This document shows, one piece after another, positions 1-64,000 of a stretch of DNA of 64,000 nt. This DNA is from Tautonia plasticadhaerens. GTDB taxonomy: Bacteria; Planctomycetota; Planctomycetia; Isosphaerales; Isosphaeraceae. Below the pieces are notes generated by a model. It was not told where the DNA came from, did not search any database, and saw nothing but the letters and a program-made list of their open reading frames with translations. Position 1 is the stretch's first letter, and each line of letters opens with the position of its first letter. The stretch covers positions 7,564,001-7,628,000 of the forward strand of contig NZ_CP036426.1 in NCBI RefSeq assembly GCF_007752535.1, given 5' to 3'. A program made the translations under genes and the position numbers.

Positions 1-478
1 CGCTGCGGGCGTTGCGCTCGAAGGGGGCGAAGAAGACCCCGGCGACCCGGGCGGCGATGAACTGCTCGCACAGGGCCTCGGCGTCCTCGGCACCCAGATC
101 CGCCGGGGGTCGGGGGCCGGTGCCCCCCCAGAGCAGGCCATAGCCGTGGACGCGGGCCAGCCCGGCCAGCTCGCCGCAGATCGCCTCGAAGATCTCCGTC
201 GTCCCCAGGCCCGGGATCAGCAGCCCGAGCTGGCGGACCGAGTCCCCGGGCCCGGCCGTCGGGCGCCGGCTGAGGTAGCTGCCGGAGCCGACTCGACGCT
301 CGATGAGCCCCTGCTCCTGGAGGTCGTGCAACGCGCGGGCGACGGTCGGCCTCGAGACGCCGAACCGGGCGACGAGCTGGGCCTCGCTCGGCAGACGGCC
401 TGAGGGGGAGTACTTGCCCGAGGCGATTTCCGCCAGCAGCTCGACGACGATCCGTCGGTATTTCGGCTCCGCGGGCAT
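1..478 (-). CDS. GntR-type regulator with LacI-like effector domain (3' end off window)
   Basis: A transcription regulator of which the first 159 codons are present; the C-terminus lies beyond base 1. Residues 1-70 form a GntR winged helix-turn-helix (opening MPAEPKYRRIVVELL, recognition helix region SRPTVARALHDL). From about residue 85 the sequence (QLGLLIPGLGTTEIFEAICG) turns into the start of a LacI/periplasmic-binding-protein-like sensor domain, as in AraR-type regulators that answer to sugars. It is divergent from the HAD phosphatase gene, with an 8-bp-arm inverted repeat between them, so autoregulation and control of the neighbour are likely (inference). The ATG is the only in-frame start ahead of the HTH. 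The effector cannot be told from this fragment. Confidence 0.85.
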   Translation of the reverse strand, partial: MPAEPKYRRIVVELLAEIASGKYSPSGRLPSEAQLVARFGVSRPTVARALHDLQEQGLIERRVGSGSYLSRRPTAGPGDSVRQLGLLIPGLGTTEIFEAICGELAGLARVHGYGLLWGGTGPRPPADLGAEDAEALCEQFIAARVAGVFFAPFERNARS

Positions 479-512
479 GGCCCCTTCTCCCTGACAAGCA
501 GGCGAAATGCCA

Positions 513-547
513 TGACAGGTATTTTGCCGGTCTTCATCAACCTGTCA
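513..547. promoter_or_regulatory. Operator-like inverted repeat between divergent genes
   Basis: Perfect 8-bp arms, TGACAGGT at 513-520 and ACCTGTCA at 540-547, separated by 19 bases. A further TGACA lies at 492-496. It sits 35 bp upstream of the GntR-type regulator start, and its right arm lies just upstream of a TATACT box serving the rightward gene. Binding of the neighbouring regulator is an inference; GntR operators are usually more closely spaced. Confidence 0.5.
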
Positions 548-569
548 ACTCAGCCGACCCCCTCCTGCC

Positions 570-575
570 TATACT
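570..575 (+). promoter_or_regulatory. Candidate -10 box for HAD phosphatase gene
   Basis: TATACT, one mismatch from TATAAT, in very GC-rich surroundings, 78 bp before the ATG at 654. No good -35 hexamer precedes it; the expected position lies right next to the operator-like arm ending at 547, consistent with repression or weak basal activity. Confidence 0.4.
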
Positions 576-653
576 GATCGCGGGGAGACGACACCCCCGG
601 GCCGACGGACGCTCGATGCCCGGGCTGTCCCACCGAACGGAAGGAAGACCTTG

Positions 654-1574
654 ATGCGACTCCTACCCACGCCGACCGCGACCCCGCCCGGCGGGGACTC
701 GGACCGACGGATCGACGCCGAGCGGCTCCCGGACCATTCGAGGCATTGCCTGGTGGCCAGCGACTTCGACCAGACGCTCAGCTTCAACGACAGCGGGGAG
801 GTGCTCAGCGAGCTGCTCGGCCGGCCGGGCTTCGCCGACAAGGTCCGCGGGCTCGCCGGCGCCCACCTCGTGCAGCAGGGCGGCGAGCTGGCCTACCTGC
901 TGCTGCACGACCCGGAGTACCGCTGCGTCCGCCGGGAGCACCTCGCCGAGGTCGGCCGGCGGATCCGGCTGAAGCGGAACATCGACGCCCTGATCGAGAT
1001 CCTCGAGGGGGGCATCAACGGGCACCGCTTCTCCTTCTTCGTCATCTCGGCGGCCCCCGAGGAGGTGGTCCGCTCGGCGCTGGAGGGGATCGTGCCGCCC
1101 CAGAACATCCACGGGACCCGCTTCTCCTACGACGAGGACTCGGGCGAGATCCGGTCGGTGGAGCGGCTGACGGCCGGCTACGGCAAGGTGGCCGTCCTGG
1201 ACGAGTTGCAGGCCCGGCTCCAGGTCCCCGCCGACCGGATCATCTACGTGGGCGACGGCAGCTCGGACATCCACGTGATGCTCCACGTCAACCGGCGCAA
1301 CGGCTTCACGATCGCCGTCTCGGAGAACAAGCACATCGCGCCGATCGCCCGGCGGACCGTGCTGAGCGACAACGCCCTGAGCGTGCTCGTGCCCATCCTG
1401 GAGGACGTCGTCGACCTGGCCACCCCGGCGCAGGTCCGGGGCTTCTTCGAGGCCCGGGGGCTGGCGGTCCAGGAGTGGGACAAGATGCAGGTCGACGTGG
1501 TGACCTTCCGGGATGGGGACCTGGCCCGCGGCTCGTCCCTCCACGACGCCCCGGCCTCCGCCCGGTTCGGATGA
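654..1574 (+). CDS. HAD-superfamily (subfamily IB-like) phosphatase
   Basis: Cytosolic phosphatase of the phosphoserine-phosphatase-like HAD group, 306 aa. Motif I is DFDQT with nucleophile D37 and acid/base D39; a motif II-like serine lies in VISAAPEEV; motif IV is GDGSSD at residues 200-205, which binds Mg2+. The substrate is not evident: it is longer than SerB and keeps no clear SerB specificity segment. ATG at 654 is chosen over the adjacent TTG at 651 because GGAAGGAAG lies at good spacing upstream. It is divergent from a sugar-type GntR regulator, so a sugar phosphate or similar metabolite is a reasonable guess, no more. Confidence 0.85.
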
Positions 1575-1746
1575 CCTGACCGCACCCCTCGCGGGCGATC
1601 CGGGCGCCGACACGTCGCCGGGGCGCCCTCCCGCCCGCCGAACAGTCCCACCGCCCCCGGGCGGCTCCCATCGGCCGCCTCGCCCCGAAGCGAGGCGGCT
1701 TCGGGGTCCGTCCCCAGATCCCTCCCCACCCCCTTGACCGGGACCG

Positions 1747-3069
1747 ATGATGCCCCAGGACATGCGTTCGATTGCCGAGATCTCCGATGAAGGTCGCGTC
1801 CGGGCCGAGCTGGCGATGGCCATCGGCGGGTTCGGGATCGGCACCGGAGAGTTCGTCATCATGGGCCTGCTGCCCGACATCGCCGATTCGGCCGGGGTCT
1901 CGGTCCCGGGCGCGGGGTACGCGATCAGCTCCTACGCCCTGGGCGTCGTGGTCGGCGCCCCGGTCATCGCGGTCCTCTCGGCCCGATGCCGCCGGCACGT
2001 GCTCCTGGCGGCGTTGATGGCCTGGTTCGCGGTCGGCAACCTGGCGAGCGCCCTGACGTCGGGGCTGCCGTCGCTGGTCGCCGCCCGATTCCTGGCCGGC
2101 CTGCCGCACGGCGCCTACTTCGGGGTCGCGTCGCTCGTGGCGGCCTCGCTGGTCCCCCCCGAGCGTCGGGCACAGGCCGTCGGGCGGATGATGCTGGGCC
2201 TCACCGGGGCCACGGTCCTCGGCGTGCCGCTGGCCACCGGGCTGGGCCAGTGGTTGGGCTGGCGGGCGGCCTTCGCGCTCGTGGCGATCATCGGGGCGGT
2301 CTCCTGCGCATCGATCCTGGCGTTCGTGCCCCGCCGCCCCGCCGACCTGCGGGCGAGCCCGCTGCGAGAGCTGGGGGCGTTGCGCCGGGGGCAGGTGATG
2401 CTGACGCTGGGGATCGGCTCGGTCGGGCTCGGCGGGCTGTTCTGCGTCTTCAGCTACATCACGCCGACGATGACGCAGGTCGCGGGGCTCCCGGGGCGGC
2501 TGATGCCCGCCGTCCTGGCGGTCTTCGGCGTCGGCATGGTCTCGGGCAATCTCCTCGGCGCCCGGCTGGCCGACCGCGCCCTCATGCCGACCATCGGCGG
2601 GGTGCTGGCCTGGAACGTGGCGACCATGGGGACGTTCAGCTTCGCCGCGACCGATCCGTGGCTGGCGATGGCGAGCGTCCTGCTCATCGGCCACGGGGTG
2701 GCGCTGGTGCCGGCGTTGCAGGTCCGGCTGATGGACGTGGCCGAGGACGCCCAGACCCTGGCGGCGTCGCTGAATCACTCGGCGTTCAACGTCGCCAACG
2801 CGCTGGGGGCCTGGCTCGGCGGGGTGGCGATCCAGGCCGGCCTGGGATGGACCTCGACGGGCTGGGTGGGGGCGTCGCTGGCGGTCGTGGGCCTGGCGAT
2901 CTTCTTCGCGTCCGCGGCCGGGGCCCGGGTCCGTCGCCGCACCCTGAGGGGCCCGGTCCCGAGGAGGGGTGGGGGATGCCCCGCCAGGGCCTCCCCGCAG
3001 TCCCGGGAGCGGTCCGGGACCTCCCCGGCCTCGCCGACCCGCCTCCTCGGGGCGGAGCACCCGGCGTGA
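1747..3069 (+). CDS. MFS efflux transporter, DHA1/AraJ-like
   Basis: Inner-membrane major facilitator superfamily protein, 440 aa, about 12 hydrophobic segments up to residue ~395. The start of TM1 carries TGEFVIMGLLPDIA, typical of the DHA1 arabinose-efflux/purine-efflux branch, and the TM4 region reads FLAGLPHGAYFGVASLVAA, also typical of that branch. Such proteins use the proton gradient to export sugars, nucleosides or drugs; the substrate here is unknown. The last ~45 residues are arginine/proline-rich and hydrophilic, longer than usual for the family. ATG at 1747 is followed by in-frame ATGs at 1750 and 1762, so the exact start is open. Confidence 0.88.
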   Translation: MMPQDMRSIAEISDEGRVRAELAMAIGGFGIGTGEFVIMGLLPDIADSAGVSVPGAGYAISSYALGVVVGAPVIAVLSARCRRHVLLAALMAWFAVGNLASALTSGLPSLVAARFLAGLPHGAYFGVASLVAASLVPPERRAQAVGRMMLGLTGATVLGVPLATGLGQWLGWRAAFALVAIIGAVSCASILAFVPRRPADLRASPLRELGALRRGQVMLTLGIGSVGLGGLFCVFSYITPTMTQVAGLPGRLMPAVLAVFGVGMVSGNLLGARLADRALMPTIGGVLAWNVATMGTFSFAATDPWLAMASVLLIGHGVALVPALQVRLMDVAEDAQTLAASLNHSAFNVANALGAWLGGVAIQAGLGWTSTGWVGASLAVVGLAIFFASAAGARVRRRTLRGPVPRRGGGCPARASPQSRERSGTSPASPTRLLGAEHPA

Positions 3070-3088
3070 CCCGAGGACCGGCGGCGAC

Positions 3089-3107
3089 GTCCCCCCGGCC
3101 GGGGGAC
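3089..3107. terminator. Hairpin between convergent genes
   Basis: GTCCCCC (3089-3095) pairs with GGGGGAC (3101-3107) over a 5-nt loop, midway between the converging stops of the MFS gene and the cytochrome gene. There is no U-tract on either strand, so it is terminator-like only. Confidence 0.5.
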
Positions 3108-3129
3108 TCCTCAGGGATCCGGCCGCCGA

Positions 3130-6099
3130 TCATCGGAGCGACTCGAGATAGGCGAGCAGGTCGGCCGCCTGCTGGGCGGTCAGGTCGGCCAGCTGGCCGT
3201 CGGGCATCAACGAGACCAGCGAGGGGCGGAGTTCCTCCACCTCGTCGGCCGGGAGGACGACCTGCTTGCCCTGGCCGTCCCTCAGGACGACGGCGTGTTC
3301 GTCGCGATCGACCAGCAGGCCGGTCACGAAGCGGCCGTCCGTCGTGGCCGCCGCATAGGAGGCGAATTTCGGCTCGATCCGGCGCGACGGCTCCAGGAGG
3401 CTGTCCAGCAGGTCCTCCCGAGAACGAATCGCCCCGATGTTCGACAGGTCCGGCCCGACCGGGGTGCCCCGGTCCCCGATGCGGTGGCACGTGCCGCACT
3501 GGACCGGCTGCGACCAGAACAGCTCCTCCCCCCGGGCCGGGTCGCCGTCGAGCGACAGTACGGCTCGGGGCCGGGCGACGGAGCCGAGCGTCCTGCCGGC
3601 CCCGCCCTTCGACGGCAGATAACCCTCGAACAGCTCCCGGATCGGGCCGGCGGGGAGCCCCGCCGCCTCGGACATCACCGCGTCCCGATCGGGGGGGGCC
3701 AGCTCTCCCCGGCCGACCTCCCGGGCCAGTCGCATCGCGTCCGAGGGGCGTGCGAGATCCCGACCCGGCGCGTCGCCGCCCGGGCTCCCGCCCTCCCCTC
3801 CCTCACTCGAGCCCAGCTGGGTGATCCAACGGGCGACGAGGTCCAGGCCCTGCTCGTGGGGCCGCTCGGAGCCGATGTGCGGCATCCGGTCGCGGCCGAA
3901 CTTGGCCATCCGGAAGTACAGGGTGCTCGCGTACGGGTCGCCGGGCGCGATGATCCGGGCGTCCGGCAGGCCGAAGTCGCCCCGGGTGGGAGGGATGCCG
4001 ACGGCGTTCATCCCGTCGACCGGGGTGGGTGACTTCAGGCGGAGCGGGACCGCCCCGCCGCCGTGTTCGGAATGGCAGTGGCCGCAGTTGGCGTGCAGGT
4101 AGGAGAGGGCCCTCGCCTCGATCGGCTGGCCCTCGTCCGTCGGGTCGGCGAGCCTCGGCTCGGACGCGGCCGACTCGTCGTCGAACGGCGGCAGCGTGCC
4201 GTCCTCGTCGTCTGCCCGCCGGATGAGCCCCGCCTCGGTGAGCGCCACGAGCTGATTCCGCCCATCGTGCCCCGGCCGATTCAACTGCTCGGGGAGGAAC
4301 GCGAGCGCGTAGTCCGACTGGTTGCTGTGGCACGACATGCACTGGCTTCGACTCGGGAACTGCCACACGCGACCGGGCCCCTCGCCGGGCAATTCCAGCT
4401 CGCCCCCCTCGGAGGGCACCAGGTCGGCGTCGGACTGGTCCGATCGCCACGCGAAGGTGTAGGCCCGCCAGTCCACGCCGTCATAGTGCAGAAGCTGCGT
4501 CTCCAGCCGCCTCCCCCCCAGCGAGAGGGTCCGCACCAGCACCGCGTCCTTCGGGAAGTGCATGCGGAAGGAGTGCCAGGAGACCAGGCCGGGGATCGGC
4601 TTGCCGTCCTCGTAGAACGTCGCGGAGGAATCGCCGGGGAAGGCGACCCAGCGCTCCGCCGTCGCCCCGTCCAGCCACTGGGGGCTGTTCACGTCGTAGG
4701 GGACCACCCCCTCGGCCGGCTCGTGGTCCTCGACCGAGGCGAAGAGCCCGGTCTCCGAGAGCGTCGTCGGGAAGTCGGCGGCCCCGGCGGCGCCCTCGTC
4801 CCGTTCCAGGGTGTGGACGGTGCCCTCCTCCTGGTCGAGGAAGTAGAGCTCCCCCTCCCGGTCCTCGCAGAAGGCGACGAACCGCACCGACGGGCGGGCG
4901 ATCTCGGTCATCTCGGTCGTGCGGTCCCCGTCGAAGCGGGCGGCCCAGAGCCGCCGCGTCTCCCAGTCGCCGAAGACGTACGCCCCGCGCAGCTCCGGGA
5001 ACCGCCCGCCCCGGTAGACCAGGCCGCCGGTGACGCTGCAGGCGATCGAGTGCGGCAGCTCGATCAGGGGCGGGTGGATCGGCGTCGGCCCGACCTGCCC
5101 CGACTTGATCGGCTGGGGCCCCTCCATCGCCGACCAGCCGTAGTTGCCGCCCTTCTCGACCCGATGGACCGACTCCCAGAGCTCCCAGCCCACGTCCCCG
5201 ACGAACAGCTCGCCGGTCTCTCGGTCGAAGCTCATCCGCCAGGGGTTCCGCAGGCCGTACGCCCAGACCTCCGGCCGCGCCCCCTCGACGGCGACGAACG
5301 GATTGTCCGCGGGGATGGCGTAGTTCTTCCCCTCGGCCGTCCGGTCCACGTCGATCCGCAGGATGGACGAGAGCAGGTCGGAGATGTCCTGGCCCGTGTT
5401 GAACGGGTCCGGGGGGTTCGGGCTCGCCGCGTCTCCCGAGGAGATGTAGAGCATGCCGTCCGGGCCGAACCGGAGATCCCCGCCGTTGTGGCCCCCCTGG
5501 AGGAAGGAGAGGATGATCACCTCGGTGGAGGGGTCGATCCGGGGGGGATCGGTCCGGGTGACCTCGAACCGGGACACGCGGGTCCCGTCCGGGAGGTTCG
5601 GCCGCCGGGGGTCGGAGCCCCTCAGGGTATAGCTGACGAAGCAGTGCCGGTTCCGCTCGAAGTCCGGGTGGAAGGCCAACCCGTAGACCGCCTCGACCCC
5701 CTCCGCCCCGTCGAGGAGGTGGACCGTCTCGAGTTCCCCGGGGAGGTCCGCGAAGGGCTCGGCCCTGGCGTCCGGCCCGTCGGCGAACGAATGCAGGACG
5801 CCGGATTGCTCCCCGACGACGAACCGGTCGCTCCCGGGGACCCGGGCGATGAGCAACGGGTGCTCGAATTTCAGGCCCGGGAACGCGCGCACGACGGCGA
5901 ATGGCGGCGGCGGGTCGGGCGAACCCGAGACCCGGGAGGTCGTCCAGGGCGTCCGGCCCGGGCTCCCCTCCCCTTCGGCACCGGGGCCGGCCCCTTTGCC
6001 CTCGGCCGATCCTCGCCACGCGATGTGCCCCGCCGCGAGCAGCAGGGGCGCGATGGTCGTGAGGCGGAGCATGATCCGGAACGACGATGGCGGCATCAT
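3130..6099 (-). CDS. PQQ-type sugar dehydrogenase fused to multiheme cytochrome c domains
   Basis: Large exported oxidoreductase-like protein, 989 aa. A hydrophobic N-terminus (about residues 10-27) acts as signal or anchor. Residues ~65-430 form a six-bladed glucose/sorbosone dehydrogenase (GSDH) propeller with GGHNGGDLRFGPDGMLY and GLRNPWRMSFD. Residues ~440-780 resemble the SO2930-type diheme domain, with CMSCH near 587 and CGHCH near 672. The C-terminus (~850-989) is a Pirellula/Verrucomicrobium-type heme domain with CGTCH near 868. Three covalent hemes are predicted, so electrons could pass from sugar oxidation to heme inside one chain (inference). ATG at 6099 is preferred over GTG at 6105 because GGAG lies 5 nt before it. 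Confidence 0.85.
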   Translation of the reverse strand: MMPPSSFRIMLRLTTIAPLLLAAGHIAWRGSAEGKGAGPGAEGEGSPGRTPWTTSRVSGSPDPPPPFAVVRAFPGLKFEHPLLIARVPGSDRFVVGEQSGVLHSFADGPDARAEPFADLPGELETVHLLDGAEGVEAVYGLAFHPDFERNRHCFVSYTLRGSDPRRPNLPDGTRVSRFEVTRTDPPRIDPSTEVIILSFLQGGHNGGDLRFGPDGMLYISSGDAASPNPPDPFNTGQDISDLLSSILRIDVDRTAEGKNYAIPADNPFVAVEGARPEVWAYGLRNPWRMSFDRETGELFVGDVGWELWESVHRVEKGGNYGWSAMEGPQPIKSGQVGPTPIHPPLIELPHSIACSVTGGLVYRGGRFPELRGAYVFGDWETRRLWAARFDGDRTTEMTEIARPSVRFVAFCEDREGELYFLDQEEGTVHTLERDEGAAGAADFPTTLSETGLFASVEDHEPAEGVVPYDVNSPQWLDGATAERWVAFPGDSSATFYEDGKPIPGLVSWHSFRMHFPKDAVLVRTLSLGGRRLETQLLHYDGVDWRAYTFAWRSDQSDADLVPSEGGELELPGEGPGRVWQFPSRSQCMSCHSNQSDYALAFLPEQLNRPGHDGRNQLVALTEAGLIRRADDEDGTLPPFDDESAASEPRLADPTDEGQPIEARALSYLHANCGHCHSEHGGGAVPLRLKSPTPVDGMNAVGIPPTRGDFGLPDARIIAPGDPYASTLYFRMAKFGRDRMPHIGSERPHEQGLDLVARWITQLGSSEGGEGGSPGGDAPGRDLARPSDAMRLAREVGRGELAPPDRDAVMSEAAGLPAGPIRELFEGYLPSKGGAGRTLGSVARPRAVLSLDGDPARGEELFWSQPVQCGTCHRIGDRGTPVGPDLSNIGAIRSREDLLDSLLEPSRRIEPKFASYAAATTDGRFVTGLLVDRDEHAVVLRDGQGKQVVLPADEVEELRPSLVSLMPDGQLADLTAQQAADLLAYLESLR

Positions 6100-6327
6100 T
6101 TCCACTCCGAGCGCGGACCCCGTCGGGGACGGTCACGAGCGGGGAGCATTGTATCCGCTCGCGCCCCGATGGCGAATCATGCGGCCTCCCGTCGCAATCC
6201 CAACCGAAATGCGTGAGGACATGATGCCCCCTCCGTGTCGGGACGGGGCGTCCGTCGCGGGACTGAGTCCGGAGTCGCGCAGCCCGAGGCCGGCGGGCTC
6301 GAAGTTCGTGCGGGATCGGGGACGAGC

Positions 6328-6355
6328 TTACATCGCCGGTCCCGGCGCGTAATAA
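6328..6355 (+). promoter_or_regulatory. Candidate promoter for Tat-exported protein gene
   Basis: TTACAT (6328-6333), 16-nt spacer, TAATAA (6350-6355), 48 bp before the ATG at 6404. This is the only AT-rich patch of the 304-bp gap between the two divergent genes; nothing else was seen there. Confidence 0.35.
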
Positions 6356-6403
6356 TCGGGGGCACGACGCATCACCCGCTCCCCGAGCCAGGGAGGATCG
6401 ATC

Positions 6404-7933
6404 ATGTCCTTTCCACTGGATCGACGTCGGTTCCTGCGATCGGCCGCGACGGGAGGCGCCCTGGCGGGACTGGGCGACCTGGCCTTCCTCTCCCGCCTCC
6501 GGCCGGTCTCGGCCGAGGAGGCCCGCCTCGACCCGGACGTCGTCCGCCTCCGACCCGAGATCGAGCCGCTGGTCCGACTCATCGAGCAGGCCCCTCGCGA
6601 TCGGTTGCTGGAGGAGGTCGCCGGCCGGCTCCGGCAGGGGACCGGCTACCGCGAGGTCCTGGCGGCGCTGCTGCTGGCCGGCGTGCGCAACGTCGAGCCG
6701 AGGCCGAGCGTCGGCCACAAGTTCCACGCGGTGCTGGTGGTCAATTCGGCCCACCTGGCCAGCCTCGGCTCCCCGGACTCCGACCGCTGGCTGCCGATCT
6801 TCTGGGCGCTGGACTACTTCAAGTCGTCGCAGGCCGAGGACGATCGGGAACGAGGCTGGACGATGGCCCCGGTCGACGAGTCGGCCGTCCCCCCGGCGCG
6901 CAAGGCCCGGGAGGCGTTCCTCGGGGCGATGGGGCGCTGGGACGAGCCGGCCGCCGACGCCGCCGTCGCATCGCTGGCCCGCACGGCGGGCTTGAACGAG
7001 ACCTACGAGCTGTTCTTCCGCCTTGGCGCCCGCGACTTCCGCTCGATCGGCCACAAGGCGATCTTCGTGGCCAACAGCTACCGCACCCTGCAGTGCATCG
7101 GCTACCAGCACGCCGAGCCGGTTCTGCGATCGCTCGCGTACGCCCTGCTGATGCACGAGGACGGCAACCCCGCCGAGCGAGACGCCCCGGCCGACCGCCC
7201 CTGGCGGCAGAACCAGGAGCGGGCGGGGCGGATCCGTGAGGACTGGCGCGGCGGCGACCCGGACCCCGGGGCGACGGCCGAACTGCTGGACGTGCTGCGG
7301 TCCGGCACCGAGGAGGATGCCCCCGAGGCGGTCGTGGATCTCCTGAACCGCGGGGTGGCGCCGCAGTCGATCTGGGACGCGCTGCTCGGCGGCGCCGGGG
7401 AGCTGATCATGCGGCAGCCCGGGATCGCCTCGCTGCACGCCGCCACCTCGACGAACGCGCTGCACTTCGCCTACCAGGCCAGCCACGACGACGAAACGCG
7501 GCGGCTCCTGATGCTCCAGAATGCCGCGTTCCTGCCGATGTTCCACGAGGAGATGACGCGAAGGGGCGAGGTCCGCGACCTCCGGATCGACATCCTGGAG
7601 CCGGAGTCGACCGCCGAGGGCGGGGCCGGGGCGATCGAGGAGATCTTCGCCGAGGCCGGCCGCGATCGGACGGCGGCCGCCCGCAAGGCGCTGGCCTACC
7701 TCCAGGCGGGCCAGGACCCCCGGGATCTCATCGACGCGGCCCGGCGACTGGTGTTCCTCAAGGGGAACGACTCGCATGACTACAAGTACAGCTCGGCGGC
7801 GTTGGAGGACTACGACCACGCCTCGCCGGCCTGGCGCGACCGCTACCTGGCCAGCAGCCTGTTCCTCCTGCCGGCGTCCGGGGACGAGGACAACGGCCTG
7901 GTCGAGCGGACCCGGGCGGCCCTCCGCGCGTGA
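6404..7933 (+). CDS. Tat-exported protein of unknown function
   Basis: A 509-aa protein that I do not recognise. Its N-terminus is a textbook twin-arginine signal: RRRFLRSAA at residues 7-15 followed by a short hydrophobic stretch ending near SAEEA, so it is probably exported folded. The mature part is mostly alpha-helical and histidine-rich in places (VGHKFHAVLVVNSAHLA, QCIGYQHAEPVLRSL, LHAATSTNALHFAYQASHDD), which would suit a metal or cofactor site, but no catalytic signature stands out. Similar long helical Tat proteins are common in planctomycetes. It is followed by a hairpin at 7989-8023 and stands as a single transcription unit. Confidence 0.8.
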   Translation: MSFPLDRRRFLRSAATGGALAGLGDLAFLSRLRPVSAEEARLDPDVVRLRPEIEPLVRLIEQAPRDRLLEEVAGRLRQGTGYREVLAALLLAGVRNVEPRPSVGHKFHAVLVVNSAHLASLGSPDSDRWLPIFWALDYFKSSQAEDDRERGWTMAPVDESAVPPARKAREAFLGAMGRWDEPAADAAVASLARTAGLNETYELFFRLGARDFRSIGHKAIFVANSYRTLQCIGYQHAEPVLRSLAYALLMHEDGNPAERDAPADRPWRQNQERAGRIREDWRGGDPDPGATAELLDVLRSGTEEDAPEAVVDLLNRGVAPQSIWDALLGGAGELIMRQPGIASLHAATSTNALHFAYQASHDDETRRLLMLQNAAFLPMFHEEMTRRGEVRDLRIDILEPESTAEGGAGAIEEIFAEAGRDRTAAARKALAYLQAGQDPRDLIDAARRLVFLKGNDSHDYKYSSAALEDYDHASPAWRDRYLASSLFLLPASGDEDNGLVERTRAALRA

Positions 7934-7988
7934 AGGCCGAATACCCAGGGGGTGACCGGCCCTTATGCCTTGATCTTCGCCGGGAGGG

Positions 7989-8023
7989 GATGGGGGTGGG
8001 GGATGGGCCGAATCACCCCCATC
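7989..8023 (+). terminator. Terminator-like hairpin
   Basis: GATGGGGGTG (7989-7998) pairs perfectly with CACCCCCATC (8014-8023) around a 15-nt loop, 56 nt after the stop of the Tat-exported protein gene. No U-tract follows. Confidence 0.45.
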
Positions 8024-8499
8024 GCCCCTCGCGCGGCGACGCGATGACATCCTCACGGCCACCGGCCGATCCGCGGGGAGCAGCGGCCCCCGGGGCCGGT
8101 GCTGGATCGCGAACGCGCCTCGGAGGACCCGCCCAACACCTCGGCATCGGCCGCGCCCACACCGCACAGCCCCGGCAATCGGCGACGATGCGGGCCCGTC
8201 GACTCGCCCGGGGAGGGGCGTGCGATGACCCCGGGCTCGACGATGATCCGTCCCGACTCGGGCCGACGCCCGCGACCGGACGGACGCCGGAGGGCGATCG
8301 ATCCCCGCTCGGCCCGCCCCCGGGGGCCATTCCTCGCCTCCGTCCCTGGGCGACCGGCCGGGCATCCCCCTCCCCCCGTCCGGCGGTCGACGAACCGGGC
8401 CCAGGCCGGCCGCCTCGCCCGGCAGGTCCCCACGGGCATCCGGGGCGTGGATGCCTCCCGGTCAGCGAAATTGTCGAGGGGATTCGCCCGAATCCCGCT
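8024..8499. other. Long non-coding stretch
   Basis: Part of the 863-bp gap between 7933 and 8797. Reading frames across it are arginine/proline-rich on both strands with no signal peptide, family resemblance or ribosome binding site, as expected of chance open frames at this GC content. No repeat or RNA-like structure was made out. The gap ends in an AT-rich promoter candidate. Confidence 0.5.
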
Positions 8500-8527
8500 T
8501 TGTTATTTTCTTTCGACAGCTTACAAT
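8500..8527 (+). promoter_or_regulatory. Candidate promoter of first spherulin-4-like gene
   Basis: TTGTTA (8500-8505), 16-nt spacer, TACAAT (8522-8527) in a conspicuously AT-rich patch of an otherwise GC-rich gap. The gene starts 270 nt downstream, so the mRNA would have a long leader. Confidence 0.45.
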
Positions 8528-8796
8528 AGCAACCGCCGTGCATGCCGTCCCCAGGGATCGGGGGCCGGGCACTCCGGCAGGTCCTCCGGGCGCAAGGTCG
8601 CGCCGACACGATCGCGAGTCCAGCCCGAGGCGTCGACGCCTCCTCGTAGCGCTTGAGCCCCTCTGCGTCGCCTTCGCCGAGATCGAAGCGGCCCGCCGAG
8701 AGGGACGTTCCCACGGTCCGTCACCCACTCCCCGCCCCCCGGTGGTCGCGCCCACGGCCCCCGGCCCCATCACTCCCGCCCCTGGAGACTCCACCG

Positions 8797-10158
8797 ATGA
8801 GCCGATCGAAGCAGGGATTGGCCGTCCTCTCCCGCGTCCTCATCCCGGCCGCGACGTTGCTGACGATCGCGGCACTCCCCGCGGCCGAGGCCGGGGAACT
8901 CCCCCGGGCCACCGAGAAGGTCAAGGTCCTCGTCCCGGCTTACTTCTACCCCACCTGGTGGGTGGGGTCCCCCTGGGACGACCTCAATCAGGCGGCCTCG
9001 CAGATCCCGATCGAGGCCATCATGAACCCGGCCAGTGGCCCCGGCAACGCGCCAAACCCCGACTACCTCCAGGCCGTCGCCGACCTCCAGGCGGCGGGGG
9101 GGAAGGTCATCGGCTACGTCCCCACGGGCTACGGCTCCCGGCCGATCGGGGACGTGATGTTCGAGATCCAGGCCTATCTCATCTGGTATGACGTCGACGG
9201 CATCTTCCTCGACGAGATGGGCGATCAACTCGGCACCCTGGACTACGAGTCCGTCTACTGCCTCATCAAATTGTACCAATTTGCCGTTGGACACAAGCTC
9301 CGCGTCGTCGGGAATGTGGGGGTGCCGTTCCCGGAGGCCGAGGCCTACCTGGATGCGACCGACACGCTGGTCATCTTCGAGGGGCCGCTGTCCAATCCGG
9401 AAGTCGTGATCGATTTCGAGGAACTCCCGATCCCGCCGGGCGGGGCCTTCGCCCCGGGCCTCTATCAGGATCCGGGCCAGGAGTTCCAGGTGTCCGCGGT
9501 GGCCCCGAACGGCTTCCTCTCGACCTACTACGCCCGGGAGGCGGGCTCGGGGGGGTTCTACGCGGGCTCGAACGCCATCGGCGCGAGTACCGAGGCGACG
9601 ATCACGCTCAACCGCCTCGACTTGCAGCCGTTCTCGCTGAGGTCGATCGACGTGGCCCGCTACTTCATCTGGAACGAGGGCAACGACCCCGTCACGCTGA
9701 CCTTCACCGGGCAGCGGGCCGGCGGCGGGACGGTCCAGCAGGCCTTCACCGTCCAGGCCCCCATCGGCACGCAGGCGTTCGACACCTTCTCCTTCTCGGG
9801 CTTCACGAACCTGACCTCGGTCACCTGGCAGCAGGAATCCGGCCCGGCCGGGGTCGAACACCAGTTCGACAACATCAGGCTCGAGCGCATGGGGGCCAAC
9901 TTCGACGCCTATCCGACCGAGGCGCCGTACGACGGCCTGGACCCCTGGTTCCTGCAATACCGGCCCAGGCGGTTCGCGAATTTGGTCTACGACGTGCCGA
10001 CCGCCGACGACATGGAGGACGCGCTCGACAAGGCGATCGAGGACAATGCCGGCTACATCTTCCTGACCGATGACATCCTCTCCAACCCCTGGGACACCCT
10101 GCCGGCGTATTGGGACGAGGAGGTCGAGGCCATCCGGGAGTTCAACTCCTCGGAGTGA
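8797..10158 (+). CDS. Secreted spherulin-4-like protein with inserted beta-sandwich
   Basis: A 453-aa exported protein of the spherulation-specific family 4 (Spherulin4), the TIM-barrel family that includes the fungal GH135 galactosaminogalactan hydrolases. Residues 1-32 are a signal peptide ending in AAEAG. The barrel starts at KVLVPAYFYP and shows MNPASGPGN, VIGYVPTGYG and GIFLDEM. At about residue 202 it is interrupted by ~165 residues of beta-rich sequence (VIDFEELPIP to FDNIRLERMG) that look like a jelly-roll or PEP-CTERM-associated domain, after which the barrel resumes (YIFLTDDILSNPWDTLP). The next gene is a paralogue without the insert. Start ATG 8797 precedes the signal peptide directly. 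A glycosidase role is inferred from the family only. Confidence 0.8.
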   Translation: MSRSKQGLAVLSRVLIPAATLLTIAALPAAEAGELPRATEKVKVLVPAYFYPTWWVGSPWDDLNQAASQIPIEAIMNPASGPGNAPNPDYLQAVADLQAAGGKVIGYVPTGYGSRPIGDVMFEIQAYLIWYDVDGIFLDEMGDQLGTLDYESVYCLIKLYQFAVGHKLRVVGNVGVPFPEAEAYLDATDTLVIFEGPLSNPEVVIDFEELPIPPGGAFAPGLYQDPGQEFQVSAVAPNGFLSTYYAREAGSGGFYAGSNAIGASTEATITLNRLDLQPFSLRSIDVARYFIWNEGNDPVTLTFTGQRAGGGTVQQAFTVQAPIGTQAFDTFSFSGFTNLTSVTWQQESGPAGVEHQFDNIRLERMGANFDAYPTEAPYDGLDPWFLQYRPRRFANLVYDVPTADDMEDALDKAIEDNAGYIFLTDDILSNPWDTLPAYWDEEVEAIREFNSSE

Positions 10159-10361
10159 CGCGAACGCCCCGCGTGTAGTGCCATGCTGGGCCGTCCGAGC
10201 CGGGTCGCCCCCGGCGGGTCGCTCCACCTCGCGTGTCGGGCGTCGAGGCCTCGTCGCCCTCGGCACGCGCGCGGCGTCTCCCCCGGGGGGTGGTCGAGGG
10301 TCGTGGCCCTCCTCGCCCCGATCACGCCCCTCCCCCTCACCCCGGATGACCGTCGAGCCAC

Positions 10362-10396
10362 GCCGACGCCCCCCTTGCAGGCCGTGGGGCGTCGGC
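10362..10396 (+). terminator. Strong hairpin between spherulin-4-like genes
   Basis: GCCGACGCCCC (10362-10372) pairs perfectly over 11 bp with GGGGCGTCGGC (10386-10396), loop 13 nt. It lies in the 383-bp gap between the two paralogues, 203 nt past the first stop, and suggests separate transcription units. Nothing else was seen in that gap. Confidence 0.45.
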
Positions 10397-10541
10397 TGTC
10401 TCGACCCCGAGGCCGCGTCCGGTCCGGGGGCCGCCCCGGTCCGGCCGACTCGCGGGACGTTCTCGACTCCATCGGATATCATGTGCCGACGGGCGGCGGG
10501 CCGGGTCGCCACTCGGCGGCAGGCCTTCGGGGGGACATGCG

Positions 10542-11888
10542 ATGCTATCGATGACCTGCTCCTGCAAGGGAGAATTCTGGGTCAGGGATCGACTCGCGGG
10601 GAACTCGACCCCCTGCCCATCGTGCGGCCTCTCCCTGGACGTCCCGCCATTCGAGACGGTCCGGGCGGACATGACCCCCGCGACGTGCAGTTGCGGGGAG
10701 ATCTTCTGGTCCTCCGCCTGGCAACCCGGGAAGCTCTCCAGGTGCCCGATCTGCGGCGACGTGGTGGGCCCCTCGGAGTCGGCCGGCGAGACCACGGTGA
10801 TCCTCCCTCCCCAGTCGATGCACACGCCCGGCCCGGCCCTCAAGGCGCAGGGCGGGCCAGCACAGCCGATCCACGCTCGGGAGCAGCCCGACGCCCGGGG
10901 GACCGCGGGGCAGACGACGGCCGCGAGCACGACGGAAACCCCTCCCGCCGACAAGCCGGAGGAGCGGGGTCGGCGGCTCGCATCGGCCGGGGCCGCGGTC
11001 CTCCTGTTGGCGGCCGGCGTCCTCCTCGGGTCTCGATGGGCCGGTCCCCTCGAGAATGACGACCCCGGCTCCCCCCCCGTCGCCCCGAGGGAGGGTGGAG
11101 AGGGGCGCCGGGAGGTGGACGCCTGGCCCCCCCCCAGCCCGATCGATCAGGGGCCCCAGGCCCCCTTGAAAATCCTGGTCCCCGCCTATTTCTTCCCCGC
11201 CGCCTCAGGGCTGGACGACTGGAAACGCCTGCTCACCTCGGCGAGGCGGGTCCCGATCGTCGCGGTCGTCAACCCCGCGAGCGGGCCCGGTGAGTTGCCC
11301 AACCGGGACTACGCCGACATCGTGCGCGGGGGCACCGCCACCGCCGGGCTCACGATGATCGGGTACGTGAACACCGCGTTCGCGACCCGCCCCCGCCCGG
11401 AGATCGAGGCCGACATCGATCGTTGGGTCCGATTCTATCCCGAGATCCAGGGCATTTTCCTGGATGCACAATCCAGCGAAGGCCAGAATGAGGACTTCTA
11501 CGCCGACCTGAGCGATTACGTGAGGCGGTCGATCGACGGCGCGATCGTCGTCACGAATCCCGGGACGGCCTGCGCCGAAGGCTACTTCGAGTCCGGGGCC
11601 GCCGACATCGCCATCGTGTTCGAGAACTCCCACGGTTTCGACGAATTCGAACTCCCCCTCTGGAGGTTTCGCTACCCCCCCGGGCGGTTCGCGGCCGTGC
11701 CGTATGCCGTGAAGACGGCGGAGGCGATGGAAGACGCCATCCGGCAGGCCGGCGAGAAGGGGATCGGGTACCTCTTCGTCACCGACGGCGTCATGCCCAA
11801 CCCGTGGAGGAGCCTGCCACCTTACTGGGCCGAGTTGGTGGACGCCGTCGAGGCGGTCAACGCCGGACCTCCGCGGGAGGGCCTGTGA
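10542..11888 (+). CDS. Membrane-anchored spherulin-4-like protein with zinc ribbons
   Basis: A 448-aa paralogue of the preceding gene with another architecture. Residues 1-70 hold two zinc-ribbon-like units, each CxC followed ~16 residues later by CPxCG or CPICG. After a Pro/Thr-rich linker comes one membrane helix (RLASAGAAVLLLAAGVLLG, about residues 145-165), then a complete spherulin-4 domain from KILVPAYFFP to NPWRSLPPYW. The family motifs VNPASGPGE, MIGYVNTAF and GIFLDAQ match those of the upstream protein. Predicted topology is N-in, barrel outside: cytosolic zinc ribbons coupled to an extracytoplasmic carbohydrate-active-type domain. GGGGGA lies 7 nt before the ATG. Function unknown beyond family. 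Confidence 0.8.
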   Translation: MLSMTCSCKGEFWVRDRLAGNSTPCPSCGLSLDVPPFETVRADMTPATCSCGEIFWSSAWQPGKLSRCPICGDVVGPSESAGETTVILPPQSMHTPGPALKAQGGPAQPIHAREQPDARGTAGQTTAASTTETPPADKPEERGRRLASAGAAVLLLAAGVLLGSRWAGPLENDDPGSPPVAPREGGEGRREVDAWPPPSPIDQGPQAPLKILVPAYFFPAASGLDDWKRLLTSARRVPIVAVVNPASGPGELPNRDYADIVRGGTATAGLTMIGYVNTAFATRPRPEIEADIDRWVRFYPEIQGIFLDAQSSEGQNEDFYADLSDYVRRSIDGAIVVTNPGTACAEGYFESGAADIAIVFENSHGFDEFELPLWRFRYPPGRFAAVPYAVKTAEAMEDAIRQAGEKGIGYLFVTDGVMPNPWRSLPPYWAELVDAVEAVNAGPPREGL

Positions 11889-12037
11889 ACGGGGAGGGAA
11901 TCGGCCATAATTGGAGGCTGGCCTCGGTTGGGTGCGGGTGACCCTCGCGCCGCCCCCGGGGGCCGGTTGGGGCCGGATGCCGTCGGCCACCCCGGATGAC
12001 GGGGCGATCCCCCCACTCGTATCCCGTTTCGGGCAAG

Positions 12038-13441
12038 ATGCGCCCCATGGTGGTCAATCCGGAGCTTTCGAAGTTCTGGCAGGCGGCGATCCGCAGCGGG
12101 ATGCTGGACGCCGACGGGCTCGCGTACTGCCTCGAGGGGATCGCCCCGGAGCGCCTGACCCCCAGGGGGCTGGATCGCCGCCTCGCCCGCCAGGCGGTCG
12201 CGATCGGGAGGATCACGCCCTGGCAGGCCCAGCAGCTCCTACTCGGTCGCTGGAAGGTCCTGAGGATCGGCAAATACGAATTGCTCAGGCCGATCGGCAG
12301 CGGGGGGATGGGGGACGTCTACCTGGCCCGCGACACCACGCTGGATCGCAAGGTCGCGATGAAGGTCCTCTCCGGCGAGCAGGGCAGGAACCCCCGGGCG
12401 ATGGCCCGCTTCGACCGGGAGGCGAGGATCGCCGGCCAGCTCCAGGACGAGCACCTGATCCGGGTCTTCGACTTCGGGGACGCGGCCGGGGCCCGCTTCC
12501 TCGTCATGGAGTACGTCGACGGCGAGAGCGTGTCCCGGCTCATCGAAGGGCACGGGGCACTCCCCCCGGGGGCCGCGGCGGAGGTTGGCCTGCAAGTGGC
12601 CCTCGGCCTGGAGTACCTGAACCTCAAGGGGACGCTGCACCGGGACGTGACCCCCTCGAACATGCTCGTCGACCGGGGAGGCACCGTCAAGCTGGCGGAC
12701 CTCGGCCTGGCGATCGACTTGGACGACGCGGAACGCCTCACCCGCGAGGGCTCGACGATCGGCACGTTCGACTACCTGTCGCCCGAGCAGGCCAGCAATT
12801 CGCGGGGGATCGGCATCCAGAGCGACCTCTACTCGCTGGGGTGCAGCCTCTATCACATGATCGCCGGGCAGGTCCCGTTCCCCGCCCCCACGCTGCCCGA
12901 AAAGCTGGTCGCCCATCGACTCACCGAGCCCGCCCCGCTCTCGGACCTGGCGCCCTCCTGCTCGCCGGCGCTCGACGCGGTCATCCGCCGGATGATGCAC
13001 AAGGCGCCCGAGGCCCGGTACGCCCGGCCCGCCGACGTCGCCTCGGCCCTCGAGCCGTTCGCCTCGGGATCGGCCACCCTCGGTCGGATGGTCTCGATGG
13101 GGGGGGCCAGGACGTCGGCGTCGTCCCCCGAGACCGTCGAGGCCTTCATCGTCCAGTGGCTCGAATCCGATCCCGAGCCGGAGCTCGACGAAAAACCGAG
13201 TGCCCCCGTGGCCCATCCGGCCACCCCGGAGGTCTTCCCCGTGATCTACGTCGAGGCGGGGACCGCCACGGCGGGGGGCTCGCCGGGCGGCCCCCCCCCG
13301 ATCGGCCCGGGAGGACGGATCGGGGCCCGTCGGGCCGAGGCGAAGGCGCAGCGTCCCCTCGCGATGATCCCGGGATCCCTCTCCCGATTCGTCCGGCGGT
13401 TCGCCGCGGGGCTGGGTCGGCGGATCGGCGGACGGCGATAG
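12038..13441 (+). CDS. Ser/Thr protein kinase, planctomycete type
   Basis: Eukaryotic-like kinase, 467 aa. An N-terminal ~80-residue helical extension ending WQAQQLLLGRW precedes the kinase fold, an arrangement typical of planctomycete kinases. Gly-rich loop GSGGMGDVY from residue 87; ATP-anchoring lysine K109 in VAMK; catalytic loop HRDVTPSN with D203 (V in place of the usual L/I); DLG at 221-223 instead of DFG; LSPEQ in the activation segment. All residues for activity are present. The C-terminal ~130 residues are low-complexity, with a basic helix at the very end and no clear membrane span, so it is probably cytosolic. It converges on an FHA-containing histidine kinase, a plausible phospho-Thr partner (inference). 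ATG 12047 is an alternative start. Confidence 0.9.
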   Translation: MRPMVVNPELSKFWQAAIRSGMLDADGLAYCLEGIAPERLTPRGLDRRLARQAVAIGRITPWQAQQLLLGRWKVLRIGKYELLRPIGSGGMGDVYLARDTTLDRKVAMKVLSGEQGRNPRAMARFDREARIAGQLQDEHLIRVFDFGDAAGARFLVMEYVDGESVSRLIEGHGALPPGAAAEVGLQVALGLEYLNLKGTLHRDVTPSNMLVDRGGTVKLADLGLAIDLDDAERLTREGSTIGTFDYLSPEQASNSRGIGIQSDLYSLGCSLYHMIAGQVPFPAPTLPEKLVAHRLTEPAPLSDLAPSCSPALDAVIRRMMHKAPEARYARPADVASALEPFASGSATLGRMVSMGGARTSASSPETVEAFIVQWLESDPEPELDEKPSAPVAHPATPEVFPVIYVEAGTATAGGSPGGPPPIGPGGRIGARRAEAKAQRPLAMIPGSLSRFVRRFAAGLGRRIGGRR

Positions 13442-13451
13442 GTGCCGTGAC

Positions 13452-13484
13452 GCGGTCCCCAGGGCCCGACGCCCCGGGGACCGC
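13452..13484. terminator. Bidirectional hairpin between two kinase genes
   Basis: GCGGTCCCC (13452-13460) pairs with GGGGACCGC (13476-13484), and inner GGGC/GCCC can extend it. It fills the 45-bp gap between the converging Ser/Thr kinase and histidine kinase stops. Confidence 0.6.
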
Positions 13485-13486
13485 CG

Positions 13487-16081
13487 TCAGGCCGGCCCCG
13501 TCCGGCCGTCCGGTCGGGCGACCCGCCGGATCGCCTCTTCCAGGGTCCGGAGGTCCACGGGCTTGGTCAGGTGCTCGGCGAAGCCCGCGGCCCGGCTTTG
13601 CTGCACGTCCTCGTCGGAGCCGTAGCCGCTCATGGCGAGGCCCGCCGTGGTGCCGGCCGCGATCGCCTCACGCATCAGCTCCAGGCCGGTGCCGTCGGGG
13701 AGTTCGATGTCGCTCAGCAGCAGGTCGAACCGCGATCGGGCCAGAGCGGCCCTCGCCTCCGCCAGGCTGCCCGCCTCCACCACGTCGAAATCCCTCCTCC
13801 TCAGGGCCATCGAGAGGAATCGGAGGGTGTCCCCGTTGTCCTCCACGAGGAGGAGCCTCATCCCCACCCCCCCGGGTCCGGGCCGAGGTGCCGTCGACGT
13901 ACTTCCCTCGGCCCGACCCGGGAACGGGACCGGGGAAAGTTCGATGCGGAATGTCGTGCCCTGCCCGCGACCCCCGCTCTGGGCCGTGAGGCGACCCCCG
14001 TGGGCCTCGACGATCGCCCGGCTGATGGCCAGCCCGAGCCCCATCCCGGCGGCCCGCCCACGCAGCCCCGGGCTCCCCTGCTCGAAGGGCTCGAAGATGC
14101 GCCGAAGCAAGGCCGGCTCGATCCCGGGCCCCGTGTCACGGAACTCGACGACGAGGGTCACGGGGGGCCGCCCCGCCTCGGCCGGCGGCCCGTCGCTCGA
14201 GCGGATCGTCAGCGTCCCGCCGGGGGGGGTGAACTTGGTCGCGTTGCAGACCAGGTTCCAGGCCACCTGGAGCAGCCGGGCGGGGTCGGCCCGCACGTGG
14301 TGCGAGGCGGCGGCCAGCTCGAACTCGACGGCCAGGCCCGACGCGGAGACCTCCTCCCGGCAGATCTCCGCCGCCCTCCCCAGCACATCGTGGACGTCGA
14401 CGACCTCCATCTTGAGATCCAGCTCGCCCCGGCCGATGCGGACGACGTCCAGCAGGTCGTCGATGAGCCGCACCTCCAGCGCCACGTTCCGCCGGATCAT
14501 CTCCAGCGTCGACCGCGTCGGGGCCTCGTCCTCCTCCAGCATCGCCGAGGCGGCCAGCAGGATCGGCGTAAGTGGAGTGCGCAGCTCGTGCGAGAGGACC
14601 GCGAGGAATCGGTCCTTCGCCCGGCTGGCCGCCTCGGCCTCCTGGTACAGCCGGGCGTTGTCGACCGCCAGCGCCACCCTCCGGGACATCAGCTCCGCCG
14701 CGAGCCGGTCGTCCGGGCCGAGGGGGTGGCGCCCCTCCCCGACGACGAACGACACGACGCCGAGGGTCCTCCCCCGGGCCACCAGGGGGACGCACACCCA
14801 CGAACCGATCCCCATCCCGAGGGGGGACGACCGACCCCCGCCGCCCGGCCTCGACGCCCCTGCCCCCCCGGCATCGGCCAGCCCGCCGCTTTCCACCCGG
14901 CCACTGCGGAGGGCGACCGCCACGGGGTCCGCGCCGGCCTGGTCGGGCGGGTCGCGGCGCAGGAGCTCGGCCGCCATGGAATGCTTCGCCGGATCGGCGT
15001 GCACCGCCGCCACCCTCCGGATCGCGCCGTCTCGATCGAGCAGGTCGACCAGGCAGAGGTCGGCCAGGCGGGGCACCGAGAGCTCGGCCACGCCCCGGAG
15101 CATCTCCTCGACGTCGAGCGAGGCCCCCAGGCGATCCCCCACCTCGGCCAGGAAGACGAGCCGTCGGTGCTCCTCGTGCAACCGCTCGAGCAGGCGGGCG
15201 TTGTTCACCGCCAGCGTGACCTGGCCCGCGACCGCCACCAGCAGGTCGAGGTCGTCGCCGGTGAAGCGGGCGTGCGGGTCGCTCGTGTCGAGTTGCAGGA
15301 TGCCGACCGGGCGACGCTCGGAGTCGCGGAGGGGGGCGCACATCAGTGTCCGGATCCGTGCCTCCGCCGCGCTCTTGCTGTCGACGAACCGGTCGTCCGT
15401 CGTCACGTCCACGCTGAGGATCGCCCTGCCCTTGGACAGCACGTACTCCATGATCGTCCGGCTCACGGCCGGCGCGACCTGCGCGCCATCCCGGAGCTTG
15501 AAGGCCGTCGGGGCGATCCCCCCTCCCCCGCCCCCCTCCAGCAGGACGAGGCCACGCTCGGCGGCCGGGAACACGGAGAAGAGGGCGTCCAGGGCCTTCT
15601 CCAGCACGTCCCCCAGGTCGAGGGCACCCGCGAGGCCCCGAGAAATCTCCAGGATCGCCGCCAGCTTCTGCTCGGCCTGCACGCCGATGAGGGCCATCTC
15701 GCCGGTCTCGGTCGTCTCCCGCTCGCTCAGGATGGCCGGGGTGCCCGGGATCCAGGGATTCGGCACGACCTGAGGGCCCGAGAACGAGAGGAGGAAGCCG
15801 CCGACGCCGATCCGGTCGCCGTCCCGCAACGGGGAAGGGCCGAGGATCGCCTCGCCGTTGAGGAGGGTGCCGCCGGTGCTGCCCAGGTCCTCCAGGACGA
15901 AGCCGTCATCCCGGCGGCTGATGCGGGCATGACGGCGCGACACGGAGGCGAACGGCAGGACGACGTCACACCTGGGATCCCTCCCCACGACGGCGGAGGG
16001 GCGCCGAAGCCCGTAGGAGAGCCCGGCCATCGGCCCTTCGACCATCGTCAACGAAGGCCCAGCCTGGAGGAGTTGAGACAT
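13487..16081 (-). CDS. FHA-GAF-GAF hybrid histidine kinase with receiver domain
   Basis: An 864-aa signalling protein without membrane segments. Residues ~20-105 are an FHA domain (VGRDPRCDVVLP, SVSRRHARI, STGGTLLNG) that recognises phosphothreonine. Two GAF domains follow (~140-300 and ~315-480). HisKA has phospho-acceptor H498 in LSHELRTPL; the HATPase region shows NATKF, DTGPGIE and GLGLAIS; the C-terminal receiver has D791 in LLSDIELPDG and lysine in HLTKP. There is no DNA-binding output, so the phosphate must leave through another protein or the receiver is autoregulatory. Pairing of FHA with the converging Ser/Thr kinase suggests cross-talk between phospho-Thr and phospho-His signalling (inference). 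Confidence 0.92.
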   Translation of the reverse strand: MSQLLQAGPSLTMVEGPMAGLSYGLRRPSAVVGRDPRCDVVLPFASVSRRHARISRRDDGFVLEDLGSTGGTLLNGEAILGPSPLRDGDRIGVGGFLLSFSGPQVVPNPWIPGTPAILSERETTETGEMALIGVQAEQKLAAILEISRGLAGALDLGDVLEKALDALFSVFPAAERGLVLLEGGGGGGIAPTAFKLRDGAQVAPAVSRTIMEYVLSKGRAILSVDVTTDDRFVDSKSAAEARIRTLMCAPLRDSERRPVGILQLDTSDPHARFTGDDLDLLVAVAGQVTLAVNNARLLERLHEEHRRLVFLAEVGDRLGASLDVEEMLRGVAELSVPRLADLCLVDLLDRDGAIRRVAAVHADPAKHSMAAELLRRDPPDQAGADPVAVALRSGRVESGGLADAGGAGASRPGGGGRSSPLGMGIGSWVCVPLVARGRTLGVVSFVVGEGRHPLGPDDRLAAELMSRRVALAVDNARLYQEAEAASRAKDRFLAVLSHELRTPLTPILLAASAMLEEDEAPTRSTLEMIRRNVALEVRLIDDLLDVVRIGRGELDLKMEVVDVHDVLGRAAEICREEVSASGLAVEFELAAASHHVRADPARLLQVAWNLVCNATKFTPPGGTLTIRSSDGPPAEAGRPPVTLVVEFRDTGPGIEPALLRRIFEPFEQGSPGLRGRAAGMGLGLAISRAIVEAHGGRLTAQSGGRGQGTTFRIELSPVPFPGRAEGSTSTAPRPGPGGVGMRLLLVEDNGDTLRFLSMALRRRDFDVVEAGSLAEARAALARSRFDLLLSDIELPDGTGLELMREAIAAGTTAGLAMSGYGSDEDVQQSRAAGFAEHLTKPVDLRTLEEAIRRVARPDGRTGPA

Positions 16082-16255
16082 GGCGATTCGACCTCACCCG
16101 CGGATGCGAGGCCAGCGACGATCGGGGACTCCGGTGACGATCGACCCGCCGAGACACGTTTCAGCCCGAGTCGTCGGGCCGTCGGACCGACCCCCACGAA
16201 TCATTGCATGAATCAAGGCCGAGGGCTAGCGAGTAACCGATCCCGACACGGTCCA

Positions 16256-16264
16256 TATTAGCAA
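16256..16264 (-). promoter_or_regulatory. Extended -10 element for histidine kinase gene
   Basis: Read on the minus strand the bases give TGCTAATAT, an extended -10 (TG-N-TAATAT), 175 bp before the histidine kinase start and inside an AT-rich patch (about 16195-16285). No -35 match. The rest of the 350-bp gap 16082-16431 holds nothing else that could be made out. Confidence 0.45.
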
Positions 16265-16431
16265 CTCTTCGACATTGTTTCCCTCTCCCGGAGAATCCCC
16301 CGAGGCCGGGCTTCCCCTCGGGCGGGCGGGCTGCCTCGCGATGACGGCGGGAGCCCGCAGGGTGCCTCACTCCCCCGGGGGCGTCGGCGAGAATCAGACG
16401 GCCACCGACGCCACCCGGCCCGGCCCGTCGC

Positions 16432-16893
16432 TCAGAGGGACGCCAGGGCCTCCAGCACCTCGGCGACATGGCCGGCCACCTTGACCCTGGGGAAGACCCG
16501 TCGGACGACGCCGTCCGCATCGATCAGGACGGTGGTCCGCTCCACCCCCATCGACTTCTTCCCGTACATCGTTTTCTCCTTCCAGACCCCGTACGCCTGG
16601 AGGACCTCCCTGTCCGGGTCGGCGAGCAGTGGGAACGTCAGGCCATGCGTGTCGGCGAACCTGCGGTGCGATGCGACGCCGTCGGGGCTGAGACCGAGGA
16701 CCGTCGCACCGGCCGCCTCGCAGGCGGGGCGGGCGTCCCGGAAGTCGCACGCCTCGGTCGTGCAACCCGGGGTCGCATCCCTCGGATAGAAGTAGAGGAT
16801 CACGGGCTTGCCCAGGAGGCCCGAGAGGGACACGGCGTTGCCGTCCTGGTCGGGCAAGGTGAAGTCGGGGGCGATCTGACCTTCCGAGACCAT
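16432..16893 (-). CDS. bcp: Thioredoxin-dependent peroxiredoxin, Bcp type
   Basis: Cytosolic peroxide-reducing enzyme of 153 aa, the usual length for Bcp/PrxQ. The motif PGCTTEACDFRD carries the peroxidatic cysteine and, five residues on, the resolving cysteine, which together define the atypical two-Cys Bcp group reduced by thioredoxin. APDFTLPDQDG at the N-terminus and YPRDATPG are conserved family segments. The thioredoxin reductase that would feed it is about 9 kb away in this window. Single gene, divergent from the DUF429 gene. Confidence 0.93.
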   Translation of the reverse strand: MVSEGQIAPDFTLPDQDGNAVSLSGLLGKPVILYFYPRDATPGCTTEACDFRDARPACEAAGATVLGLSPDGVASHRRFADTHGLTFPLLADPDREVLQAYGVWKEKTMYGKKSMGVERTTVLIDADGVVRRVFPRVKVAGHVAEVLEALASL

Positions 16894-17129
16894 GAACCAC
16901 GGCTCCTTTCAGATCGGACGGGGTCGGACGGTCGAGGGGGTCCTCCTCGGGCCGGACGAGCCGCGTCCACGAGTGTCATCCCGCCGGCGGGGCATCAATG
17001 GCTCTCGCGGCTGCCGGACAGCCCGGCGGGACGGCAACGATCCGCCCGGCGTCGGGCCGCCTCGGATCCGGAGGCCGCGACCCTGCCGCCCCCGCCCCCG
17101 CGAGTCGGACCCCAATCGAAACGCCAGAG

Positions 17130-17149
17130 TTGATCACATGTCAGATCAA
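17130..17149. promoter_or_regulatory. Inverted repeat in divergent gap
   Basis: TTGATC (17130-17135) and GATCAA (17144-17149), 8 nt apart, in the AT-rich part of the 391-bp gap between bcp and the DUF429 gene. It could be an operator for either; no regulator is adjacent. The rest of the gap shows only a weak TTGTCC hexamer at 17250. Confidence 0.3.
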
Positions 17150-17284
17150 ATAGCAATACCTATCCCGGGCGTGGCGCCTGCCTCGTCGAATCCCCAGCCG
17201 GGTTGACGGCCCCACACACTCGGGTGATCGCCGGCGAAGCAGTGATCTCTTGTCCAGAAAACGGATTAAAGCCAGAATGGTCTG

Positions 17285-17980
17285 ATGGCCACAGCGAGGG
17301 AGCGGACGATCAGGGCCCTGGCGGCCGCCGGGCGGCCCTCCTGCGTGGGGATCGACCTGGCGGGCGTGGAGCGCCGAGAGACCGGGGTGGCGGTGCTCGT
17401 CGACGGCCGACTCGAGCTGCTGACCTCGGCCGGTCCCGACGCCGAGATCCTCGCGCTGGCGACGCTCGCCGGGCCCGGCGGCACGGTGGCGATCAACTCG
17501 CCGCTCACCCGGCCGCTGGGCCGCTGCTGCCTCGAAGACGACTGCCCCTGCCGCGACGACCCGGGCACACGGAGCCGACAGCTCGAGCGCGAGCTGGCCC
17601 GGATGCGCGTCCCCGCCCTCGCGACCGCCTTGCTGAAGGTCCTCGCCCGGCGCGGCGAGCGGATCGCGACGGCGATGCGGGGCGCGGGCATCGAGCCGAT
17701 CGAGGTCTATCCGTATGCGACCCTCCGTCTTCTCGGCCTGCCGACCGCCGGCAAGAAGACCGCCGACGGCCGCCGTCGAATCCGGCGCGCATTGAAGCCT
17801 CTGGTGCCGGGGCTCGACCGCCAGCACGCGTCCGAGCACCGCCTCGACGCCATCGTCTGCGCCTACACCGCCCAGCTCTGGCGCGAGGGCCGGGCTCGGG
17901 CCGTCGGCGTGCCCGAGGAGGGGCTGATGATCATCCCGGCCGCGACGGACCTCGTGCCGGAGTCGAAACGCCGGGGGTGA
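17285..17980 (+). CDS. DUF429 family protein (predicted RNase H-fold nuclease)
   Basis: A 231-aa protein matching DUF429 throughout: CVGIDLAGVERRETGVAVL near the N-terminus with the first conserved acidic residue, AINSPLTRP, a cysteine-containing loop (CCLEDDCPCRDD), EVYPYATLRLLGL, and the C-terminal EHRLDAIVCAYTAQLW. The family is predicted to have an RNase H-like fold and nuclease activity, but no substrate is established. It stands alone between bcp and the secreted gluzincin-like gene. A well-placed ribosome binding site is not obvious upstream of the ATG. Confidence 0.82.
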   Translation: MATARERTIRALAAAGRPSCVGIDLAGVERRETGVAVLVDGRLELLTSAGPDAEILALATLAGPGGTVAINSPLTRPLGRCCLEDDCPCRDDPGTRSRQLERELARMRVPALATALLKVLARRGERIATAMRGAGIEPIEVYPYATLRLLGLPTAGKKTADGRRRIRRALKPLVPGLDRQHASEHRLDAIVCAYTAQLWREGRARAVGVPEEGLMIIPAATDLVPESKRRG

Positions 17981-18422
17981 CCGCCTCCGTCACCGGCCGC
18001 CCGGCGGGCGGGTACCGGGGGCGATCCCGGAGGGAGCTGCCCGCTCGACGACCGACCTCCCCCTCCCCCCGGGAGTCCCCGCCCGATCGGCGATCGCCGG
18101 GGATCCTGGGCCCGACGTCCCGCTCGCCCCCCGGCTCGAACTCGGCCGTCCGCGGCGGTGTCGACCGGAGGGGTCGACGGGCGATCGGTCGTCGTTCGGA
18201 GACGGGGCCGCGGGCCATCGGCCGGGGAGGAGCCGTCCGCGGGCTCGGCCCGTTCGGGCATTACGAGGGTCCCGAATCGGATCGGGGGGACGGTGGTCGA
18301 ACTCCCGCCTCCCCCTCGGAGCGGACGCTCGCGGGGTGCCGGCCGAGTCCGGTATAGTCATCGGGGGGCGGCGGCGAGATCGGCCGCCGGGGGGGCGAAT
18401 GGGACCGACCGGAGGCCGATCC
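17981..18422 (+). other. Intergenic region with one -10-like box
   Basis: A 442-bp stretch of very high GC without a supportable gene. The only promoter-like feature is TATAGT at 18353-18358, 65 bp before the next start, without a recognisable -35. No hairpin or repeat was made out. Confidence 0.4.
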
Positions 18423-19790
18423 ATGGACATGCGCTGGCGACGATTGGCCGCATCGCCGGCCCTCTTCGTGCTCCTCGTCGCGCCCACGCTCGGCCGGCAG
18501 GAGCCGCTCCCGCCGGCCGAGGCACTCGTCCTCGACGACTTCGAGGAACCGGGCCTCGGGGGCCGCTGGGAGGCATTCGGGGAGCTGAAGGCCTCCCGGG
18601 TGCCGGTCCCCGAGGGGTCGGGCGGGGTCGAGGGGGTCTCCGGCACGGCCCTGCTCGTCGACGGCGGGCCGGGGGCGAGCCTCCGCACCCGGCCGATCCC
18701 CGACGGGCCCGACCTCTCCCGGTTCGACCGGGCCGTCGTGCGGGTCAACGCCCGGGGGGCCAGCGCCGAGGACCCCGTCGTCTTCGAGGTCCATTTCTAC
18801 GCGGCCGGCCGCCGGGCCTGGCGGTGGCGTAAGGTCAGCCTCGACCGCGACGGGTGGCAGGAACTCCGCCTGCCGCTGGCCTACTTCCGGCCCGGGGGCG
18901 GGACCAGCCCCTCCTGGGACGAGGTCGACCGCCTCGGCTTCCACCTCAGGACCGACGCCGAACTGGTGCTCGACGGCCTCGAACTGGTGCCGGGCGATTC
19001 GGAGGACGCCGCCGAGCTGTCGGTCGATCAGCTCCTCCGGGACGCCTTCGGCCCGGAGGCCGAAACCCGAGTCCACCGCCGCGGGCCGTTCGTCGTCCTG
19101 ACCGACTCCCCGGACGTCCCCGAAGCTCCCCTCCTCGACGCCCTGGAGGCGATGGGCCGGCGGACCCGGGAGGAGTTCCCCAACCTCCCCGAGCCGACCG
19201 GGCCGGTCTGGCTGCTGATCTTCGCCGAGGACGACGACTACCGGGCCTTCTGGCCCCGATTCGCCCGGCGGTTCGCCGGGGAGATGGGCCCGCCGGGCTC
19301 GGGGGGATTCACGGCGCTGGGGATCGCCTCCGCCTCCTGCCTGCCGGACGACCCGGAGGCGGTCCGGCCGGTCTTCGTGCACGAGGCGTCCCACGCGCTG
19401 ATGGACCGGATGCTCGGCGTCGCCTCGGAGGGGAACTGGCTGTTCGAGGCGCTGGGCACCCGGTATCAGCTCGACGTCTCGGGCCAGGACCTCGGGCCGA
19501 TCGTCCGGCAGGGGCTGGCCGATCCCAAGGCCCGGTCACCGCTCGAGGAGCTGCTCGACGGCGAGCCGGTGCCCGAGACGCGCTACTGGCAGGTCGCCAC
19601 CGTCGTCGACTGGCTGCTGGACGACCCGGGGCGGAGGGCGGCCTTCCACCTCGCCGTCGACGCGATGCGATCCCGGGGTTCGACCGACCTGCGTCCCCTC
19701 GCCCCCGAATTCCTCGGCGGCGACCTCGACGAGCTCGAGCCGGAGTGGCTCGACTGGCTGCGGCGGTCCTACGGCGACGACACCCCCTGA
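18423..19790 (+). CDS. Secreted gluzincin-like metallopeptidase with N-terminal sandwich domain
   Basis: A 455-aa exported protein. Residues 1-25 are a signal peptide (MDMRWRRLAASPALFVLLVA). Residues ~35-185 form a beta-sandwich of the CIA30/CBM11-like kind (LVLDDFEEPGLGGRWE, DGWQELRLPLAYF, DELVLDGLELVPG-like end). From ~200 comes a peptidase-MA/DUF1570-like region with HEASH at residues 320-324, a zinc site of HExxH type, and the likely third ligand in NWLFEALGTRYQ about 20 residues on. This layout suits an extracellular protease or protein-binding protein that sits on a polymer (inference). ATG at 18423 is taken because it opens the signal peptide; 87 upstream in-frame bases look non-coding. 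Confidence 0.75.
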   Translation: MDMRWRRLAASPALFVLLVAPTLGRQEPLPPAEALVLDDFEEPGLGGRWEAFGELKASRVPVPEGSGGVEGVSGTALLVDGGPGASLRTRPIPDGPDLSRFDRAVVRVNARGASAEDPVVFEVHFYAAGRRAWRWRKVSLDRDGWQELRLPLAYFRPGGGTSPSWDEVDRLGFHLRTDAELVLDGLELVPGDSEDAAELSVDQLLRDAFGPEAETRVHRRGPFVVLTDSPDVPEAPLLDALEAMGRRTREEFPNLPEPTGPVWLLIFAEDDDYRAFWPRFARRFAGEMGPPGSGGFTALGIASASCLPDDPEAVRPVFVHEASHALMDRMLGVASEGNWLFEALGTRYQLDVSGQDLGPIVRQGLADPKARSPLEELLDGEPVPETRYWQVATVVDWLLDDPGRRAAFHLAVDAMRSRGSTDLRPLAPEFLGGDLDELEPEWLDWLRRSYGDDTP

Positions 19791-19808
19791 GCCCCGTCGG
19801 AGCAACCC

Positions 19809-20231
19809 ATGGGCACGGTCGAGCACTTCGAGCACACCGCCGACGTCGGCTTCCGGGTCCGGGCGGCCGACCTGGCCGATTTGTTCCGATCGGCGGCCGA
19901 GGGGCTGTTCGACTACATCGTCGTCAACCGGGGCGAGGTCCGGGAGGCCGACTCCGAACCGGTGGCCCTCCACGCCGGTTCGACCGAAGACCTGCTCGTC
20001 GACTGGCTCAACGAGCTGATCTTCCGCAGCGAGACGACCCACCGGCTCTACACCCGCTTCGACCTCCGCCTCGCCGACGACGGCCTCGGCCTGGAGGCGA
20101 CCATCGCCGGGGAGCCGATCGACCGCGACCGGCACGTGCTCGATCACGAGGTCAAGGCGGTCACCTATCACGAGGCGTCCCTCCGCCGAGACGGCGAGGG
20201 ATGGGTGGCGGAGCTGATCCTCGACATCTGA
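19809..20231 (+). CDS. Archease
   Basis: A 140-aa protein matching archease over its full length: FEHTADVGFRV at the N-terminus, the STEDLLVDWLNELIF helix, and the C-terminal VKAVTYHEASL. Archease binds metal through conserved acidic residues and accelerates guanylylation of the RNA ligase RtcB, so that RtcB turns over many substrates in RNA repair or tRNA ligation. No rtcB is present in this window. It begins 18 bp after the gluzincin-like gene and is probably read through from it. Confidence 0.92.
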   Translation: MGTVEHFEHTADVGFRVRAADLADLFRSAAEGLFDYIVVNRGEVREADSEPVALHAGSTEDLLVDWLNELIFRSETTHRLYTRFDLRLADDGLGLEATIAGEPIDRDRHVLDHEVKAVTYHEASLRRDGEGWVAELILDI

Positions 20232-20233
20232 TC

Positions 20234-20254
20234 CGGGGGACCGGACCTCCCCCG
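20234..20254. terminator. Hairpin between converging genes
   Basis: CGGGGGA (20234-20240) pairs with TCCCCCG (20248-20254) over a 7-nt loop, directly after the archease stop and before the converging PfkB stop. No U-tract. Confidence 0.5.
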
Positions 20255-20296
20255 CCCCCGCTCCGCGACCCGGCGAATCCGCGTGCTACCCCTCCC

Positions 20297-21271
20297 TCAG
20301 ATCCGCCGGACCGGCAGGTCGTACTCGGCGATGAACCGGTCGGCCTCGGGCCGGGAGAAGATGCCGGCGGTGGTGCCGACGGCCCGGACGCAGCTCGCGC
20401 CCAGGGCACTGGCCAGCTTCAGGCATCCCGGCTCGTCGAGGCCGGAGATCAGCCCAGCGATGTAGCCGGCGTCGAAGGCGTCTCCGCTGCCGGTGCCGTC
20501 GACGTAGTCGACCGGATAGACGCCCAGCCTCAGGCGGTTGCACTCGGACAGCGAGACCGAGCCGTGCTCCCCCCGGGTGATGACGACCCGGGAGGCGCCG
20601 AGGGCTCGGAACGCCTCGGCCTGGGCCATCGCGTCGTCCTCCCCGCCGAGGATCAGGGCGGCCTCGTCGCTGTTGGGCAGGAAGACGTCGGTGTGCGGCA
20701 GGACCGGCTCCAGTTGCGCCAGGTAGTCGGCCGGGCCGGGGCAGGCGACGTCGAGCACGGTGGTGATGCCCTGCTCCCGGGCCCTGGCGAAGCGGCCGGC
20801 GAGGGAGTCGGGGGTGAGGCCTGGCAGGATGAGGTAGCCGCCGACGTAGAGGACGCGGGCCCCTGGGGTGATCGCCGCGTCGAGGTCGGCGGCCGAGAGC
20901 GCCGCGTTCGCCCCGAAGCTGTGGATGAACCGGCGGTCCTGGCCCTTCACGTTGACGATCAGGGTCTGGCTCGTCGCCCGGTCGGGGTCCACGACCAGGC
21001 CCGAGGTGTCGACGCCCTCCCGCTCCAGCGACTCGGCCACGAACCGGCCGAAGGCGTCGCCGCCCACCCGGCAGCTGATCCTCACGCCGACGCCCAGCCT
21101 CGAGAGGACCACGGCTACGTTCGCCGCCAGGCCGCCGATGTTCAGGACGAGGTCGTCGACCTTGACCAGCTCCCCGGGCCCGGGGAATCGGTCGATCGGC
21201 GGGGTCAGGTGATCGGCGACGATCACCCCGGCGCAGATCACAGGGGCGCCGTTCTTGGCGTTCGCGGACAT
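20297..21271 (-). CDS. PfkB-family carbohydrate kinase
   Basis: A ribokinase-like sugar or nucleoside kinase of 324 aa. Diagnostic segments are the N-terminal GG box (NIGGLAANVAVVLSRLG) with GRVG-like RVGGDAFGRF, and the C-terminal anion-hole/catalytic motif GTGSGDAFDAGYIAGL, whose Asp is the catalytic base. VLPHTDVFLPNSDEAALIL is the usual central segment. The substrate cannot be told; members phosphorylate ribose, fructose, adenosine and others. Start taken at MSANAKNG, where the fold begins; 42 upstream bases are also open. Confidence 0.9.
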   Translation of the reverse strand: MSANAKNGAPVICAGVIVADHLTPPIDRFPGPGELVKVDDLVLNIGGLAANVAVVLSRLGVGVRISCRVGGDAFGRFVAESLEREGVDTSGLVVDPDRATSQTLIVNVKGQDRRFIHSFGANAALSAADLDAAITPGARVLYVGGYLILPGLTPDSLAGRFARAREQGITTVLDVACPGPADYLAQLEPVLPHTDVFLPNSDEAALILGGEDDAMAQAEAFRALGASRVVITRGEHGSVSLSECNRLRLGVYPVDYVDGTGSGDAFDAGYIAGLISGLDEPGCLKLASALGASCVRAVGTTAGIFSRPEADRFIAEYDLPVRRI

Positions 21272-21480
21272 CGTGGATCGGGCCTCGCACGCTGCGGTTC
21301 GGGCTGGGAGCAAGCAAGAATGCCCCAGGCTACCGCGCGGCGGGAGGGCCGGGAAGCGGCTCGACCGGGAGAATCAAACCGCAGGATTGGCCCTCCGCCT
21401 CCATCCTCTCCGCGAAGCGAGCCGGGGTACAGGGGTCGGGAACGGTCGCCGGAGGGGTGGTGAGACCGCAGGCTTCCCGA

Positions 21481-21735
21481 TCAATCAGGAGTGGCCACGA
21501 TGATGACCCGGGCGTGCTCCGGCAGCTTCACGGCGGGGTCGAGGGGACGGACGAGGCCGTCTTCCACGACCCCGGCCACGGCAATCGGGCGGCGAAGGGC
21601 GGCGAGGTGGGACTCGACCGGCACCGGCGCAGCGTCGAGGGGCAAGTCTGGCGGGGCGAGAGGAGGCTCGGCGGCGACTTGCTCGTCGAGGGCGTGTCGT
21701 CTCGTTGAGCGGTACTCGGGGGACGGTGAGGTCAT
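21481..21735 (-). CDS. DUF104-like antitoxin-type protein
   Basis: An 84-aa protein. The C-terminal 30 residues, GVVEDGLVRPLDPAVKLPEH followed by ARVIIV, follow the AF2212/DUF104 antitoxin pattern (V-x-DG-x-[IVL]-x-PLDP-V-LPEG-x-RV). The first 50 residues are Pro/Ala-rich. Its ATG overlaps the TGA of the upstream BrnT-like gene (ATGA, 21732-21735), the tight coupling usual in toxin-antitoxin pairs. The order toxin then antitoxin matches BrnT-type systems, although the antitoxin there is normally BrnA. Function is inferred from context and motif. Confidence 0.55.
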   Translation of the reverse strand: MTSPSPEYRSTRRHALDEQVAAEPPLAPPDLPLDAAPVPVESHLAALRRPIAVAGVVEDGLVRPLDPAVKLPEHARVIIVATPD

Positions 21736-22022
21736 GAGGATTCCCCTCCGTCGGCCGTGATGACGAAGTCTGCCGGGTCCTCCAGATCCCCGAAGCTGTC
21801 CGGGATCGGTTCGTCCTCCCGGTCGTACCACCAGATCATCCAGATGCGATGGCCGGAGGGCACCTCGGCGAACATCTGGAAGGATCCGTCCCGCCGCTCT
21901 CGGAGGAGGAAGGCCCGGTCAACTGAGGCTTCGACTTCATCGGCCGAGAGGGCATGGGCGGCGATCTTCTCAAGATTCCAGTCGATCCACTTGAGAAGCC
22001 CTGACAAAACCGGGTGAATCAC
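21732..22022 (-). CDS. BrnT-like toxin-type gene with 5' end replaced by IS
   Basis: A 96-residue frame whose body (KWIDWNLEKIAAHALSADEV onward, ending DFVITA) resembles BrnT/DUF4258-type RelE-fold toxins: W-DxN-x-KIxxHxLSxxEVE near the start and a final ITA strand. Its first 10 residues are encoded by the end of an IS5-family element. Removing the IS with one 3-bp target copy restores ATG CGG ACG TT(T/C) AAG TGG, giving MRTFKWIDWN from an ATG at 22914, so the native gene was split at codon 4. The present frame opens with GTG at 22022 overlapping the transposase stop (GTGA), so a hybrid protein could still be translated. Activity of the hybrid is unknown. Confidence 0.6.
   Translation of the reverse strand: MIHPVLSGLLKWIDWNLEKIAAHALSADEVEASVDRAFLLRERRDGSFQMFAEVPSGHRIWMIWWYDREDEPIPDSFGDLEDPADFVITADGGESS
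21995..22016 (+). repeat. Left terminal inverted repeat of IS5-family element
   Basis: Begins GAAGCCCTGACAAAACCG at 21995; 21 of 22 positions match the right end. It supplies codons for the first residues of the hybrid BrnT-like frame on the minus strand. Confidence 0.88.
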
Positions 22023-22825
22023 ATCACATCCTGGTGGAGGATACGGAAGCAGATGACACAGGCCGCCAGGGTCGTCCAGGCGTCCCGGATCACCCCCAGC
22101 CGGTCATACCGCACCCGCATCCGCCGCAGGCCCTTGATCCAGCCGATCGTCCGCTCCACCACCCAGAGGACCTTGCCCAGCCCGCTGCCGTGCGGTGTCC
22201 GACGCTTGGCGATGTGCGGCTCGATGCCCATCCAACGCAGTAACGCCCTCGTCCCCTCGCTGTCGTAGCCCCGGTCGGCATACAGGTCATCCGGCAACTG
22301 CTTCGGCCTGCCCGGTTTGCCGGCGACGCTCGGGAAGTCGAGCACCAGCGGGATGATCTGGCGGTGGTCGCTCTCGTTGGCCCCGGCGGTGCGGATCGCC
22401 AGCGGCACTCCGGTGCGACTGACCATCACCGTGTGCTTCGTGCCCTTCCTGCTGCGGTCGACGGGGCTCGGGCCGGTCGCCTCGCCGCCGCCGAAGGCCC
22501 GCACCGTCACGCCGTCGACGACCACCGTGTCGGTCTCCAGCTTGCCAGCCTTGCGGAGCAGCCTCAGCAGGTCGGCATGGAGGCGGTCCCAGATGCCGGC
22601 CTCCTCCCAGGCCCGCAGCCGGCGATGGGCGGTGCGACCTGAGCAGCCGAGTTCCTGCGGGACATCCTCCCAGCGATTGCCGGTGGCCAGGACGAACCAG
22701 ATGACACGCAGGGCGACCCGGTGCCCGATCGGCGGACGCCCGCCGTAGGGGCCGATGGCCGGTTCCGGCGGCAGGTGGTGGGCAACCAGATCGAAGAACT
22801 CGTCCGGCATGTGGGCGCTCGCCAT
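22019..22825 (-). CDS. IS5-family DDE transposase
   Basis: A 268-aa transposase. The N-terminal DUF4096-like helix-turn-helix reads GGRPPIGHRVALRVIWFVL and NRWEDVPQELGCSGRTAHRR. The catalytic triad lies in TVVVDGVTVRAFGGG (first Asp), YADRGYDSEG (second Asp) and VERTIGWIKGLRRMR (Glu, with the Y-R-K-like signature of the family). It is full length and shows no frameshift, so the element may be active. The start MASAHMPDEFF is preferred because family members begin there; 57 upstream bases are open too. The stop TGA overlaps the GTG that opens the hybrid BrnT-like frame. Confidence 0.93.
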   Translation of the reverse strand: MASAHMPDEFFDLVAHHLPPEPAIGPYGGRPPIGHRVALRVIWFVLATGNRWEDVPQELGCSGRTAHRRLRAWEEAGIWDRLHADLLRLLRKAGKLETDTVVVDGVTVRAFGGGEATGPSPVDRSRKGTKHTVMVSRTGVPLAIRTAGANESDHRQIIPLVLDFPSVAGKPGRPKQLPDDLYADRGYDSEGTRALLRWMGIEPHIAKRRTPHGSGLGKVLWVVERTIGWIKGLRRMRVRYDRLGVIRDAWTTLAACVICFRILHQDVM

Positions 22826-22879
22826 GGTGGTGTCTCCTTCGGTTCGGAGGAAAACAGCACCAGGGCGCAAACTCCATGC

Positions 22880-22901
22880 CACACGGTTTTGTCAGGGCTT
22901 C
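22880..22901 (-). repeat. Right terminal inverted repeat of IS5-family element
   Basis: Reverse complement of the left repeat with one mismatch at base 22883. Its outer end abuts the TAA trinucleotide (22902-22904) and the native ATG of the interrupted gene (22912-22914). Confidence 0.88.
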
Positions 22902-22975
22902 TAAACGTCCGCATGACACAATCCGCCGACCGATCGGGCCCGCCCCGAAAGGCCGAGTTGGGCGGTTGCGACCGG

Positions 22976-25066
22976 TCAGCCCGCCCAGCCGTCCTCGTCG
23001 GCGGTGCGGCGGGAGAGATCCTCGGGGCGGGGTTCGGAGGTGGTGATGATCACCTCCTCGGGCCGATGGTCCTCAGGGGGGATGGCCCGCTTGCCGAGCA
23101 TCTCCACCAGGTCGACGTCGGAGATGACCTCGCGCTCGATCAGGGCGTCGGCCATGCGGTCGAGGTGCTCGCGCTGCTCCTCCAGGAGGCGGTAGGCGCG
23201 GCCGTCGGCCTCGCGGAGGATGCGGGAGACCTCCTCGTCGATGACCTGCTGGGTGTGCTCGGAGTGGTCCCGGGGCTCAGTCATCTCGCGGCCGAGGAAG
23301 GGGTGCTCCTCGGATCCCTGGACGAAGACGGGGCCGACCCGGGGGCTCATGCCCCACTGGGTGACCATCATCCGGGCCAGGCGGGTGGCCTGCTTCAGGT
23401 CCTCGGCGGCCCCGGTGGAGAGGTCGTCATAAATGAGTTTCTCGGCCGCTCGGCCGCCGAGCAGGACGTCGAGCCGGGCGCGGATCTGGCTCTCGGAGTA
23501 GCCGAGCCGATCCTCCTCGGGGAGGAACTGGGTGACGCCGAGCGACCGCCCCCGGGGGATGATGGTGACCTTGTGGACGGGGTCGGTCTTGGGGGTCATC
23601 CAGGCGACCAGGGCGTGTCCGGCCTCGTGGTAGGCGGTGGCCCGCTTGTCCTTCTGGGTGATGTACTCCTCGCGCTTGGCCCCCATGATGACCTTGTCGC
23701 GGGCGGCGTCGAAGTCCTTCATGTCGACCTTGTCCTTGTTCTCGCGGGTGGCGATCAAGGCCGACTCGTTGACGAGGTTGGCGAGGTCCGCGCCGGACAT
23801 GCCGACGGTGCTGCGGGCGATCGAGTCGAGGTCCACGTCGTCGGCCAGCGGGACGTGGCGGGAGTGGACCTTGAGGATCTCCAGGCGGCCCTTGCGGGTG
23901 GGGCGGTCGACGGTGACGTGGCGGTCGAAGCGGCCGGGGCGGAGCAGGGCCGGATCCAGGACGTCGGGCCGGTTGGTGGCGGCCAGGACGATGACAGTCT
24001 CGCTCGGGGTGAAGCCGTCCATCTCGGTGAGGATCTGGTTGAGCGTCTGCTCCCGCTCGTCATGGCCGCCGCCGAGGCCGGCGCCCCGGACCCGGCCCAC
24101 CGCGTCGATCTCGTCGATGAAGAGGATGCAGGGGCTGTTCTCCTTGGCCGTCTTGAACATGTCGCGGACCCGGCTGGCGCCGACGCCGACGAACATCTGG
24201 ATGAACTCCGACCCGGAGATGGAGAAGAACGGGGCCCCGGCCTCCCCCGCCACGGCCCGGGCCAGCAGGGTCTTGCCCGAGCCGGGGGGGCCGATCAGCA
24301 GCACGCCCTTGGGGATCCGGCCGCCGAGGCGCTGGAACTTCTCGGGGGTCTTGAGGAACTCGACGATCTCCTGCAGCTCGGCCTTGGCGTTCTCCAGGCC
24401 GGCGACCTCGTCGAAGGTGGTGCGTTGCTTGGACTTGTCGTGCCGCTTGGCCTGACTCTTGGTGAAGTTGCCGAGGATGCCGCCGTCGAACTGGTCCCGG
24501 GCCCGCCGCATCATGAAGAAGATCAGGCCGCCGATGAGGACCATCGGCAGCAGGAAGCTGACCCAGAGCAGGGTGGTCGGCGTGGACGGCTCCAGGACCT
24601 CGATGCGGACGGGGACTTCCCGGGGCGTGGGCGGGTCGGAGCCGGGGACGGGGACGGTCGGGCTCTTGAGCAGGGCGATGAGCGTGTCGAGCTCCCCCTC
24701 GGTCGGGGGGACGTTGGTGACGAAGTGGGTGACGGTCTGGGCCTTGGCGTTCTCGGTCGGCTTGTAGTCCTCGTCGGGCGTGCGGAGCTTGCCCCGGGCC
24801 TCGCTGCCCTGGATGGTGATGGTCTCGATGTTGTCGCTGTTGACCTGGTCGAGGAACCAGGGGAAGTAGCTGACCCGGACCTCGGCCCGGAAGGGGTTCC
24901 ACATCAGGAACAGCAGGACCATCGCGGCGATCAAGAACAGCAGGGTCCAGGGCGGCGTGGGGGTGGCGGACGACCCTCCGCCGCCGCCCCCCCCGCTGCC
25001 GGACTTGCGGCGCTCGGGGGGCCGTCGGTCGGTGTCACCGTCACGGGGCGATCGCTGATTCTCCAT
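22976..25066 (-). CDS. ftsH: ATP-dependent zinc metalloprotease FtsH
   Basis: Membrane-bound AAA+ protease, 696 aa, slightly longer than E. coli FtsH because of a charged, glycine-rich N-terminal segment. TM1 is [15 protein letters not shown] near residues 44-60, then a periplasmic domain, then TM2 [17 protein letters not shown] near residues 170-190. Walker A GPPGSGKT is at 259-266, Walker [12 protein letters not shown] follows, and the zinc site HEAGH is at 480-484. It degrades misfolded membrane proteins and selected cytosolic regulators as a hexamer. The thioredoxin reductase gene ends 116 bp upstream on the same strand; the IS-split toxin-type gene lies just downstream. Confidence 0.97.
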
Positions 25067-25182
25067 CGGCTCGTCATTCCGTCCTTAAGGGCAGCCCGAC
25101 GGGGACACTCCCGGTGCTCGGCCGCACGACGCGGGCCGGCCGGTCCTGCATGGGTGTCGCGGAGTCGCGGGGTCGGATCGGG

Positions 25183-26223
25183 TCAGTGTGCGTGCGCGGT
25201 GCGGGTGTGTTCCAGCCACTTCTCGCAGTCCATCGCCGCGGCGCAGCCGGTGCCGGCGGCGGTGATGGCCTGCCGGTAGTGGGTGTCGACCACGTCGCCG
25301 CAGGCGAAGACCCCCTCGACGTCGGTGGAGGTGGCGTAGTTGGGCATCTTCCCGCGGAGGCCTGCGGGGGCCTCGACCTCGTCCCAGGCCAGGGCCGACC
25401 GGGTGAGCAGGTAGCCCTCCGGGGTCATGGCGAGCTGGCCCTCGAAGATCTGGGTGTTCGGCACGTGGCCGATGGCCAGGAACAGGCCGGAGACCTTCAG
25501 GTCCTTCACCGTCTCGTCCGTCCCGGTCGAGCGGAGCTTGATCCCCGCCAGCTTGGGGCGGGGGTCGGTCTCGCCGTAGACCTCGTCGACGACGGTGTTC
25601 CAGGCGTACTCGATCTTCGGGTTGGCCTTGAGCTTGTCCTGCATGATCTTGGAGGCGCGGAGCGCGTCCCGCCGGTGGATCAGGGTCACCTTGGTGGCGA
25701 ACCGGGTGAGGAAGGTGGCCTCCTCGACGGCCGAGTCGCCGCCGCCGACGACGGCGATCTCCTTGCCCTTGTAGAAGTGGCCGTCGCAGGTGGCGCAGGT
25801 GCTCACGCCGGCCCCCTTGAAGGGCCCCTCGTTGCCGAGCCACCGGGCGGCGGCGCCGGTGGCGACGATCAGGGCGTCGGCGGTGTACTCCCGGATCGTC
25901 CCCGACTCGGGGTCGCCGGAGGGGTCGTCGGTGGTCTTGAGGCGGAAGGGGCGCCCCGAGAGGTCGACGGAGACGGCGGTCTCCCACCGGGTGTCGGCGC
26001 CGAAGCGCCGGGCCTGCTCGCGCATCCGGTCCATCAGGTCGGGGCCGTTGATGGCCTCAGGGAAGCCGGGGAAGTTCTCGACGTCGGTCGTCCAGGTGAG
26101 CTGGCCGCCGGGTTCCTTGCCCTCGAAGACCAGGGGCTCGAGGTTGGCCCGGGCGGCGTAGATCGCGGCGGTCAGGCCCGCGGAGCCCGAGCCGATGATG
26201 ATCACGGCGGAATGCTGGGGCAT
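25183..26223 (-). CDS. trxB: Thioredoxin reductase
   Basis: Flavoprotein of 346 aa that reduces thioredoxin with NADPH in the cytosol. The FAD-binding Rossmann motif IIGSGSAGLTAAIYAARA begins near residue 9; the redox-active disulfide is CATC at 144-147 within STCATCDGHF; the NADPH-binding motif is VVGGGDSAVEEATFL; the C-terminal FAD motif is VFACGDVVDTHYRQAITAAG. It has an ~18-residue surface insert after TTDDPSGD. ATG at 26223 starts right before the first beta strand; 141 upstream bases that are also open look non-coding. Confidence 0.95.
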   Translation of the reverse strand: MPQHSAVIIIGSGSAGLTAAIYAARANLEPLVFEGKEPGGQLTWTTDVENFPGFPEAINGPDLMDRMREQARRFGADTRWETAVSVDLSGRPFRLKTTDDPSGDPESGTIREYTADALIVATGAAARWLGNEGPFKGAGVSTCATCDGHFYKGKEIAVVGGGDSAVEEATFLTRFATKVTLIHRRDALRASKIMQDKLKANPKIEYAWNTVVDEVYGETDPRPKLAGIKLRSTGTDETVKDLKVSGLFLAIGHVPNTQIFEGQLAMTPEGYLLTRSALAWDEVEAPAGLRGKMPNYATSTDVEGVFACGDVVDTHYRQAITAAGTGCAAAMDCEKWLEHTRTAHAH

Positions 26224-26366
26224 CGTTTCCTCACCAGGGTCGGTCGGTCGGCGTCCCGGCCGGGTCGGGCCCCGGCCTGATGGGCGGCGGGACCGGAACC
26301 GGGACCGGGCCCCCGGGCGGCTCGGACCGGCGACGACGCCGGCCGGGGGCGGTGGCCTCTGCACCG

Positions 26367-26372
26367 ATTATA
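26367..26372 (-). promoter_or_regulatory. Consensus -10 box for trxB
   Basis: Read on the minus strand this is TATAAT, a perfect -10, 144 bp before the trxB start, with no matching -35. The remainder of the 339-bp divergent gap to csrA (26224-26562) shows no other signal. Confidence 0.5.
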
Positions 26373-26562
26373 CGAAATCCGCCCGGCCCCCGCCCAGGGA
26401 CGCCCTCCCCCCGCCCGCCGACGGACCGGATGCCCCGGATCGGGGAGCCGTGACCTACGCTACCCCTGGAGACACACAGGACGGCCCCCTCGGGGCCCGA
26501 TCCTCCGTCCCGGCGCCCGGGGGGGCCCCAGGGCCGGGGACGAGGACCAGGAGCACGCGACG

Positions 26563-26874
26563 ATGCTCGTGCTGACCCGGAAGCGGATGGAGAAGCTGTA
26601 CATCGGGGGTGACATCTGCGTCACCGTCGTGCGGCTGGAGGGCGGCCAGGTCCGCCTGGGGATCGAGGCCCCCCGGGACGTCCCCGTGGTCCGGGCCGAG
26701 CTGCGGGAGCGGGACCGGGCCGCCGCCGCGGCCGCCCTCGCCCGGGAGGCGCCGGCGGCCCTCGAGCCCGCCGAGGCCGACTGGCCGATGCGGGTCGCCC
26801 CGCCGGCCGACCGCCCCCGGCTCGGCCGGGATCATCAACCCTGCGTCACCAGGTCCGCCTCCCTGAACCGGTAG
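26563..26874 (+). CDS. csrA: Carbon storage regulator CsrA, long form
   Basis: RNA-binding translational regulator, 103 aa. The N-terminal ~60 residues are a normal CsrA: MLVLTRKR with L4, GGDICVTVVRLEGGQVRLGI, and VVRAEL with R44, the two residues that contact RNA in characterised CsrA. CsrA dimers bind GGA motifs in mRNA leaders and block ribosomes. The remaining ~40 residues are an Ala/Arg/Pro-rich tail not found in the short enterobacterial protein. The last 40 bp overlap the 3' end of the converging response regulator gene, so the two transcripts would be complementary there. No FliW partner is in this window. Confidence 0.92.
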   Translation: MLVLTRKRMEKLYIGGDICVTVVRLEGGQVRLGIEAPRDVPVVRAELRERDRAAAAAALAREAPAALEPAEADWPMRVAPPADRPRLGRDHQPCVTRSASLNR

Positions 26875-27545
26875 CCCACGCCCCGGACCGTCTCGACCAG
26901 CTCGGAGCCGGGGCCGAGCTTCTTGCGGAGGCTCTTGACGTGCACGTCGATGGTCCGCTCCAGGACCATCGCGTCCTCGCCGATCGCCGCGTCCATCAGC
27001 TCGTGCCGGGTGAAGGCCCGGCCGGCCTGCCGGAGCAGGACCTCCAGCAGCCGGAACTCGGTCGGCGTCAGCGGCAGCTCCGACCCCAGGTACAGCGCCC
27101 GGTGCCGGTGCTTGTCCACGGTCACGCCCCGGACCTCGATCACCGAGGCGGCGCCCGCGTCGGCCTTCGACGCCCGGCGGCGGAGCACGTTCTTGATCCG
27201 CTGGATCAGCACCTTCAGGCTGTACGGCTTGGTCACGTAGTCGTCGGCCCCCACGGCCAGGCCGATCAGCTCGTCGCTCTCCTCGGCCTTGGCCGTGACC
27301 ATCAGGATCGGGATGTCCCGGGTCCGGAGGCCGGATCGCAGCTCCTTGCAGACCTCCAGCCCCGGCTTGACCGGCAGCATCAGATCCAGCACGATCAGCT
27401 CCGGCAGCCGGAGCTGCGCCTGCCTCAGGCCGTCCTGGCCGTCGTAGGAGACGAGGACCTCGTACCCCTCCCGGCGCAGGTTCATCGCCAGCGTGTCCGC
27501 CAGGTGGCGCTCGTCCTCGACGATCAGGATCTGGGTCTTGGCCAT
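26835..27545 (-). CDS. OmpR/PhoB-family response regulator
   Basis: Two-domain transcription factor, 236 aa. The receiver begins KTQILIVEDERHLADTLAMN, with phospho-acceptor D54 in IVLDLMLP and the conserved lysine in DDYVTKPYSLKVL. The C-terminal winged helix contains LTPTEFRLLEVLLRQAGRAF and TIDVHVKSLRKKLG, the DNA-recognition pattern of the family. No cognate histidine kinase is adjacent, which makes it an orphan here. Sequence alone does not tell PhoB from other members; pstSCAB with a Pho-box-like site lies ~9 kb away and could be a target (inference). Its last 40 bp overlap csrA in opposite orientation. Confidence 0.93.
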   Translation of the reverse strand: MAKTQILIVEDERHLADTLAMNLRREGYEVLVSYDGQDGLRQAQLRLPELIVLDLMLPVKPGLEVCKELRSGLRTRDIPILMVTAKAEESDELIGLAVGADDYVTKPYSLKVLIQRIKNVLRRRASKADAGAASVIEVRGVTVDKHRHRALYLGSELPLTPTEFRLLEVLLRQAGRAFTRHELMDAAIGEDAMVLERTIDVHVKSLRKKLGPGSELVETVRGVGYRFREADLVTQG

Positions 27546-27640
27546 GACTCGGTCGCCGCGGGAGGAAGGTGCGTCTCGACGCGTCCGATCCCACTCTACC
27601 CGCGCCATCCCGGGTTCCTCGTGAAGGAATTGCGGGGAAT

Positions 27641-28795
27641 TCATGAAGCCGGCCCCGCCCCCGGTCCCGGCCCCGCCGGCCGGCGGTCGAGCATCCGGCG
27701 GACGACCTCGACCGGGTCGCCGGTCTGCTCGAAGATGGCCACCTGGCGCTCGGAGCCGGTGGGCTGCTCGGCCAGGTCCAGCACCATCTCGAGCTCCCGG
27801 AGGCAGCCCAGCTCCTCGGGCACCCCCCGGCGGCGGAGCGTCTCGACCAGGTCGCTGACGACCCTCCGGGCGGGGCGGGGCTCGGCGGTGAAGGGGTCGA
27901 CCAGCTCGGCGGAGAGGCCGTAGCGGCAGGCCCGCCACTTGTTCTGGCGGTTCATGAACGGGTGGCCGTCGGGCAGGTAGGTGCCCTCGTCGATCTGGCG
28001 GGAGAGGTCGCGGACCAGGCACTGCACCAGCGCCGCGATGGCGACCACCGACGGCAGGTCCGGCGGCATGTCGCAGATGCGGACCTCCACCGTGCCGAAG
28101 TTGTGGTGCGGGCGGACGTCCCACCAGATCTCCCGGAGCGAGCGGATGAAGTTCGTCTCGACCAGGTGGTTGAGCAGCCAGACGTACTCGCTCCAGTTCC
28201 GCATCACCGGGGGCATGCCGGCGGTGGGCAGGTCCTCCATCACCTTGCTGCGCTGGGAGTGCAGGCCGGTGTTGCGGCCCCCCCAGAACGGGCTGTTCGC
28301 CGAGAGGGCGAGCAGGGTCGGCAGGTGCCGGAGCATCCGGTCGCAGATCATGATGGCCTTGTCGCCGGTGTCGACGCCGACGTGGACGTGCAGGCCGAAG
28401 GTGACGAGCCGCCGGGCGGTGTCCTGGAGCAGGTCCACCAGGCCGTAGTAGCGGTCGTCGGGGGTGACCCGCTGCTCGTACCACTTGGAGAACGGGTGGG
28501 TGCCGGCCCAGAAGAGCCGGAGCCCGTGCGAGGCGACGATCCCCTCGACGACCCGGAGCTTCTCGGCCAGATCCGCGCCCACGTCGGCGGCGGTCCGGCA
28601 GATCTCGGTGTTGATCTCCAGGTAGGACTGCATGATCTCCGGCTTCACCCGCTCGGAGAGCGAGGCCGGGACCTCGGGCAGGACGTCGTTGATGGCGTTA
28701 CGCAGGGCCATCGACTCGGCGTCGACCAGTTGCAGCTCGATTTCGACGCCCAGGCTCGGCCAGTTGTTGCGGACGAATTCGAGACGCTCACGCAT
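27641..28795 (-). CDS. YbdK-type carboxylate-amine ligase (GCS2 family)
   Basis: ATP-dependent ligase of 384 aa in the glutamate-cysteine ligase 2 family. LGVEIELQLVD near the N-terminus gives the first metal-binding glutamates; TFGLHVHVGV, LLALSANSPFWGG and GTVEVRICDMP are the characteristic inner segments. YbdK-type members join glutamate to an amine such as cysteine in vitro with weak activity; the physiological substrate is not settled. Gamma-glutamylcysteine would be useful to the ergothioneine enzymes encoded ~29 kb away (inference). Its start overlaps the end of the amidohydrolase gene by 8 bp, so the two are translationally coupled. Confidence 0.9.
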   Translation of the reverse strand: MRERLEFVRNNWPSLGVEIELQLVDAESMALRNAINDVLPEVPASLSERVKPEIMQSYLEINTEICRTAADVGADLAEKLRVVEGIVASHGLRLFWAGTHPFSKWYEQRVTPDDRYYGLVDLLQDTARRLVTFGLHVHVGVDTGDKAIMICDRMLRHLPTLLALSANSPFWGGRNTGLHSQRSKVMEDLPTAGMPPVMRNWSEYVWLLNHLVETNFIRSLREIWWDVRPHHNFGTVEVRICDMPPDLPSVVAIAALVQCLVRDLSRQIDEGTYLPDGHPFMNRQNKWRACRYGLSAELVDPFTAEPRPARRVVSDLVETLRRRGVPEELGCLRELEMVLDLAEQPTGSERQVAIFEQTGDPVEVVRRMLDRRPAGPGPGAGPAS

Positions 28796-29999
28796 CGCCG
28801 GGGCCTCCCTCGGAGAGCAGGACGACGGACCGGGCCAGGATCCTGGCCCCGAGGACGAGTGCCCGCTCGTCGATGTCGAAGCGGGGGGAATGCAGGCTCG
28901 GCCAGCCCGAGGCGCCGGCCACCCCCAGCCGCATCATGGCGCCGGGGGCCAGGCGGAGGTAGGCGGCGAAGTCCTCGCCGCCGAGGCTGGGGTGCGGGAT
29001 CGAACCGACCCGGTCGGGGCCGACCACGTCGAAGGCGGCCTGGGCCATCGCGGCGTTGACCACCGGGTCGTTGATGACCGGGTCGACCCCCTGGAGGAAC
29101 TCCACCTGGATCTCGGCCCCGGTCGCGGCCGAGACGCCCCGGGCGGTCGCCTGGATGGCCGCGCAGGCCCGCTCCCGGGCGGCCTGGCCGAGGGACCGGA
29201 GCGTCCCCTCCATCACCGCCTGGTCGGGGATCACGTTGTTCGCCTCCCCGGCGTGGATCGAGGAGATCGACACCACGACCGGCTCCCTCACGTCGACCGA
29301 CCGGGGCACCACCTGGTAGATACCCGAGACGAACTGGACGGCCGCCGCCACCGGGTCGATCGCCTGGTGGGGCCTCGCCGCGTGGCCCCCCCGGCCCCGG
29401 ACGACGATCCGCAGGTCCCGGCAGTCAGCGGTGAGCACCCCGGCCCGCTGGGCGACCCGGCCGACCTCCAGCTCGGGGTCGACGTGCAGGGCCACGATCG
29501 CCGAGACCCCCTCCATCGCCCCGGCCCGGATCATCTCGATCGCGCCGTCCCCGGTCTCCTCGGCCGGCTGGAAGATCGCCCGCCAGGGGATCGGCCCCGG
29601 CAGATGGTCGCGGCAGCGGTGCAGGGCCAGCGTGGCCCCCAGGGCCATCGTCGCGTGCGCGTCGTGGCCGCAGGCGTGCATGACCCCGTCCCGGACCGAC
29701 CGGTAGGGGACGGCGAGCTTGGCGTCCTGCATCCGGAGCGCGTCGATGTCGGCCCGCAGCGCGACCCGGGGGAGGCCGTCGAGGCCCCGGTCCGGCCCGG
29801 CCACGATCCCCCGGCCCGAGGGGACGACCCGGAACGGCACCCCGGCGTCGGCCAGGTGGCCGGCGAGGTCCTGGGTGGTCCGGAACTCCTCCAGGCTGGG
29901 CTCCGGGTTGGCGTGCAGATGCCGCCGGACCGAGCGGAGGAACTCGGCCATCTCGTCGATGCAGGCGTCGAGCGCCTCGGTGAACGTCTTGACCATCAT
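28788..29999 (-). CDS. M20-family amidohydrolase
   Basis: Zinc amidohydrolase of the peptidase M20D group (hippurate hydrolase/N-acyl-amino-acid and IAA-conjugate hydrolase-like), 403 aa. HACGHDAHATMALG holds the first metal ligands and catalytic region, PAEETGDGAIEMI the Glu pair, and HPSLGGEDFAAYL the last ligand. The dimerisation lid domain (RGRGGHAARPHQAIDPVAAA) lies between. The enzymes strip acyl groups from amino acids. It is upstream of and overlaps the YbdK-type ligase gene, forming a two-gene unit that begins next to the repeat tract at 30132. Confidence 0.92.
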   Translation of the reverse strand: MMVKTFTEALDACIDEMAEFLRSVRRHLHANPEPSLEEFRTTQDLAGHLADAGVPFRVVPSGRGIVAGPDRGLDGLPRVALRADIDALRMQDAKLAVPYRSVRDGVMHACGHDAHATMALGATLALHRCRDHLPGPIPWRAIFQPAEETGDGAIEMIRAGAMEGVSAIVALHVDPELEVGRVAQRAGVLTADCRDLRIVVRGRGGHAARPHQAIDPVAAAVQFVSGIYQVVPRSVDVREPVVVSISSIHAGEANNVIPDQAVMEGTLRSLGQAARERACAAIQATARGVSAATGAEIQVEFLQGVDPVINDPVVNAAMAQAAFDVVGPDRVGSIPHPSLGGEDFAAYLRLAPGAMMRLGVAGASGWPSLHSPRFDIDERALVLGARILARSVVLLSEGGPGDA

Positions 30000-30131
30000 T
30001 CCATCTTATCCCGAGGTGGAGCGAGTTCGATAGCGCCCGGGGCGGCGTCGGCCCGGGCCGAATCGGGGGGGATCGGGCTGCCCGGGGCGCCGTGCCGGGG
30101 CGGGGGTCATCCGGCGGGCCCGGACGCGGGC

Positions 30132-30709
30132 GGTGCGCCGGCGACGCGGCCGAACCCGTTCAGTGCAACTTCCAATCCCGATTTGCCTTGCGTCCGAAAA
30201 TCCGGGTGGAAAATGGGTTCGCTCCGTCGCGGTGCGCGCCGATCGGGCGCCGGGGGACTCCCCCCGCCCCGGGCCGCACCCGACCCGCCCGGGCACCCGG
30301 GGTCCCGAGGCCCCTCCCGTCCCGGCCCGGGAGGCGCGAGGCAGGCCCTTCGGGAGGGCCCGGGACGCGGCCGGTGCGCCGGGAAGGCGTCCGAAGTGCA
30401 CCGACGCAAATCCATGCGAAAAATGAATTTGCGATGGAAACCCCGGGTCGAAAATGGGTTCGCTCCGTCGCGGTGCGTACCGGGCGGGCGATCGAGGGAG
30501 TCGGATTGATCGGGGAGGGACGCGGGGCGCCCCGGCGTCTCGGCCTCGGCGACGGGGCCACGCCGAGTCCCGGCCTTCTCACCCGGTCGGGATGCGGCCG
30601 GGATTCGGCCGGTGCGCCCAAGTCTCCCCGGGCCCGATCGACCCAATCGGCGAAAGGAGAAGGGATTGCGGCGTTCCCCCGGCCGCGAAATGGGTTCGCT
30701 CCGTCGCGG
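30132..30709. repeat. Three-copy tandem array, ~240-nt period, non-coding
   Basis: Each copy has GGTGCGCC (30132, 30373, 30611), then 71/71/69 nt of diverged, partly AT-rich sequence, then AAAT followed by GGGTTCGCTCCGTCGCGG (cores at 30211-30232, 30452-30473, 30688-30709). The start-to-start distances are 241 and 236-238. The 22-nt core is identical in all three, while the sequence between is not. Cores fall in frames 1, 2 and 1, so a single protein repeat is excluded. Between copies lies ~140 nt of GC-rich spacer. I do not recognise the element; a dispersed repeat or a family of small RNAs is possible. Confidence 0.65.
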
Positions 30710-31226
30710 CGCGCGCGGATCTCCCGGCCGTCGCGTCGCGTCGCCGTCCCGGGCGGGGAGTGGGCGGGGCGAGGTCGGCCCGACCGGCGAGGTGGGGGGC
30801 TCGGGCGGGACGGCCTCGGGAGGCGGGGCGACCGTCGGGTGGGCCGGCATCGAGAGGGGCTCCGCGCAGCGAGGGACGGCCGGACCGATCGATCGGCCCG
30901 TCTCCATAAAGATCGTGTCGGGGGCCGATTCCAGTCACAAAATCGCCGGACGACCGGCCGGGGGCCGTTGCGACCGGGCGGCCGGGGCGGGCGGTGCCGG
31001 ATCGCGGGGAGCACGGCCGCCGGGGGCCCGGGACCGGCGCGACCGCCTCGACGGTTGTCCTCGGACCGTCGGCGGGCGATCATCGGGGAGGCGGTTGGAC
31101 GCAGGGCGTCTCGCCGGCCGATCCGATCTCGGCGGGCCGCCGCCCCCGGGCCTCGGGCCCGGGGGCCCGGCTCCCCGATCGACCGATCGATCGATCCGCC
31201 GGCCAGTGGACACCCGGGACGCGACG
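30710..31226. other. Non-coding tract downstream of the repeat array
   Basis: 517 bp with a small AT-rich patch (about 30903-30955) and clustered GATC tetramers near 31175-31200. Open frames here are arginine/proline-rich with no family likeness. The preceding 30000-30131, between the amidohydrolase start and the first repeat, is likewise featureless. Confidence 0.4.
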
Positions 31227-31520
31227 ATGACCGAGACGACTTATTTCGAGGAAGTGCGCTGCGAGTTGTCCCCCGGGTTGAGGGACGACCACCTGACGGC
31301 CGGGGTGGTGGACGAGGAAGGGAGGACGCAGTACCTCGACGTGACGCCGGGGCTGATCAACCGGCACGACGGGGTGCCGTTCCTGCCGGTCGGGTTCGTG
31401 CAGATCGACCGGGATCGGCGCCGGGTGCTGGTGGAGTTCCCCTGCGAGGCGTACTCGGGGGCGAACCGGGCCTGGATCCCGTTCGAGGCCCTGAGGCACG
31501 AGGACAGGCCCGTCCCATGA
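31227..31520 (+). CDS. Hypothetical protein coupled to dCTP deaminase
   Basis: A 97-aa soluble protein that I do not recognise. It is acidic and beta-rich (YLDVTPGLINRHDGVPFLPV, FVQIDRDRRRVLVEFP) and has no signal peptide or membrane span. Its TGA overlaps the ATG of the dCTP deaminase gene (ATGA, 31517-31520), so translation is coupled and a role near nucleotide metabolism is possible (inference). The ATG is the first after the long non-coding tract and follows GACGCGACG with no strong ribosome binding site. Confidence 0.7.
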   Translation: MTETTYFEEVRCELSPGLRDDHLTAGVVDEEGRTQYLDVTPGLINRHDGVPFLPVGFVQIDRDRRRVLVEFPCEAYSGANRAWIPFEALRHEDRPVP

Positions 31521-32110
31521 TCCTCTCCGACCGGGAGATCGGTGCCGCGATCCGGACCGGGGCGCTGGTGATCGCCCCGGTGCCGCCGGAGCACCTGTGG
31601 AGCTCGATGGCGGTCGACCTGACGCTCGACCGGACGCTCGTGCGCTGGAAGGGCGGGGGCCGGGTGGTCCGCCCGGGGGCCCCGGGATTCAACGTCCGCC
31701 GGCTGCTCGAAGATCCGGAACTCGCCGAGACGGTGCCGATCCCCGAGGGCGGCTTCCCGCTGGGGCCGGGCCGGTTCGTGCTCGGGTACACGCAGCAGGC
31801 GATCCACCTGCCGAGGGCGTCTCGCCTGGCGGCCCGGGTGGAGGGCAAGAGCAGCCTGGCGCGGCTGGGGGTGGGCGTCCACGTGACCGCGCCGACGATC
31901 CACGCCGGGTTCGGCGACAACCCGGAACGCCAGGACGAACCGGGCTTGCCGATCCAGCTGGAGATCTTCAACCTCGGCGACCTGACGGTCGCGCTGGACG
32001 AGGGGATGTCGATCTGCCAGCTGATCGTGGAGGCGATCGGCGAGGAGCCGTCGAAGGGGTACGCCGGTCAGTTCGCCGGCCAGCGGAGCTTCACCGAATT
32101 GCGGCCTTGA
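31517..32110 (+). CDS. dcd: dCTP deaminase-family protein
   Basis: A 197-aa member of the dCTP deaminase/dUTPase superfamily. MILSDREIGAAI opens as in Dcd; VEGKSSLARLGVGVHVTAPT is the diagnostic phosphate-binding segment (VEGRSSLAR in Dcd), and IQLEIFNLG carries the catalytic glutamate equivalent to E138 of E. coli Dcd. The C-terminal YAGQF-Q-S segment matches the nucleotide-covering tail. The enzyme converts dCTP to dUTP, the main feed for dTMP synthesis. There is a short insert (HAGFGDNPERQDEPGLP) where E. coli Dcd has a tight turn. Whether it is mono- or bifunctional (with dUTPase) cannot be read from sequence. Confidence 0.9.
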   Translation: MILSDREIGAAIRTGALVIAPVPPEHLWSSMAVDLTLDRTLVRWKGGGRVVRPGAPGFNVRRLLEDPELAETVPIPEGGFPLGPGRFVLGYTQQAIHLPRASRLAARVEGKSSLARLGVGVHVTAPTIHAGFGDNPERQDEPGLPIQLEIFNLGDLTVALDEGMSICQLIVEAIGEEPSKGYAGQFAGQRSFTELRP

Positions 32111-32152
32111 ATGGGATGTGAGGGCCGCCGAGATGGTGATCGAGGTGTCCTG

Positions 32153-32524
32153 ATGCGTTTCCGTTTCTCGATCGGCGGGATGATGGCGCTGGTCGCCTAT
32201 TGCGCCGCCCTGTTCGGCGCGGCCGCGTTCCTGAGTGGCGTGGATCCGGTGATGATGACCCTCGCGGGGGGGCTGATGAGCCTCGAACTCGCCCTGCTCT
32301 GCTCGGCGCTGCTGGGGGTCGCGTATTGTCGGGGGGCGCGCCGGGGATTCTGGGCCGGCTTCGCGGTGTTCGGCTGGGCGCTCGCCCTGTTCGGCATCGT
32401 CGCGTTCCGGGGAGAGCTGGGCGCCCTGGCCGTCTTCGGTGTCTTGCCGTTCTCCTACATCGGCGGCCTGGTGGGGAGGGGGTTCGCCGAGCGGGCGGCC
32501 AAGGCCGATCACGCCGGGGGATGA
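32153..32524 (+). CDS. Small membrane protein
   Basis: A 123-aa protein with four hydrophobic segments (starting MRFRFSIGGMMALVAYCAAL; then about residues 30-55, 62-80 and 88-105). The FRFSI head followed at once by a membrane helix is common in small planctomycete proteins. RRGFWAGFAVFGWALALFG recurs as [19 protein letters not shown] in the next gene, so the two are diverged tandem paralogues. Function unknown. Start at 32153 is chosen over an in-frame upstream ATG because the typical head begins there. Confidence 0.6.
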   Translation: MRFRFSIGGMMALVAYCAALFGAAAFLSGVDPVMMTLAGGLMSLELALLCSALLGVAYCRGARRGFWAGFAVFGWALALFGIVAFRGELGALAVFGVLPFSYIGGLVGRGFAERAAKADHAGG

Positions 32525-32566
32525 GGGCTTTCTCGACCTGTACCGCCACCTCAAGGGAGCGAATCG

Positions 32567-33037
32567 ATGCCGGCCTTCCGATTCCGACTCGGCGAACTGG
32601 TCCTGGTGATCGTCTACCTCAGCCTGATCTTCTCTGCCGTCAGGGCGGTCGCACCAACGACAACCATGTCGCCGGAGTTCTGGGCGAAACTGGGCGGCTT
32701 CGCGATGACGGCAGTGATCCTGGGGATGCTGTGCTCGTCGATCCCGGCGATCTGCACCCGGAGGGGCTCGGCCCGGGGCTTCTGGATCGGGTTCGCGTCG
32801 TTCGGGTGGGCGTTCTTCCTGATCGGCTTCGCGCAATTCTTGGTCGGGCAACTCGCGACTCAATCGACGTTCATGGTCCGGGTGGGACGGGGACTCCTCG
32901 TCTTCCATGGGGAGGAATCGCTCTGGTTCACCCTGCTCTGCACGCCGCTGTTCGCCCACGTCGGGGGCAGGATCGGCCAGTGGATGGCAGGGGATCGGGA
33001 CGAGCAGGGAGATGGGCTCAGCCGATCCGGCCGGTGA
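32567..33037 (+). CDS. Small membrane protein, paralogue of preceding gene
   Basis: A 156-aa protein with four predicted membrane helices, beginning [20 protein letters not shown]. It shares the central GFW-GFA-FGWA segment with the preceding protein and has an extra soluble loop ([13 protein letters not shown]). No functional motif is visible. Its last 20 bp overlap the end of pstB, which runs the other way. Confidence 0.65.
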
Positions 33038-33869
33038 TGTAGGCCTCGGTCCTCGGGTCCTTGGGGGTGGTGAAGAGGACGTCGGTGGGGCTGAACTCGG
33101 CGAGGACGCCGGGGCGGTGGCCGGAGCCCCGGGGGTCGTCGAGCATGAGGCAGGCGGTCATGTCGCTGGTGCGTCGGGCCTGCTGCATGTTGTGGGTGAC
33201 GATGACGATGGTGTAGTCGTCCTTGAGGTCTTCCATCAGGTCCTCGACCCGGGCGGTCGAGATGGGGTCGAGCGCCGAGCAGGGCTCGTCCATGAGGATG
33301 ACCTCGGGCTCGACGGCCAGCGTCCGGGCGATGCAGAGCCGCTGCTGCTGGCCGCCGGAGAGGTCCAGGCCGGAGCGGTGCAGCTTGCCCTTGACCTCGT
33401 CCCAGAGGGCGGCCCGGCGGAGGGAACGCTCGACCAGCTCGTCCATGTCGCCGGTGTAGCCGTTGATCCGGGCGCCCCAGGAGACGTTGTGGTAGACGGT
33501 CTTCGGGAAGGGGTTGGGCTTCTGGAAGACCATGCCGACCCGGCGCCGGAGGGTGACGGGGTCGACCTCGGCGCCGGAGATCCCCTCGGCGTCGAACTCC
33601 AGGCCGCCCTCCATGCGGAAGGAGGGGATCAGGTCGTTCATCCGGTTGAAGCAGCGCAGGAGCGTGCTCTTGCCGCAGCCGGAAGGGCCGATCAGGGCGG
33701 TGATCCGGTGCCGGGGGATCTCGATCGAGATGTCGCGCAGGGCCCGGGTCGACCCGTACCAGACGGAGAGGCCCCGGGCGGCCAGGACCGAGTCCCCGGC
33801 GGGGGCCGGGGCGGCGGGGGCCGGGGCGGACGCGTCGAGGGCGGGGCGCTGCTGCTGCTCGATGCTCAT
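33018..33869 (-). CDS. pstB: Phosphate ABC transporter ATPase PstB
   Basis: ATP-binding subunit of the high-affinity phosphate importer, 283 aa. Walker [10 protein letters not shown], the PstB-specific CFNRMNDL after it, Q-loop [12 protein letters not shown] signature LSGGQQQRL, Walker [14 protein letters not shown] and switch His in [11 protein letters not shown]. It has ~25 extra N-terminal Ala/Pro-rich residues. ATG overlaps the pstA stop by 4 bp (ATGA). It is the last gene of the operon; phoU, which usually follows, is missing. Confidence 0.96.
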
Positions 33870-34951
33870 CGCGGCTCGGCTCCCCTGGCTTGGTTCTCGG
33901 GCGAGGCGTCGGATGCGGGGCCGCCCCCGGCGGGGTCGAGGGCCGGGGAGGGGCGGCGGCCCGAGGGCCGGACCGCGCGGCCGGCCGTCCAGCCGATCCG
34001 GCCGAGTTGGGCGATCGCCCGCCCCGCCAGCACCCGGCCGGTCGGGGTGCGGAGGGAGATCGCCACTGCGTTCATCGACATCAGGATCGCCAGCAGGATC
34101 AGGATGCCCCCGGCGGCGACGGAGCGGAACTCCTCGCGCGGCAGGGTGGCGAAATTGTAGATCTCGACCGGCAGGGCCGTGTAGTAGTCGGACGGGCCGG
34201 CGGGCGGGTAGAGGATGGAGTTGGCGGCGCCGACCATGAGCAGCGGGGCCGTCTCGCCGATGGCCCGGGAGAGGGCGAGGATCGTCCCCGTGAGGATGCC
34301 CGGCAGGGCCGAGGGGAGGACGTGGTCCCGGATCACCTGCCAACGGGTCGCCCCCAGGGCCAGGGCCGCCTGGCGGAGGGAGGAGGGGACGGCCCGGAGG
34401 GCCTCCTGCGTGGTGATCACGACGATCGGCAGGACGAGCAGGCTGAGGGTGAGGGCCCCGGCCCAGAGCATCTTGCCCAGGGCGACGGCCTCGAAGCCGA
34501 AGGCCCGGCTGAAGGCGACCAGGCCGAGGATGCCGTAGACGATCGACGGCACGCCGGCGAGGTTGGCGATGTTCGTCTGGATCGTCCGGCGCAGCCGACC
34601 CGGGGGGGCGTATTCTTCCAGGTAGAGCCCGGCCCCGACGCCGACCGGGATGGCGATCATCGCCACCAGCAGCAGGAGCCAGAGGCTGCCGACGATCCCG
34701 GCCTTGAAGCCGGCGAGGTCGGGGTTCGGCGAGTTGGTCGCGGTGGCGATCCGGCCCAGGAAGGAGGAGAGTTCCCGGGCCTGCTCGCCGAGGGCGTACC
34801 AGGGGGGGTTGGGCTCCAGGGCCAGGGCCTTGGCCAGCACCGAGCCGAGCAGCACGACGAGCACGACCACGCCGCTGAGCGTCGCCGCCAGGCAGAGCCC
34901 GGCGAAGAGGGCGCCGAAGGCGCGGCGTCGCGCCCGGCGGGGCCGGTACAT
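33866..34951 (-). CDS. pstA: Phosphate ABC transporter permease PstA
   Basis: Inner-membrane permease, 361 aa, six membrane helices. The EAA loop that docks PstB reads [26 protein letters not shown], and AISRAIGE-like [13 protein letters not shown] follows, as in all PstA/PstC. The C-terminal ~60 residues are a hydrophilic Pro/Gly/Ala-rich tail beyond the family norm. The start is 17 bp after the pstC stop and the end overlaps pstB. Confidence 0.95.
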
Positions 34952-34968
34952 GGCGTCGCTCGGGCGGC

Positions 34969-35937
34969 TCAATCGTATTCCTCCCGGAAGTGCTTCAGGA
35001 TGATCCCGGAGATGATGTTCATGACCAGGGTGATCACGAAGAGGGCCATGCCCACGGCGTAGAGCGACAGGTGCTCGGCCGACCCCACCGCGGCCTCCCC
35101 CTTCATCACGTTGACGATGTAGGCGGTCATCGTCTCCATCGACCGCAGCGGGTTGAGCGTGATCTGGGGCTTCACCCCCACCGCCAGCAGCACCGCCATG
35201 GTCTCGCCGACCGCCCGGCTGATCGCCAGGATGAAGGAGGCGATCACCCCCGAGAGCCCCGCCGGCAGCACCACCCGGGTGGCGACCTCGAACTTCGTCG
35301 CCCCCAGCCCGTAGGCGGCCTCCCGCAAGCCCCGGGGGACGGCCGAGAGCACGTCCTCGGAGAGCGAGGAGACCATCGGGATGATCATGATGCCGACGAC
35401 GACGCAGCCGCTCAGGGCGTTGTAGAACTCGACCCGGATGGCCGGCTCCAGGACCGCCTTGAGCACCGGGGTCACCAGCAGTAGCGCGAGGTAGCCGTAG
35501 ACGATCGTCGGGATGCCGGCCAGCAATTCCAACGTCGGCTTGAGGACGCTGCGGAGCCCCCGGGGGGCGTACTCGCTGAGGAAGATCGCGCTGAGCAGGC
35601 CGACCGGCAGGGCGATCAGGGACGAGCCGAAGGCGATCACGAACGTCCCCCAGAACAGCGGCAGGATGCCGTACCGGGGCGGGTCGGCCTTGGGGTTGAG
35701 CGAGGGGCCGGCGAGGAACTCGACGAGCCCGACGCCGGAGGCCCGGAAGAACCGGACCGTCTCGACCCCCAGCACGGCGATGATGCCCAGGGTCGTCAGC
35801 ACCGTGACGCAGGCGCAGAGGAAGATCAAGGGGGGGACGGCCACCTCCTGCACCCCCTGGAACCAGGATCGCCCGGCCCAGGACCGCCTCGGGGGGAGCT
35901 TGGGGGAGACGGGGGTGGTCTGCGGCAACTGGGTCAC
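34969..35937 (-). CDS. pstC: Phosphate ABC transporter permease PstC
   Basis: Inner-membrane permease, 322 aa, six helices. Conserved segments are [37 protein letters not shown] and the EAA loop [21 protein letters not shown], followed by [17 protein letters not shown]. No ATG lies upstream of the first helix, so GTG at 35937 (opening [10 protein letters not shown]) is taken as the start. It lies 85 bp after pstS in the same operon. Confidence 0.94.
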
Positions 35938-36022
35938 GGTCGGCCTGCGAACGGTGGGAGGGGGCGGGGGCGGGGGAGAGGGGGGTCGGCACGCCCCCGC
36001 CGGATCGGGGAGGCGGCGGGGC

Positions 36023-36979
36023 TCACTCGGCGGCGGCCGGGGCGGGCGTGCCGCCCTTCGCCCGGGAGAGCCCGTCGAGGTTCTCGGCCCGCTCGTCCTC
36101 GGTGGGGGAGACGTACCCGGCTTCTTCGGCAAGGTCGGCCACGTTCTCCAGGTAATACGCCACGAAGTCGGCCACCTCGGGGCGGCCCATCGCGGCGTCC
36201 TTGACGTAGATGAACAGGGGGCGGGAGAGCGGGGCGTAGGAGCCGTCGTAGATCGTCTCGACGGAGGGGGAGACGGGCTCGGCGTCGGCGTCGGCCTTGA
36301 TCGGCACGGCCCGGAGCTTGTCCCGGTTGGCGGCGTAGTAGGCGAAGCCGAAGTAGCCGATGGCCCCGGCGTCCCCGGCGATCCCGCTGACCAGGACGTT
36401 GTCGTCGGCGCTGGGCTGGACGTCCTCGCGCTGGCCGTCCATCCCCAGGGCGTCCTTGACGAAGAACTCGTAGGTGCCGGAGTCGTCGTCGGGGGTGTAG
36501 AGGGAGATCGGCTCGTCGGGCCAGGAGGGGTCCAGGTCGTCCCAGCTGTCGACGGCGCTGCCGGGCTCAAAGAGGGATCGGAGCTGGCCGACGGTCAGCG
36601 CGTCGACGAAGGCGTTCTCCGGGTTGACGGCGACGGTGATGCCGTCGTGGGCGACGACGTATCGCGTCCATTCGAAGCCGGAGGCCCTGGCCTTCTCCTC
36701 CTCCTCGGGCTTGGCGGGCCGGGAGGCGTCGACGATGTCGACCTCCCCCTCGGCGTAGCGGCCGAATCCGCCGCCGGTGCCGTGGTAGTCGACGATGATC
36801 CGGGGCGTGCCCTCGACTGAGTTGGTGTAGGCCTCCTGGGCGGCCAGGCTGATCGGGTAGACGGTGCTCGACCCGTCGACGACCACCGGCTTCGAGGCAG
36901 ATCCCCCGCACCCCCCGCAACCGAGGACGGCGACGGAGGCGGCCAGGGTCGACACGCAGAGGACGAAGGGGCGGAGCAT
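36023..36979 (-). CDS. pstS: Phosphate-binding protein PstS
   Basis: Substrate-binding component of the phosphate importer, 318 aa. The signal sequence ends LGCGGCGG, which can serve as a lipobox-like site for membrane tethering. Phosphate-binding segments are VDGSSTVYPIS, YHGTGGGFGRYAEGE and PDDDSGTYEFFV. First gene of pstSCAB, preceded by a Pho-box-like array at 37134-37162, so expression under phosphate starvation is expected. Confidence 0.94.
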   Translation of the reverse strand: MLRPFVLCVSTLAASVAVLGCGGCGGSASKPVVVDGSSTVYPISLAAQEAYTNSVEGTPRIIVDYHGTGGGFGRYAEGEVDIVDASRPAKPEEEEKARASGFEWTRYVVAHDGITVAVNPENAFVDALTVGQLRSLFEPGSAVDSWDDLDPSWPDEPISLYTPDDDSGTYEFFVKDALGMDGQREDVQPSADDNVLVSGIAGDAGAIGYFGFAYYAANRDKLRAVPIKADADAEPVSPSVETIYDGSYAPLSRPLFIYVKDAAMGRPEVADFVAYYLENVADLAEEAGYVSPTEDERAENLDGLSRAKGGTPAPAAAE

Positions 36980-37117
36980 GGGAGGGGTCGCATCCAGGGG
37001 TTGGCGGCCGCCCGGGGCTCGGGGGCCGGGGACCCGATCGGGGGAGGGAGGCGGGAGTCTCCCCGGAGGGCCGGCCCTCGCCGCCGGGGCCCGATCCGAG
37101 GTCGACGTGCCGCTTCC

Positions 37118-37162
37118 ATCGTACGGGACGAGCTTAACGGAAAATGGTGAATATCGTGTGAA
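37118..37162 (-). promoter_or_regulatory. Pho-box-like direct repeats and -10 upstream of pstS
   Basis: On the minus strand: TTCACAC (37162-37156), 4 nt, TTCACCA (37151-37145), 4 nt, CCGTTAA (37140-37134), 10 nt, then TACGAT (37123-37118). The 7-4-7-4-7 spacing gives an 11-nt period, the layout of PHO boxes bound by PhoB/PhoP-type regulators, and the distance to the -10-like box fits an activated promoter lacking a -35. The pstS start is 138 nt downstream. Confidence 0.6.
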
Positions 37163-37219
37163 GGCCCCGCGCCCCGGGGCCGGTTTCTCGGCCGTCGGCC
37201 GGTCGATCGGGGGCCCGGG

Positions 37220-37247
37220 TTGTCAAGCTCGGCCGGTCGGGGATAAT
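37220..37247 (+). promoter_or_regulatory. Candidate promoter of TPR-protein gene
   Basis: TTGTCA (37220-37225), 16-nt spacer, GATAAT (37242-37247), 107 bp before the GTG start at 37355. It is divergent from the pstS promoter, 58 bp away. Confidence 0.5.
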
Positions 37248-37354
37248 CGGAGGCGATCGCCGGGGGGTGTCCGGCGGAGGAGGAGGGGCTCGCCGGGGCG
37301 GGGGATCGGGCCGATCGGCCCGGCCCCGTCGGTGTCGAACAGGGAGGGAACCTC

Positions 37355-40300
37355 GTGCGCGATCGACCCCAGTCGCCCGGCCGGCTTCACGCCTCGGTCA
37401 CGCCGTTCGTTGTTCTACTTCTGGGCTTGGGGACGGTCTTCGTCCCGGAGGCGGGCGGGCAGGCGTCGGGGACGGGGGTCGATGCGGGGGCGGTGCCGGA
37501 GGCGTTGAACTTCGCCAACGGCCTGTTCCGGGCTCGGCGATTCGACCTGGCCGTGCGGGAGTATCGGCGGTTCCTGGAGTCGGGACCGGGGGGGACGCAC
37601 CGGGCGGACGCCCTCTACGGGCTGGCCAATGCCCACCAGTTCCTCCAGGAATACGACCGGGCGCGGTCGGCCTTCGAGGAGTTCCTCCGGGTGGCCCCGG
37701 CCGGGCACCCGAACGCGGCGACCGCCCTGTTCCGGGTCGGCGAGCTGGCCTACGTGCTCGGCGACCTGCCGGCGGCGAGGAGGGCGCTGGAGTCGTACAC
37801 GGCGGGGCCCCCGGCCCACCGCTACCAGGAGCTGGCCTGGCCCTACCTGGGGGACGTCCGGTTCCGGGAGGGGGACCTCGACGGCGCCCGGGAGGCCTAC
37901 GAGCACGCCTTATCCGCCTTCCCCGACGGCCGGCTCGCCGACCGCTCCCGGCTCTACCTCGGCCGGGCCCTGGCGAAGCAGGGGGATCGGGAGGGGGCAC
38001 TGGCCCGGTTCCGAGAGCTGATCGACCGGCCCGACGCCGCCCAGCGGGACGAGGCGTATTATCAGGTCGGCCGCCTGGAGCTGGAGGCCGGGGCGTTCGA
38101 CCGGGCCGTCGAGGCGTTCGAGGCCCTGGAGCGCGAGGTTCCGCAGAGCGCCTTCGCCCCCCGGGCCCGGCTCGGGAGGGCCGAGGCGCTGACCTCGCTC
38201 GAGCGGTTCGAGGAGGCCGCGGAGGCCATCGAGCCGCTCCGGGACGATCCCTCCCCCGAGATCTCGGCGAGGGCGGCGTACCTGCTCGGGCTGGGGCAGT
38301 TGGAGCAAGGGAAGGCCGCCGAGGCGCTGGCGACCTTCGACGAGGCCCTGGCCCGGTCCTCGGAGTCGAGCACCGCCCCCGCTCTGCTCTTCCGGTCGGC
38401 CGAGGCGTCGGCGAGCCTCGGGGATCCGCTCGACGCGCTCTCCCGGTTCGAGCGGCTGGCCGACTCCTACCCGGCCGACTCCTGGGCCGACGACGCCCTG
38501 CTCCAGGCCTCCTCGATCGCCCTGAAGGCGGGGGAGCCCGACCGGGCCACCGAGCTAGCCCGACGGGCCCGGGGGCCCTCCGGCGACGGCCCGCTGGCGG
38601 CCCCCGCCCTGCTGGTCGAGGGCCGGGCGGCGCTGGAGTCGGGGGAGGTCGACGAGGCGATCGGGCTACTCGAGACGCTGCTGGATCAGCATCAACCGGA
38701 CCCCGAGACGGCCCAGGCCGCCCGGTATTCCCTCGGCCTCGCATACAAGGGGGCGGGGAAGGACGCGGAGGCGATCGAGCAGCTCGACCTGCTGGCGGGG
38801 ACGCCCGGGGCGAGCCTCTCGGCCGATGCGCTGTACCTCGTCGGCCAGGCCCACTTCGACGAGGGCCGGTACGCCGAGGCGGCCGAGGCGCTCGGCCGGT
38901 TCATCGAGGCCCGGCCCGACGGGGAGGCCGTCGACCACGCCCTGGCCCGGATCGCCCTGGCCCGCTCCGAGCTGGGGGAGGACGACCAGGCCCTCGACGC
39001 GCTCGACCGGCTCGCCGCGCGATTCCCCGAGAGCCCGGTGCTGGGGCCGACCCGCCTGAGGCTGGCCGAGGCCGCCCTGGACGGCGAGCACTGGGGGCGG
39101 GCCGAAGGGCTCTTCCGGGCCGTGGCCGAGGCCGAGGGCGTCGACCCGGCGTCCCGGGCCCGGGCCCTCTCCGGGATGGGCTGGGCGCTGACGGGGGCCG
39201 GCGCCCCCGAGGAGGCGGCCGAGGCGTTCGGGACGCTGGTCGGGGAGTCACCCGAGGACCCGCTGGCGGCGGAAGCCTCGTACGTCCGGGGGACGGCGCT
39301 CCGGGAGCTGGGGAGGCCGGAGGAGGCGATCGAGGCCCTGGCCTGGGTCGTCGAGCACCACCCCGACTCCGACCAGGCCCCGAAGGCCGACCTGGCGAAG
39401 GCCCGACTGCTGGCGGAGCTGGGCCGCCCCGGAGAGGCGGCGCCGCTGCTGCGGGCCCTGGTCGACCGGGGGGAGGACGAGGAGGCCGTCGGGGAGCCGG
39501 TCGACCGGCTGCTCGCCGAGCTGGGCTGGGCCCTGATCGACGCCGGGGACCCCGACGGGGCCGACCTCGCCTTCTCCCGGCTGCTCGACGAGTCCCCCAA
39601 CTCCCCCCTCGCCGGGGACGCCCGGCTGAACCTGGCCGAGTCGGCCTTCCAGGCGGGGGAGTACGACGAGGTGCTCGACCGGCTCGGGCCGATGGTCGCC
39701 GAGGGGGCGGACGTCGCGCCGAGGCTCCGGCAGGCCGCCCTGTACCGGGAAGGCCGGACGAGGGTCGAGCGGCAGGAATGGGACGAGGCGATCGGGGCCT
39801 TCGACCGGCTGGTCGCCGAGTTTCCCGAGGGCCGTTACGCCCGGGAGGCCGCCTTCTGGGCCGCCGAGGTCGCCTTCCGACGCGGGGACGCCGAGGGGGC
39901 CGAGTCGAGGTTCTCGGCGCTGGTCGATGCGACCCCGGAGGACCGGGAGCCCGAATCCTGGCTGGCGACGGCCCGATTGCGGCGGATCCAGGCGCTCGTG
40001 CAGCTCGGTCGCTGGGCCGACGTGCTGGATCGGGCCGACGCGATGAAGGCCGAGTTCCCCGAGTTCCCCCAGATCGCCGAGCTGGAATACGCCCGGGGCC
40101 GGGCGTTGCAGGGCCAGGCGCCGCCGAGGTTCGAGGACGCCCGGGCGGCCTACCAGGCGGTGATCGACGCCCGCAAGGGCGGGGAACTCGCGGCGATGTC
40201 CCAGTTCATGAGGGGGGAGACGTACTTCCACGAGAAGGACTACGAGGAGGCGCTCCGGGAATTCCTGAAGGTGGACGTGCTCCCCTCCTACGACGACGCC

Positions 40301-40504
40301 CCGAAGTGGCAGGCCCTCGCCCTGCTGGAGGCGGGGAAAGTGTATGAGCAACTGGACCGGTGGGCCGACGCCGCCGATCTCTATGAACGGCTCCGTGCGC
40401 GATTCCCCGACGAGCCGGCCTCGCTGGAGGCCGACCGGCGGCTGACCATCGCCCGGAGCCGGGCCTCGGGAGGATCGGGGCCCAGGACGGGCCGACGGGG
40501 CTGA
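37355..40504 (+). CDS. Large exported tetratricopeptide-repeat protein
   Basis: A 1049-aa protein built almost wholly of TPR helical hairpins, upward of twenty, from residue ~45 to ~1020 (for example DALYGLANAHQFLQEYDRAR, EAYYQVGRLELEAGAFDRAV, ADALYLVGQAHFDEGRYAEA). Residues ~1-37 are a signal peptide (VTPFVVLLLGLGTVFVPEAG). Such proteins scaffold complexes in the envelope; the downstream ExbB-like, cyclase-fold and polytopic proteins suggest it belongs to an envelope machine (inference). GTG start at 37355 has AGGGAGGGA 6 nt upstream. Confidence 0.88.
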   Translation: MRDRPQSPGRLHASVTPFVVLLLGLGTVFVPEAGGQASGTGVDAGAVPEALNFANGLFRARRFDLAVREYRRFLESGPGGTHRADALYGLANAHQFLQEYDRARSAFEEFLRVAPAGHPNAATALFRVGELAYVLGDLPAARRALESYTAGPPAHRYQELAWPYLGDVRFREGDLDGAREAYEHALSAFPDGRLADRSRLYLGRALAKQGDREGALARFRELIDRPDAAQRDEAYYQVGRLELEAGAFDRAVEAFEALEREVPQSAFAPRARLGRAEALTSLERFEEAAEAIEPLRDDPSPEISARAAYLLGLGQLEQGKAAEALATFDEALARSSESSTAPALLFRSAEASASLGDPLDALSRFERLADSYPADSWADDALLQASSIALKAGEPDRATELARRARGPSGDGPLAAPALLVEGRAALESGEVDEAIGLLETLLDQHQPDPETAQAARYSLGLAYKGAGKDAEAIEQLDLLAGTPGASLSADALYLVGQAHFDEGRYAEAAEALGRFIEARPDGEAVDHALARIALARSELGEDDQALDALDRLAARFPESPVLGPTRLRLAEAALDGEHWGRAEGLFRAVAEAEGVDPASRARALSGMGWALTGAGAPEEAAEAFGTLVGESPEDPLAAEASYVRGTALRELGRPEEAIEALAWVVEHHPDSDQAPKADLAKARLLAELGRPGEAAPLLRALVDRGEDEEAVGEPVDRLLAELGWALIDAGDPDGADLAFSRLLDESPNSPLAGDARLNLAESAFQAGEYDEVLDRLGPMVAEGADVAPRLRQAALYREGRTRVERQEWDEAIGAFDRLVAEFPEGRYAREAAFWAAEVAFRRGDAEGAESRFSALVDATPEDREPESWLATARLRRIQALVQLGRWADVLDRADAMKAEFPEFPQIAELEYARGRALQGQAPPRFEDARAAYQAVIDARKGGELAAMSQFMRGETYFHEKDYEEALREFLKVDVLPSYDDAPKWQALALLEAGKVYEQLDRWADAADLYERLRARFPDEPASLEADRRLTIARSRASGGSGPRTGRRG

Positions 40505-40570
40505 CCGACCCGAGTCCATCCCGGTCGGTCGGGCCCCGCCGGCATTCCCCAAGCGAAGAGGAGCTTCGCC

Positions 40571-41530
40571 ATGCGTCGATGTCTCGCCGATTGCCGCCCG
40601 GGGTCGAGCCGACGGCTCGTCGGCCCGGCGCTGGCGGTGCTGCTGGTGGTCCTGGCGGGGGGGGCCGACCGCCCCTCGAACTTCGAGCGGGCGACGGCCG
40701 TCGCGGCCGACCAGGCGGGTCGGTTCTCCCGGATGGCCCGGGACTGGTACCGCCGCACCCCCCCGGCCGACCGGATGACCTGGGGGGGCCTGGCCGCCTG
40801 CGGCGTGCTCGGCCTGAGCGTGATGGCGGAGCGGCACCTCCGGCTCCGGCGCGCCCGGGTGTTGCCGACGCGGTTCGTCGACCGCTTCCTGGACCGGGTC
40901 CGGGACGGCCAGCTCGACCGGGACAAGGGGACGGACCTCTGCGAGCTGAACCCGAGCCCCGCCTCCCGGATCGCCCTGGCCGCGCTGAGGCGATGGGGAC
41001 GCCCCACGCCCGAGGTCGAGCGCTCCGTGGCGATGGCGAGGCAGGTGGAGGCCGATCGCCTGAAGCGGAACGTGGGGACGTTGCGGCGGATCGCCGCCCT
41101 GGCGCCGCTGGTCGGCCTGCTGGGGACGCTCGTCTCGGCGGGCCGGGCCCTCTCGGCGCTGGGGGAGGCGGCGGGCCCGACCGCCTGGGGACCGGCGCTG
41201 GCCGGGGCGCTGGCGCCGTTGACGGCGGGCGTGGCGCTGGCCATCCTGGCACTGGTGGCCTACGACGGCCTGATGGGCAAGGTCGAGTCCCTCTCGGGGG
41301 CCCTCGACCGCCTCGGGGCGGAGACGGTCGACGCCGTCGCCGTGCTGGCCGCCGCCCGGGCGAGCCGGTCGCAGGCGGCGGCCCCGGCCTCGCCGAATCG
41401 CCCGGCGGCGCACGGCCCCCATTTCGGGATGGGGACGCCGGGCGAGGGGGTCGCAGCCGATCCGGGTGGAGATCCCGGAGTCGATGCGGGAGTATTGAGT
41501 GGTCCATCCGCCCTGTTCGTCACGGATTGA
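40571..41530 (+). CDS. MotA/TolQ/ExbB-family proton channel protein
   Basis: A 319-aa inner-membrane protein of the ExbB/TolQ family. After an N-terminal helix (LVGPALAVLLVVLAGG) and a helix near residue 75, the diagnostic region is LRRIAALAPLVGLLGTLVSA followed by GPALAGALAPLTAGVALAIL, the two channel helices. Family members form a pentamer around an ExbD/TolR dimer and convert proton flow into force. No exbD/tolR-like gene follows. It starts 66 bp after the TPR gene; planctomycetes often pair the two. Confidence 0.85.
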   Translation: MRRCLADCRPGSSRRLVGPALAVLLVVLAGGADRPSNFERATAVAADQAGRFSRMARDWYRRTPPADRMTWGGLAACGVLGLSVMAERHLRLRRARVLPTRFVDRFLDRVRDGQLDRDKGTDLCELNPSPASRIALAALRRWGRPTPEVERSVAMARQVEADRLKRNVGTLRRIAALAPLVGLLGTLVSAGRALSALGEAAGPTAWGPALAGALAPLTAGVALAILALVAYDGLMGKVESLSGALDRLGAETVDAVAVLAAARASRSQAAAPASPNRPAAHGPHFGMGTPGEGVAADPGGDPGVDAGVLSGPSALFVTD

Positions 41531-41539
41531 ATCCGTCCC

Positions 41540-41563
41540 CCGCTCCCCTCTCGCGGGGAGCGG
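41540..41563 (+). terminator. Hairpin after ExbB-like gene
   Basis: CCGCTCCCC (41540-41548) pairs perfectly with GGGGAGCGG (41555-41563), loop 6 nt, 10 bp after the stop. The following ~340 bp to 41901 hold further C-rich/G-rich inverted stretches (for example around 41640-41675) of the REP-like kind seen between genes in GC-rich genomes, and no gene. Confidence 0.5.
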
Positions 41564-41901
41564 CCCGGGGTGAGGGGCCCCGGCGTTCGACCCGAGGCCT
41601 CGCGGGTCGTCCGATCCCCCCTCACCCGTCCCCCGGCCACCCCCTCCCCCGAGGTCGGGGAGAGGGTCGGGGGTCGGAGACGACCGCTCTTGTCAGGGAT
41701 CTCCCGGAGACCTCGCCCTCGCCTGCCCGGGCCCAACCTTCGAGCCTCCGACACGACGCCAGAGACCTCGCCTCCGCCCCCGATCCAACGCGAAGCCTCA
41801 CCGGACGAATCACCACCTGACGACGCCCGGCGGGCCGGCCTGCCGGGCCGACCCGCCGGCCCCCCGGACGATCGGGGCCCGAGCCGAGGACCGGAGGAGC
41901 G

Positions 41902-44298
41902 ATGACCGGCCTGAACCTGGAACCTTTCCTCCGACTGCTCCGGGCCGACGTGGGGGCCTGGGCGAGCCTGGGGGTGGTCGCCCTGCTCGTGGGCCTGATC
42001 GCCTGGACGGGATGGGGGTCGAGGCGGATCCTCCGGAAGTGCCTGGTGCTCTCGGTGCTGGCCCACGTGGGGCTGGCGTTCTTCGGGGGGGACGAGCTGT
42101 CCCGGCTGATCGCGCCGGGGATGCCCGACGGGACGATGGCCGACGAGCCGGGGATCCGGGAGATCCGGGTCCGATCGCCCCTGGGGGATTCCGGGGTTGA
42201 GGAGTCCTCGGGGCGTCCCGGGTCGGACGGCCGGGGGGGCGCCCTCGCGACCGACGCGGACCTGGCCGCGTTCGCGTTCGCCCTGCCGACGCCGGAGGAT
42301 CCGGGCCCGGGGGCGATCCGGCCGGGGCCGGTCGAGCCCGAGGCCCCCCTCCCCCTGGCCTTCGACGAGGCCGAGGCCCCGAGGCTCGACGGGGCGGCGC
42401 CGAGGGCGGATCTGGTCGTCCGGGGGACGATGGAGGAGCGGCCGATGGGGCTCGACCCGGGGCCGGAACCGGCCTCGGAGATCGTCCCGAGCGCGGTCGA
42501 CCCGGCGGAGGTCGCCGAGGTAGTCCGCCCGGACCGCCCCGCCCCGGACCGGGCGCCTCCCCCCCTGCCCGACCTTGGGAGGCTCGCGGCCCGCCCGGAG
42601 GGGCCCCGGGGGGGGGCCGAGGTCCGGCCCCCGGCCCGGCCCGGGGGGATGGCCCCCCTGCCCGACCTGGAATTGCCCGACATGCCGACCGACCCCGGTC
42701 CGGTCGCCGGCGATCGGGATCCGGCGCCGGGGGCCGCCGCCCCGGCCGGGCCGATGTCGGGAGCCGAGGGCGGGCTCGAGCCCGCCTCTGCCGACCCGGA
42801 CGCCGTGGCGGCGCCGATCCGCCTCCCCGAGGACCGCCCGTCGGGGCCGACCTTGCCCGAGGCCGACCTGAGGGACGCCTCCCGGCCGAGGGCCGAGGGG
42901 GGGGAGGCCGCGGGCGGCCTGGCCGGGCGATTGGCCTCCCGGGAGGGGCCGGACCTGGGCCGGTTCGAGCCGGGGGCCCTGCTTGACCTGCCCGACCTGC
43001 CGGGGATCGGCGGGGCGCCGGGGGGCCGCCCGCTGCTCGACGTGCCGGCGGTCTACCGCCCCCGGCTGGATCCGAACCGATCGGCCCTCGCCCGGAGGGC
43101 CGGGGCCAGCGCCGCCAGCGAGGAGGCGGTGGAGCGGGCGCTCGACTGGCTCTCCCGGCACCAGGACGCCGACGGGAGATGGGACGCCGGCACCGCCCGG
43201 TTCCGGGACGGCTCGGCCCCGAAGGGGGAGGACAGCTTCACCGCCCACTGCCCGCCGGCCGACCTCTGCTCGGGGGAGTGCTACTACTGGGAGGCCGACA
43301 CGGCGGTCACGGGCCTGGCCTTGCTCGCGTTCCTGGGGTCCGGCTACTCGCACACCGAGGGGAAGTACGAGACGGTCGTCGGCCGGGGGGTCGACTTCCT
43401 GCTGGCCTCCCAGGGGCCCGACGGGGACCTCCGGGGGCCGAGCCGGGCCGTGGGGATGTACTGCCACGCGATGGCGACGCTGGCGCTCTCGGAGGCCTAC
43501 GCCCTGAGCGGCGACCCGAAGCTGAAAGGGCCCGTCGTGCGGGCCGTCGGGTTCCTCGCCGAGGCGACCTACCCCGGCCTGATGGGCTGGCGATACGCGC
43601 CGAACGGCGAGATCCGGCGGAGCCCCTCCGAGGACGGGCGGGGGTGGGACTACGACCCGCACCCGCCGATCGGCGACACGAGCGTCCTGGGGTGGGTGGT
43701 GATGGTGCTCAAGTCGGCCTCGGAGGTCGGTGTGGCGGTGCCGCCGGGGGCGGTGCAGTCGGCCCGGAACTGGCTGACCCGGGTCGAGGACGGCGACGCC
43801 TCGGGGCTGGCCCGGTATCAGCCCTCCCGGCCGGCGGACCCGGTGATGACGGCCGAGGCCTGGGTCTGCCGCCAGTTCCTCGGCATCGGCGGCCCCGGCG
43901 CGGCCAGCGACGAGGCGGCCGGCTTCCTGCTCCAGAACCTGCCGACGGCCGACGCCTTCAATGCCTACTACTGGTACTACGCCACGCTGGCCATGTACCA
44001 GGCGGGGGGCCGGTCCTGGGACCGCTGGAATGCCTCGGTTCGGGATTCGCTGGTCGGCCTGCAGCGGCGGGACGGCCACAAGGCCGGGAGCTGGGACCCC
44101 GACCCCACCCGGTACGGCACCCACGGCGGCCGGGTCTACGCGACCGCCCTGGCGACCCTCAGCCTGGAGGTCTACTACCGCTACCTCCGGCTCTATACCC
44201 CCGAGGCCGCCGCCGGGATGGGGCCGGGGCTCTCCCCCTCCCCTGGCCCCCCCGGGGACGGGCCGGTGCGACGGGCCGGCGGGGGCGCGGTCCGCTGA
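41902..44298 (+). CDS. Membrane-anchored protein with terpenoid-cyclase-fold repeats
   Basis: A 798-aa protein. Two helices at ~18-40 and ~48-66 anchor it (LGVVALLVGLIAWTGWG, CLVLSVLAHVGLAFFGG). Residues ~70-390 are a long Pro/Glu/Asp-rich, probably disordered linker. Residues ~395-775 form an alpha-alpha barrel of the prenyltransferase/squalene-oxidase repeat type (ALDWLSRHQDADGRWD, FLLASQGPDGDLRGPSR, SLVGLQRRDGHKAGSWDPDP). The catalytic DxDD of squalene-hopene cyclases is not visible, so a binding or structural role is likelier than triterpene synthesis. It lies between the ExbB-like and polytopic membrane protein genes, a common planctomycete neighbourhood. Confidence 0.8.
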   Translation: MTGLNLEPFLRLLRADVGAWASLGVVALLVGLIAWTGWGSRRILRKCLVLSVLAHVGLAFFGGDELSRLIAPGMPDGTMADEPGIREIRVRSPLGDSGVEESSGRPGSDGRGGALATDADLAAFAFALPTPEDPGPGAIRPGPVEPEAPLPLAFDEAEAPRLDGAAPRADLVVRGTMEERPMGLDPGPEPASEIVPSAVDPAEVAEVVRPDRPAPDRAPPPLPDLGRLAARPEGPRGGAEVRPPARPGGMAPLPDLELPDMPTDPGPVAGDRDPAPGAAAPAGPMSGAEGGLEPASADPDAVAAPIRLPEDRPSGPTLPEADLRDASRPRAEGGEAAGGLAGRLASREGPDLGRFEPGALLDLPDLPGIGGAPGGRPLLDVPAVYRPRLDPNRSALARRAGASAASEEAVERALDWLSRHQDADGRWDAGTARFRDGSAPKGEDSFTAHCPPADLCSGECYYWEADTAVTGLALLAFLGSGYSHTEGKYETVVGRGVDFLLASQGPDGDLRGPSRAVGMYCHAMATLALSEAYALSGDPKLKGPVVRAVGFLAEATYPGLMGWRYAPNGEIRRSPSEDGRGWDYDPHPPIGDTSVLGWVVMVLKSASEVGVAVPPGAVQSARNWLTRVEDGDASGLARYQPSRPADPVMTAEAWVCRQFLGIGGPGAASDEAAGFLLQNLPTADAFNAYYWYYATLAMYQAGGRSWDRWNASVRDSLVGLQRRDGHKAGSWDPDPTRYGTHGGRVYATALATLSLEVYYRYLRLYTPEAAAGMGPGLSPSPGPPGDGPVRRAGGGAVR

Positions 44299-44447
44299 CC
44301 GGGGGCGGTCGGGTCGATCGTCCCGGCCGCCCCCCGTGCCGGGGGCGTCCGGGTCCGCTACAATTGTCGTCGCCCCCCGTCGAGCCGCCCCGATCGGGCC
44401 GCGAGGACGGCCGCCGGGGGGATGACGACCGATCGGGGGAGGACGCC

Positions 44448-45776
44448 TTGGATCGCCTGCTGATGCCGATGCCGCCGCTGCTCTGGGCCCAGAACGCCCC
44501 GGGCGAGTACGAGATGCCGCTGCTGGCGCTGCGGCGGTGGTTCTGGGGCCAGACGCTGGCGTCCCCCCGGGCCGCGCCGGGGAGCGAGGCGCTGGGGACC
44601 TGGGTGCTGGGGCTGCTCGCCCTGCTGCTGGTGGTGATCGTGGCCCAGGGGCCGGGCAGGGCACTGAAGCAGTTGTTCGACCTGCCGGGGCACGTCCGGT
44701 TGATCGGGGAGGCGGCGGGGAGGCTCCGGGTGTCGGTCCGGCTGGTGATGATCGCGCTGGGGGCGTCGGTGCTCTCGTGGACGACGGCGCTGCTGTTCCG
44801 CTACAACCGGCCGGCGGGGCTGGCGGACCTGGCGGTGCTGACGAGGAGCAAGTCGGTCCCCGAGGTGGCGATCGAGCAGGGCATCCTCGCGGCCCTGACG
44901 CCGATGCGGGACCTGTTCAGCCTGGCGGACCTGCTGGTGCTGCTGGGGATCGGCGGGTTCGTGGCGTTCAAGTACTCGGCCGAGCGTTGGGGGGATCCCG
45001 AGGCGGAGGTCTCGGGCCGGTCGCTGCCGGCGAGGGCGACGCTGGCGTGGGCCTCGGCGGCCCTGTACGGGCTGTACCGGGTGGCCACGATGCTGGCGAC
45101 CCCCGGGGACTTCCCGATGGGGGGGTGCCTGTTCGTCGAGCCGATCGTGGTGCCGCTGGTGATGCTCTCGGCCGACGGGGTGCTGGCGGCCTGGGTGCTG
45201 GTGGAGCTCCGGCGGTCGGAGCGGTCGAGCGACGTGGAGCCGGTGCCGGTCGGCCCCGCGCTGGTGGTGCTGCCGGCGGCCGTGCTGGCCTGCCTGCTGG
45301 TGATGCCGGCCCGCTACGCGGCGACCTCGGCGTACCTGGCCCTGCCCTACGTGCCGGACGGCGTGGCCCGGACGGCCCTGGCGCCGATGCTCGGCTGGGG
45401 CCCGGTCTTCCTGCAGGGGGCGGCGGTGGCGTTCTCGGGGCTGGCCGGGGCGGTGCCGTGGTGTCGGGGCGGGGTCGGGGCGGCCCTGGGGGGCTACGGC
45501 CGGCTGCTCCGGGCCGAGGGCGGACACCTGGTGGCGGCGCTGGCGATCGGGGGGATCGCCGCGGGGATCCCGGCCGGGGGGTCGTACCTGCTGATGCTCT
45601 CGCTGCCGTCGCAGCCCTGGGTGTTGCCCGCGGCCGACAGCTACGCGCATTACGCCACGCTCGTGGTCGGGCTTGGGGTGCTGGCGGCGCTCGTCGAGCT
45701 GGGCGGCCGATCCGCGTCGGGGGCCGTCCCGGCCGCGGCCGACCCGGGTGAGGGAGGGGCTGAGGCGGCGGCCTGA
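44448..45776 (+). CDS. Polytopic membrane protein of unknown function
   Basis: A 442-aa protein with about ten membrane helices (for example ALGTWVLGLLALLLVVIVAQ, LADLLVLLGIGGFVAFKY, VLPAAVLACLLVMPARYA). No family is recognised; it lacks transporter or enzyme motifs that I can see. It follows the cyclase-fold protein by 149 bp and ends the TPR/ExbB/cyclase-fold cluster, so a part in the same envelope process is possible. TTG at 44448 is chosen because GGGGGAGGA lies at good spacing before it; ATG 44463 is the alternative. TACAAT at 44359-44364 may be its -10. Confidence 0.65.
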   Translation: MDRLLMPMPPLLWAQNAPGEYEMPLLALRRWFWGQTLASPRAAPGSEALGTWVLGLLALLLVVIVAQGPGRALKQLFDLPGHVRLIGEAAGRLRVSVRLVMIALGASVLSWTTALLFRYNRPAGLADLAVLTRSKSVPEVAIEQGILAALTPMRDLFSLADLLVLLGIGGFVAFKYSAERWGDPEAEVSGRSLPARATLAWASAALYGLYRVATMLATPGDFPMGGCLFVEPIVVPLVMLSADGVLAAWVLVELRRSERSSDVEPVPVGPALVVLPAAVLACLLVMPARYAATSAYLALPYVPDGVARTALAPMLGWGPVFLQGAAVAFSGLAGAVPWCRGGVGAALGGYGRLLRAEGGHLVAALAIGGIAAGIPAGGSYLLMLSLPSQPWVLPAADSYAHYATLVVGLGVLAALVELGGRSASGAVPAAADPGEGGAEAAA

Positions 45777-45819
45777 GCCCCCCGGCCGGGGCTTCGACGC
45801 GATGCACCTCCGCTTGACA

Positions 45820-45848
45820 TTGACTCGGCCCGGTGTGAGGATTGTAAT
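45820..45848 (+). promoter_or_regulatory. Candidate promoter of the prkA cluster
   Basis: TTGACT (45820-45825), 17-nt spacer, TGTAAT (45843-45848): the best two-part promoter in the window. prkA starts 322 nt downstream, giving a long leader in which a second TTGACA (45996-46001) lacks a good -10. The rest of the 394-bp gap shows no gene. Confidence 0.55.
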
Positions 45849-46170
45849 AGTCGATCAGGCCCGGCCAGCGCCCGAGGCGGCGGCAGGAGGAGACCGCCGC
45901 CGCGGCTGAAACGCCCGCCATCGCGGCCAGCCCCCAGCGTCATCATTCGCGCAGATCACCGATCGCGTCCCGGGCCGGGCCCTCCCCACGACACGTTGAC
46001 AATTCGGCATCGCCTCTTTCCGAGGTTCATCGCCCCCTGCGCAGGCGCCGGTCGGCATCAGGGGGAGCGGGCTCGCCGTCCCTCCCCGTCGTCGCCGCGC
46101 GCCATCGCGCCCATGCCCGTCGCGCCACCCGTCGCGTCCGGAAGCACCGAGCAGTCAGGAGGGACACCGC

Positions 46171-48231
<2,061 letters not shown>

Positions 48232-48296
48232 TCGGGACGCCGCCCCGCCGGCGCCCCGACCGGGGCGGCGGCGGGGCGTCTGTGGGGGAAACGCGG

Positions 48297-48527
48297 ATGC
48301 GACGAACCTATCCCCGATTCCGAATCTGGATGGCCATGGCGGCGATCGCCCTGCTGGCGGCCCCATTGGCCAACACCATGCGCCTCCGGCGGGAACGCAG
48401 CCCGGCCTCCCAGCAACGGATGATGATCCGGGCGCTGGAGGAATTCAAGGCTCGTCACGGGGATCGCTCGCCGACTCGGATCGTCTGGGGCGACGGCACC
48501 CTCGTGGTGCCGCCGCCCCGCCCCTGA
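48297..48527 (+). CDS. Small single-pass membrane protein
   Basis: A 76-aa protein: YPRFRIWMAMAAIALLAAPL gives the planctomycete FRI head plus one membrane helix, followed by a basic soluble tail (MIRALEEFKARHGDRSP). ATG at 48297 has TGGGGGAA 6 nt upstream. It is inserted between prkA and the DUF444 gene, which are adjacent in most genomes, and might be a lineage-specific partner of that module. No known function. Confidence 0.55.
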   Translation: MRRTYPRFRIWMAMAAIALLAAPLANTMRLRRERSPASQQRMMIRALEEFKARHGDRSPTRIVWGDGTLVVPPPRP

Positions 48528-48616
48528 CCCCGCGTCGCCGTCGAGTGTCCTCCCCCGCGTCGAGCCCGATTTGATCCGGATACCAGGCCGACCTCGGTCC
48601 CCAACGGTGAGGGTGA

Positions 48617-49729
48617 TTGTCCGTGGTACGCAAAATCGAGCGGGACCAGAGCCGGTTCCGGCAGATCGTCCGCGGGAAGATCAAGGCGGACCTGAAGAAG
48701 TACATCACCCACGGGGAGATGATCGGCAAGACCGGGGGCGAGCTCGTCTCGATCCCGATGCCGTCGATCGACCTGCCGGAGTTCCGCTACGGCTCCAAGG
48801 GCTCCGGCGGCGTCGGCCAGGGGCCCGGCGACGTCGGCCAGCCGATCGGCCGCTCCGGCGAGGGCGAGGAGGGGGCCGGCGAGGCCGGCGACCGCCCCGG
48901 CCAGCACATCCTCGAGGTCGAGCTCACCATGGACGAGCTGGCCCAGATCCTCGGCGAGGAGCTGGAGCTGCCCCGGATCCAGCCCAAGGGCCAGGCCAAC
49001 ATCATCGAGGAGAAGGACAAGTACACCGGCATCCGCCAGGCCGGCCCCGAGAGCCTCCGCCACTTCAAGCGGACCTACAAGAAGGCCCTCCGCCGCCAGA
49101 TCGCCTCGAACACCTACAATCCCGACGACCCGATCGTCATCCCCGTCCGCGAGGACAAGCTCTACCGCTCCTGGAACCCGATCTACCTGCCGCAGACCAA
49201 CGCCGTCGTCTTCTACCTGATGGACGTCTCCGGCAGCATGACCGACGACCAGAAGGAGATCGTCCGGATCGAGGCCTTCTGGATCGACACCTGGCTCCGC
49301 AGCCAGTACGACGGCGTCACGACCCGCTACATCATCCACGACGCGGCGGCCAGGGAGGTGGACGAGCACACCTTCTACCACACCCGGGAGTCCGGGGGGA
49401 CGAGGATCAGCTCCGCCTACCGGCTGGCCCACAAGATCATCGAGGCCGAGCACCCCCCGGCCGACTGGAACATCTACGTCCTGCACTTCTCCGACGGCGA
49501 CAACTGGGGCGAGGACAACCGCCACTGCGTCGAGCTGCTCCGCAACGGCATCCTCCCCAAGTGCAACCTCTTCGGCTACGGCCAGGTCGAGAGCCCGTAC
49601 GGCTCCGGCGAGTTCATCCGCGAGCTGGAAGACGCCTTCGAGGACGAGCCGAACCTGGCCCTGTCCGAGATCCGCGATAAAGAGGGGATTTACGAGTCGA
49701 TCAAGGAGTTCCTCGGCCGGGGTCGTTGA
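48617..49729 (+). CDS. YeaH/DUF444 family protein
   Basis: A 370-aa cytosolic protein of the DUF444 family. Residues ~195-360 form a von Willebrand A-like domain with MIDAS motif D203-x-S205-x-S207 in YLMDVSGSM. The N-terminal part ([33 protein letters not shown]) is the conserved family head. In E. coli the equivalent YeaH works with the kinase YeaG and is thought to be its partner or substrate. A Gly/Glu-rich linker covers residues ~60-95. TTG at 48617 fits the family start; GTG at 48623 is the alternative. Confidence 0.93.
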
Positions 49730-49759
49730 GGCCGCCAGCCCGCTCCGAGGGGAGGACCG

Positions 49760-50368
49760 ATGTCGACCCAGACCGCCCAGCCGCCTGGCCCGCGAGCGAC
49801 CGTCCGGCCGTACCGGCTGACCGTCCGCCAGTTCCTCAAGGCGGTCGAGGCAGGGGTGTTCCCGCACGACGTGCGACTGGAATTGCTGGGGGGCATCCCC
49901 GTCCGGAAGATGACGACCTATCCGCCGCACAATAGCACGGTCTACAGGCTGGCGTCCGCGCTCCGTGCCCTGGTGCCCCCCGAATGGATCATCTTCGAGG
50001 AGAAGCCGATCGTCGCCGGCCGGCGGTGGCGTCCGATGCCCGACATCTCCATCGTCCGGGGACCGATCGACCGCCTCATTCACGACGACCCGAGGGCGGA
50101 GGGTGTCGCGATCGTGATCGAGGTCTCCGACTCCACCTACGCCGATGATCGTGGGCTCAAGTGGCGACGTTATGCCGCCTCCCGACTCGCGTCCTACTGG
50201 ATCGTCGACCTGAAGGCCGGCCACGTCGAAGCCCACTCCGACCCGACAGGTCGGGGAGATTCCGCCCGCTACCGGGCGACGAGCAACTTCAAGAAGGGCG
50301 AATCGGTCCCGGTCATCATCGGGGGCGTCGAGGTCGGCCGGGTCGCCGTGAACGATTTCATGCCCTGA
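49760..50368 (+). CDS. Uma2-family putative endonuclease
   Basis: A 202-aa protein of the Uma2 (DUF820) family with a restriction-endonuclease-like PD-(D/E)xK fold. [16 protein letters not shown] and [14 protein letters not shown] open it; the active-site pattern is in RPMPDISIV (Asp), [20 protein letters not shown] (E-V-S plus Lys) and ASYWIVDL. Such genes are abundant in planctomycetes and cyanobacteria and often move with mobile DNA; substrates are unknown. It is placed inside the prkA-DUF444-spoVR cluster, 30 bp after DUF444 and 73 bp before spoVR. Confidence 0.88.
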
Positions 50369-50441
50369 ACGGTCGAATCGTTGCAGGGCCGATCGGGCGT
50401 CGGCCCGCCGGGAAGTCGAAGCCTCGCGGAGCACGAACATC

Positions 50442-51992
50442 ATGACCTTCGTCAGCACCCAGCACGACTTGCCGGCCGACCTCCGGGCCCTGCAGGCGGA
50501 GATTGAGGCGCACGCGCGCTCCTACGGGCTGGACTTCTACGACACGATCTTCGAGGTGCTCGACTACGACGAGCTGTCCGAGATCGCCGCCCTGGGGGGG
50601 TTCCCCACCCGGTACCCGCACTGGCGGTTCGGCATGGAGTACGAGCAGCTCTCCAAGGGGTACCGCTACGGGCTGCAGAAGATCTACGAGATGGTGATCA
50701 ACACCGACCCCTGCTACGCGTACCTGCTGCGCTGCAACATGCCGGTCGACCAGAAGCTGGTGATGGCCCACGTCTACGGCCACAACGACTTCTTCAAGAA
50801 CAACGTCTGCTTCGCGCCGACCAACCGCAAGATGATGGACGAGATGGCCAACCACGGCAGCCGGATCCGGTCCTACATGGAGCGGTTCGGCGAAGAGGCG
50901 GTCGAGGACTTCATCGACAGCTGCCTGTGCCTGGACAACCTGATCGACATCCACTCGCCGTTCATCAAGCGCCGGGACGAGGCCAACCGCTACGACTTCT
51001 CCGCGAACGACGAGGGCGAGGCCCCCTCGGACAAGTTCCGCAGCAAGGGCTACATGGACAGCTTCGTCAACCCCCCCGAGGTGCTCAAGGAGGCGGCCCG
51101 CCGCCGCGAGGCCGAGAAGGCCCAGGCCCGCCGCTTCCCCGAGAACCCGGAGCGGGACGTGCTGCTGTTCCTGCTGGAGCACGCCCCGCTCAACGCCTGG
51201 CAGCTCGACGTCCTGGCGATCGTCAGGGAGGAGGCCTACTACTTCGCCCCGCAGGGGCAGACCAAGATCATGAACGAGGGCTGGGCGTCGTACTGGCACT
51301 CGACCATGATGACCACCCGGCTGCTCGACGGCTCGGAGTTGGTCGACTACGCCGACCACCACTCCGGCACGATGGCCACCCAGCCGGGGAGGCTCAACCC
51401 CTACAAGCTCGGCATCGAGCTGTTCCGGGACATCGAGGAGCGCTGGGACAAGGGGCAATTCGGCCCCGAGTACGAGTCCTGCGACGACTTCGAGCGGCGC
51501 CGGAATTGGGACACCTCGGCCGGACTCGGCCGGCGGAAGATCTTCGAGGTCCGCCGGATCCACAGCGACGTGACCTTCATCGACACCTTCCTCACCCCCG
51601 ATTTCTGCCGCCGGCACCAGATGTTCAGCTACCGGCATAACGACCAGTCGGAGCTGTACGAGATCGAGAGCCGCGAGTTCAAGAAGATCAAGGATCGCCT
51701 GCTCTTCGGCCTGACGAACTTCGGCCGGCCGATCATCCGGGTGAAGGACGGCAACTACCGGAACCGGGGCGAGATGTACCTGGAGCAAGAATACTTCGGG
51801 GTCGACCTGAAGCTCGACTACGCCCAGGACACGCTCCGGCACTTGCATCGCCTCTGGACGCGACCGATCCACCTGGAGACCTGCGTCGAGGGGCGCCCCA
51901 CGCTCCTCTCGTTCGACGGCTCCGACCACACGATCCGCCCCCTGGGAGGGCAGCCCCATGAGCCTGAGCACCGCGATCGCCGCCGAGCTTGA
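50442..51992 (+). CDS. SpoVR family protein
   Basis: A 516-aa protein matching SpoVR/YcgB throughout: [77 protein letters not shown] and [14 protein letters not shown]. Named for a cortex defect in Bacillus, the family is widespread in non-spore-formers, where it travels with PrkA and DUF444 and is linked to stress survival. Molecular function unknown; conserved His/Glu clusters suggest metal binding (inference). It is longer at the C-terminus, where it overlaps the next gene by 35 bp. Confidence 0.95.
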
Positions 51993-52443
51993 CGCCCGGC
52001 CCGACCAGACCGGAATCGTCTCGGCCCAGGAGGGGCCGGACCGCCTGGAGCTCGACGTCTCCGCCAACGCCCCCGTCGGCGTGATGCTCGAGCACCTGGA
52101 CTTCGCCGTCATCGACCCCAACCGCCCGGGGTGGACCATCGACGAGCTGCAGGCCTGGGGGGACCGCCTGGCGAAGAAGGTCAATTACCTGATGGAGCCC
52201 CTGGTGGTGCTGGAGGTCGACGCCCAGGGGGGCGAGGTCGAGCTCCGCAGCCAGTCCCCCACGCCCAGGGGGCAATTGAAGTCGTACTACGAGGTCCGAT
52301 TGAACAAGTCGGGCACGCTCCGGCTGGACCGGATGACCTTCGACTCGGCCGACCGACGCCGGCGGCCGTCGCAATTCCAGCTCAGCCGCGAAGTCCTCGA
52401 ACGCCTGGCCGACGACCTGGCCGACACCGCCCACGGCCGATGA
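51958..52443 (+). CDS. Hypothetical protein overlapping spoVR
   Basis: A 161-aa soluble protein with no family that I recognise. It has a beta-rich centre ([40 protein letters not shown]) and a C-terminal helix ([15 protein letters not shown]). It starts 35 bp inside the spoVR end in another frame, with GGGAGGGCAGCCCC just before the ATG, so it is translationally coupled to SpoVR and probably belongs to the PrkA module in this lineage. No signal peptide. Confidence 0.72.
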
Positions 52444-52521
52444 CCGGCCGGTCGGGGTGCGTCGGGGGGACGCCGGGGCCGTGCCTCGGGGCATCATCGC
52501 GGGGCGTCGGGGCCGGTCTTC

Positions 52522-52530
52522 TGGTATGAT
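52522..52530 (+). promoter_or_regulatory. Extended -10 for pyrophosphatase gene
   Basis: TGGTATGAT, an extended -10 (TG-N-TATGAT), 65 bp before the ATG at 52596, with no good -35. Confidence 0.5.
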
Positions 52531-52595
52531 GGGCCGACCAGGTCGGGCCGAGGGGCCCGATCGAGCGGTCCGCGATCCCCGAGGCCCCCGCCCCG

Positions 52596-53141
52596 ATGCT
52601 CCACCCCTGGCACGACGTGACCCCGGGCGAAGACCTGCCCATGGTCTTCAACGCCATCGTCGAGATCCCGACGGGGGCGAACATCAAGTACGAACTGGAC
52701 AAGCGCACCGGGCTGCTCCGGATGGACCGGGTGCTTTATTCAGCCGTCTACTATCCGGCCAACTACGGCTTCATCCCCCAGACCTACGCCGAGGACGACG
52801 ACCCGCTCGATGTGCTCGTGCTCTGCCAGGAGGCCCTGGCGCCGATGACCCTGGTCACCGCCCGGGCCATCGGCCTGATGACGATGATCGACTCGGGCAA
52901 GAAGGACCACAAGGTCCTCGCCGTCGCCTGCGGCGACCCGGAATTCAATTCCTTCCGGGAGGCCGACGAGCTGCCCCCCCACCGGCTCCAGATGCTCCGG
53001 CGCTTCTTCCAGGACTACAAGTACCTGGAGGGCAAGGCGGTCGAGGTGGACGAATTCCAGCCGTCGACCACCGCCCTGCCGGTCATCGAGGACTCGTTGC
53101 AGCGATACAGCTTCCTGAGGCGCAAGGGGTTCCGCTCCTGA
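52596..53141 (+). CDS. ppa: Inorganic pyrophosphatase (family I)
   Basis: Soluble Mg-dependent enzyme of 181 aa that hydrolyses pyrophosphate and so pulls biosynthetic reactions forward. Family I signatures: [18 protein letters not shown] with the E/K residues, [20 protein letters not shown] with the D-x-D-P-x-D metal cluster, and [13 protein letters not shown]. The length is close to the 176 of E. coli. The start uses the first family methionine; an inner ATG ([11 protein letters not shown]) is less likely. The stop shares one base with the ATG of the next gene (TGATG). Confidence 0.95.
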
Positions 53142-54055
53142 TGAAGGCCATCGTCATCGGCGGCTCGGGGCAGATCGGCGGCTGGCTCCTGCGGCACCTG
53201 GCCGACCGGGGCCACGAGGCCGCCGGCACCTTCGCCACCGTCCCCTACCCGGGCCTGCACCCGCTGGATGCCTCGGACCGGGAGGGGGCGGCGCGTTGGG
53301 TCCGGGAGCAGCGACCCGACGTCGTCTTCTACCCCGCCGGGTTCACCTACGTGGACGGCTGCGAGGCGGATCCGGCCAGGGCGAGGGCCTCGAACCGGGA
53401 GGAGCCGCTCAACCTGGCGAGGGTAACGGCCGACCTCGGCGCCCGGTTCGTCTACTTCTCCACCGACTACGTCTTCCCCGGCCGGGACGGACCCGACGCC
53501 GAGGACGATGCCCCCGATCCCCCCAACGCCTACGGCGAGGCGAAGTTGGAGGCCGAGCGGGCGATCGCCGAGGCGCTGGGGGATCGCCTGCTGATCGCCC
53601 GGACGAGCTGGGTCTACGGCCCCGAGCGGCAGGGGAAGAACTTCGCCTATCAGGTGGTCCGGAGGCTGGTCGGCGGCGAGCCGGTGATGGTGCCCTCGGA
53701 CCAGCATTCCAGCCCCAGCTACGGCCCCGACGTGGCGCTGGCGACCCTCCGGCTGGTGGAGGAGGGGCACTCCGGCCTCTTCCACGTCGCCGGGCCGGAG
53801 GTGGTCGGCCGGCCGGCGTTCGCGAGGGCGATCGCCGAGGGGTTCGGGCTCGACCCCTCCCCGATCGGCTCGAAGCCGACCGCCGAGCTGGGCCAGGGCG
53901 CCCGACGCCCCTTGCGAGGGGGCCTGGCGACCCCCCGGCTCGACGCGGCCCTGCCCGGGGTGATGCGGCCGATGTCGGAGTCGATCCGGGACTTCCTCCG
54001 GAGGCTCGACGCGGGGGAGGGGTGGGGCGACCCGAGGGCCAGGCCGGCGTCTTGA
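53141..54055 (+). CDS. RmlD-like SDR sugar-nucleotide reductase
   Basis: A 304-aa extended short-chain dehydrogenase of the dTDP-4-dehydrorhamnose reductase type. Rossmann motif GGSGQIGGWLLRHL at residues 7-20, YFSTDYVFPG with the family SxDYVF, the catalytic YGEAK (Tyr-x3-Lys), and RTSWVYGP. RmlD reduces the keto-sugar to dTDP-L-rhamnose for surface polysaccharide, but no other rml gene is close by, so a related reduction is possible. Coupled to ppa by a one-base overlap. Confidence 0.85.
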   Translation: MKAIVIGGSGQIGGWLLRHLADRGHEAAGTFATVPYPGLHPLDASDREGAARWVREQRPDVVFYPAGFTYVDGCEADPARARASNREEPLNLARVTADLGARFVYFSTDYVFPGRDGPDAEDDAPDPPNAYGEAKLEAERAIAEALGDRLLIARTSWVYGPERQGKNFAYQVVRRLVGGEPVMVPSDQHSSPSYGPDVALATLRLVEEGHSGLFHVAGPEVVGRPAFARAIAEGFGLDPSPIGSKPTAELGQGARRPLRGGLATPRLDAALPGVMRPMSESIRDFLRRLDAGEGWGDPRARPAS

Positions 54056-54260
54056 GGGCGGGACGGGGCCCCGCTCGGGGCCTCGGATGCGCGGACGGGC
54101 CCGGCGGGACTGTCACCCTCCCCCGGCCCACACGCCCGCGTCCCCGCCCGGGAGCCGGGGCCCCCTCCCCGGAAGCTCGGGTTCCTCCGGAGGGGCGGGC
54201 AGGCTAGGATGTCGGGCGGTCGGACGGAGTCGATCGGAACCTTGAGGCACGGAGGTCGGG

Positions 54261-54974
54261 ATGACGCCCTACGACGTGGCGATGGCGGCGGTGATCGTCG
54301 CCGGGATGATCTGGGGGGCCTGGCGGGGCATCACCTGGCAGCTGGCGAGCATCCTCTCGCTGGTGCTCGGCTACGCGGTGGCGGTGCCGACCTCCTCCCA
54401 GGTGGCCCCGCATTTCCCGGGGCAGCCGATCGTGGCGCGGAGCCTGGCGATGCTCGCCCTGTACATCGGCACCTCGGCGGCGGTCTTCGGCGTGGCCTGG
54501 TCGATCCGGGCGACCCTGAGGCGGTGGAAGTTCGAGGCGTACGACCGCCACCTCGGCATGATGCTCGGCGGGCTGGAGGGGGCGATCCTGGGGGTGGTGG
54601 CGACGGTCTTCGTCGTCGGCCTGGCCCCCCAGAGCCGGACGCCGATCCTGACGAGCCCCTCGGGCAAGGCGGTCGACCGGGCGTTGAAGCTGGCCCAGCC
54701 GGCGTTGCCGGCCGAGGTCTCGAGGATGCTGGAGCCGTTCTGGAGGGCGCTGGAGACGGGCCGGGAGCCGCAGGTCGGGCCGATCGGGGAGATCGCCACC
54801 GGGACGGCCGACGACCGATCCGCCGGGATCGAGCCGAGGGCCGATCCGGACCTGATCCGGAGCGTCCTGGAGCGGGGCGGTGCGGAGGCCGGGAGGGCCT
54901 TCGCGGAGCAATTGCAGGGCGGCCTGGGCGGCCAACTGGGGCGGGACGATGAGCGAGACACTCCCCGTCGGTGA
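54261..54974 (+). CDS. CvpA family membrane protein
   Basis: A 237-aa protein with four membrane helices in the first ~125 residues: YDVAMAAVIVAGMIWGAWRG, then LASILSLVLGYAVAVP, a third (SLAMLALYIGTSAAVFGVAW) and GAILGVVATVFVVGLA. GxWRG after the first helix and GGLEGAILG before the fourth are typical of CvpA (colicin V production) proteins. The cytosolic C-terminus (residues 130-237) is family-variable. CvpA supports envelope integrity by an unknown mechanism. Its last 26 bp overlap the S4-domain gene. Confidence 0.82.
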   Translation: MTPYDVAMAAVIVAGMIWGAWRGITWQLASILSLVLGYAVAVPTSSQVAPHFPGQPIVARSLAMLALYIGTSAAVFGVAWSIRATLRRWKFEAYDRHLGMMLGGLEGAILGVVATVFVVGLAPQSRTPILTSPSGKAVDRALKLAQPALPAEVSRMLEPFWRALETGREPQVGPIGEIATGTADDRSAGIEPRADPDLIRSVLERGGAEAGRAFAEQLQGGLGGQLGRDDERDTPRR

Positions 54975-55170
54975 CCGGCCGATCAACCTGACGCAGGTGC
55001 TCAAGCTCGCCGGCTGGGCCGACAACGGCGGCCAGGCCAAGGCGATGATCGCCGACGGCCTGGTCCTCGTGAACGGCGAGGTCGAGACGCGCAAGCGTCG
55101 GCAGATGGCGGCCGGGGACACGGTCCGGCTCGACCTGGAAGACGCCCCCCCGCCCCTCCGGCTCTCCTGA
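54949..55170 (+). CDS. S4-domain RNA-binding protein (YbcJ/RlbA-like)
   Basis: A 73-aa protein that is nearly all S4 domain: INLTQVLKLAGWADNGGQAK, then GLVLVNGEVETRKRRQMAAG with the GxVxVNG and RxR/K RNA-contacting turn, and DTVRLDL. Free-standing S4 proteins of this size bind structured RNA, probably rRNA or ribosome assembly intermediates; YbcJ of E. coli is the closest known kind. It overlaps the CvpA gene by 26 bp and is translated from another frame. Confidence 0.88.
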   Translation: MSETLPVGDRPINLTQVLKLAGWADNGGQAKAMIADGLVLVNGEVETRKRRQMAAGDTVRLDLEDAPPPLRLS

Positions 55171-55172
55171 TT

Positions 55173-55181
55173 TGCTATAAT
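55173..55181 (+). promoter_or_regulatory. Extended consensus -10 for phosphofructokinase gene
   Basis: TGCTATAAT, a perfect extended -10 beginning 3 nt after the S4-gene stop and 114 bp before the pfk ATG. No -35 match is needed for such promoters in well-studied bacteria. Confidence 0.6.
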
Positions 55182-55294
55182 CGCCGACGCCGGACGAACC
55201 CCTCGAATTCGCGCCGGCGCGTCGGCCCGCGGGTCCCCTCCCGCCGCCGGGTCGGTCCGCGCCCCGTCGCAGAACCGCCCCGGGACACGCATCA

Positions 55295-56680
55295 ATGAAG
55301 CGCATCGGCATCCTGACCGCCGGAGGCGACACGCCCGCCCTCAACGCCACGATCGCCGGGGCGGTGGAGCGCGCCAACCAGCTCCGGATCGAGGTCTTCG
55401 GGCTGATCAAGGGGTTCAGCGGGCTGCTCAACCCCGAGGTGCCCCACGTCCACCTGAATCCCCTGTTCCAGGTGATCCCGGAGCTGGACGCCGCGCGGGG
55501 GGGGACGATCCTCGGGGCCTCGCGCGACTACGTCGCCAGCGACGACCGGGAGACGATCGAGCGGGTCGTCGAGCGGCTGAACCGGCTCGGGGTGGAGGGC
55601 CTGATCTGCGTCGGCGGCGACGGGACGCTCAACGGCATGCAGGCGCTCTGCGACTACCTGCCCGCCGTGCTGGCCCCCAAGACGATCGACAACGACCTCG
55701 GCCTGAATTACCCCGACGAGTCCACCGAATTCGTCCGGGAGCCCGACGAGTCCTCGACGAAGGGCTTCCGCGACGCGAAGCGCCCGGAGCGGCCCTTCGA
55801 GCTGGAGGAGATGGTCAACTTCGCCACCCCCGGCTTCGCCACCTCGGTCTTCGTCTCCGCCCAGAACGTGCAGCGGATCCGGACCACCGCCGAGAGCCAC
55901 CGGCGGGTCGCCATCATCGAGGTCATGGGCCGGGACTGCGGCATGATCGCCCTGGGCACCGCCTTCGGCCAGCCGGACATGATCCTCGTGCCCGAGGTGC
56001 CCGTCATCCCCGAGGCGGTGGTGACCCGGGTCCTGGAGATCCTCGACCGCCAGAAGCACGCGGTGCTGGTCGTCTCGGAGGGGATCAAGGACGCCCAGGG
56101 CAACAACTTCGGCGCCGTCCGGCAGACCAAGGACCCGGCGGGGAACCTGCAATACTCCGGGGCGGCCGAGGCGGTCAAGCAGATCCTCGTCGAGCACATC
56201 GGCGACGCCTTCTTCACGAGGAAGCGGCGCAACGAGAGCGCCGACGCGGCGATCTTCTGCCGGAAGATCGGCCACACCCAGCGCGGGGGCCGGCCGATCC
56301 GGTTCGACCGCTACCAGGCCTCGCAGCTCGGCGGGGAGTCGGTGGACCTGCTCGTCGAGGGGAGGCACAACCACATGGCCACCCTGCAATATCGCCAGGG
56401 CGGCTTCGTGCACGAGGGGATCGACGCCTCCCGGCTCCGGGACCGCTGGGGGGTGATCCACGCCCGGCCGCTCTCCCGGAGCTTCTACGACGAGAAGCGA
56501 TTCGGCCCGTCGAGCAAGGGGGTGGCCTACCTCCAGGCGATCTTCTCCGACGCCCTGGGCTCCGAGGACCTGGAGTCCCAGCGCCCGCTGTTCGACACCG
56601 GGAACCTCGTCCGCCCCTACGATTCGGTGAACTTTCACGTCAACAAGCGAATCCGGAGGCTCCCGCCCCAGGGGGAATGA
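55295..56680 (+). CDS. 6-phosphofructokinase
   Basis: Glycolytic enzyme of 461 aa that phosphorylates fructose 6-phosphate. RIGILTAGGDTPALNATI is the nucleotide-site N-terminus; GGDGT is at residues 107-111 and the catalytic loop PKTIDND has K129 before TIDND; VMGRDCGMIAL is the sugar-binding MGR segment. The pair Gly (in GGDG) plus Lys (before TIDND) is the pattern of ATP-using group III enzymes, whereas PPi-users usually have Asp at the first position; cofactor thus probably ATP (inference). It is longer than E. coli PfkA, with an insert (YPDESTEFVREPDESSTKG) after the catalytic loop. Confidence 0.93.
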   Translation: MKRIGILTAGGDTPALNATIAGAVERANQLRIEVFGLIKGFSGLLNPEVPHVHLNPLFQVIPELDAARGGTILGASRDYVASDDRETIERVVERLNRLGVEGLICVGGDGTLNGMQALCDYLPAVLAPKTIDNDLGLNYPDESTEFVREPDESSTKGFRDAKRPERPFELEEMVNFATPGFATSVFVSAQNVQRIRTTAESHRRVAIIEVMGRDCGMIALGTAFGQPDMILVPEVPVIPEAVVTRVLEILDRQKHAVLVVSEGIKDAQGNNFGAVRQTKDPAGNLQYSGAAEAVKQILVEHIGDAFFTRKRRNESADAAIFCRKIGHTQRGGRPIRFDRYQASQLGGESVDLLVEGRHNHMATLQYRQGGFVHEGIDASRLRDRWGVIHARPLSRSFYDEKRFGPSSKGVAYLQAIFSDALGSEDLESQRPLFDTGNLVRPYDSVNFHVNKRIRRLPPQGE

Positions 56681-56681
56681 T

Positions 56682-56698
56682 CCCCCCGCGGCGGGGGG
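56682..56698 (+). terminator. Hairpin after phosphofructokinase gene
   Basis: CCCCCCG (56682-56688) pairs with CGGGGGG (56692-56698) around a 3-nt loop, starting 2 nt after the stop and followed by GGTTGCC. A compact terminator candidate. Confidence 0.6.
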
Positions 56699-56842
56699 GT
56701 TGCCGGCGGCCCGTCATTTGCCTAGAGTCCGGGGGCGATCTCCCGCCAAGGACAGGGGCCGTTCTCGATCCGCGACGAGCCGCCGCGACCCGGACGGAGC
56801 CGGTCGCGAGCGATTCGACGTCCGACCATCCCGAGGTTTCTC

Positions 56843-57868
56843 TTGCCGATCACACGCACGAGCCAGACGCGCGACCGCCTCTCGATCCTCCGACCCGAGG
56901 CAGGCGCGGGCGGCGACCCCGAGTCCGGGGCCGAGACCCTCGCCTCGGCCGTCCGTCGCGGCCTGACTCACGAGCCGAAGTGGCTGCCCTGCCGATTCCT
57001 CTACGACGCGACCGGCTCCGAGCTCTTCGAGCAGATCTGCGAGCAGCCCGAGTACTACCCGACCCGGACCGAGGACGCGATCCTCCGCGACCAGGCCGGG
57101 GAGATGGTCGCCGGCTGGGACGAGGCCCCGGTGATGATCGAGCTGGGCAGCGGCAGCTCGACCAAGACGCGGAGGCTCATCGAGGCGGCCCTGGACGCGT
57201 ATGACCGCCTCCATTACGTCCCGGTCGACGTCTCGGAGACCATCCTCGAGGAATCGGCCCGGTCGCTGGTCGACGACTATCCGGCGTTGAACGTCACCGG
57301 GATCGTCTCCGACTACCACACGGCCCTGCGGGCGGTCCGACGCCGATTCCCGGGCCCCAAGCTGGTCGTCTTCCTCGGGTCGAGCCTGGGGAACTTCGAC
57401 GACGAGGACGCCGTCGCGCTGCTCCGCCACCTCTCCGAGGCCCTCGGCCCCGAGGACCGGCTGCTGATCGGCCTCGACCAGGTCAAGGACGCGGCGACCC
57501 TGGAAGCCGCCTACGACGACGCCGCGGGAGTGACCGCCCGGTTCAGCAAGAACATCCTCACGCGGATCAACCGGGAGCTGGACGCCGACTTCGACCCCGA
57601 CCGCTTCGCCTACCAGGCCCGGTTCGTCCCCGAGCGGCACCGGGTCGAGATGCGGCTGATCAGCGACCGTGAGCAGGACGTGGCCATCCCGGGGGCGGGC
57701 CTGCGGGTCCGCTTCGCCGCGGGGGAGTCGATCCACGTCGAGAACTCGCACAAATACACGCCGGGACTGCTCCGGGACCTGGCGAGCCGATCCGGCTTCG
57801 TCGAGGAAGGGTCCTGGTCGGACCCGGACCGCTACTTCCGGGTCCAGCGCTGGCGGCCTCGGGTCTGA
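56843..57868 (+). CDS. egtD: L-histidine N-alpha-methyltransferase EgtD
   Basis: SAM-dependent enzyme of 341 aa that trimethylates histidine to hercynine, the first step of ergothioneine synthesis. LYDATGSELFEQICEQPEYY is the EgtD head, IELGSGSSTKTR the SAM-binding glycine motif, YVPVDVSETIL the acidic strand-2 end, and VVFLGSSLGNFDDEDA the histidine-site segment; the C-terminus (ESIHVENSHKYTP) carries the E-N-S-H-K-Y signature. Start is TTG at 56843; no ATG or GTG lies near the family start. It converges on egtB across a strong hairpin. Confidence 0.94.
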   Translation: MPITRTSQTRDRLSILRPEAGAGGDPESGAETLASAVRRGLTHEPKWLPCRFLYDATGSELFEQICEQPEYYPTRTEDAILRDQAGEMVAGWDEAPVMIELGSGSSTKTRRLIEAALDAYDRLHYVPVDVSETILEESARSLVDDYPALNVTGIVSDYHTALRAVRRRFPGPKLVVFLGSSLGNFDDEDAVALLRHLSEALGPEDRLLIGLDQVKDAATLEAAYDDAAGVTARFSKNILTRINRELDADFDPDRFAYQARFVPERHRVEMRLISDREQDVAIPGAGLRVRFAAGESIHVENSHKYTPGLLRDLASRSGFVEEGSWSDPDRYFRVQRWRPRV

Positions 57869-57898
57869 CCCGGCCTCCCGAGACCCGATCGGTTCGAG

Positions 57899-57937
57899 CA
57901 CGGCCCGCCGCCGGGGAATTCCCGGCGTCGGGCCGTG
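57899..57937. terminator. Bidirectional terminator between egtD and egtB
   Basis: A 17-bp stem with one mismatch: 57899-57915 starting CACGGCCCG pairs with 57921-57937 ending CGGGCCGTG, loop GAATT. It is the longest hairpin noted in the window and sits in the 127-bp gap of the converging genes. Confidence 0.7.
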
Positions 57938-57995
57938 TCCGTGCCGGGTTTCGCGGCGGGGAGGCCCGGCCTCCCCGCCCCTCCCCGATTCGCGC

Positions 57996-59318
57996 TCAGC
58001 CGACCTGGGCGAGGCGGACGCCGGAGAACTGCCATCGGGCGTCGGGGTAGAAGAAGTTCCGGTAGGTGGGCCGGATGTGGGACCTCGGGGTCGCGCAGGA
58101 GCCGCCCCGCAGGACGTGCTGGTTGCACATGAACTTGCCGTTGTACTCGCCGACGGCCCCCTTCGCGGGCCGGAACCCGGGATAGGGGAGGTAGGCGCTG
58201 GCGGTCCACTCCCAGACGTCGCCGAAGACCTGGGCCGGCTCGTTCTCGGGGCCGCCGGCCGGGGGTGCGGGGTGGAACCGCTCGTCGTCCGCGAAGTTGC
58301 CCGAGACGGCCACGTCGGCGGCGGTCTCCCACTCGGCCTCGGTCAGCAGGCGGCAGCCGGACCAACGGGCGAAGGCGTCGGCCTCGTAGTAGCTGACGTG
58401 GCAGGCCGGCTCGGCCGGGTCGACCGGCCGCATGCCGGCCAGGGTGAAGGTCGACCAGCCGTCGTCGCCGCGCTCCCAGTACAGCGGGGCCCGCCAGCCG
58501 TGTTGCTGGACGGCCGCCCAGCCGTCGGAGAGCCAGTGGTCGGGGCGGTCGTAGCCGCCGTCGGCGATGAACTCCAGGAACTCGCCGCTGGTCGCCGGCC
58601 GGGAGGCGACCCGGAAGGCCTCGACGAACTGCCGGTGGCGGGGCCCTTCGTTGTCGAAGGCGAACCCGTCGCCGCCGTGGCCGATCCAGCGGACCCCCTC
58701 CGGGTAGGAGATCCAGCGCCGCGGTGCGGCGTCGACGGCGGGCCCGGCGGGCCGGTCCCGGAAGGCGGGGCGGAGCGGGTTGTGCCAGAGGGCGTGCTTC
58801 AGGTCGGTCAGCAGCAGTTCCTGGTGCTGCTGCTCGTGGTTCAGGCCGAGGACGACGAGCGGGGCGAACCGCTCGACCTGGGACGGGTCGGCCGACCGGA
58901 GCAAGACGACCATCCGCTCGTCGATCGACTCGCGATAGGCGAGGGCCTCCCGGACGGTCGGCCGGGAGAGCAGACCGCGCCGGGGCCGGGGGATCCGCTC
59001 GCCGACGGCGTTGTAGTAGGAGTTGAAGAGGAACGAGAACCGGGGGTGGAAGGTCCGGTAGCCCGGGTCGACCGCCGAGAGGATGAATTCCTCGAAGAAC
59101 CAGGTCGTGTGCGCCAGGTGCCATTTGGCCGGGCTGGCGTCGGGCATCGACTGGAGGACGAAGTCCTCGGGCTCCAGGGTCGAACAGAGCCCGGTCGAGG
59201 CCCGACGCACCCGGAGGAAGTCCCGGATGAGCGAGTCGACCGGATCGGATGGGGATGGGGGCACACCGGGAGGGCCGGGATCCTGATCCTGGACCGGGGT
59301 GCGGGTCGGTCGCGACAT
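57996..59318 (-). CDS. egtB: Ergothioneine sulfoxide synthase EgtB
   Basis: Non-heme iron enzyme of 440 aa that joins hercynine to a sulfur donor with oxygen, forming the sulfoxide precursor of ergothioneine. The N-terminal DinB-like helical domain gives the iron ligands: WHLAHTTWFFEEF and NHEQQHQELLLTD (H-x3-H-x-E). From about residue 205 follows an FGE/sulfatase-modifying-type domain (WIGHGGDGFAFDNEGPRHR, LLTEAEWETAA, VWEWTASAYLPYPGF, VLRGGSCATP). Whether the donor is gamma-glutamylcysteine or cysteine cannot be told. EgtC and EgtE are absent from the window. ATG at 59318 (MSRPTRTP) is preferred over one 39 bp upstream. Confidence 0.94.
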   Translation of the reverse strand: MSRPTRTPVQDQDPGPPGVPPSPSDPVDSLIRDFLRVRRASTGLCSTLEPEDFVLQSMPDASPAKWHLAHTTWFFEEFILSAVDPGYRTFHPRFSFLFNSYYNAVGERIPRPRRGLLSRPTVREALAYRESIDERMVVLLRSADPSQVERFAPLVVLGLNHEQQHQELLLTDLKHALWHNPLRPAFRDRPAGPAVDAAPRRWISYPEGVRWIGHGGDGFAFDNEGPRHRQFVEAFRVASRPATSGEFLEFIADGGYDRPDHWLSDGWAAVQQHGWRAPLYWERGDDGWSTFTLAGMRPVDPAEPACHVSYYEADAFARWSGCRLLTEAEWETAADVAVSGNFADDERFHPAPPAGGPENEPAQVFGDVWEWTASAYLPYPGFRPAKGAVGEYNGKFMCNQHVLRGGSCATPRSHIRPTYRNFFYPDARWQFSGVRLAQVG

Positions 59319-59461
59319 CGCGAGTCTCCGGGGATCCGCGCTTCGGGGAGGGGGCAATCCCTTGTTCTAGGGGCGCCCGGGGGGGTCGTCAAGCGTCCGG
59401 ATGGCGGGGCGAATGGTGGGCCGATCCCCGGCAATCCCGGAAGAATCCGAGAAAAAGGCAA

Positions 59462-59492
59462 TTAAGATCCGGCGATCCCACGATGATCTTAA
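59462..59492. promoter_or_regulatory. Operator-like inverted repeat at the head of the phage module
   Basis: TTAAGATC (59462-59469) and GATCTTAA (59485-59492), perfect 8-bp arms 15 nt apart, in an AT-rich island. It lies 87 bp before the first phage-module gene, which encodes a small HTH protein that may bind it (inference). Confidence 0.5.
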
Positions 59493-59579
59493 GCAGAGCG
59501 GGGCGTCATCCCCGACGCGGAGGGGCGACGAAGGCCCCGAGGCGAGGGGCCGGCCGCACCCGAGAGCACGCCCCATGCG

Positions 59580-59912
59580 ATGAAACGCCGCGACGATGAG
59601 TGTCGCGGGTCCGAGGCCCGGCGGGCCGTCCGACGCCGAGAGTCCGATTTTATGAACACCCCGACGAGGGCGAGCGAGGCGGCCGAGCCGCGCCGCGTCC
59701 CCCCCCTGCCCCCCGAGGCGAGCCCCGGGAGGCGCTGGCGGTTCCGCCGCAATCTGGTCATCTACCTGGCCCACCGCCGCAACGGCCTGTCCCAGCGCTT
59801 CCTGGCCGACGTCTTCGACCTGCCGCGGTCCCGGATCGCGGAGATCATCAAGGAATTCGCCGCGTACGACACCCTGGACGACCACGCAAGCCCGGCCGAC
59901 TCCGCGGCCTGA
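59580..59912 (+). CDS. Small HTH protein of phage module
   Basis: A 110-aa basic protein. The core NLVIYLAHRRNGLSQRFLAD followed by VFDLPRSRIAEIIKEF reads as a helix-turn-helix: an Arg-rich helix, then LSQRFLADVF, a turn, and the recognition helix SRIAEIIKE. It precedes the terminase gene by 59 bp, the place of a small terminase subunit or a module regulator; small terminases are also HTH DNA-binding proteins. Either is possible. ATG 59652 is an alternative start that drops a charged N-terminus. Confidence 0.6.
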   Translation: MKRRDDECRGSEARRAVRRRESDFMNTPTRASEAAEPRRVPPLPPEASPGRRWRFRRNLVIYLAHRRNGLSQRFLADVFDLPRSRIAEIIKEFAAYDTLDDHASPADSAA

Positions 59913-59971
59913 CCCCGAGGGCCCGCCGGCCGTCCCCCCCGGGAGGCGGCCGGCCGGTTGAAGGTCCGACC

Positions 59972-61513
59972 ATGACGAAACGACGACGAGAGACGACCCC
60001 CGAGCCCGTCCCGAGCCTGGGATCGAGGCCCGACTCCGAGCGGAGCCTGCGACGGTGGGTCCGGGAGTACGCCGGCCTGAGGATCCCCCATCGGGCCGTC
60101 TGCCGGGGGCACCAGTCCCCCTGGCGGTTCTTCGCCGACGCCTTCCTGCTGCGGCCCCCGGTCGCCCTGGTGCTGGGCCCCCGGGGGGGCGGCAAGTCCT
60201 ACCTGTCGGCCCTGGAGACGCACCTGACCAGCCGCTTCGACCCCGGCCACGGCACCCGGCTGCTGGGGGGGAGCCTGGCGCAATCGCAGCAGGCCCACCA
60301 GGCGCTGGCGGAGCTGGCCCGAGACGACCCGGCCCTGGCGAAGCTCACCGAGTCGAAGGCCCTCTACGCCAACGGCTCCGAGGTCCGGGTGCTCGCCGCC
60401 TCGCCGACGAGCGTCCGGGGGCCCCACGTGCCGAGCCTGAAGCTGGACGAGGTCGACGAGATCGACCCGGAATGCCGTGACGCGGCGCTGGGCATGTGCA
60501 TGAACCGGGGCGAGACGCCCGCCTCGGTGCTGATGACCTCGACCTGGCACCGGGTCGATGGCCCGATGTCGAGGCTGATCGAGCGCGCCCACGCCGGCGA
60601 GTTCCCGTTCTACTCCTTCTGCGTCTTCGAGGTCCTCGAACGCTGCCCCGATCGCCGGAGCGGCCGGGACCTGGAGAAGTGCCCGGAGTGCCCGCTGGTC
60701 TCCTGGTGCCACGAGGACCGGGACGCCGACCCCCTGGGGAGACCCAAGGCGAAGCGGGCGACGGGGCACTACGGGATCGACGCCTTGATCCAGAAGGCGC
60801 GGGTCGTCAGCGGCCGGACCTTCGAGGCGGATTACCTCTGCCGGGGGCCCAAGGCCGACGGGCTCTGGTTCGCCGAGTTCGACCCGGTGGTGAACGTCTC
60901 CGAGGCGGCCGAGTACGACCCGACGGCGCCGGTGCACCTGGCGATCGACTCGGGCGTGCACACCGGCGCGGTCTACTTCCAGGTCGTCGCCCGGGCGACG
61001 CCGTCGGGGATGGCGGACGAGGTCCACGTCTTCGCCGAGTACCTGGAGGAGGGCAAGACGGCCGAGCACAACGCCCGGGAGATCCTGGAGCTGTCACGGG
61101 CCCGGTGCAACGGCCGGATCGACGTGGCCTCGACCGACCCGGCGGGCAACGCCCGGACGGCCGTCGGCCCGACGGTGCTCGGCGAATACGAGCGGACCGG
61201 CCTGAGGAACCTGAGCTTCTGGCCGAGCGGGGCGTCGGTGACCGACGGCCTGGCCCTGGTCGAGTCGTTCCTGAGGCCGGCCGACGGGGGGACCCGGCTG
61301 CTCGTGCACCCGAGGTGCGAGCACACGGTCCGGGCCTTCCGGAACTACCGACGGGAGAAGCGAGCCGGCCAGTGGACCGACCGGCCCGAGGACCCGCAGC
61401 ACCCGCACGAGGATCTGCTCGACGCCCTGCGGGGCGGCCTCCGGAACCGATATCCCGAGGGACGCCGCCCGCCGCCGCCGATGGGCCGGGTGCCCGCGCG
61501 GAGCGTCTTCTGA
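59972..61513 (+). CDS. Phage terminase large subunit
   Basis: DNA-packaging motor, 513 aa. ATPase: Walker A-like GPRGGGKS near residue 70, Walker B LKLDEVDEID, and coupling segment SVLMTSTWHR. A Cys cluster follows (C225, C237, C240, C246; RCPDRRS...KCPECPLVSWC), fit to bind Zn or Fe-S. The RNase H-like nuclease has its acidic residues in LAIDSGVHTGAVYF, ASTDPAGNARTA and HEDLLDALRGG. It cuts and translocates phage DNA into proheads together with the portal protein encoded next. It is complete, so packaging may be functional. Confidence 0.88.
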   Translation: MTKRRRETTPEPVPSLGSRPDSERSLRRWVREYAGLRIPHRAVCRGHQSPWRFFADAFLLRPPVALVLGPRGGGKSYLSALETHLTSRFDPGHGTRLLGGSLAQSQQAHQALAELARDDPALAKLTESKALYANGSEVRVLAASPTSVRGPHVPSLKLDEVDEIDPECRDAALGMCMNRGETPASVLMTSTWHRVDGPMSRLIERAHAGEFPFYSFCVFEVLERCPDRRSGRDLEKCPECPLVSWCHEDRDADPLGRPKAKRATGHYGIDALIQKARVVSGRTFEADYLCRGPKADGLWFAEFDPVVNVSEAAEYDPTAPVHLAIDSGVHTGAVYFQVVARATPSGMADEVHVFAEYLEEGKTAEHNAREILELSRARCNGRIDVASTDPAGNARTAVGPTVLGEYERTGLRNLSFWPSGASVTDGLALVESFLRPADGGTRLLVHPRCEHTVRAFRNYRREKRAGQWTDRPEDPQHPHEDLLDALRGGLRNRYPEGRRPPPPMGRVPARSVF

Positions 61514-61609
61514 CGCGGGGAGGGGCCGGACGGATCGGCCGGGAACGGGAGGGAGCCGTCGCAGGAGGAATGAGGACATTTTCACCCCGAATCTCACCCA
61601 GAAACCACC

Positions 61610-63241
61610 ATGACGACCGATCGTGAGACGCTCGACCTGCTCGGCCGCCGGCATCCGGAGTGGCAGGAGCATTGCCAGCGATGGCGCTGGCTGCTCGACT
61701 CGCTCGAGGGCGGCGAGCGCTACCGCCAGGCGGTCTACGGCTTCGACCGCCGGGGCCTGCCGGTCCGCAACCTGGTCCGCCACAAGCGCGAATACCCCGA
61801 CCCCCGGGAGGCGGCCGGCGCCTCCCCGATGCCCGGGTCCGACCCGTTCGCCCCGGCCCTCCCCTTCGGGGCCGACCCGGCCGCCTTCGCCACCGACGAC
61901 GACTACGAGCTCCGACGCGCCCGGACCCCCGTGCCGACTTTCCTGGCCGAGGCGGTCGAGACGCACCTGGCCCGGGTCTACTCCCGGGAGATCCGCCGCC
62001 TCGGCCCCGACGCGCTGACGGGCTGGTGGCAGGACGTCGACGGGTGCGGCACGACGATCGACCAGTGGATGGCCGAGACCGTCGCCCCGCTGCTGCTGAC
62101 CCTCGGCCAGCTCGACCTCTGCTTCGACCACCCCCCCGCCCCCCCCGGCGAGGAGGTCGAGACCAGGGCCGACCAGGCGAGGCTGGGCCTCGACTCCTGC
62201 GTCGCCTCCTGCATCCTGCCGGAGAACATGCTCTGGTGGCGGCTCGACGAGTCCGGGCGGCGCTACGAAGAGTGCCTGGTCCTGGAGCGACACGACTCCG
62301 GGGACGGGCCCCGGACCCGTTACCGGCACTGGACCGCCGAGGGCTCGACCCTGTACGACGAGGACGGGGAGGCCCTGGCGGTGACGCCCCACCCGTTCGG
62401 CCGCGTGCCGATCGTCCGCGTCTTCGACCGCCGCAAGCCGCGCTGCCGGAACATCGGCCAGTCGCGATATGAAGGCATCGCCGAGCGCCAGCGCGAGTAC
62501 TACAACCGGGACTCGGAGCTGATCCTCTCCGACACCACCCAGGCCCACCCGCTGTTGCAGGGGCCGGAGGACTACGTCCAGCCCGACGGCTCGGTGCCGA
62601 TCGGGCCCGGCTGGCTGCTGCCCAAGAAGAAGAACTCGGGGGGCGGGGGCGCGACCTACGAGGGGTTCGACATCGTCGAATTCCCCAAGGACGGGGCCGA
62701 GTCGATCCGCAAGAACAAGGCCGACATCCGGGACGACGTCGACCGGGACGCCTCGCTCGTCCGCACCCCGGCGCGGGAGGCGGTCGCCCAGTCGGGCCTG
62801 GCGAAGATGCTCGACCAGGCCGACGGCAACAACCGCCTGGCCAAGATCGCCCGGGTGCTGGCCCAGGCGGAGCGGCTGGCCGCCGAGTTGGCGCTGACGG
62901 TGCTCGGCGACGGCGAGGCCGGGCCGTCGACCCCGGGGGCGATCGAGGTCGTCTACCCGGCCGAGTTCGACCTCTACACCACCGAGGCCGTGGCCCGGGC
63001 CTCGGCCGACTTCCAGGCCATCGCCGCCCGGGCCGGGGCCCTGCCCCGGTGCGAGGCCCTGATGCTGGCCCGGCTGCTCCGGCTCTGCCTGCCGGGGCTC
63101 AGCGACCCGCATTACGCCGAGTGCGAGCGGGAGATCGATCGGTACCTGGAGGGGCGATCCGCGGGCGGCGACCCGCCCTCGGCGGTCCCCTATGACGAGA
63201 TCGCCCGGCGTGACGTCTTCCAGGACATCAACGTCATCTGA
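61610..63241 (+). CDS. Phage portal-like protein
   Basis: A 543-aa protein placed directly after terminase, where portals lie. LTGWWQDVDGCGTTIDQWMA and IGQSRYEGIAERQREYYNRD resemble DUF4055-type portals, with a later long helix (SGLAKMLDQADGNNRLAKIA) for the portal stem region and a C-terminal helical segment. Portals form the dodecameric ring through which DNA enters the capsid. The assignment rests on position, size and these segments rather than a strong motif. 97 bp separate it from the terminase stop. Confidence 0.65.
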   Translation: MTTDRETLDLLGRRHPEWQEHCQRWRWLLDSLEGGERYRQAVYGFDRRGLPVRNLVRHKREYPDPREAAGASPMPGSDPFAPALPFGADPAAFATDDDYELRRARTPVPTFLAEAVETHLARVYSREIRRLGPDALTGWWQDVDGCGTTIDQWMAETVAPLLLTLGQLDLCFDHPPAPPGEEVETRADQARLGLDSCVASCILPENMLWWRLDESGRRYEECLVLERHDSGDGPRTRYRHWTAEGSTLYDEDGEALAVTPHPFGRVPIVRVFDRRKPRCRNIGQSRYEGIAERQREYYNRDSELILSDTTQAHPLLQGPEDYVQPDGSVPIGPGWLLPKKKNSGGGGATYEGFDIVEFPKDGAESIRKNKADIRDDVDRDASLVRTPAREAVAQSGLAKMLDQADGNNRLAKIARVLAQAERLAAELALTVLGDGEAGPSTPGAIEVVYPAEFDLYTTEAVARASADFQAIAARAGALPRCEALMLARLLRLCLPGLSDPHYAECEREIDRYLEGRSAGGDPPSAVPYDEIARRDVFQDINVI

Positions 63242-63324
63242 CCGTCCTCGCGGGGGCGACGACGCCCCCGGAGGCCACCTGTATTTTCCACAAACACTCA
63301 CAATAGAACAACTTCAAACGTCTA

Positions 63325-63350
63325 GCGGGCCGATTATCCGAGCGGCCCGC
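63325..63350 (+). terminator. Hairpin after portal-like gene
   Basis: GCGGGCC (63325-63331) pairs with GGCCCGC (63344-63350), loop 12 nt, behind an AT-rich stretch (63281-63322) that contrasts with its surroundings and may also hold a promoter for the following genes. Confidence 0.4.
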
Positions 63351-63429
63351 GCAGAGAAGGGTGGCCGGGGCGGGCGAGCGTCGACGTGGACGCGAGGGCG
63401 AGCCGGCCACCCGGAGGCAAGTCACCGAG

Positions 63430-63549
63430 ATGAATCCCGATGTGGTTACCAAGATCGTCTCCGCCATCTCCGTCGGGCTGTTCTTCCTGACGGTGGTGGT
63501 GACCCTGATCCTCCCCATGGCATACGGCCTCATCGGCCGTCGCCCCTGA
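63430..63549 (+). CDS. 39-aa single-pass membrane peptide
   Basis: A tiny protein, MNPDVVTKIVSAISVGLFFL and onward, with one membrane helix (about residues 9-33) and a basic end GRRP. It lies between the portal-like and scaffold-like genes. Small hydrophobic phage proteins of this kind can be holin-like or virion minor components; nothing specific supports either. AGTCACCGAG lies before the ATG. Confidence 0.5.
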   Translation: MNPDVVTKIVSAISVGLFFLTVVVTLILPMAYGLIGRRP

Positions 63550-63575
63550 CCGCAACCGAGCGCCGAGGACGGACC

Positions 63576-64000
63576 ATGACCCTGTACCGCATCCTGCTGA
63601 ACCCCGACCAAGGCGAGGGGGGCGAGCCGGCCGGAGACGAGATGGTCAGCATCTCCGCCTCGGAGCTGGAGGCCCTCCGGCTCGCCTCGGGCGGGGCGGC
63701 CCGGCCGTCCGACGCGGCGGCCGAGGCCGAGGATCGCCTCCGGGAGGCCGAACGCCGGCACGACGAGGAGCTGTCCCGGCTGGCGAAGAAGGCCGAGCGC
63801 TGGGAAGGCGCCTTCAAGGCGGCCCTCAAGGAGAAGGAGCTGGCGGCGGCCCTGGCCGGTCGGCCGCTGGTCCCGGGGGCGGCCGCCCAGTTGATCAAGC
63901 TCTGGCGCGAGGAGCTGAGCGTCGTGGACGAGGCCGACGGCCCACGGGTCGCCGCCCGGGACGGGCGGCCGGTGGCCGAGGCGGTGGCGTCGTGGCTCTC
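63576..64000 (+). CDS. Phage scaffold-like coiled-coil protein (3' end off window)
   Basis: The first 141 codons of a rightward gene starting MTLYRILLNPDQGEGGEPAG. Residues ~35-95 are Ala/Glu/Arg-rich with strong coiled-coil character (RLREAERRHDEELSRLAKK), followed by a helical segment (KAALKEKELAAALAGRPLVP). Position after the portal and the coiled-coil head suit a capsid scaffold or minor head protein; no family is recognised with certainty. 26 bp after the membrane peptide. Confidence 0.6.
   Translation, partial: MTLYRILLNPDQGEGGEPAGDEMVSISASELEALRLASGGAARPSDAAAEAEDRLREAERRHDEELSRLAKKAERWEGAFKAALKEKELAAALAGRPLVPGAAAQLIKLWREELSVVDEADGPRVAARDGRPVAEAVASWL

Follow-up and report, generated by a model that had tools for sequence, protein, structure and literature searches.

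The gene studied here lies in a stretch of 64,000 nucleotides from Tautonia plasticadhaerens (the window). Its product is a spherulin-4 protein in which a long beta-rich segment separates two parts of what is elsewhere a continuous domain. The locus raises the question of whether this segment is a separate domain lodged in the barrel, to what it is related, and what it might do beside the active site. A sequence-only reading had proposed a separate beta-rich, PEP-CTERM-associated domain within a spherulin-4 barrel, on its catalytic face. The homologues of the segment, an AlphaFold model, and the loop spacing bear this out: as sequence and model show, the (beta/alpha)8 barrel is of the GH135 type, and a beta-rich domain breaks it between beta6 and alpha6, in a loop of the catalytic face. 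The features of the locus are collected in Table 1.

Table 1. Features of the insert-bearing gene, its neighbors, and the second locus of the same genome. Positions are those of the window, except in the last three rows, which are positions within the second locus.
Feature	Position	Strand	Basis
Spherulin-4 (PF12138, GH135-like) gene with inserted domain, 453 aa	8797..10158	+	PF12138 match and ORF
Probable Sec signal peptide, aa 1-32, ...ALPAAEA	8797..8892	+	by eye
Barrel part 1, beta1 to beta6, aa 41-202	8917..9402	+	PF12138 profile 1-164; AlphaFold
Asp139, aligned with the conserved Asp of Sph3	9211..9213	+	alignment
Glu195, aligned with the VVFE glutamate of Sph3	9379..9381	+	alignment
Inserted beta-sandwich-like domain, aa 203-365, kin to PEP-CTERM/QFxxD proteins	9403..9891	+	homologues, models
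Barrel part 2, alpha6 to alpha8, aa 366-453	9892..10155	+	PF12138 profile 178-239; AlphaFold
Adjacent spherulin-4 paralogue without insert (P0002)	10542..11888	+	PF12138 143.6 bits, one stretch
Ser/Thr protein kinase; kinases also adjoin zinc-ribbon spherulin-4 genes at the second locus and in relatives	11996..13441	+	Pkinase 6.9e-44
Free-standing insert domain, 3.61 Mb locus (L031)	3460-4131		longest frame
Zinc-ribbon spherulin-4, 3.61 Mb locus (L031)	4257-5621		longest frame
Kinase, 3.61 Mb locus (L031)	5530-8202		longest frame

Position of the insert in the barrel

The reading frame of the insert-bearing gene is open from 8653, and its likely start is the ATG at 8797. Judged from its sequence, the protein is probably secreted. 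It matches PF12138 with 133.8 bits over two stretches (Pfam cut-off 30.2), the first covering profile positions 1-164 (residues 43-199 from the ATG at 8797) and the second profile positions 178-239. The Sph3 motifs FDE and VVFE align with FLDEM (Asp139) and VIFE (Glu195), respectively. These are the catalytic residues expected at the C-terminal edge of the barrel in this fold. Among the 146 distinct spherulin-4 domains from fetched loci, the Asp column is occupied by D in all 146 and the Glu column by E in 135.

The extra stretch has ~163 residues (aa 203-365) and lies between beta6 and alpha6. The ~165 residues that had been noted at 9400-9900 agree with these boundaries, which correspond to nucleotides 9403-9891. 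The earlier end points hold in part: the barrel of the neighbor is uninterrupted, but the insert stops 64 barrel residues (alpha6, beta7, alpha7, and beta8) before NPWDTLPAYW, where the barrel had been taken to resume. Similarly, the adjacent paralogue P0002 is a valid uninterrupted comparator but not the closest one, and it falls elsewhere in the tree. The closest uninserted relative is a spherulin-4 from another genus of the same family (L023), whose barrel is 61% identical over 245 positions and pairs with the insert-bearing barrel at 100/100 support (in this barrel tree, the row named L027 duplicates L008). The segment LVIYEGPLQNADPNGASFRMYP is unbroken in L023, while the insert-bearing protein reads LVIFEGPLSNPE, then the insert, and then GANFDAYP.

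When the insert is subtracted, the loop has 37 residues compared to 39 in L023. With the insert, 200 residues separate the catalytic Glu from beta7, versus 22-39 (median 25, sd 2.5) in the 146 distinct spherulin-4 domains, which are what is left of 166 hit rows after the removal of 11 incomplete rows (including the split rows of the insert-bearing gene) and nine identical repeats. In the (beta/alpha)8 fold, the beta-alpha loops lie on the catalytic face.

The structure prediction suggested by the sequence-only reading was run on the insert-bearing protein and gave a confident Sph3-like barrel and a separate, low-confidence beta domain. The whole-protein AlphaFold2 model, built from a 50-row alignment, has a mean pLDDT of 72.8. 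Taken per block of ten residues, pLDDT is 69-98 for the barrel between model residues 11 and 170 and 79-96 from residue 351 onward, the very first block being weak; for 171-350 it drops to 35-70. The predicted order, in model residues, is beta6 at 158-165 (with the Glu at 163), the beta-rich insert at ~171-333, alpha6 at 351-355, and beta7 at 361-366. The best solved match of the model is Sph3 (5c5g), with a Z of 26.0, an rmsd of 2.4 Å over 228 residues, 27% identity, and a Foldseek E of 2.6e-10. The possibility that the insert is part of the barrel or a C-terminal domain is ruled out by the split PF12138 match together with the AlphaFold model.

Short repeats are present, and the 3' junction falls within one arm of an imperfect inverted pair (81%). 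No direct repeats pairing the two insert junctions were found, and capture with target repeats was therefore rejected.

Kin and predicted fold of the insert

The insert matches two further places in its own genome, 3,614,049-3,614,531 (E 1.7e-20, 40%) and 3,719,994-3,720,440 (E 3.1e-15, 40%). At each place lies a free-standing gene whose product starts like a signal peptide and, by eye, ends in a PEP-CTERM tail. The domain is present in six of the 45 genomes of the order and in eight of the 392 of the phylum sample, with the own genome counted in both. Frames were read for 16 relatives of the insert, a count that leaves out one relative not recovered (L137). By eye, a PEP-CTERM tail closes ten of these and a similar VPLPPA tail another; neither is present in two, and the last three lie in long frames together with other domains.

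The insert matches positions 76-161 of the NCBIfam profile NF038120 (PEP_CTERM_QFxxD) with 21.5 bits, and the whole protein does so with 18.3 bits, both below the cut-off of 80. The same profile matches eight of 12 insert-family members, with a best value of 8.9e-15. Membership of the insert in a Pfam family was rejected, as it has no Pfam match up to an E of 1. Nor do 11 of the 12 family members, the other one matching DUF5818 at 0.088. A search for solved relatives of the insert by sequence gave only weak matches (a ubiquitin-conjugating enzyme at 0.006, antibodies, and a few others), none of them credible. No match to the insert was seen in phages, and no relatives of it in viral contigs. 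The insert tree (17 rows) singles out no donor, and the nearest sequence by both tree path and BLAST belongs to another genus (L045) rather than being an own-genome copy. By sequence kinship, the insert is an independent beta-rich domain related to PEP-CTERM surface proteins near NF038120.

Folded alone from one sequence, the insert is predicted to have ten strands (pLDDT 57, pTM 0.55). The 50 Foldseek matches listed for this low-confidence model have query TM-scores of 0.28-0.44, and a carbohydrate-binding module, alone or within an enzyme, accounts for 29 of them. These 29 include CBM22, 16, 61, 4, 6, 30, and others, several being repeats of the same family. By Z, a Bdellovibrio protein ranks first (8.7), ahead of phage tail parts and, further down, of CBMs, toxins, and capsids. 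The CBM-like reading of the insert is not specific, since fiber, phage-tail, toxin, and capsid folds score alike. The model fits a jelly-roll without pinning down a family. The FDNI ending of the insert may resemble the last strand of CBM4/9-like domains.

Distribution and gene neighborhood

Spherulin-4 is present in 17 of 45 genomes of the order, 12 of 392 of the phylum, and 62 of 397 of the class. These counts include the own genome, and the sets overlap. The search for other spherulin-4 proteins with an internal insertion, proposed with the original observation, found none in the genomes scanned: no second split of the same kind was seen in the order, phylum, and class scans. Places of the class scan for which no locus was fetched were judged on their match rows, which cover either nearly the whole profile at normal length or part of it. 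Two partial matches, one at a contig end (L026) and one whose frame is lost past the point (L020), read through the insertion point without an insert, and six further odd, partial, or long-frame matches of the class scan also have none (L178 is broken over two frames). Three congeneric genomes were scanned and gave no spherulin-4 match.

Sampling outside the phylum consisted of 80 of 146 relatives' loci, ten plasmid matches, and seven viral loci. The 80 loci gave 83 barrel-bearing open frames, none of which has a large insert. Only one of these frames (L129) was matched in two pieces, with ~17 residues between them and at another place. Ten plasmid records match the whole insert-bearing protein, none covering 80% of it. 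Among the genomes examined, the architecture was found in one only, with no sign of conservation.

Some other arrangements of spherulin-4 were seen along the way. Acidovorax and Paracidovorax have tandem spherulin-4 gene pairs (L109 5001-7029, L117 5001-7086, and L126 5001-7241). In four class relatives (L172, L173, L181, and L182), spherulin-4 domains occur in very long frames of 1753, 1785, 3318, and 1877 aa, respectively, and seven IMG/VR contigs (L141-L147) carry spherulin-4 relatives.

In the window, the spherulin-4 gene with the insert is followed by a zinc-ribbon spherulin-4 (P0002) and a Ser/Thr kinase. At the 3.61 Mb locus, the order is a free-standing insert domain, a zinc-ribbon spherulin-4, and a Ser/Thr kinase. 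P0002 has two zinc ribbons and a membrane segment before its barrel (by eye; zinc-ribbon profiles match only below cut-off). In the tree, it pairs with the copy that the genome has at 3.6 Mb (93/78 support), apart from the insert-bearing gene. The insert domain is thus fused to a spherulin-4 at one locus and adjacent to one at the other, which suggests a functional link between the two. The chance of such closeness (~1.5 kb) is ~0.001 by simple post hoc arithmetic with two free-standing copies and two spherulin-4 loci in 9.4 Mb. Closeness of the two was seen only in the own genome. Five more genomes of the order carry the insert domain, and in these the reported spherulin-4 places are distant from it or on other contigs, or no spherulin-4 was found.

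A zinc-ribbon spherulin-4 also stands beside a kinase-type gene, in another orientation, in L150, L151, and L152, and a kinase-like ORF follows a spherulin-4 in L149 (these kinases were assigned by motif or eye). The neighborhood of zinc-ribbon, membrane-anchored spherulin-4 and Ser/Thr kinase-type genes, whose orientation varies between several genomes of the same family, makes a signaling link possible. Elsewhere in the window, the product of 6404-7933 (509 aa) has a twin-arginine-like N-terminus (RRRFLRSA) and matches nothing in Pfam at 0.001.

Possible functions and known precedents

Our main reading, to which we give a probability of about 0.45, is that a GalNAc-polymer hydrolase has taken up an exopolysaccharide-binding module at the rim of its active site. 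The scheme that we infer takes in secretion, the activity and substrate of the barrel, the ligand of the insert and its binding, the effect on catalysis, and the order of events. The secreted GH135-type barrel would act on an exopolysaccharide containing GalNAc, in the way that Sph3 hydrolyzes galactosaminogalactan. By binding the same or an associated polymer, the inserted domain would keep the chain at the entrance to the active site and may thereby narrow which substrate, or which part of a substrate, gets cut. The fusion would go back to a free-standing PEP-CTERM domain gene, one copy of which entered, in frame, a loop whose length in this subfamily was considerable beforehand.

The own genome has two strong and one weak exosortase matches and 42 PEP-CTERM matches at an E of 0.01. 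The PEP-CTERM/exosortase system has been tied to exopolysaccharide in PMC1569441, and these matches are fitting for a surface or exopolysaccharide setting. PelG was not found in the own genome. The uninserted planctomycete spherulin-4 proteins L027, L033, and L034 end in PEP-CTERM tails (by eye), and spherulin-4 enzymes therefore seem to be sorted by that system themselves in relatives.

A wider and more tentative version of the main reading extends to the whole family. The QFxxD-type PEP-CTERM beta-sandwich would be an exopolysaccharide-binding module, which forms a composite substrate channel where it is captured into the GH135 active-site rim and remains a neighboring protein at the second locus. 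We know of no function for the QFxxD-type PEP-CTERM surface protein family; if the binding-module reading is true, this would be the first. The fused and adjacent arrangements hint at a ligand for a group of PEP-CTERM surface proteins.

It is also conceivable, with perhaps somewhat less in its favor, that the insert is an adhesive or scaffolding surface domain, which tethers the enzyme to the extracellular matrix or to PEP-CTERM partners without binding the enzyme's own substrate or affecting catalysis. The insert family consists mostly of free-standing PEP-CTERM proteins and sometimes of long repeat proteins, and the insert-bearing protein has no PEP-CTERM tail of its own (its C-terminus reads ...EVEAIREFNSSE), so the insert could replace the anchoring. 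For such a purpose, however, a terminal position would suffice, and a domain that served only as an anchor would hardly be expected in the loop next to the catalytic Glu.

We consider it unlikely that the insert is a lid or specificity subdomain, whose bulk closes the cleft and alters the substrate or the product length without being a binding module. It begins eight residues past the predicted catalytic Glu195, as a lid might, and the CBM35 inserted in GH66 enzymes has been described as supplying distant subsites and setting product size in PMC5408701. On the other hand, a whole recognizable domain with free-standing homologues exceeds the needs of a lid, and the insert is modeled at too low a confidence to be placed relative to the barrel.

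Even less probable is that one lineage acquired the insertion by accident, to no effect or to its harm, and that the gene is a decaying copy whose protein does little. The restriction of the architecture to one genome, with no spherulin-4 in the three congeneric genomes scanned, would agree with this, as would the departures at two conserved barrel columns, Val174 (Pro in 45 of 49 others) and Glu182 (Tyr in 48 of 49 others). The frame is nevertheless intact, and the catalytic residues are kept. Across the 49 other barrels, 42 columns reach a conservation of at least 90%, and the gene retains 40 of them (30 of the 32 that precede the insert and all 10 that follow it). Third-position GC is also similar in insert and barrel (0.90-0.96), and the codon index of the insert (0.84) is no lower than those of the barrel parts (0.72 and 0.81). 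Finally, an assembly error joining two genes, a caveat of the original observation, can be ruled out for practical purposes, given two in-frame junctions in one loop, a remaining loop of 37 versus 39 residues, uniform composition, the resumption of the barrel with conserved residues, and a contig of 8.67 Mb.

Among known systems, Aspergillus Sph3 (GH135; PDB 5c5g and 5d6t) is the closest to the barrel described here, sharing its fold and having Asp and Glu at the same places. It differs in aligning through the loop without an inserted domain and in its low identity. The Sph3 aspartate is reportedly Asp166 in the work of Bamford in 2015. In PMC12054363, the aspartate is printed as Asp196, Glu222 is named catalytic, and the spherulin-4/GH135 enzyme group is said to have few characterized members. 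Sph3 can digest biofilms, according to PMC11356417. The NF038120 PEP_CTERM_QFxxD family is the counterpart of the insert through the shared part of the profile, which most of the insert relatives also match. In contrast to that family, the insert has no PEP-CTERM tail, is located inside an enzyme, and scores below cut-off.

The sequence-only reading knew of no description of this architecture. This holds for spherulin-4/GH135, for which no description of an inserted domain was found in the open-licence literature, but not for barrels in general, as GH66 and GH10 enzymes share the design. In GH66 cycloisomaltooligosaccharide glucanotransferases (3wnk, 3wnn, and 5x7g), a jelly-roll module, CBM35, is likewise inserted in a beta-alpha loop of a (beta/alpha)8 barrel, where it supplies distant subsites (PMC5408701). 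There, it occupies the seventh loop rather than the sixth, the enzyme and module families are different, and binding has been shown, whereas here it is putative. In the Foldseek search with the whole model, 3wnn came third and 3wno fourth, at a low TM-score. In GH10 Xyn10C-like xylanases, binding modules also break the barrel sequence, with two CBM4 between beta3 and alpha3 in PMC7848910. There, the modules occupy the third loop, are two in number, and are spread among gut Bacteroidetes, as opposed to one domain in one genome here. Because CBM35 in GH66 and CBM4 in GH10 are already known, the present insert-in-barrel is a variant of a known design, which is new within spherulin-4/GH135 and so far comes from one genome. 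As a natural GH135 protein with an accessory domain beside the active site, it shows where this barrel tolerates one.
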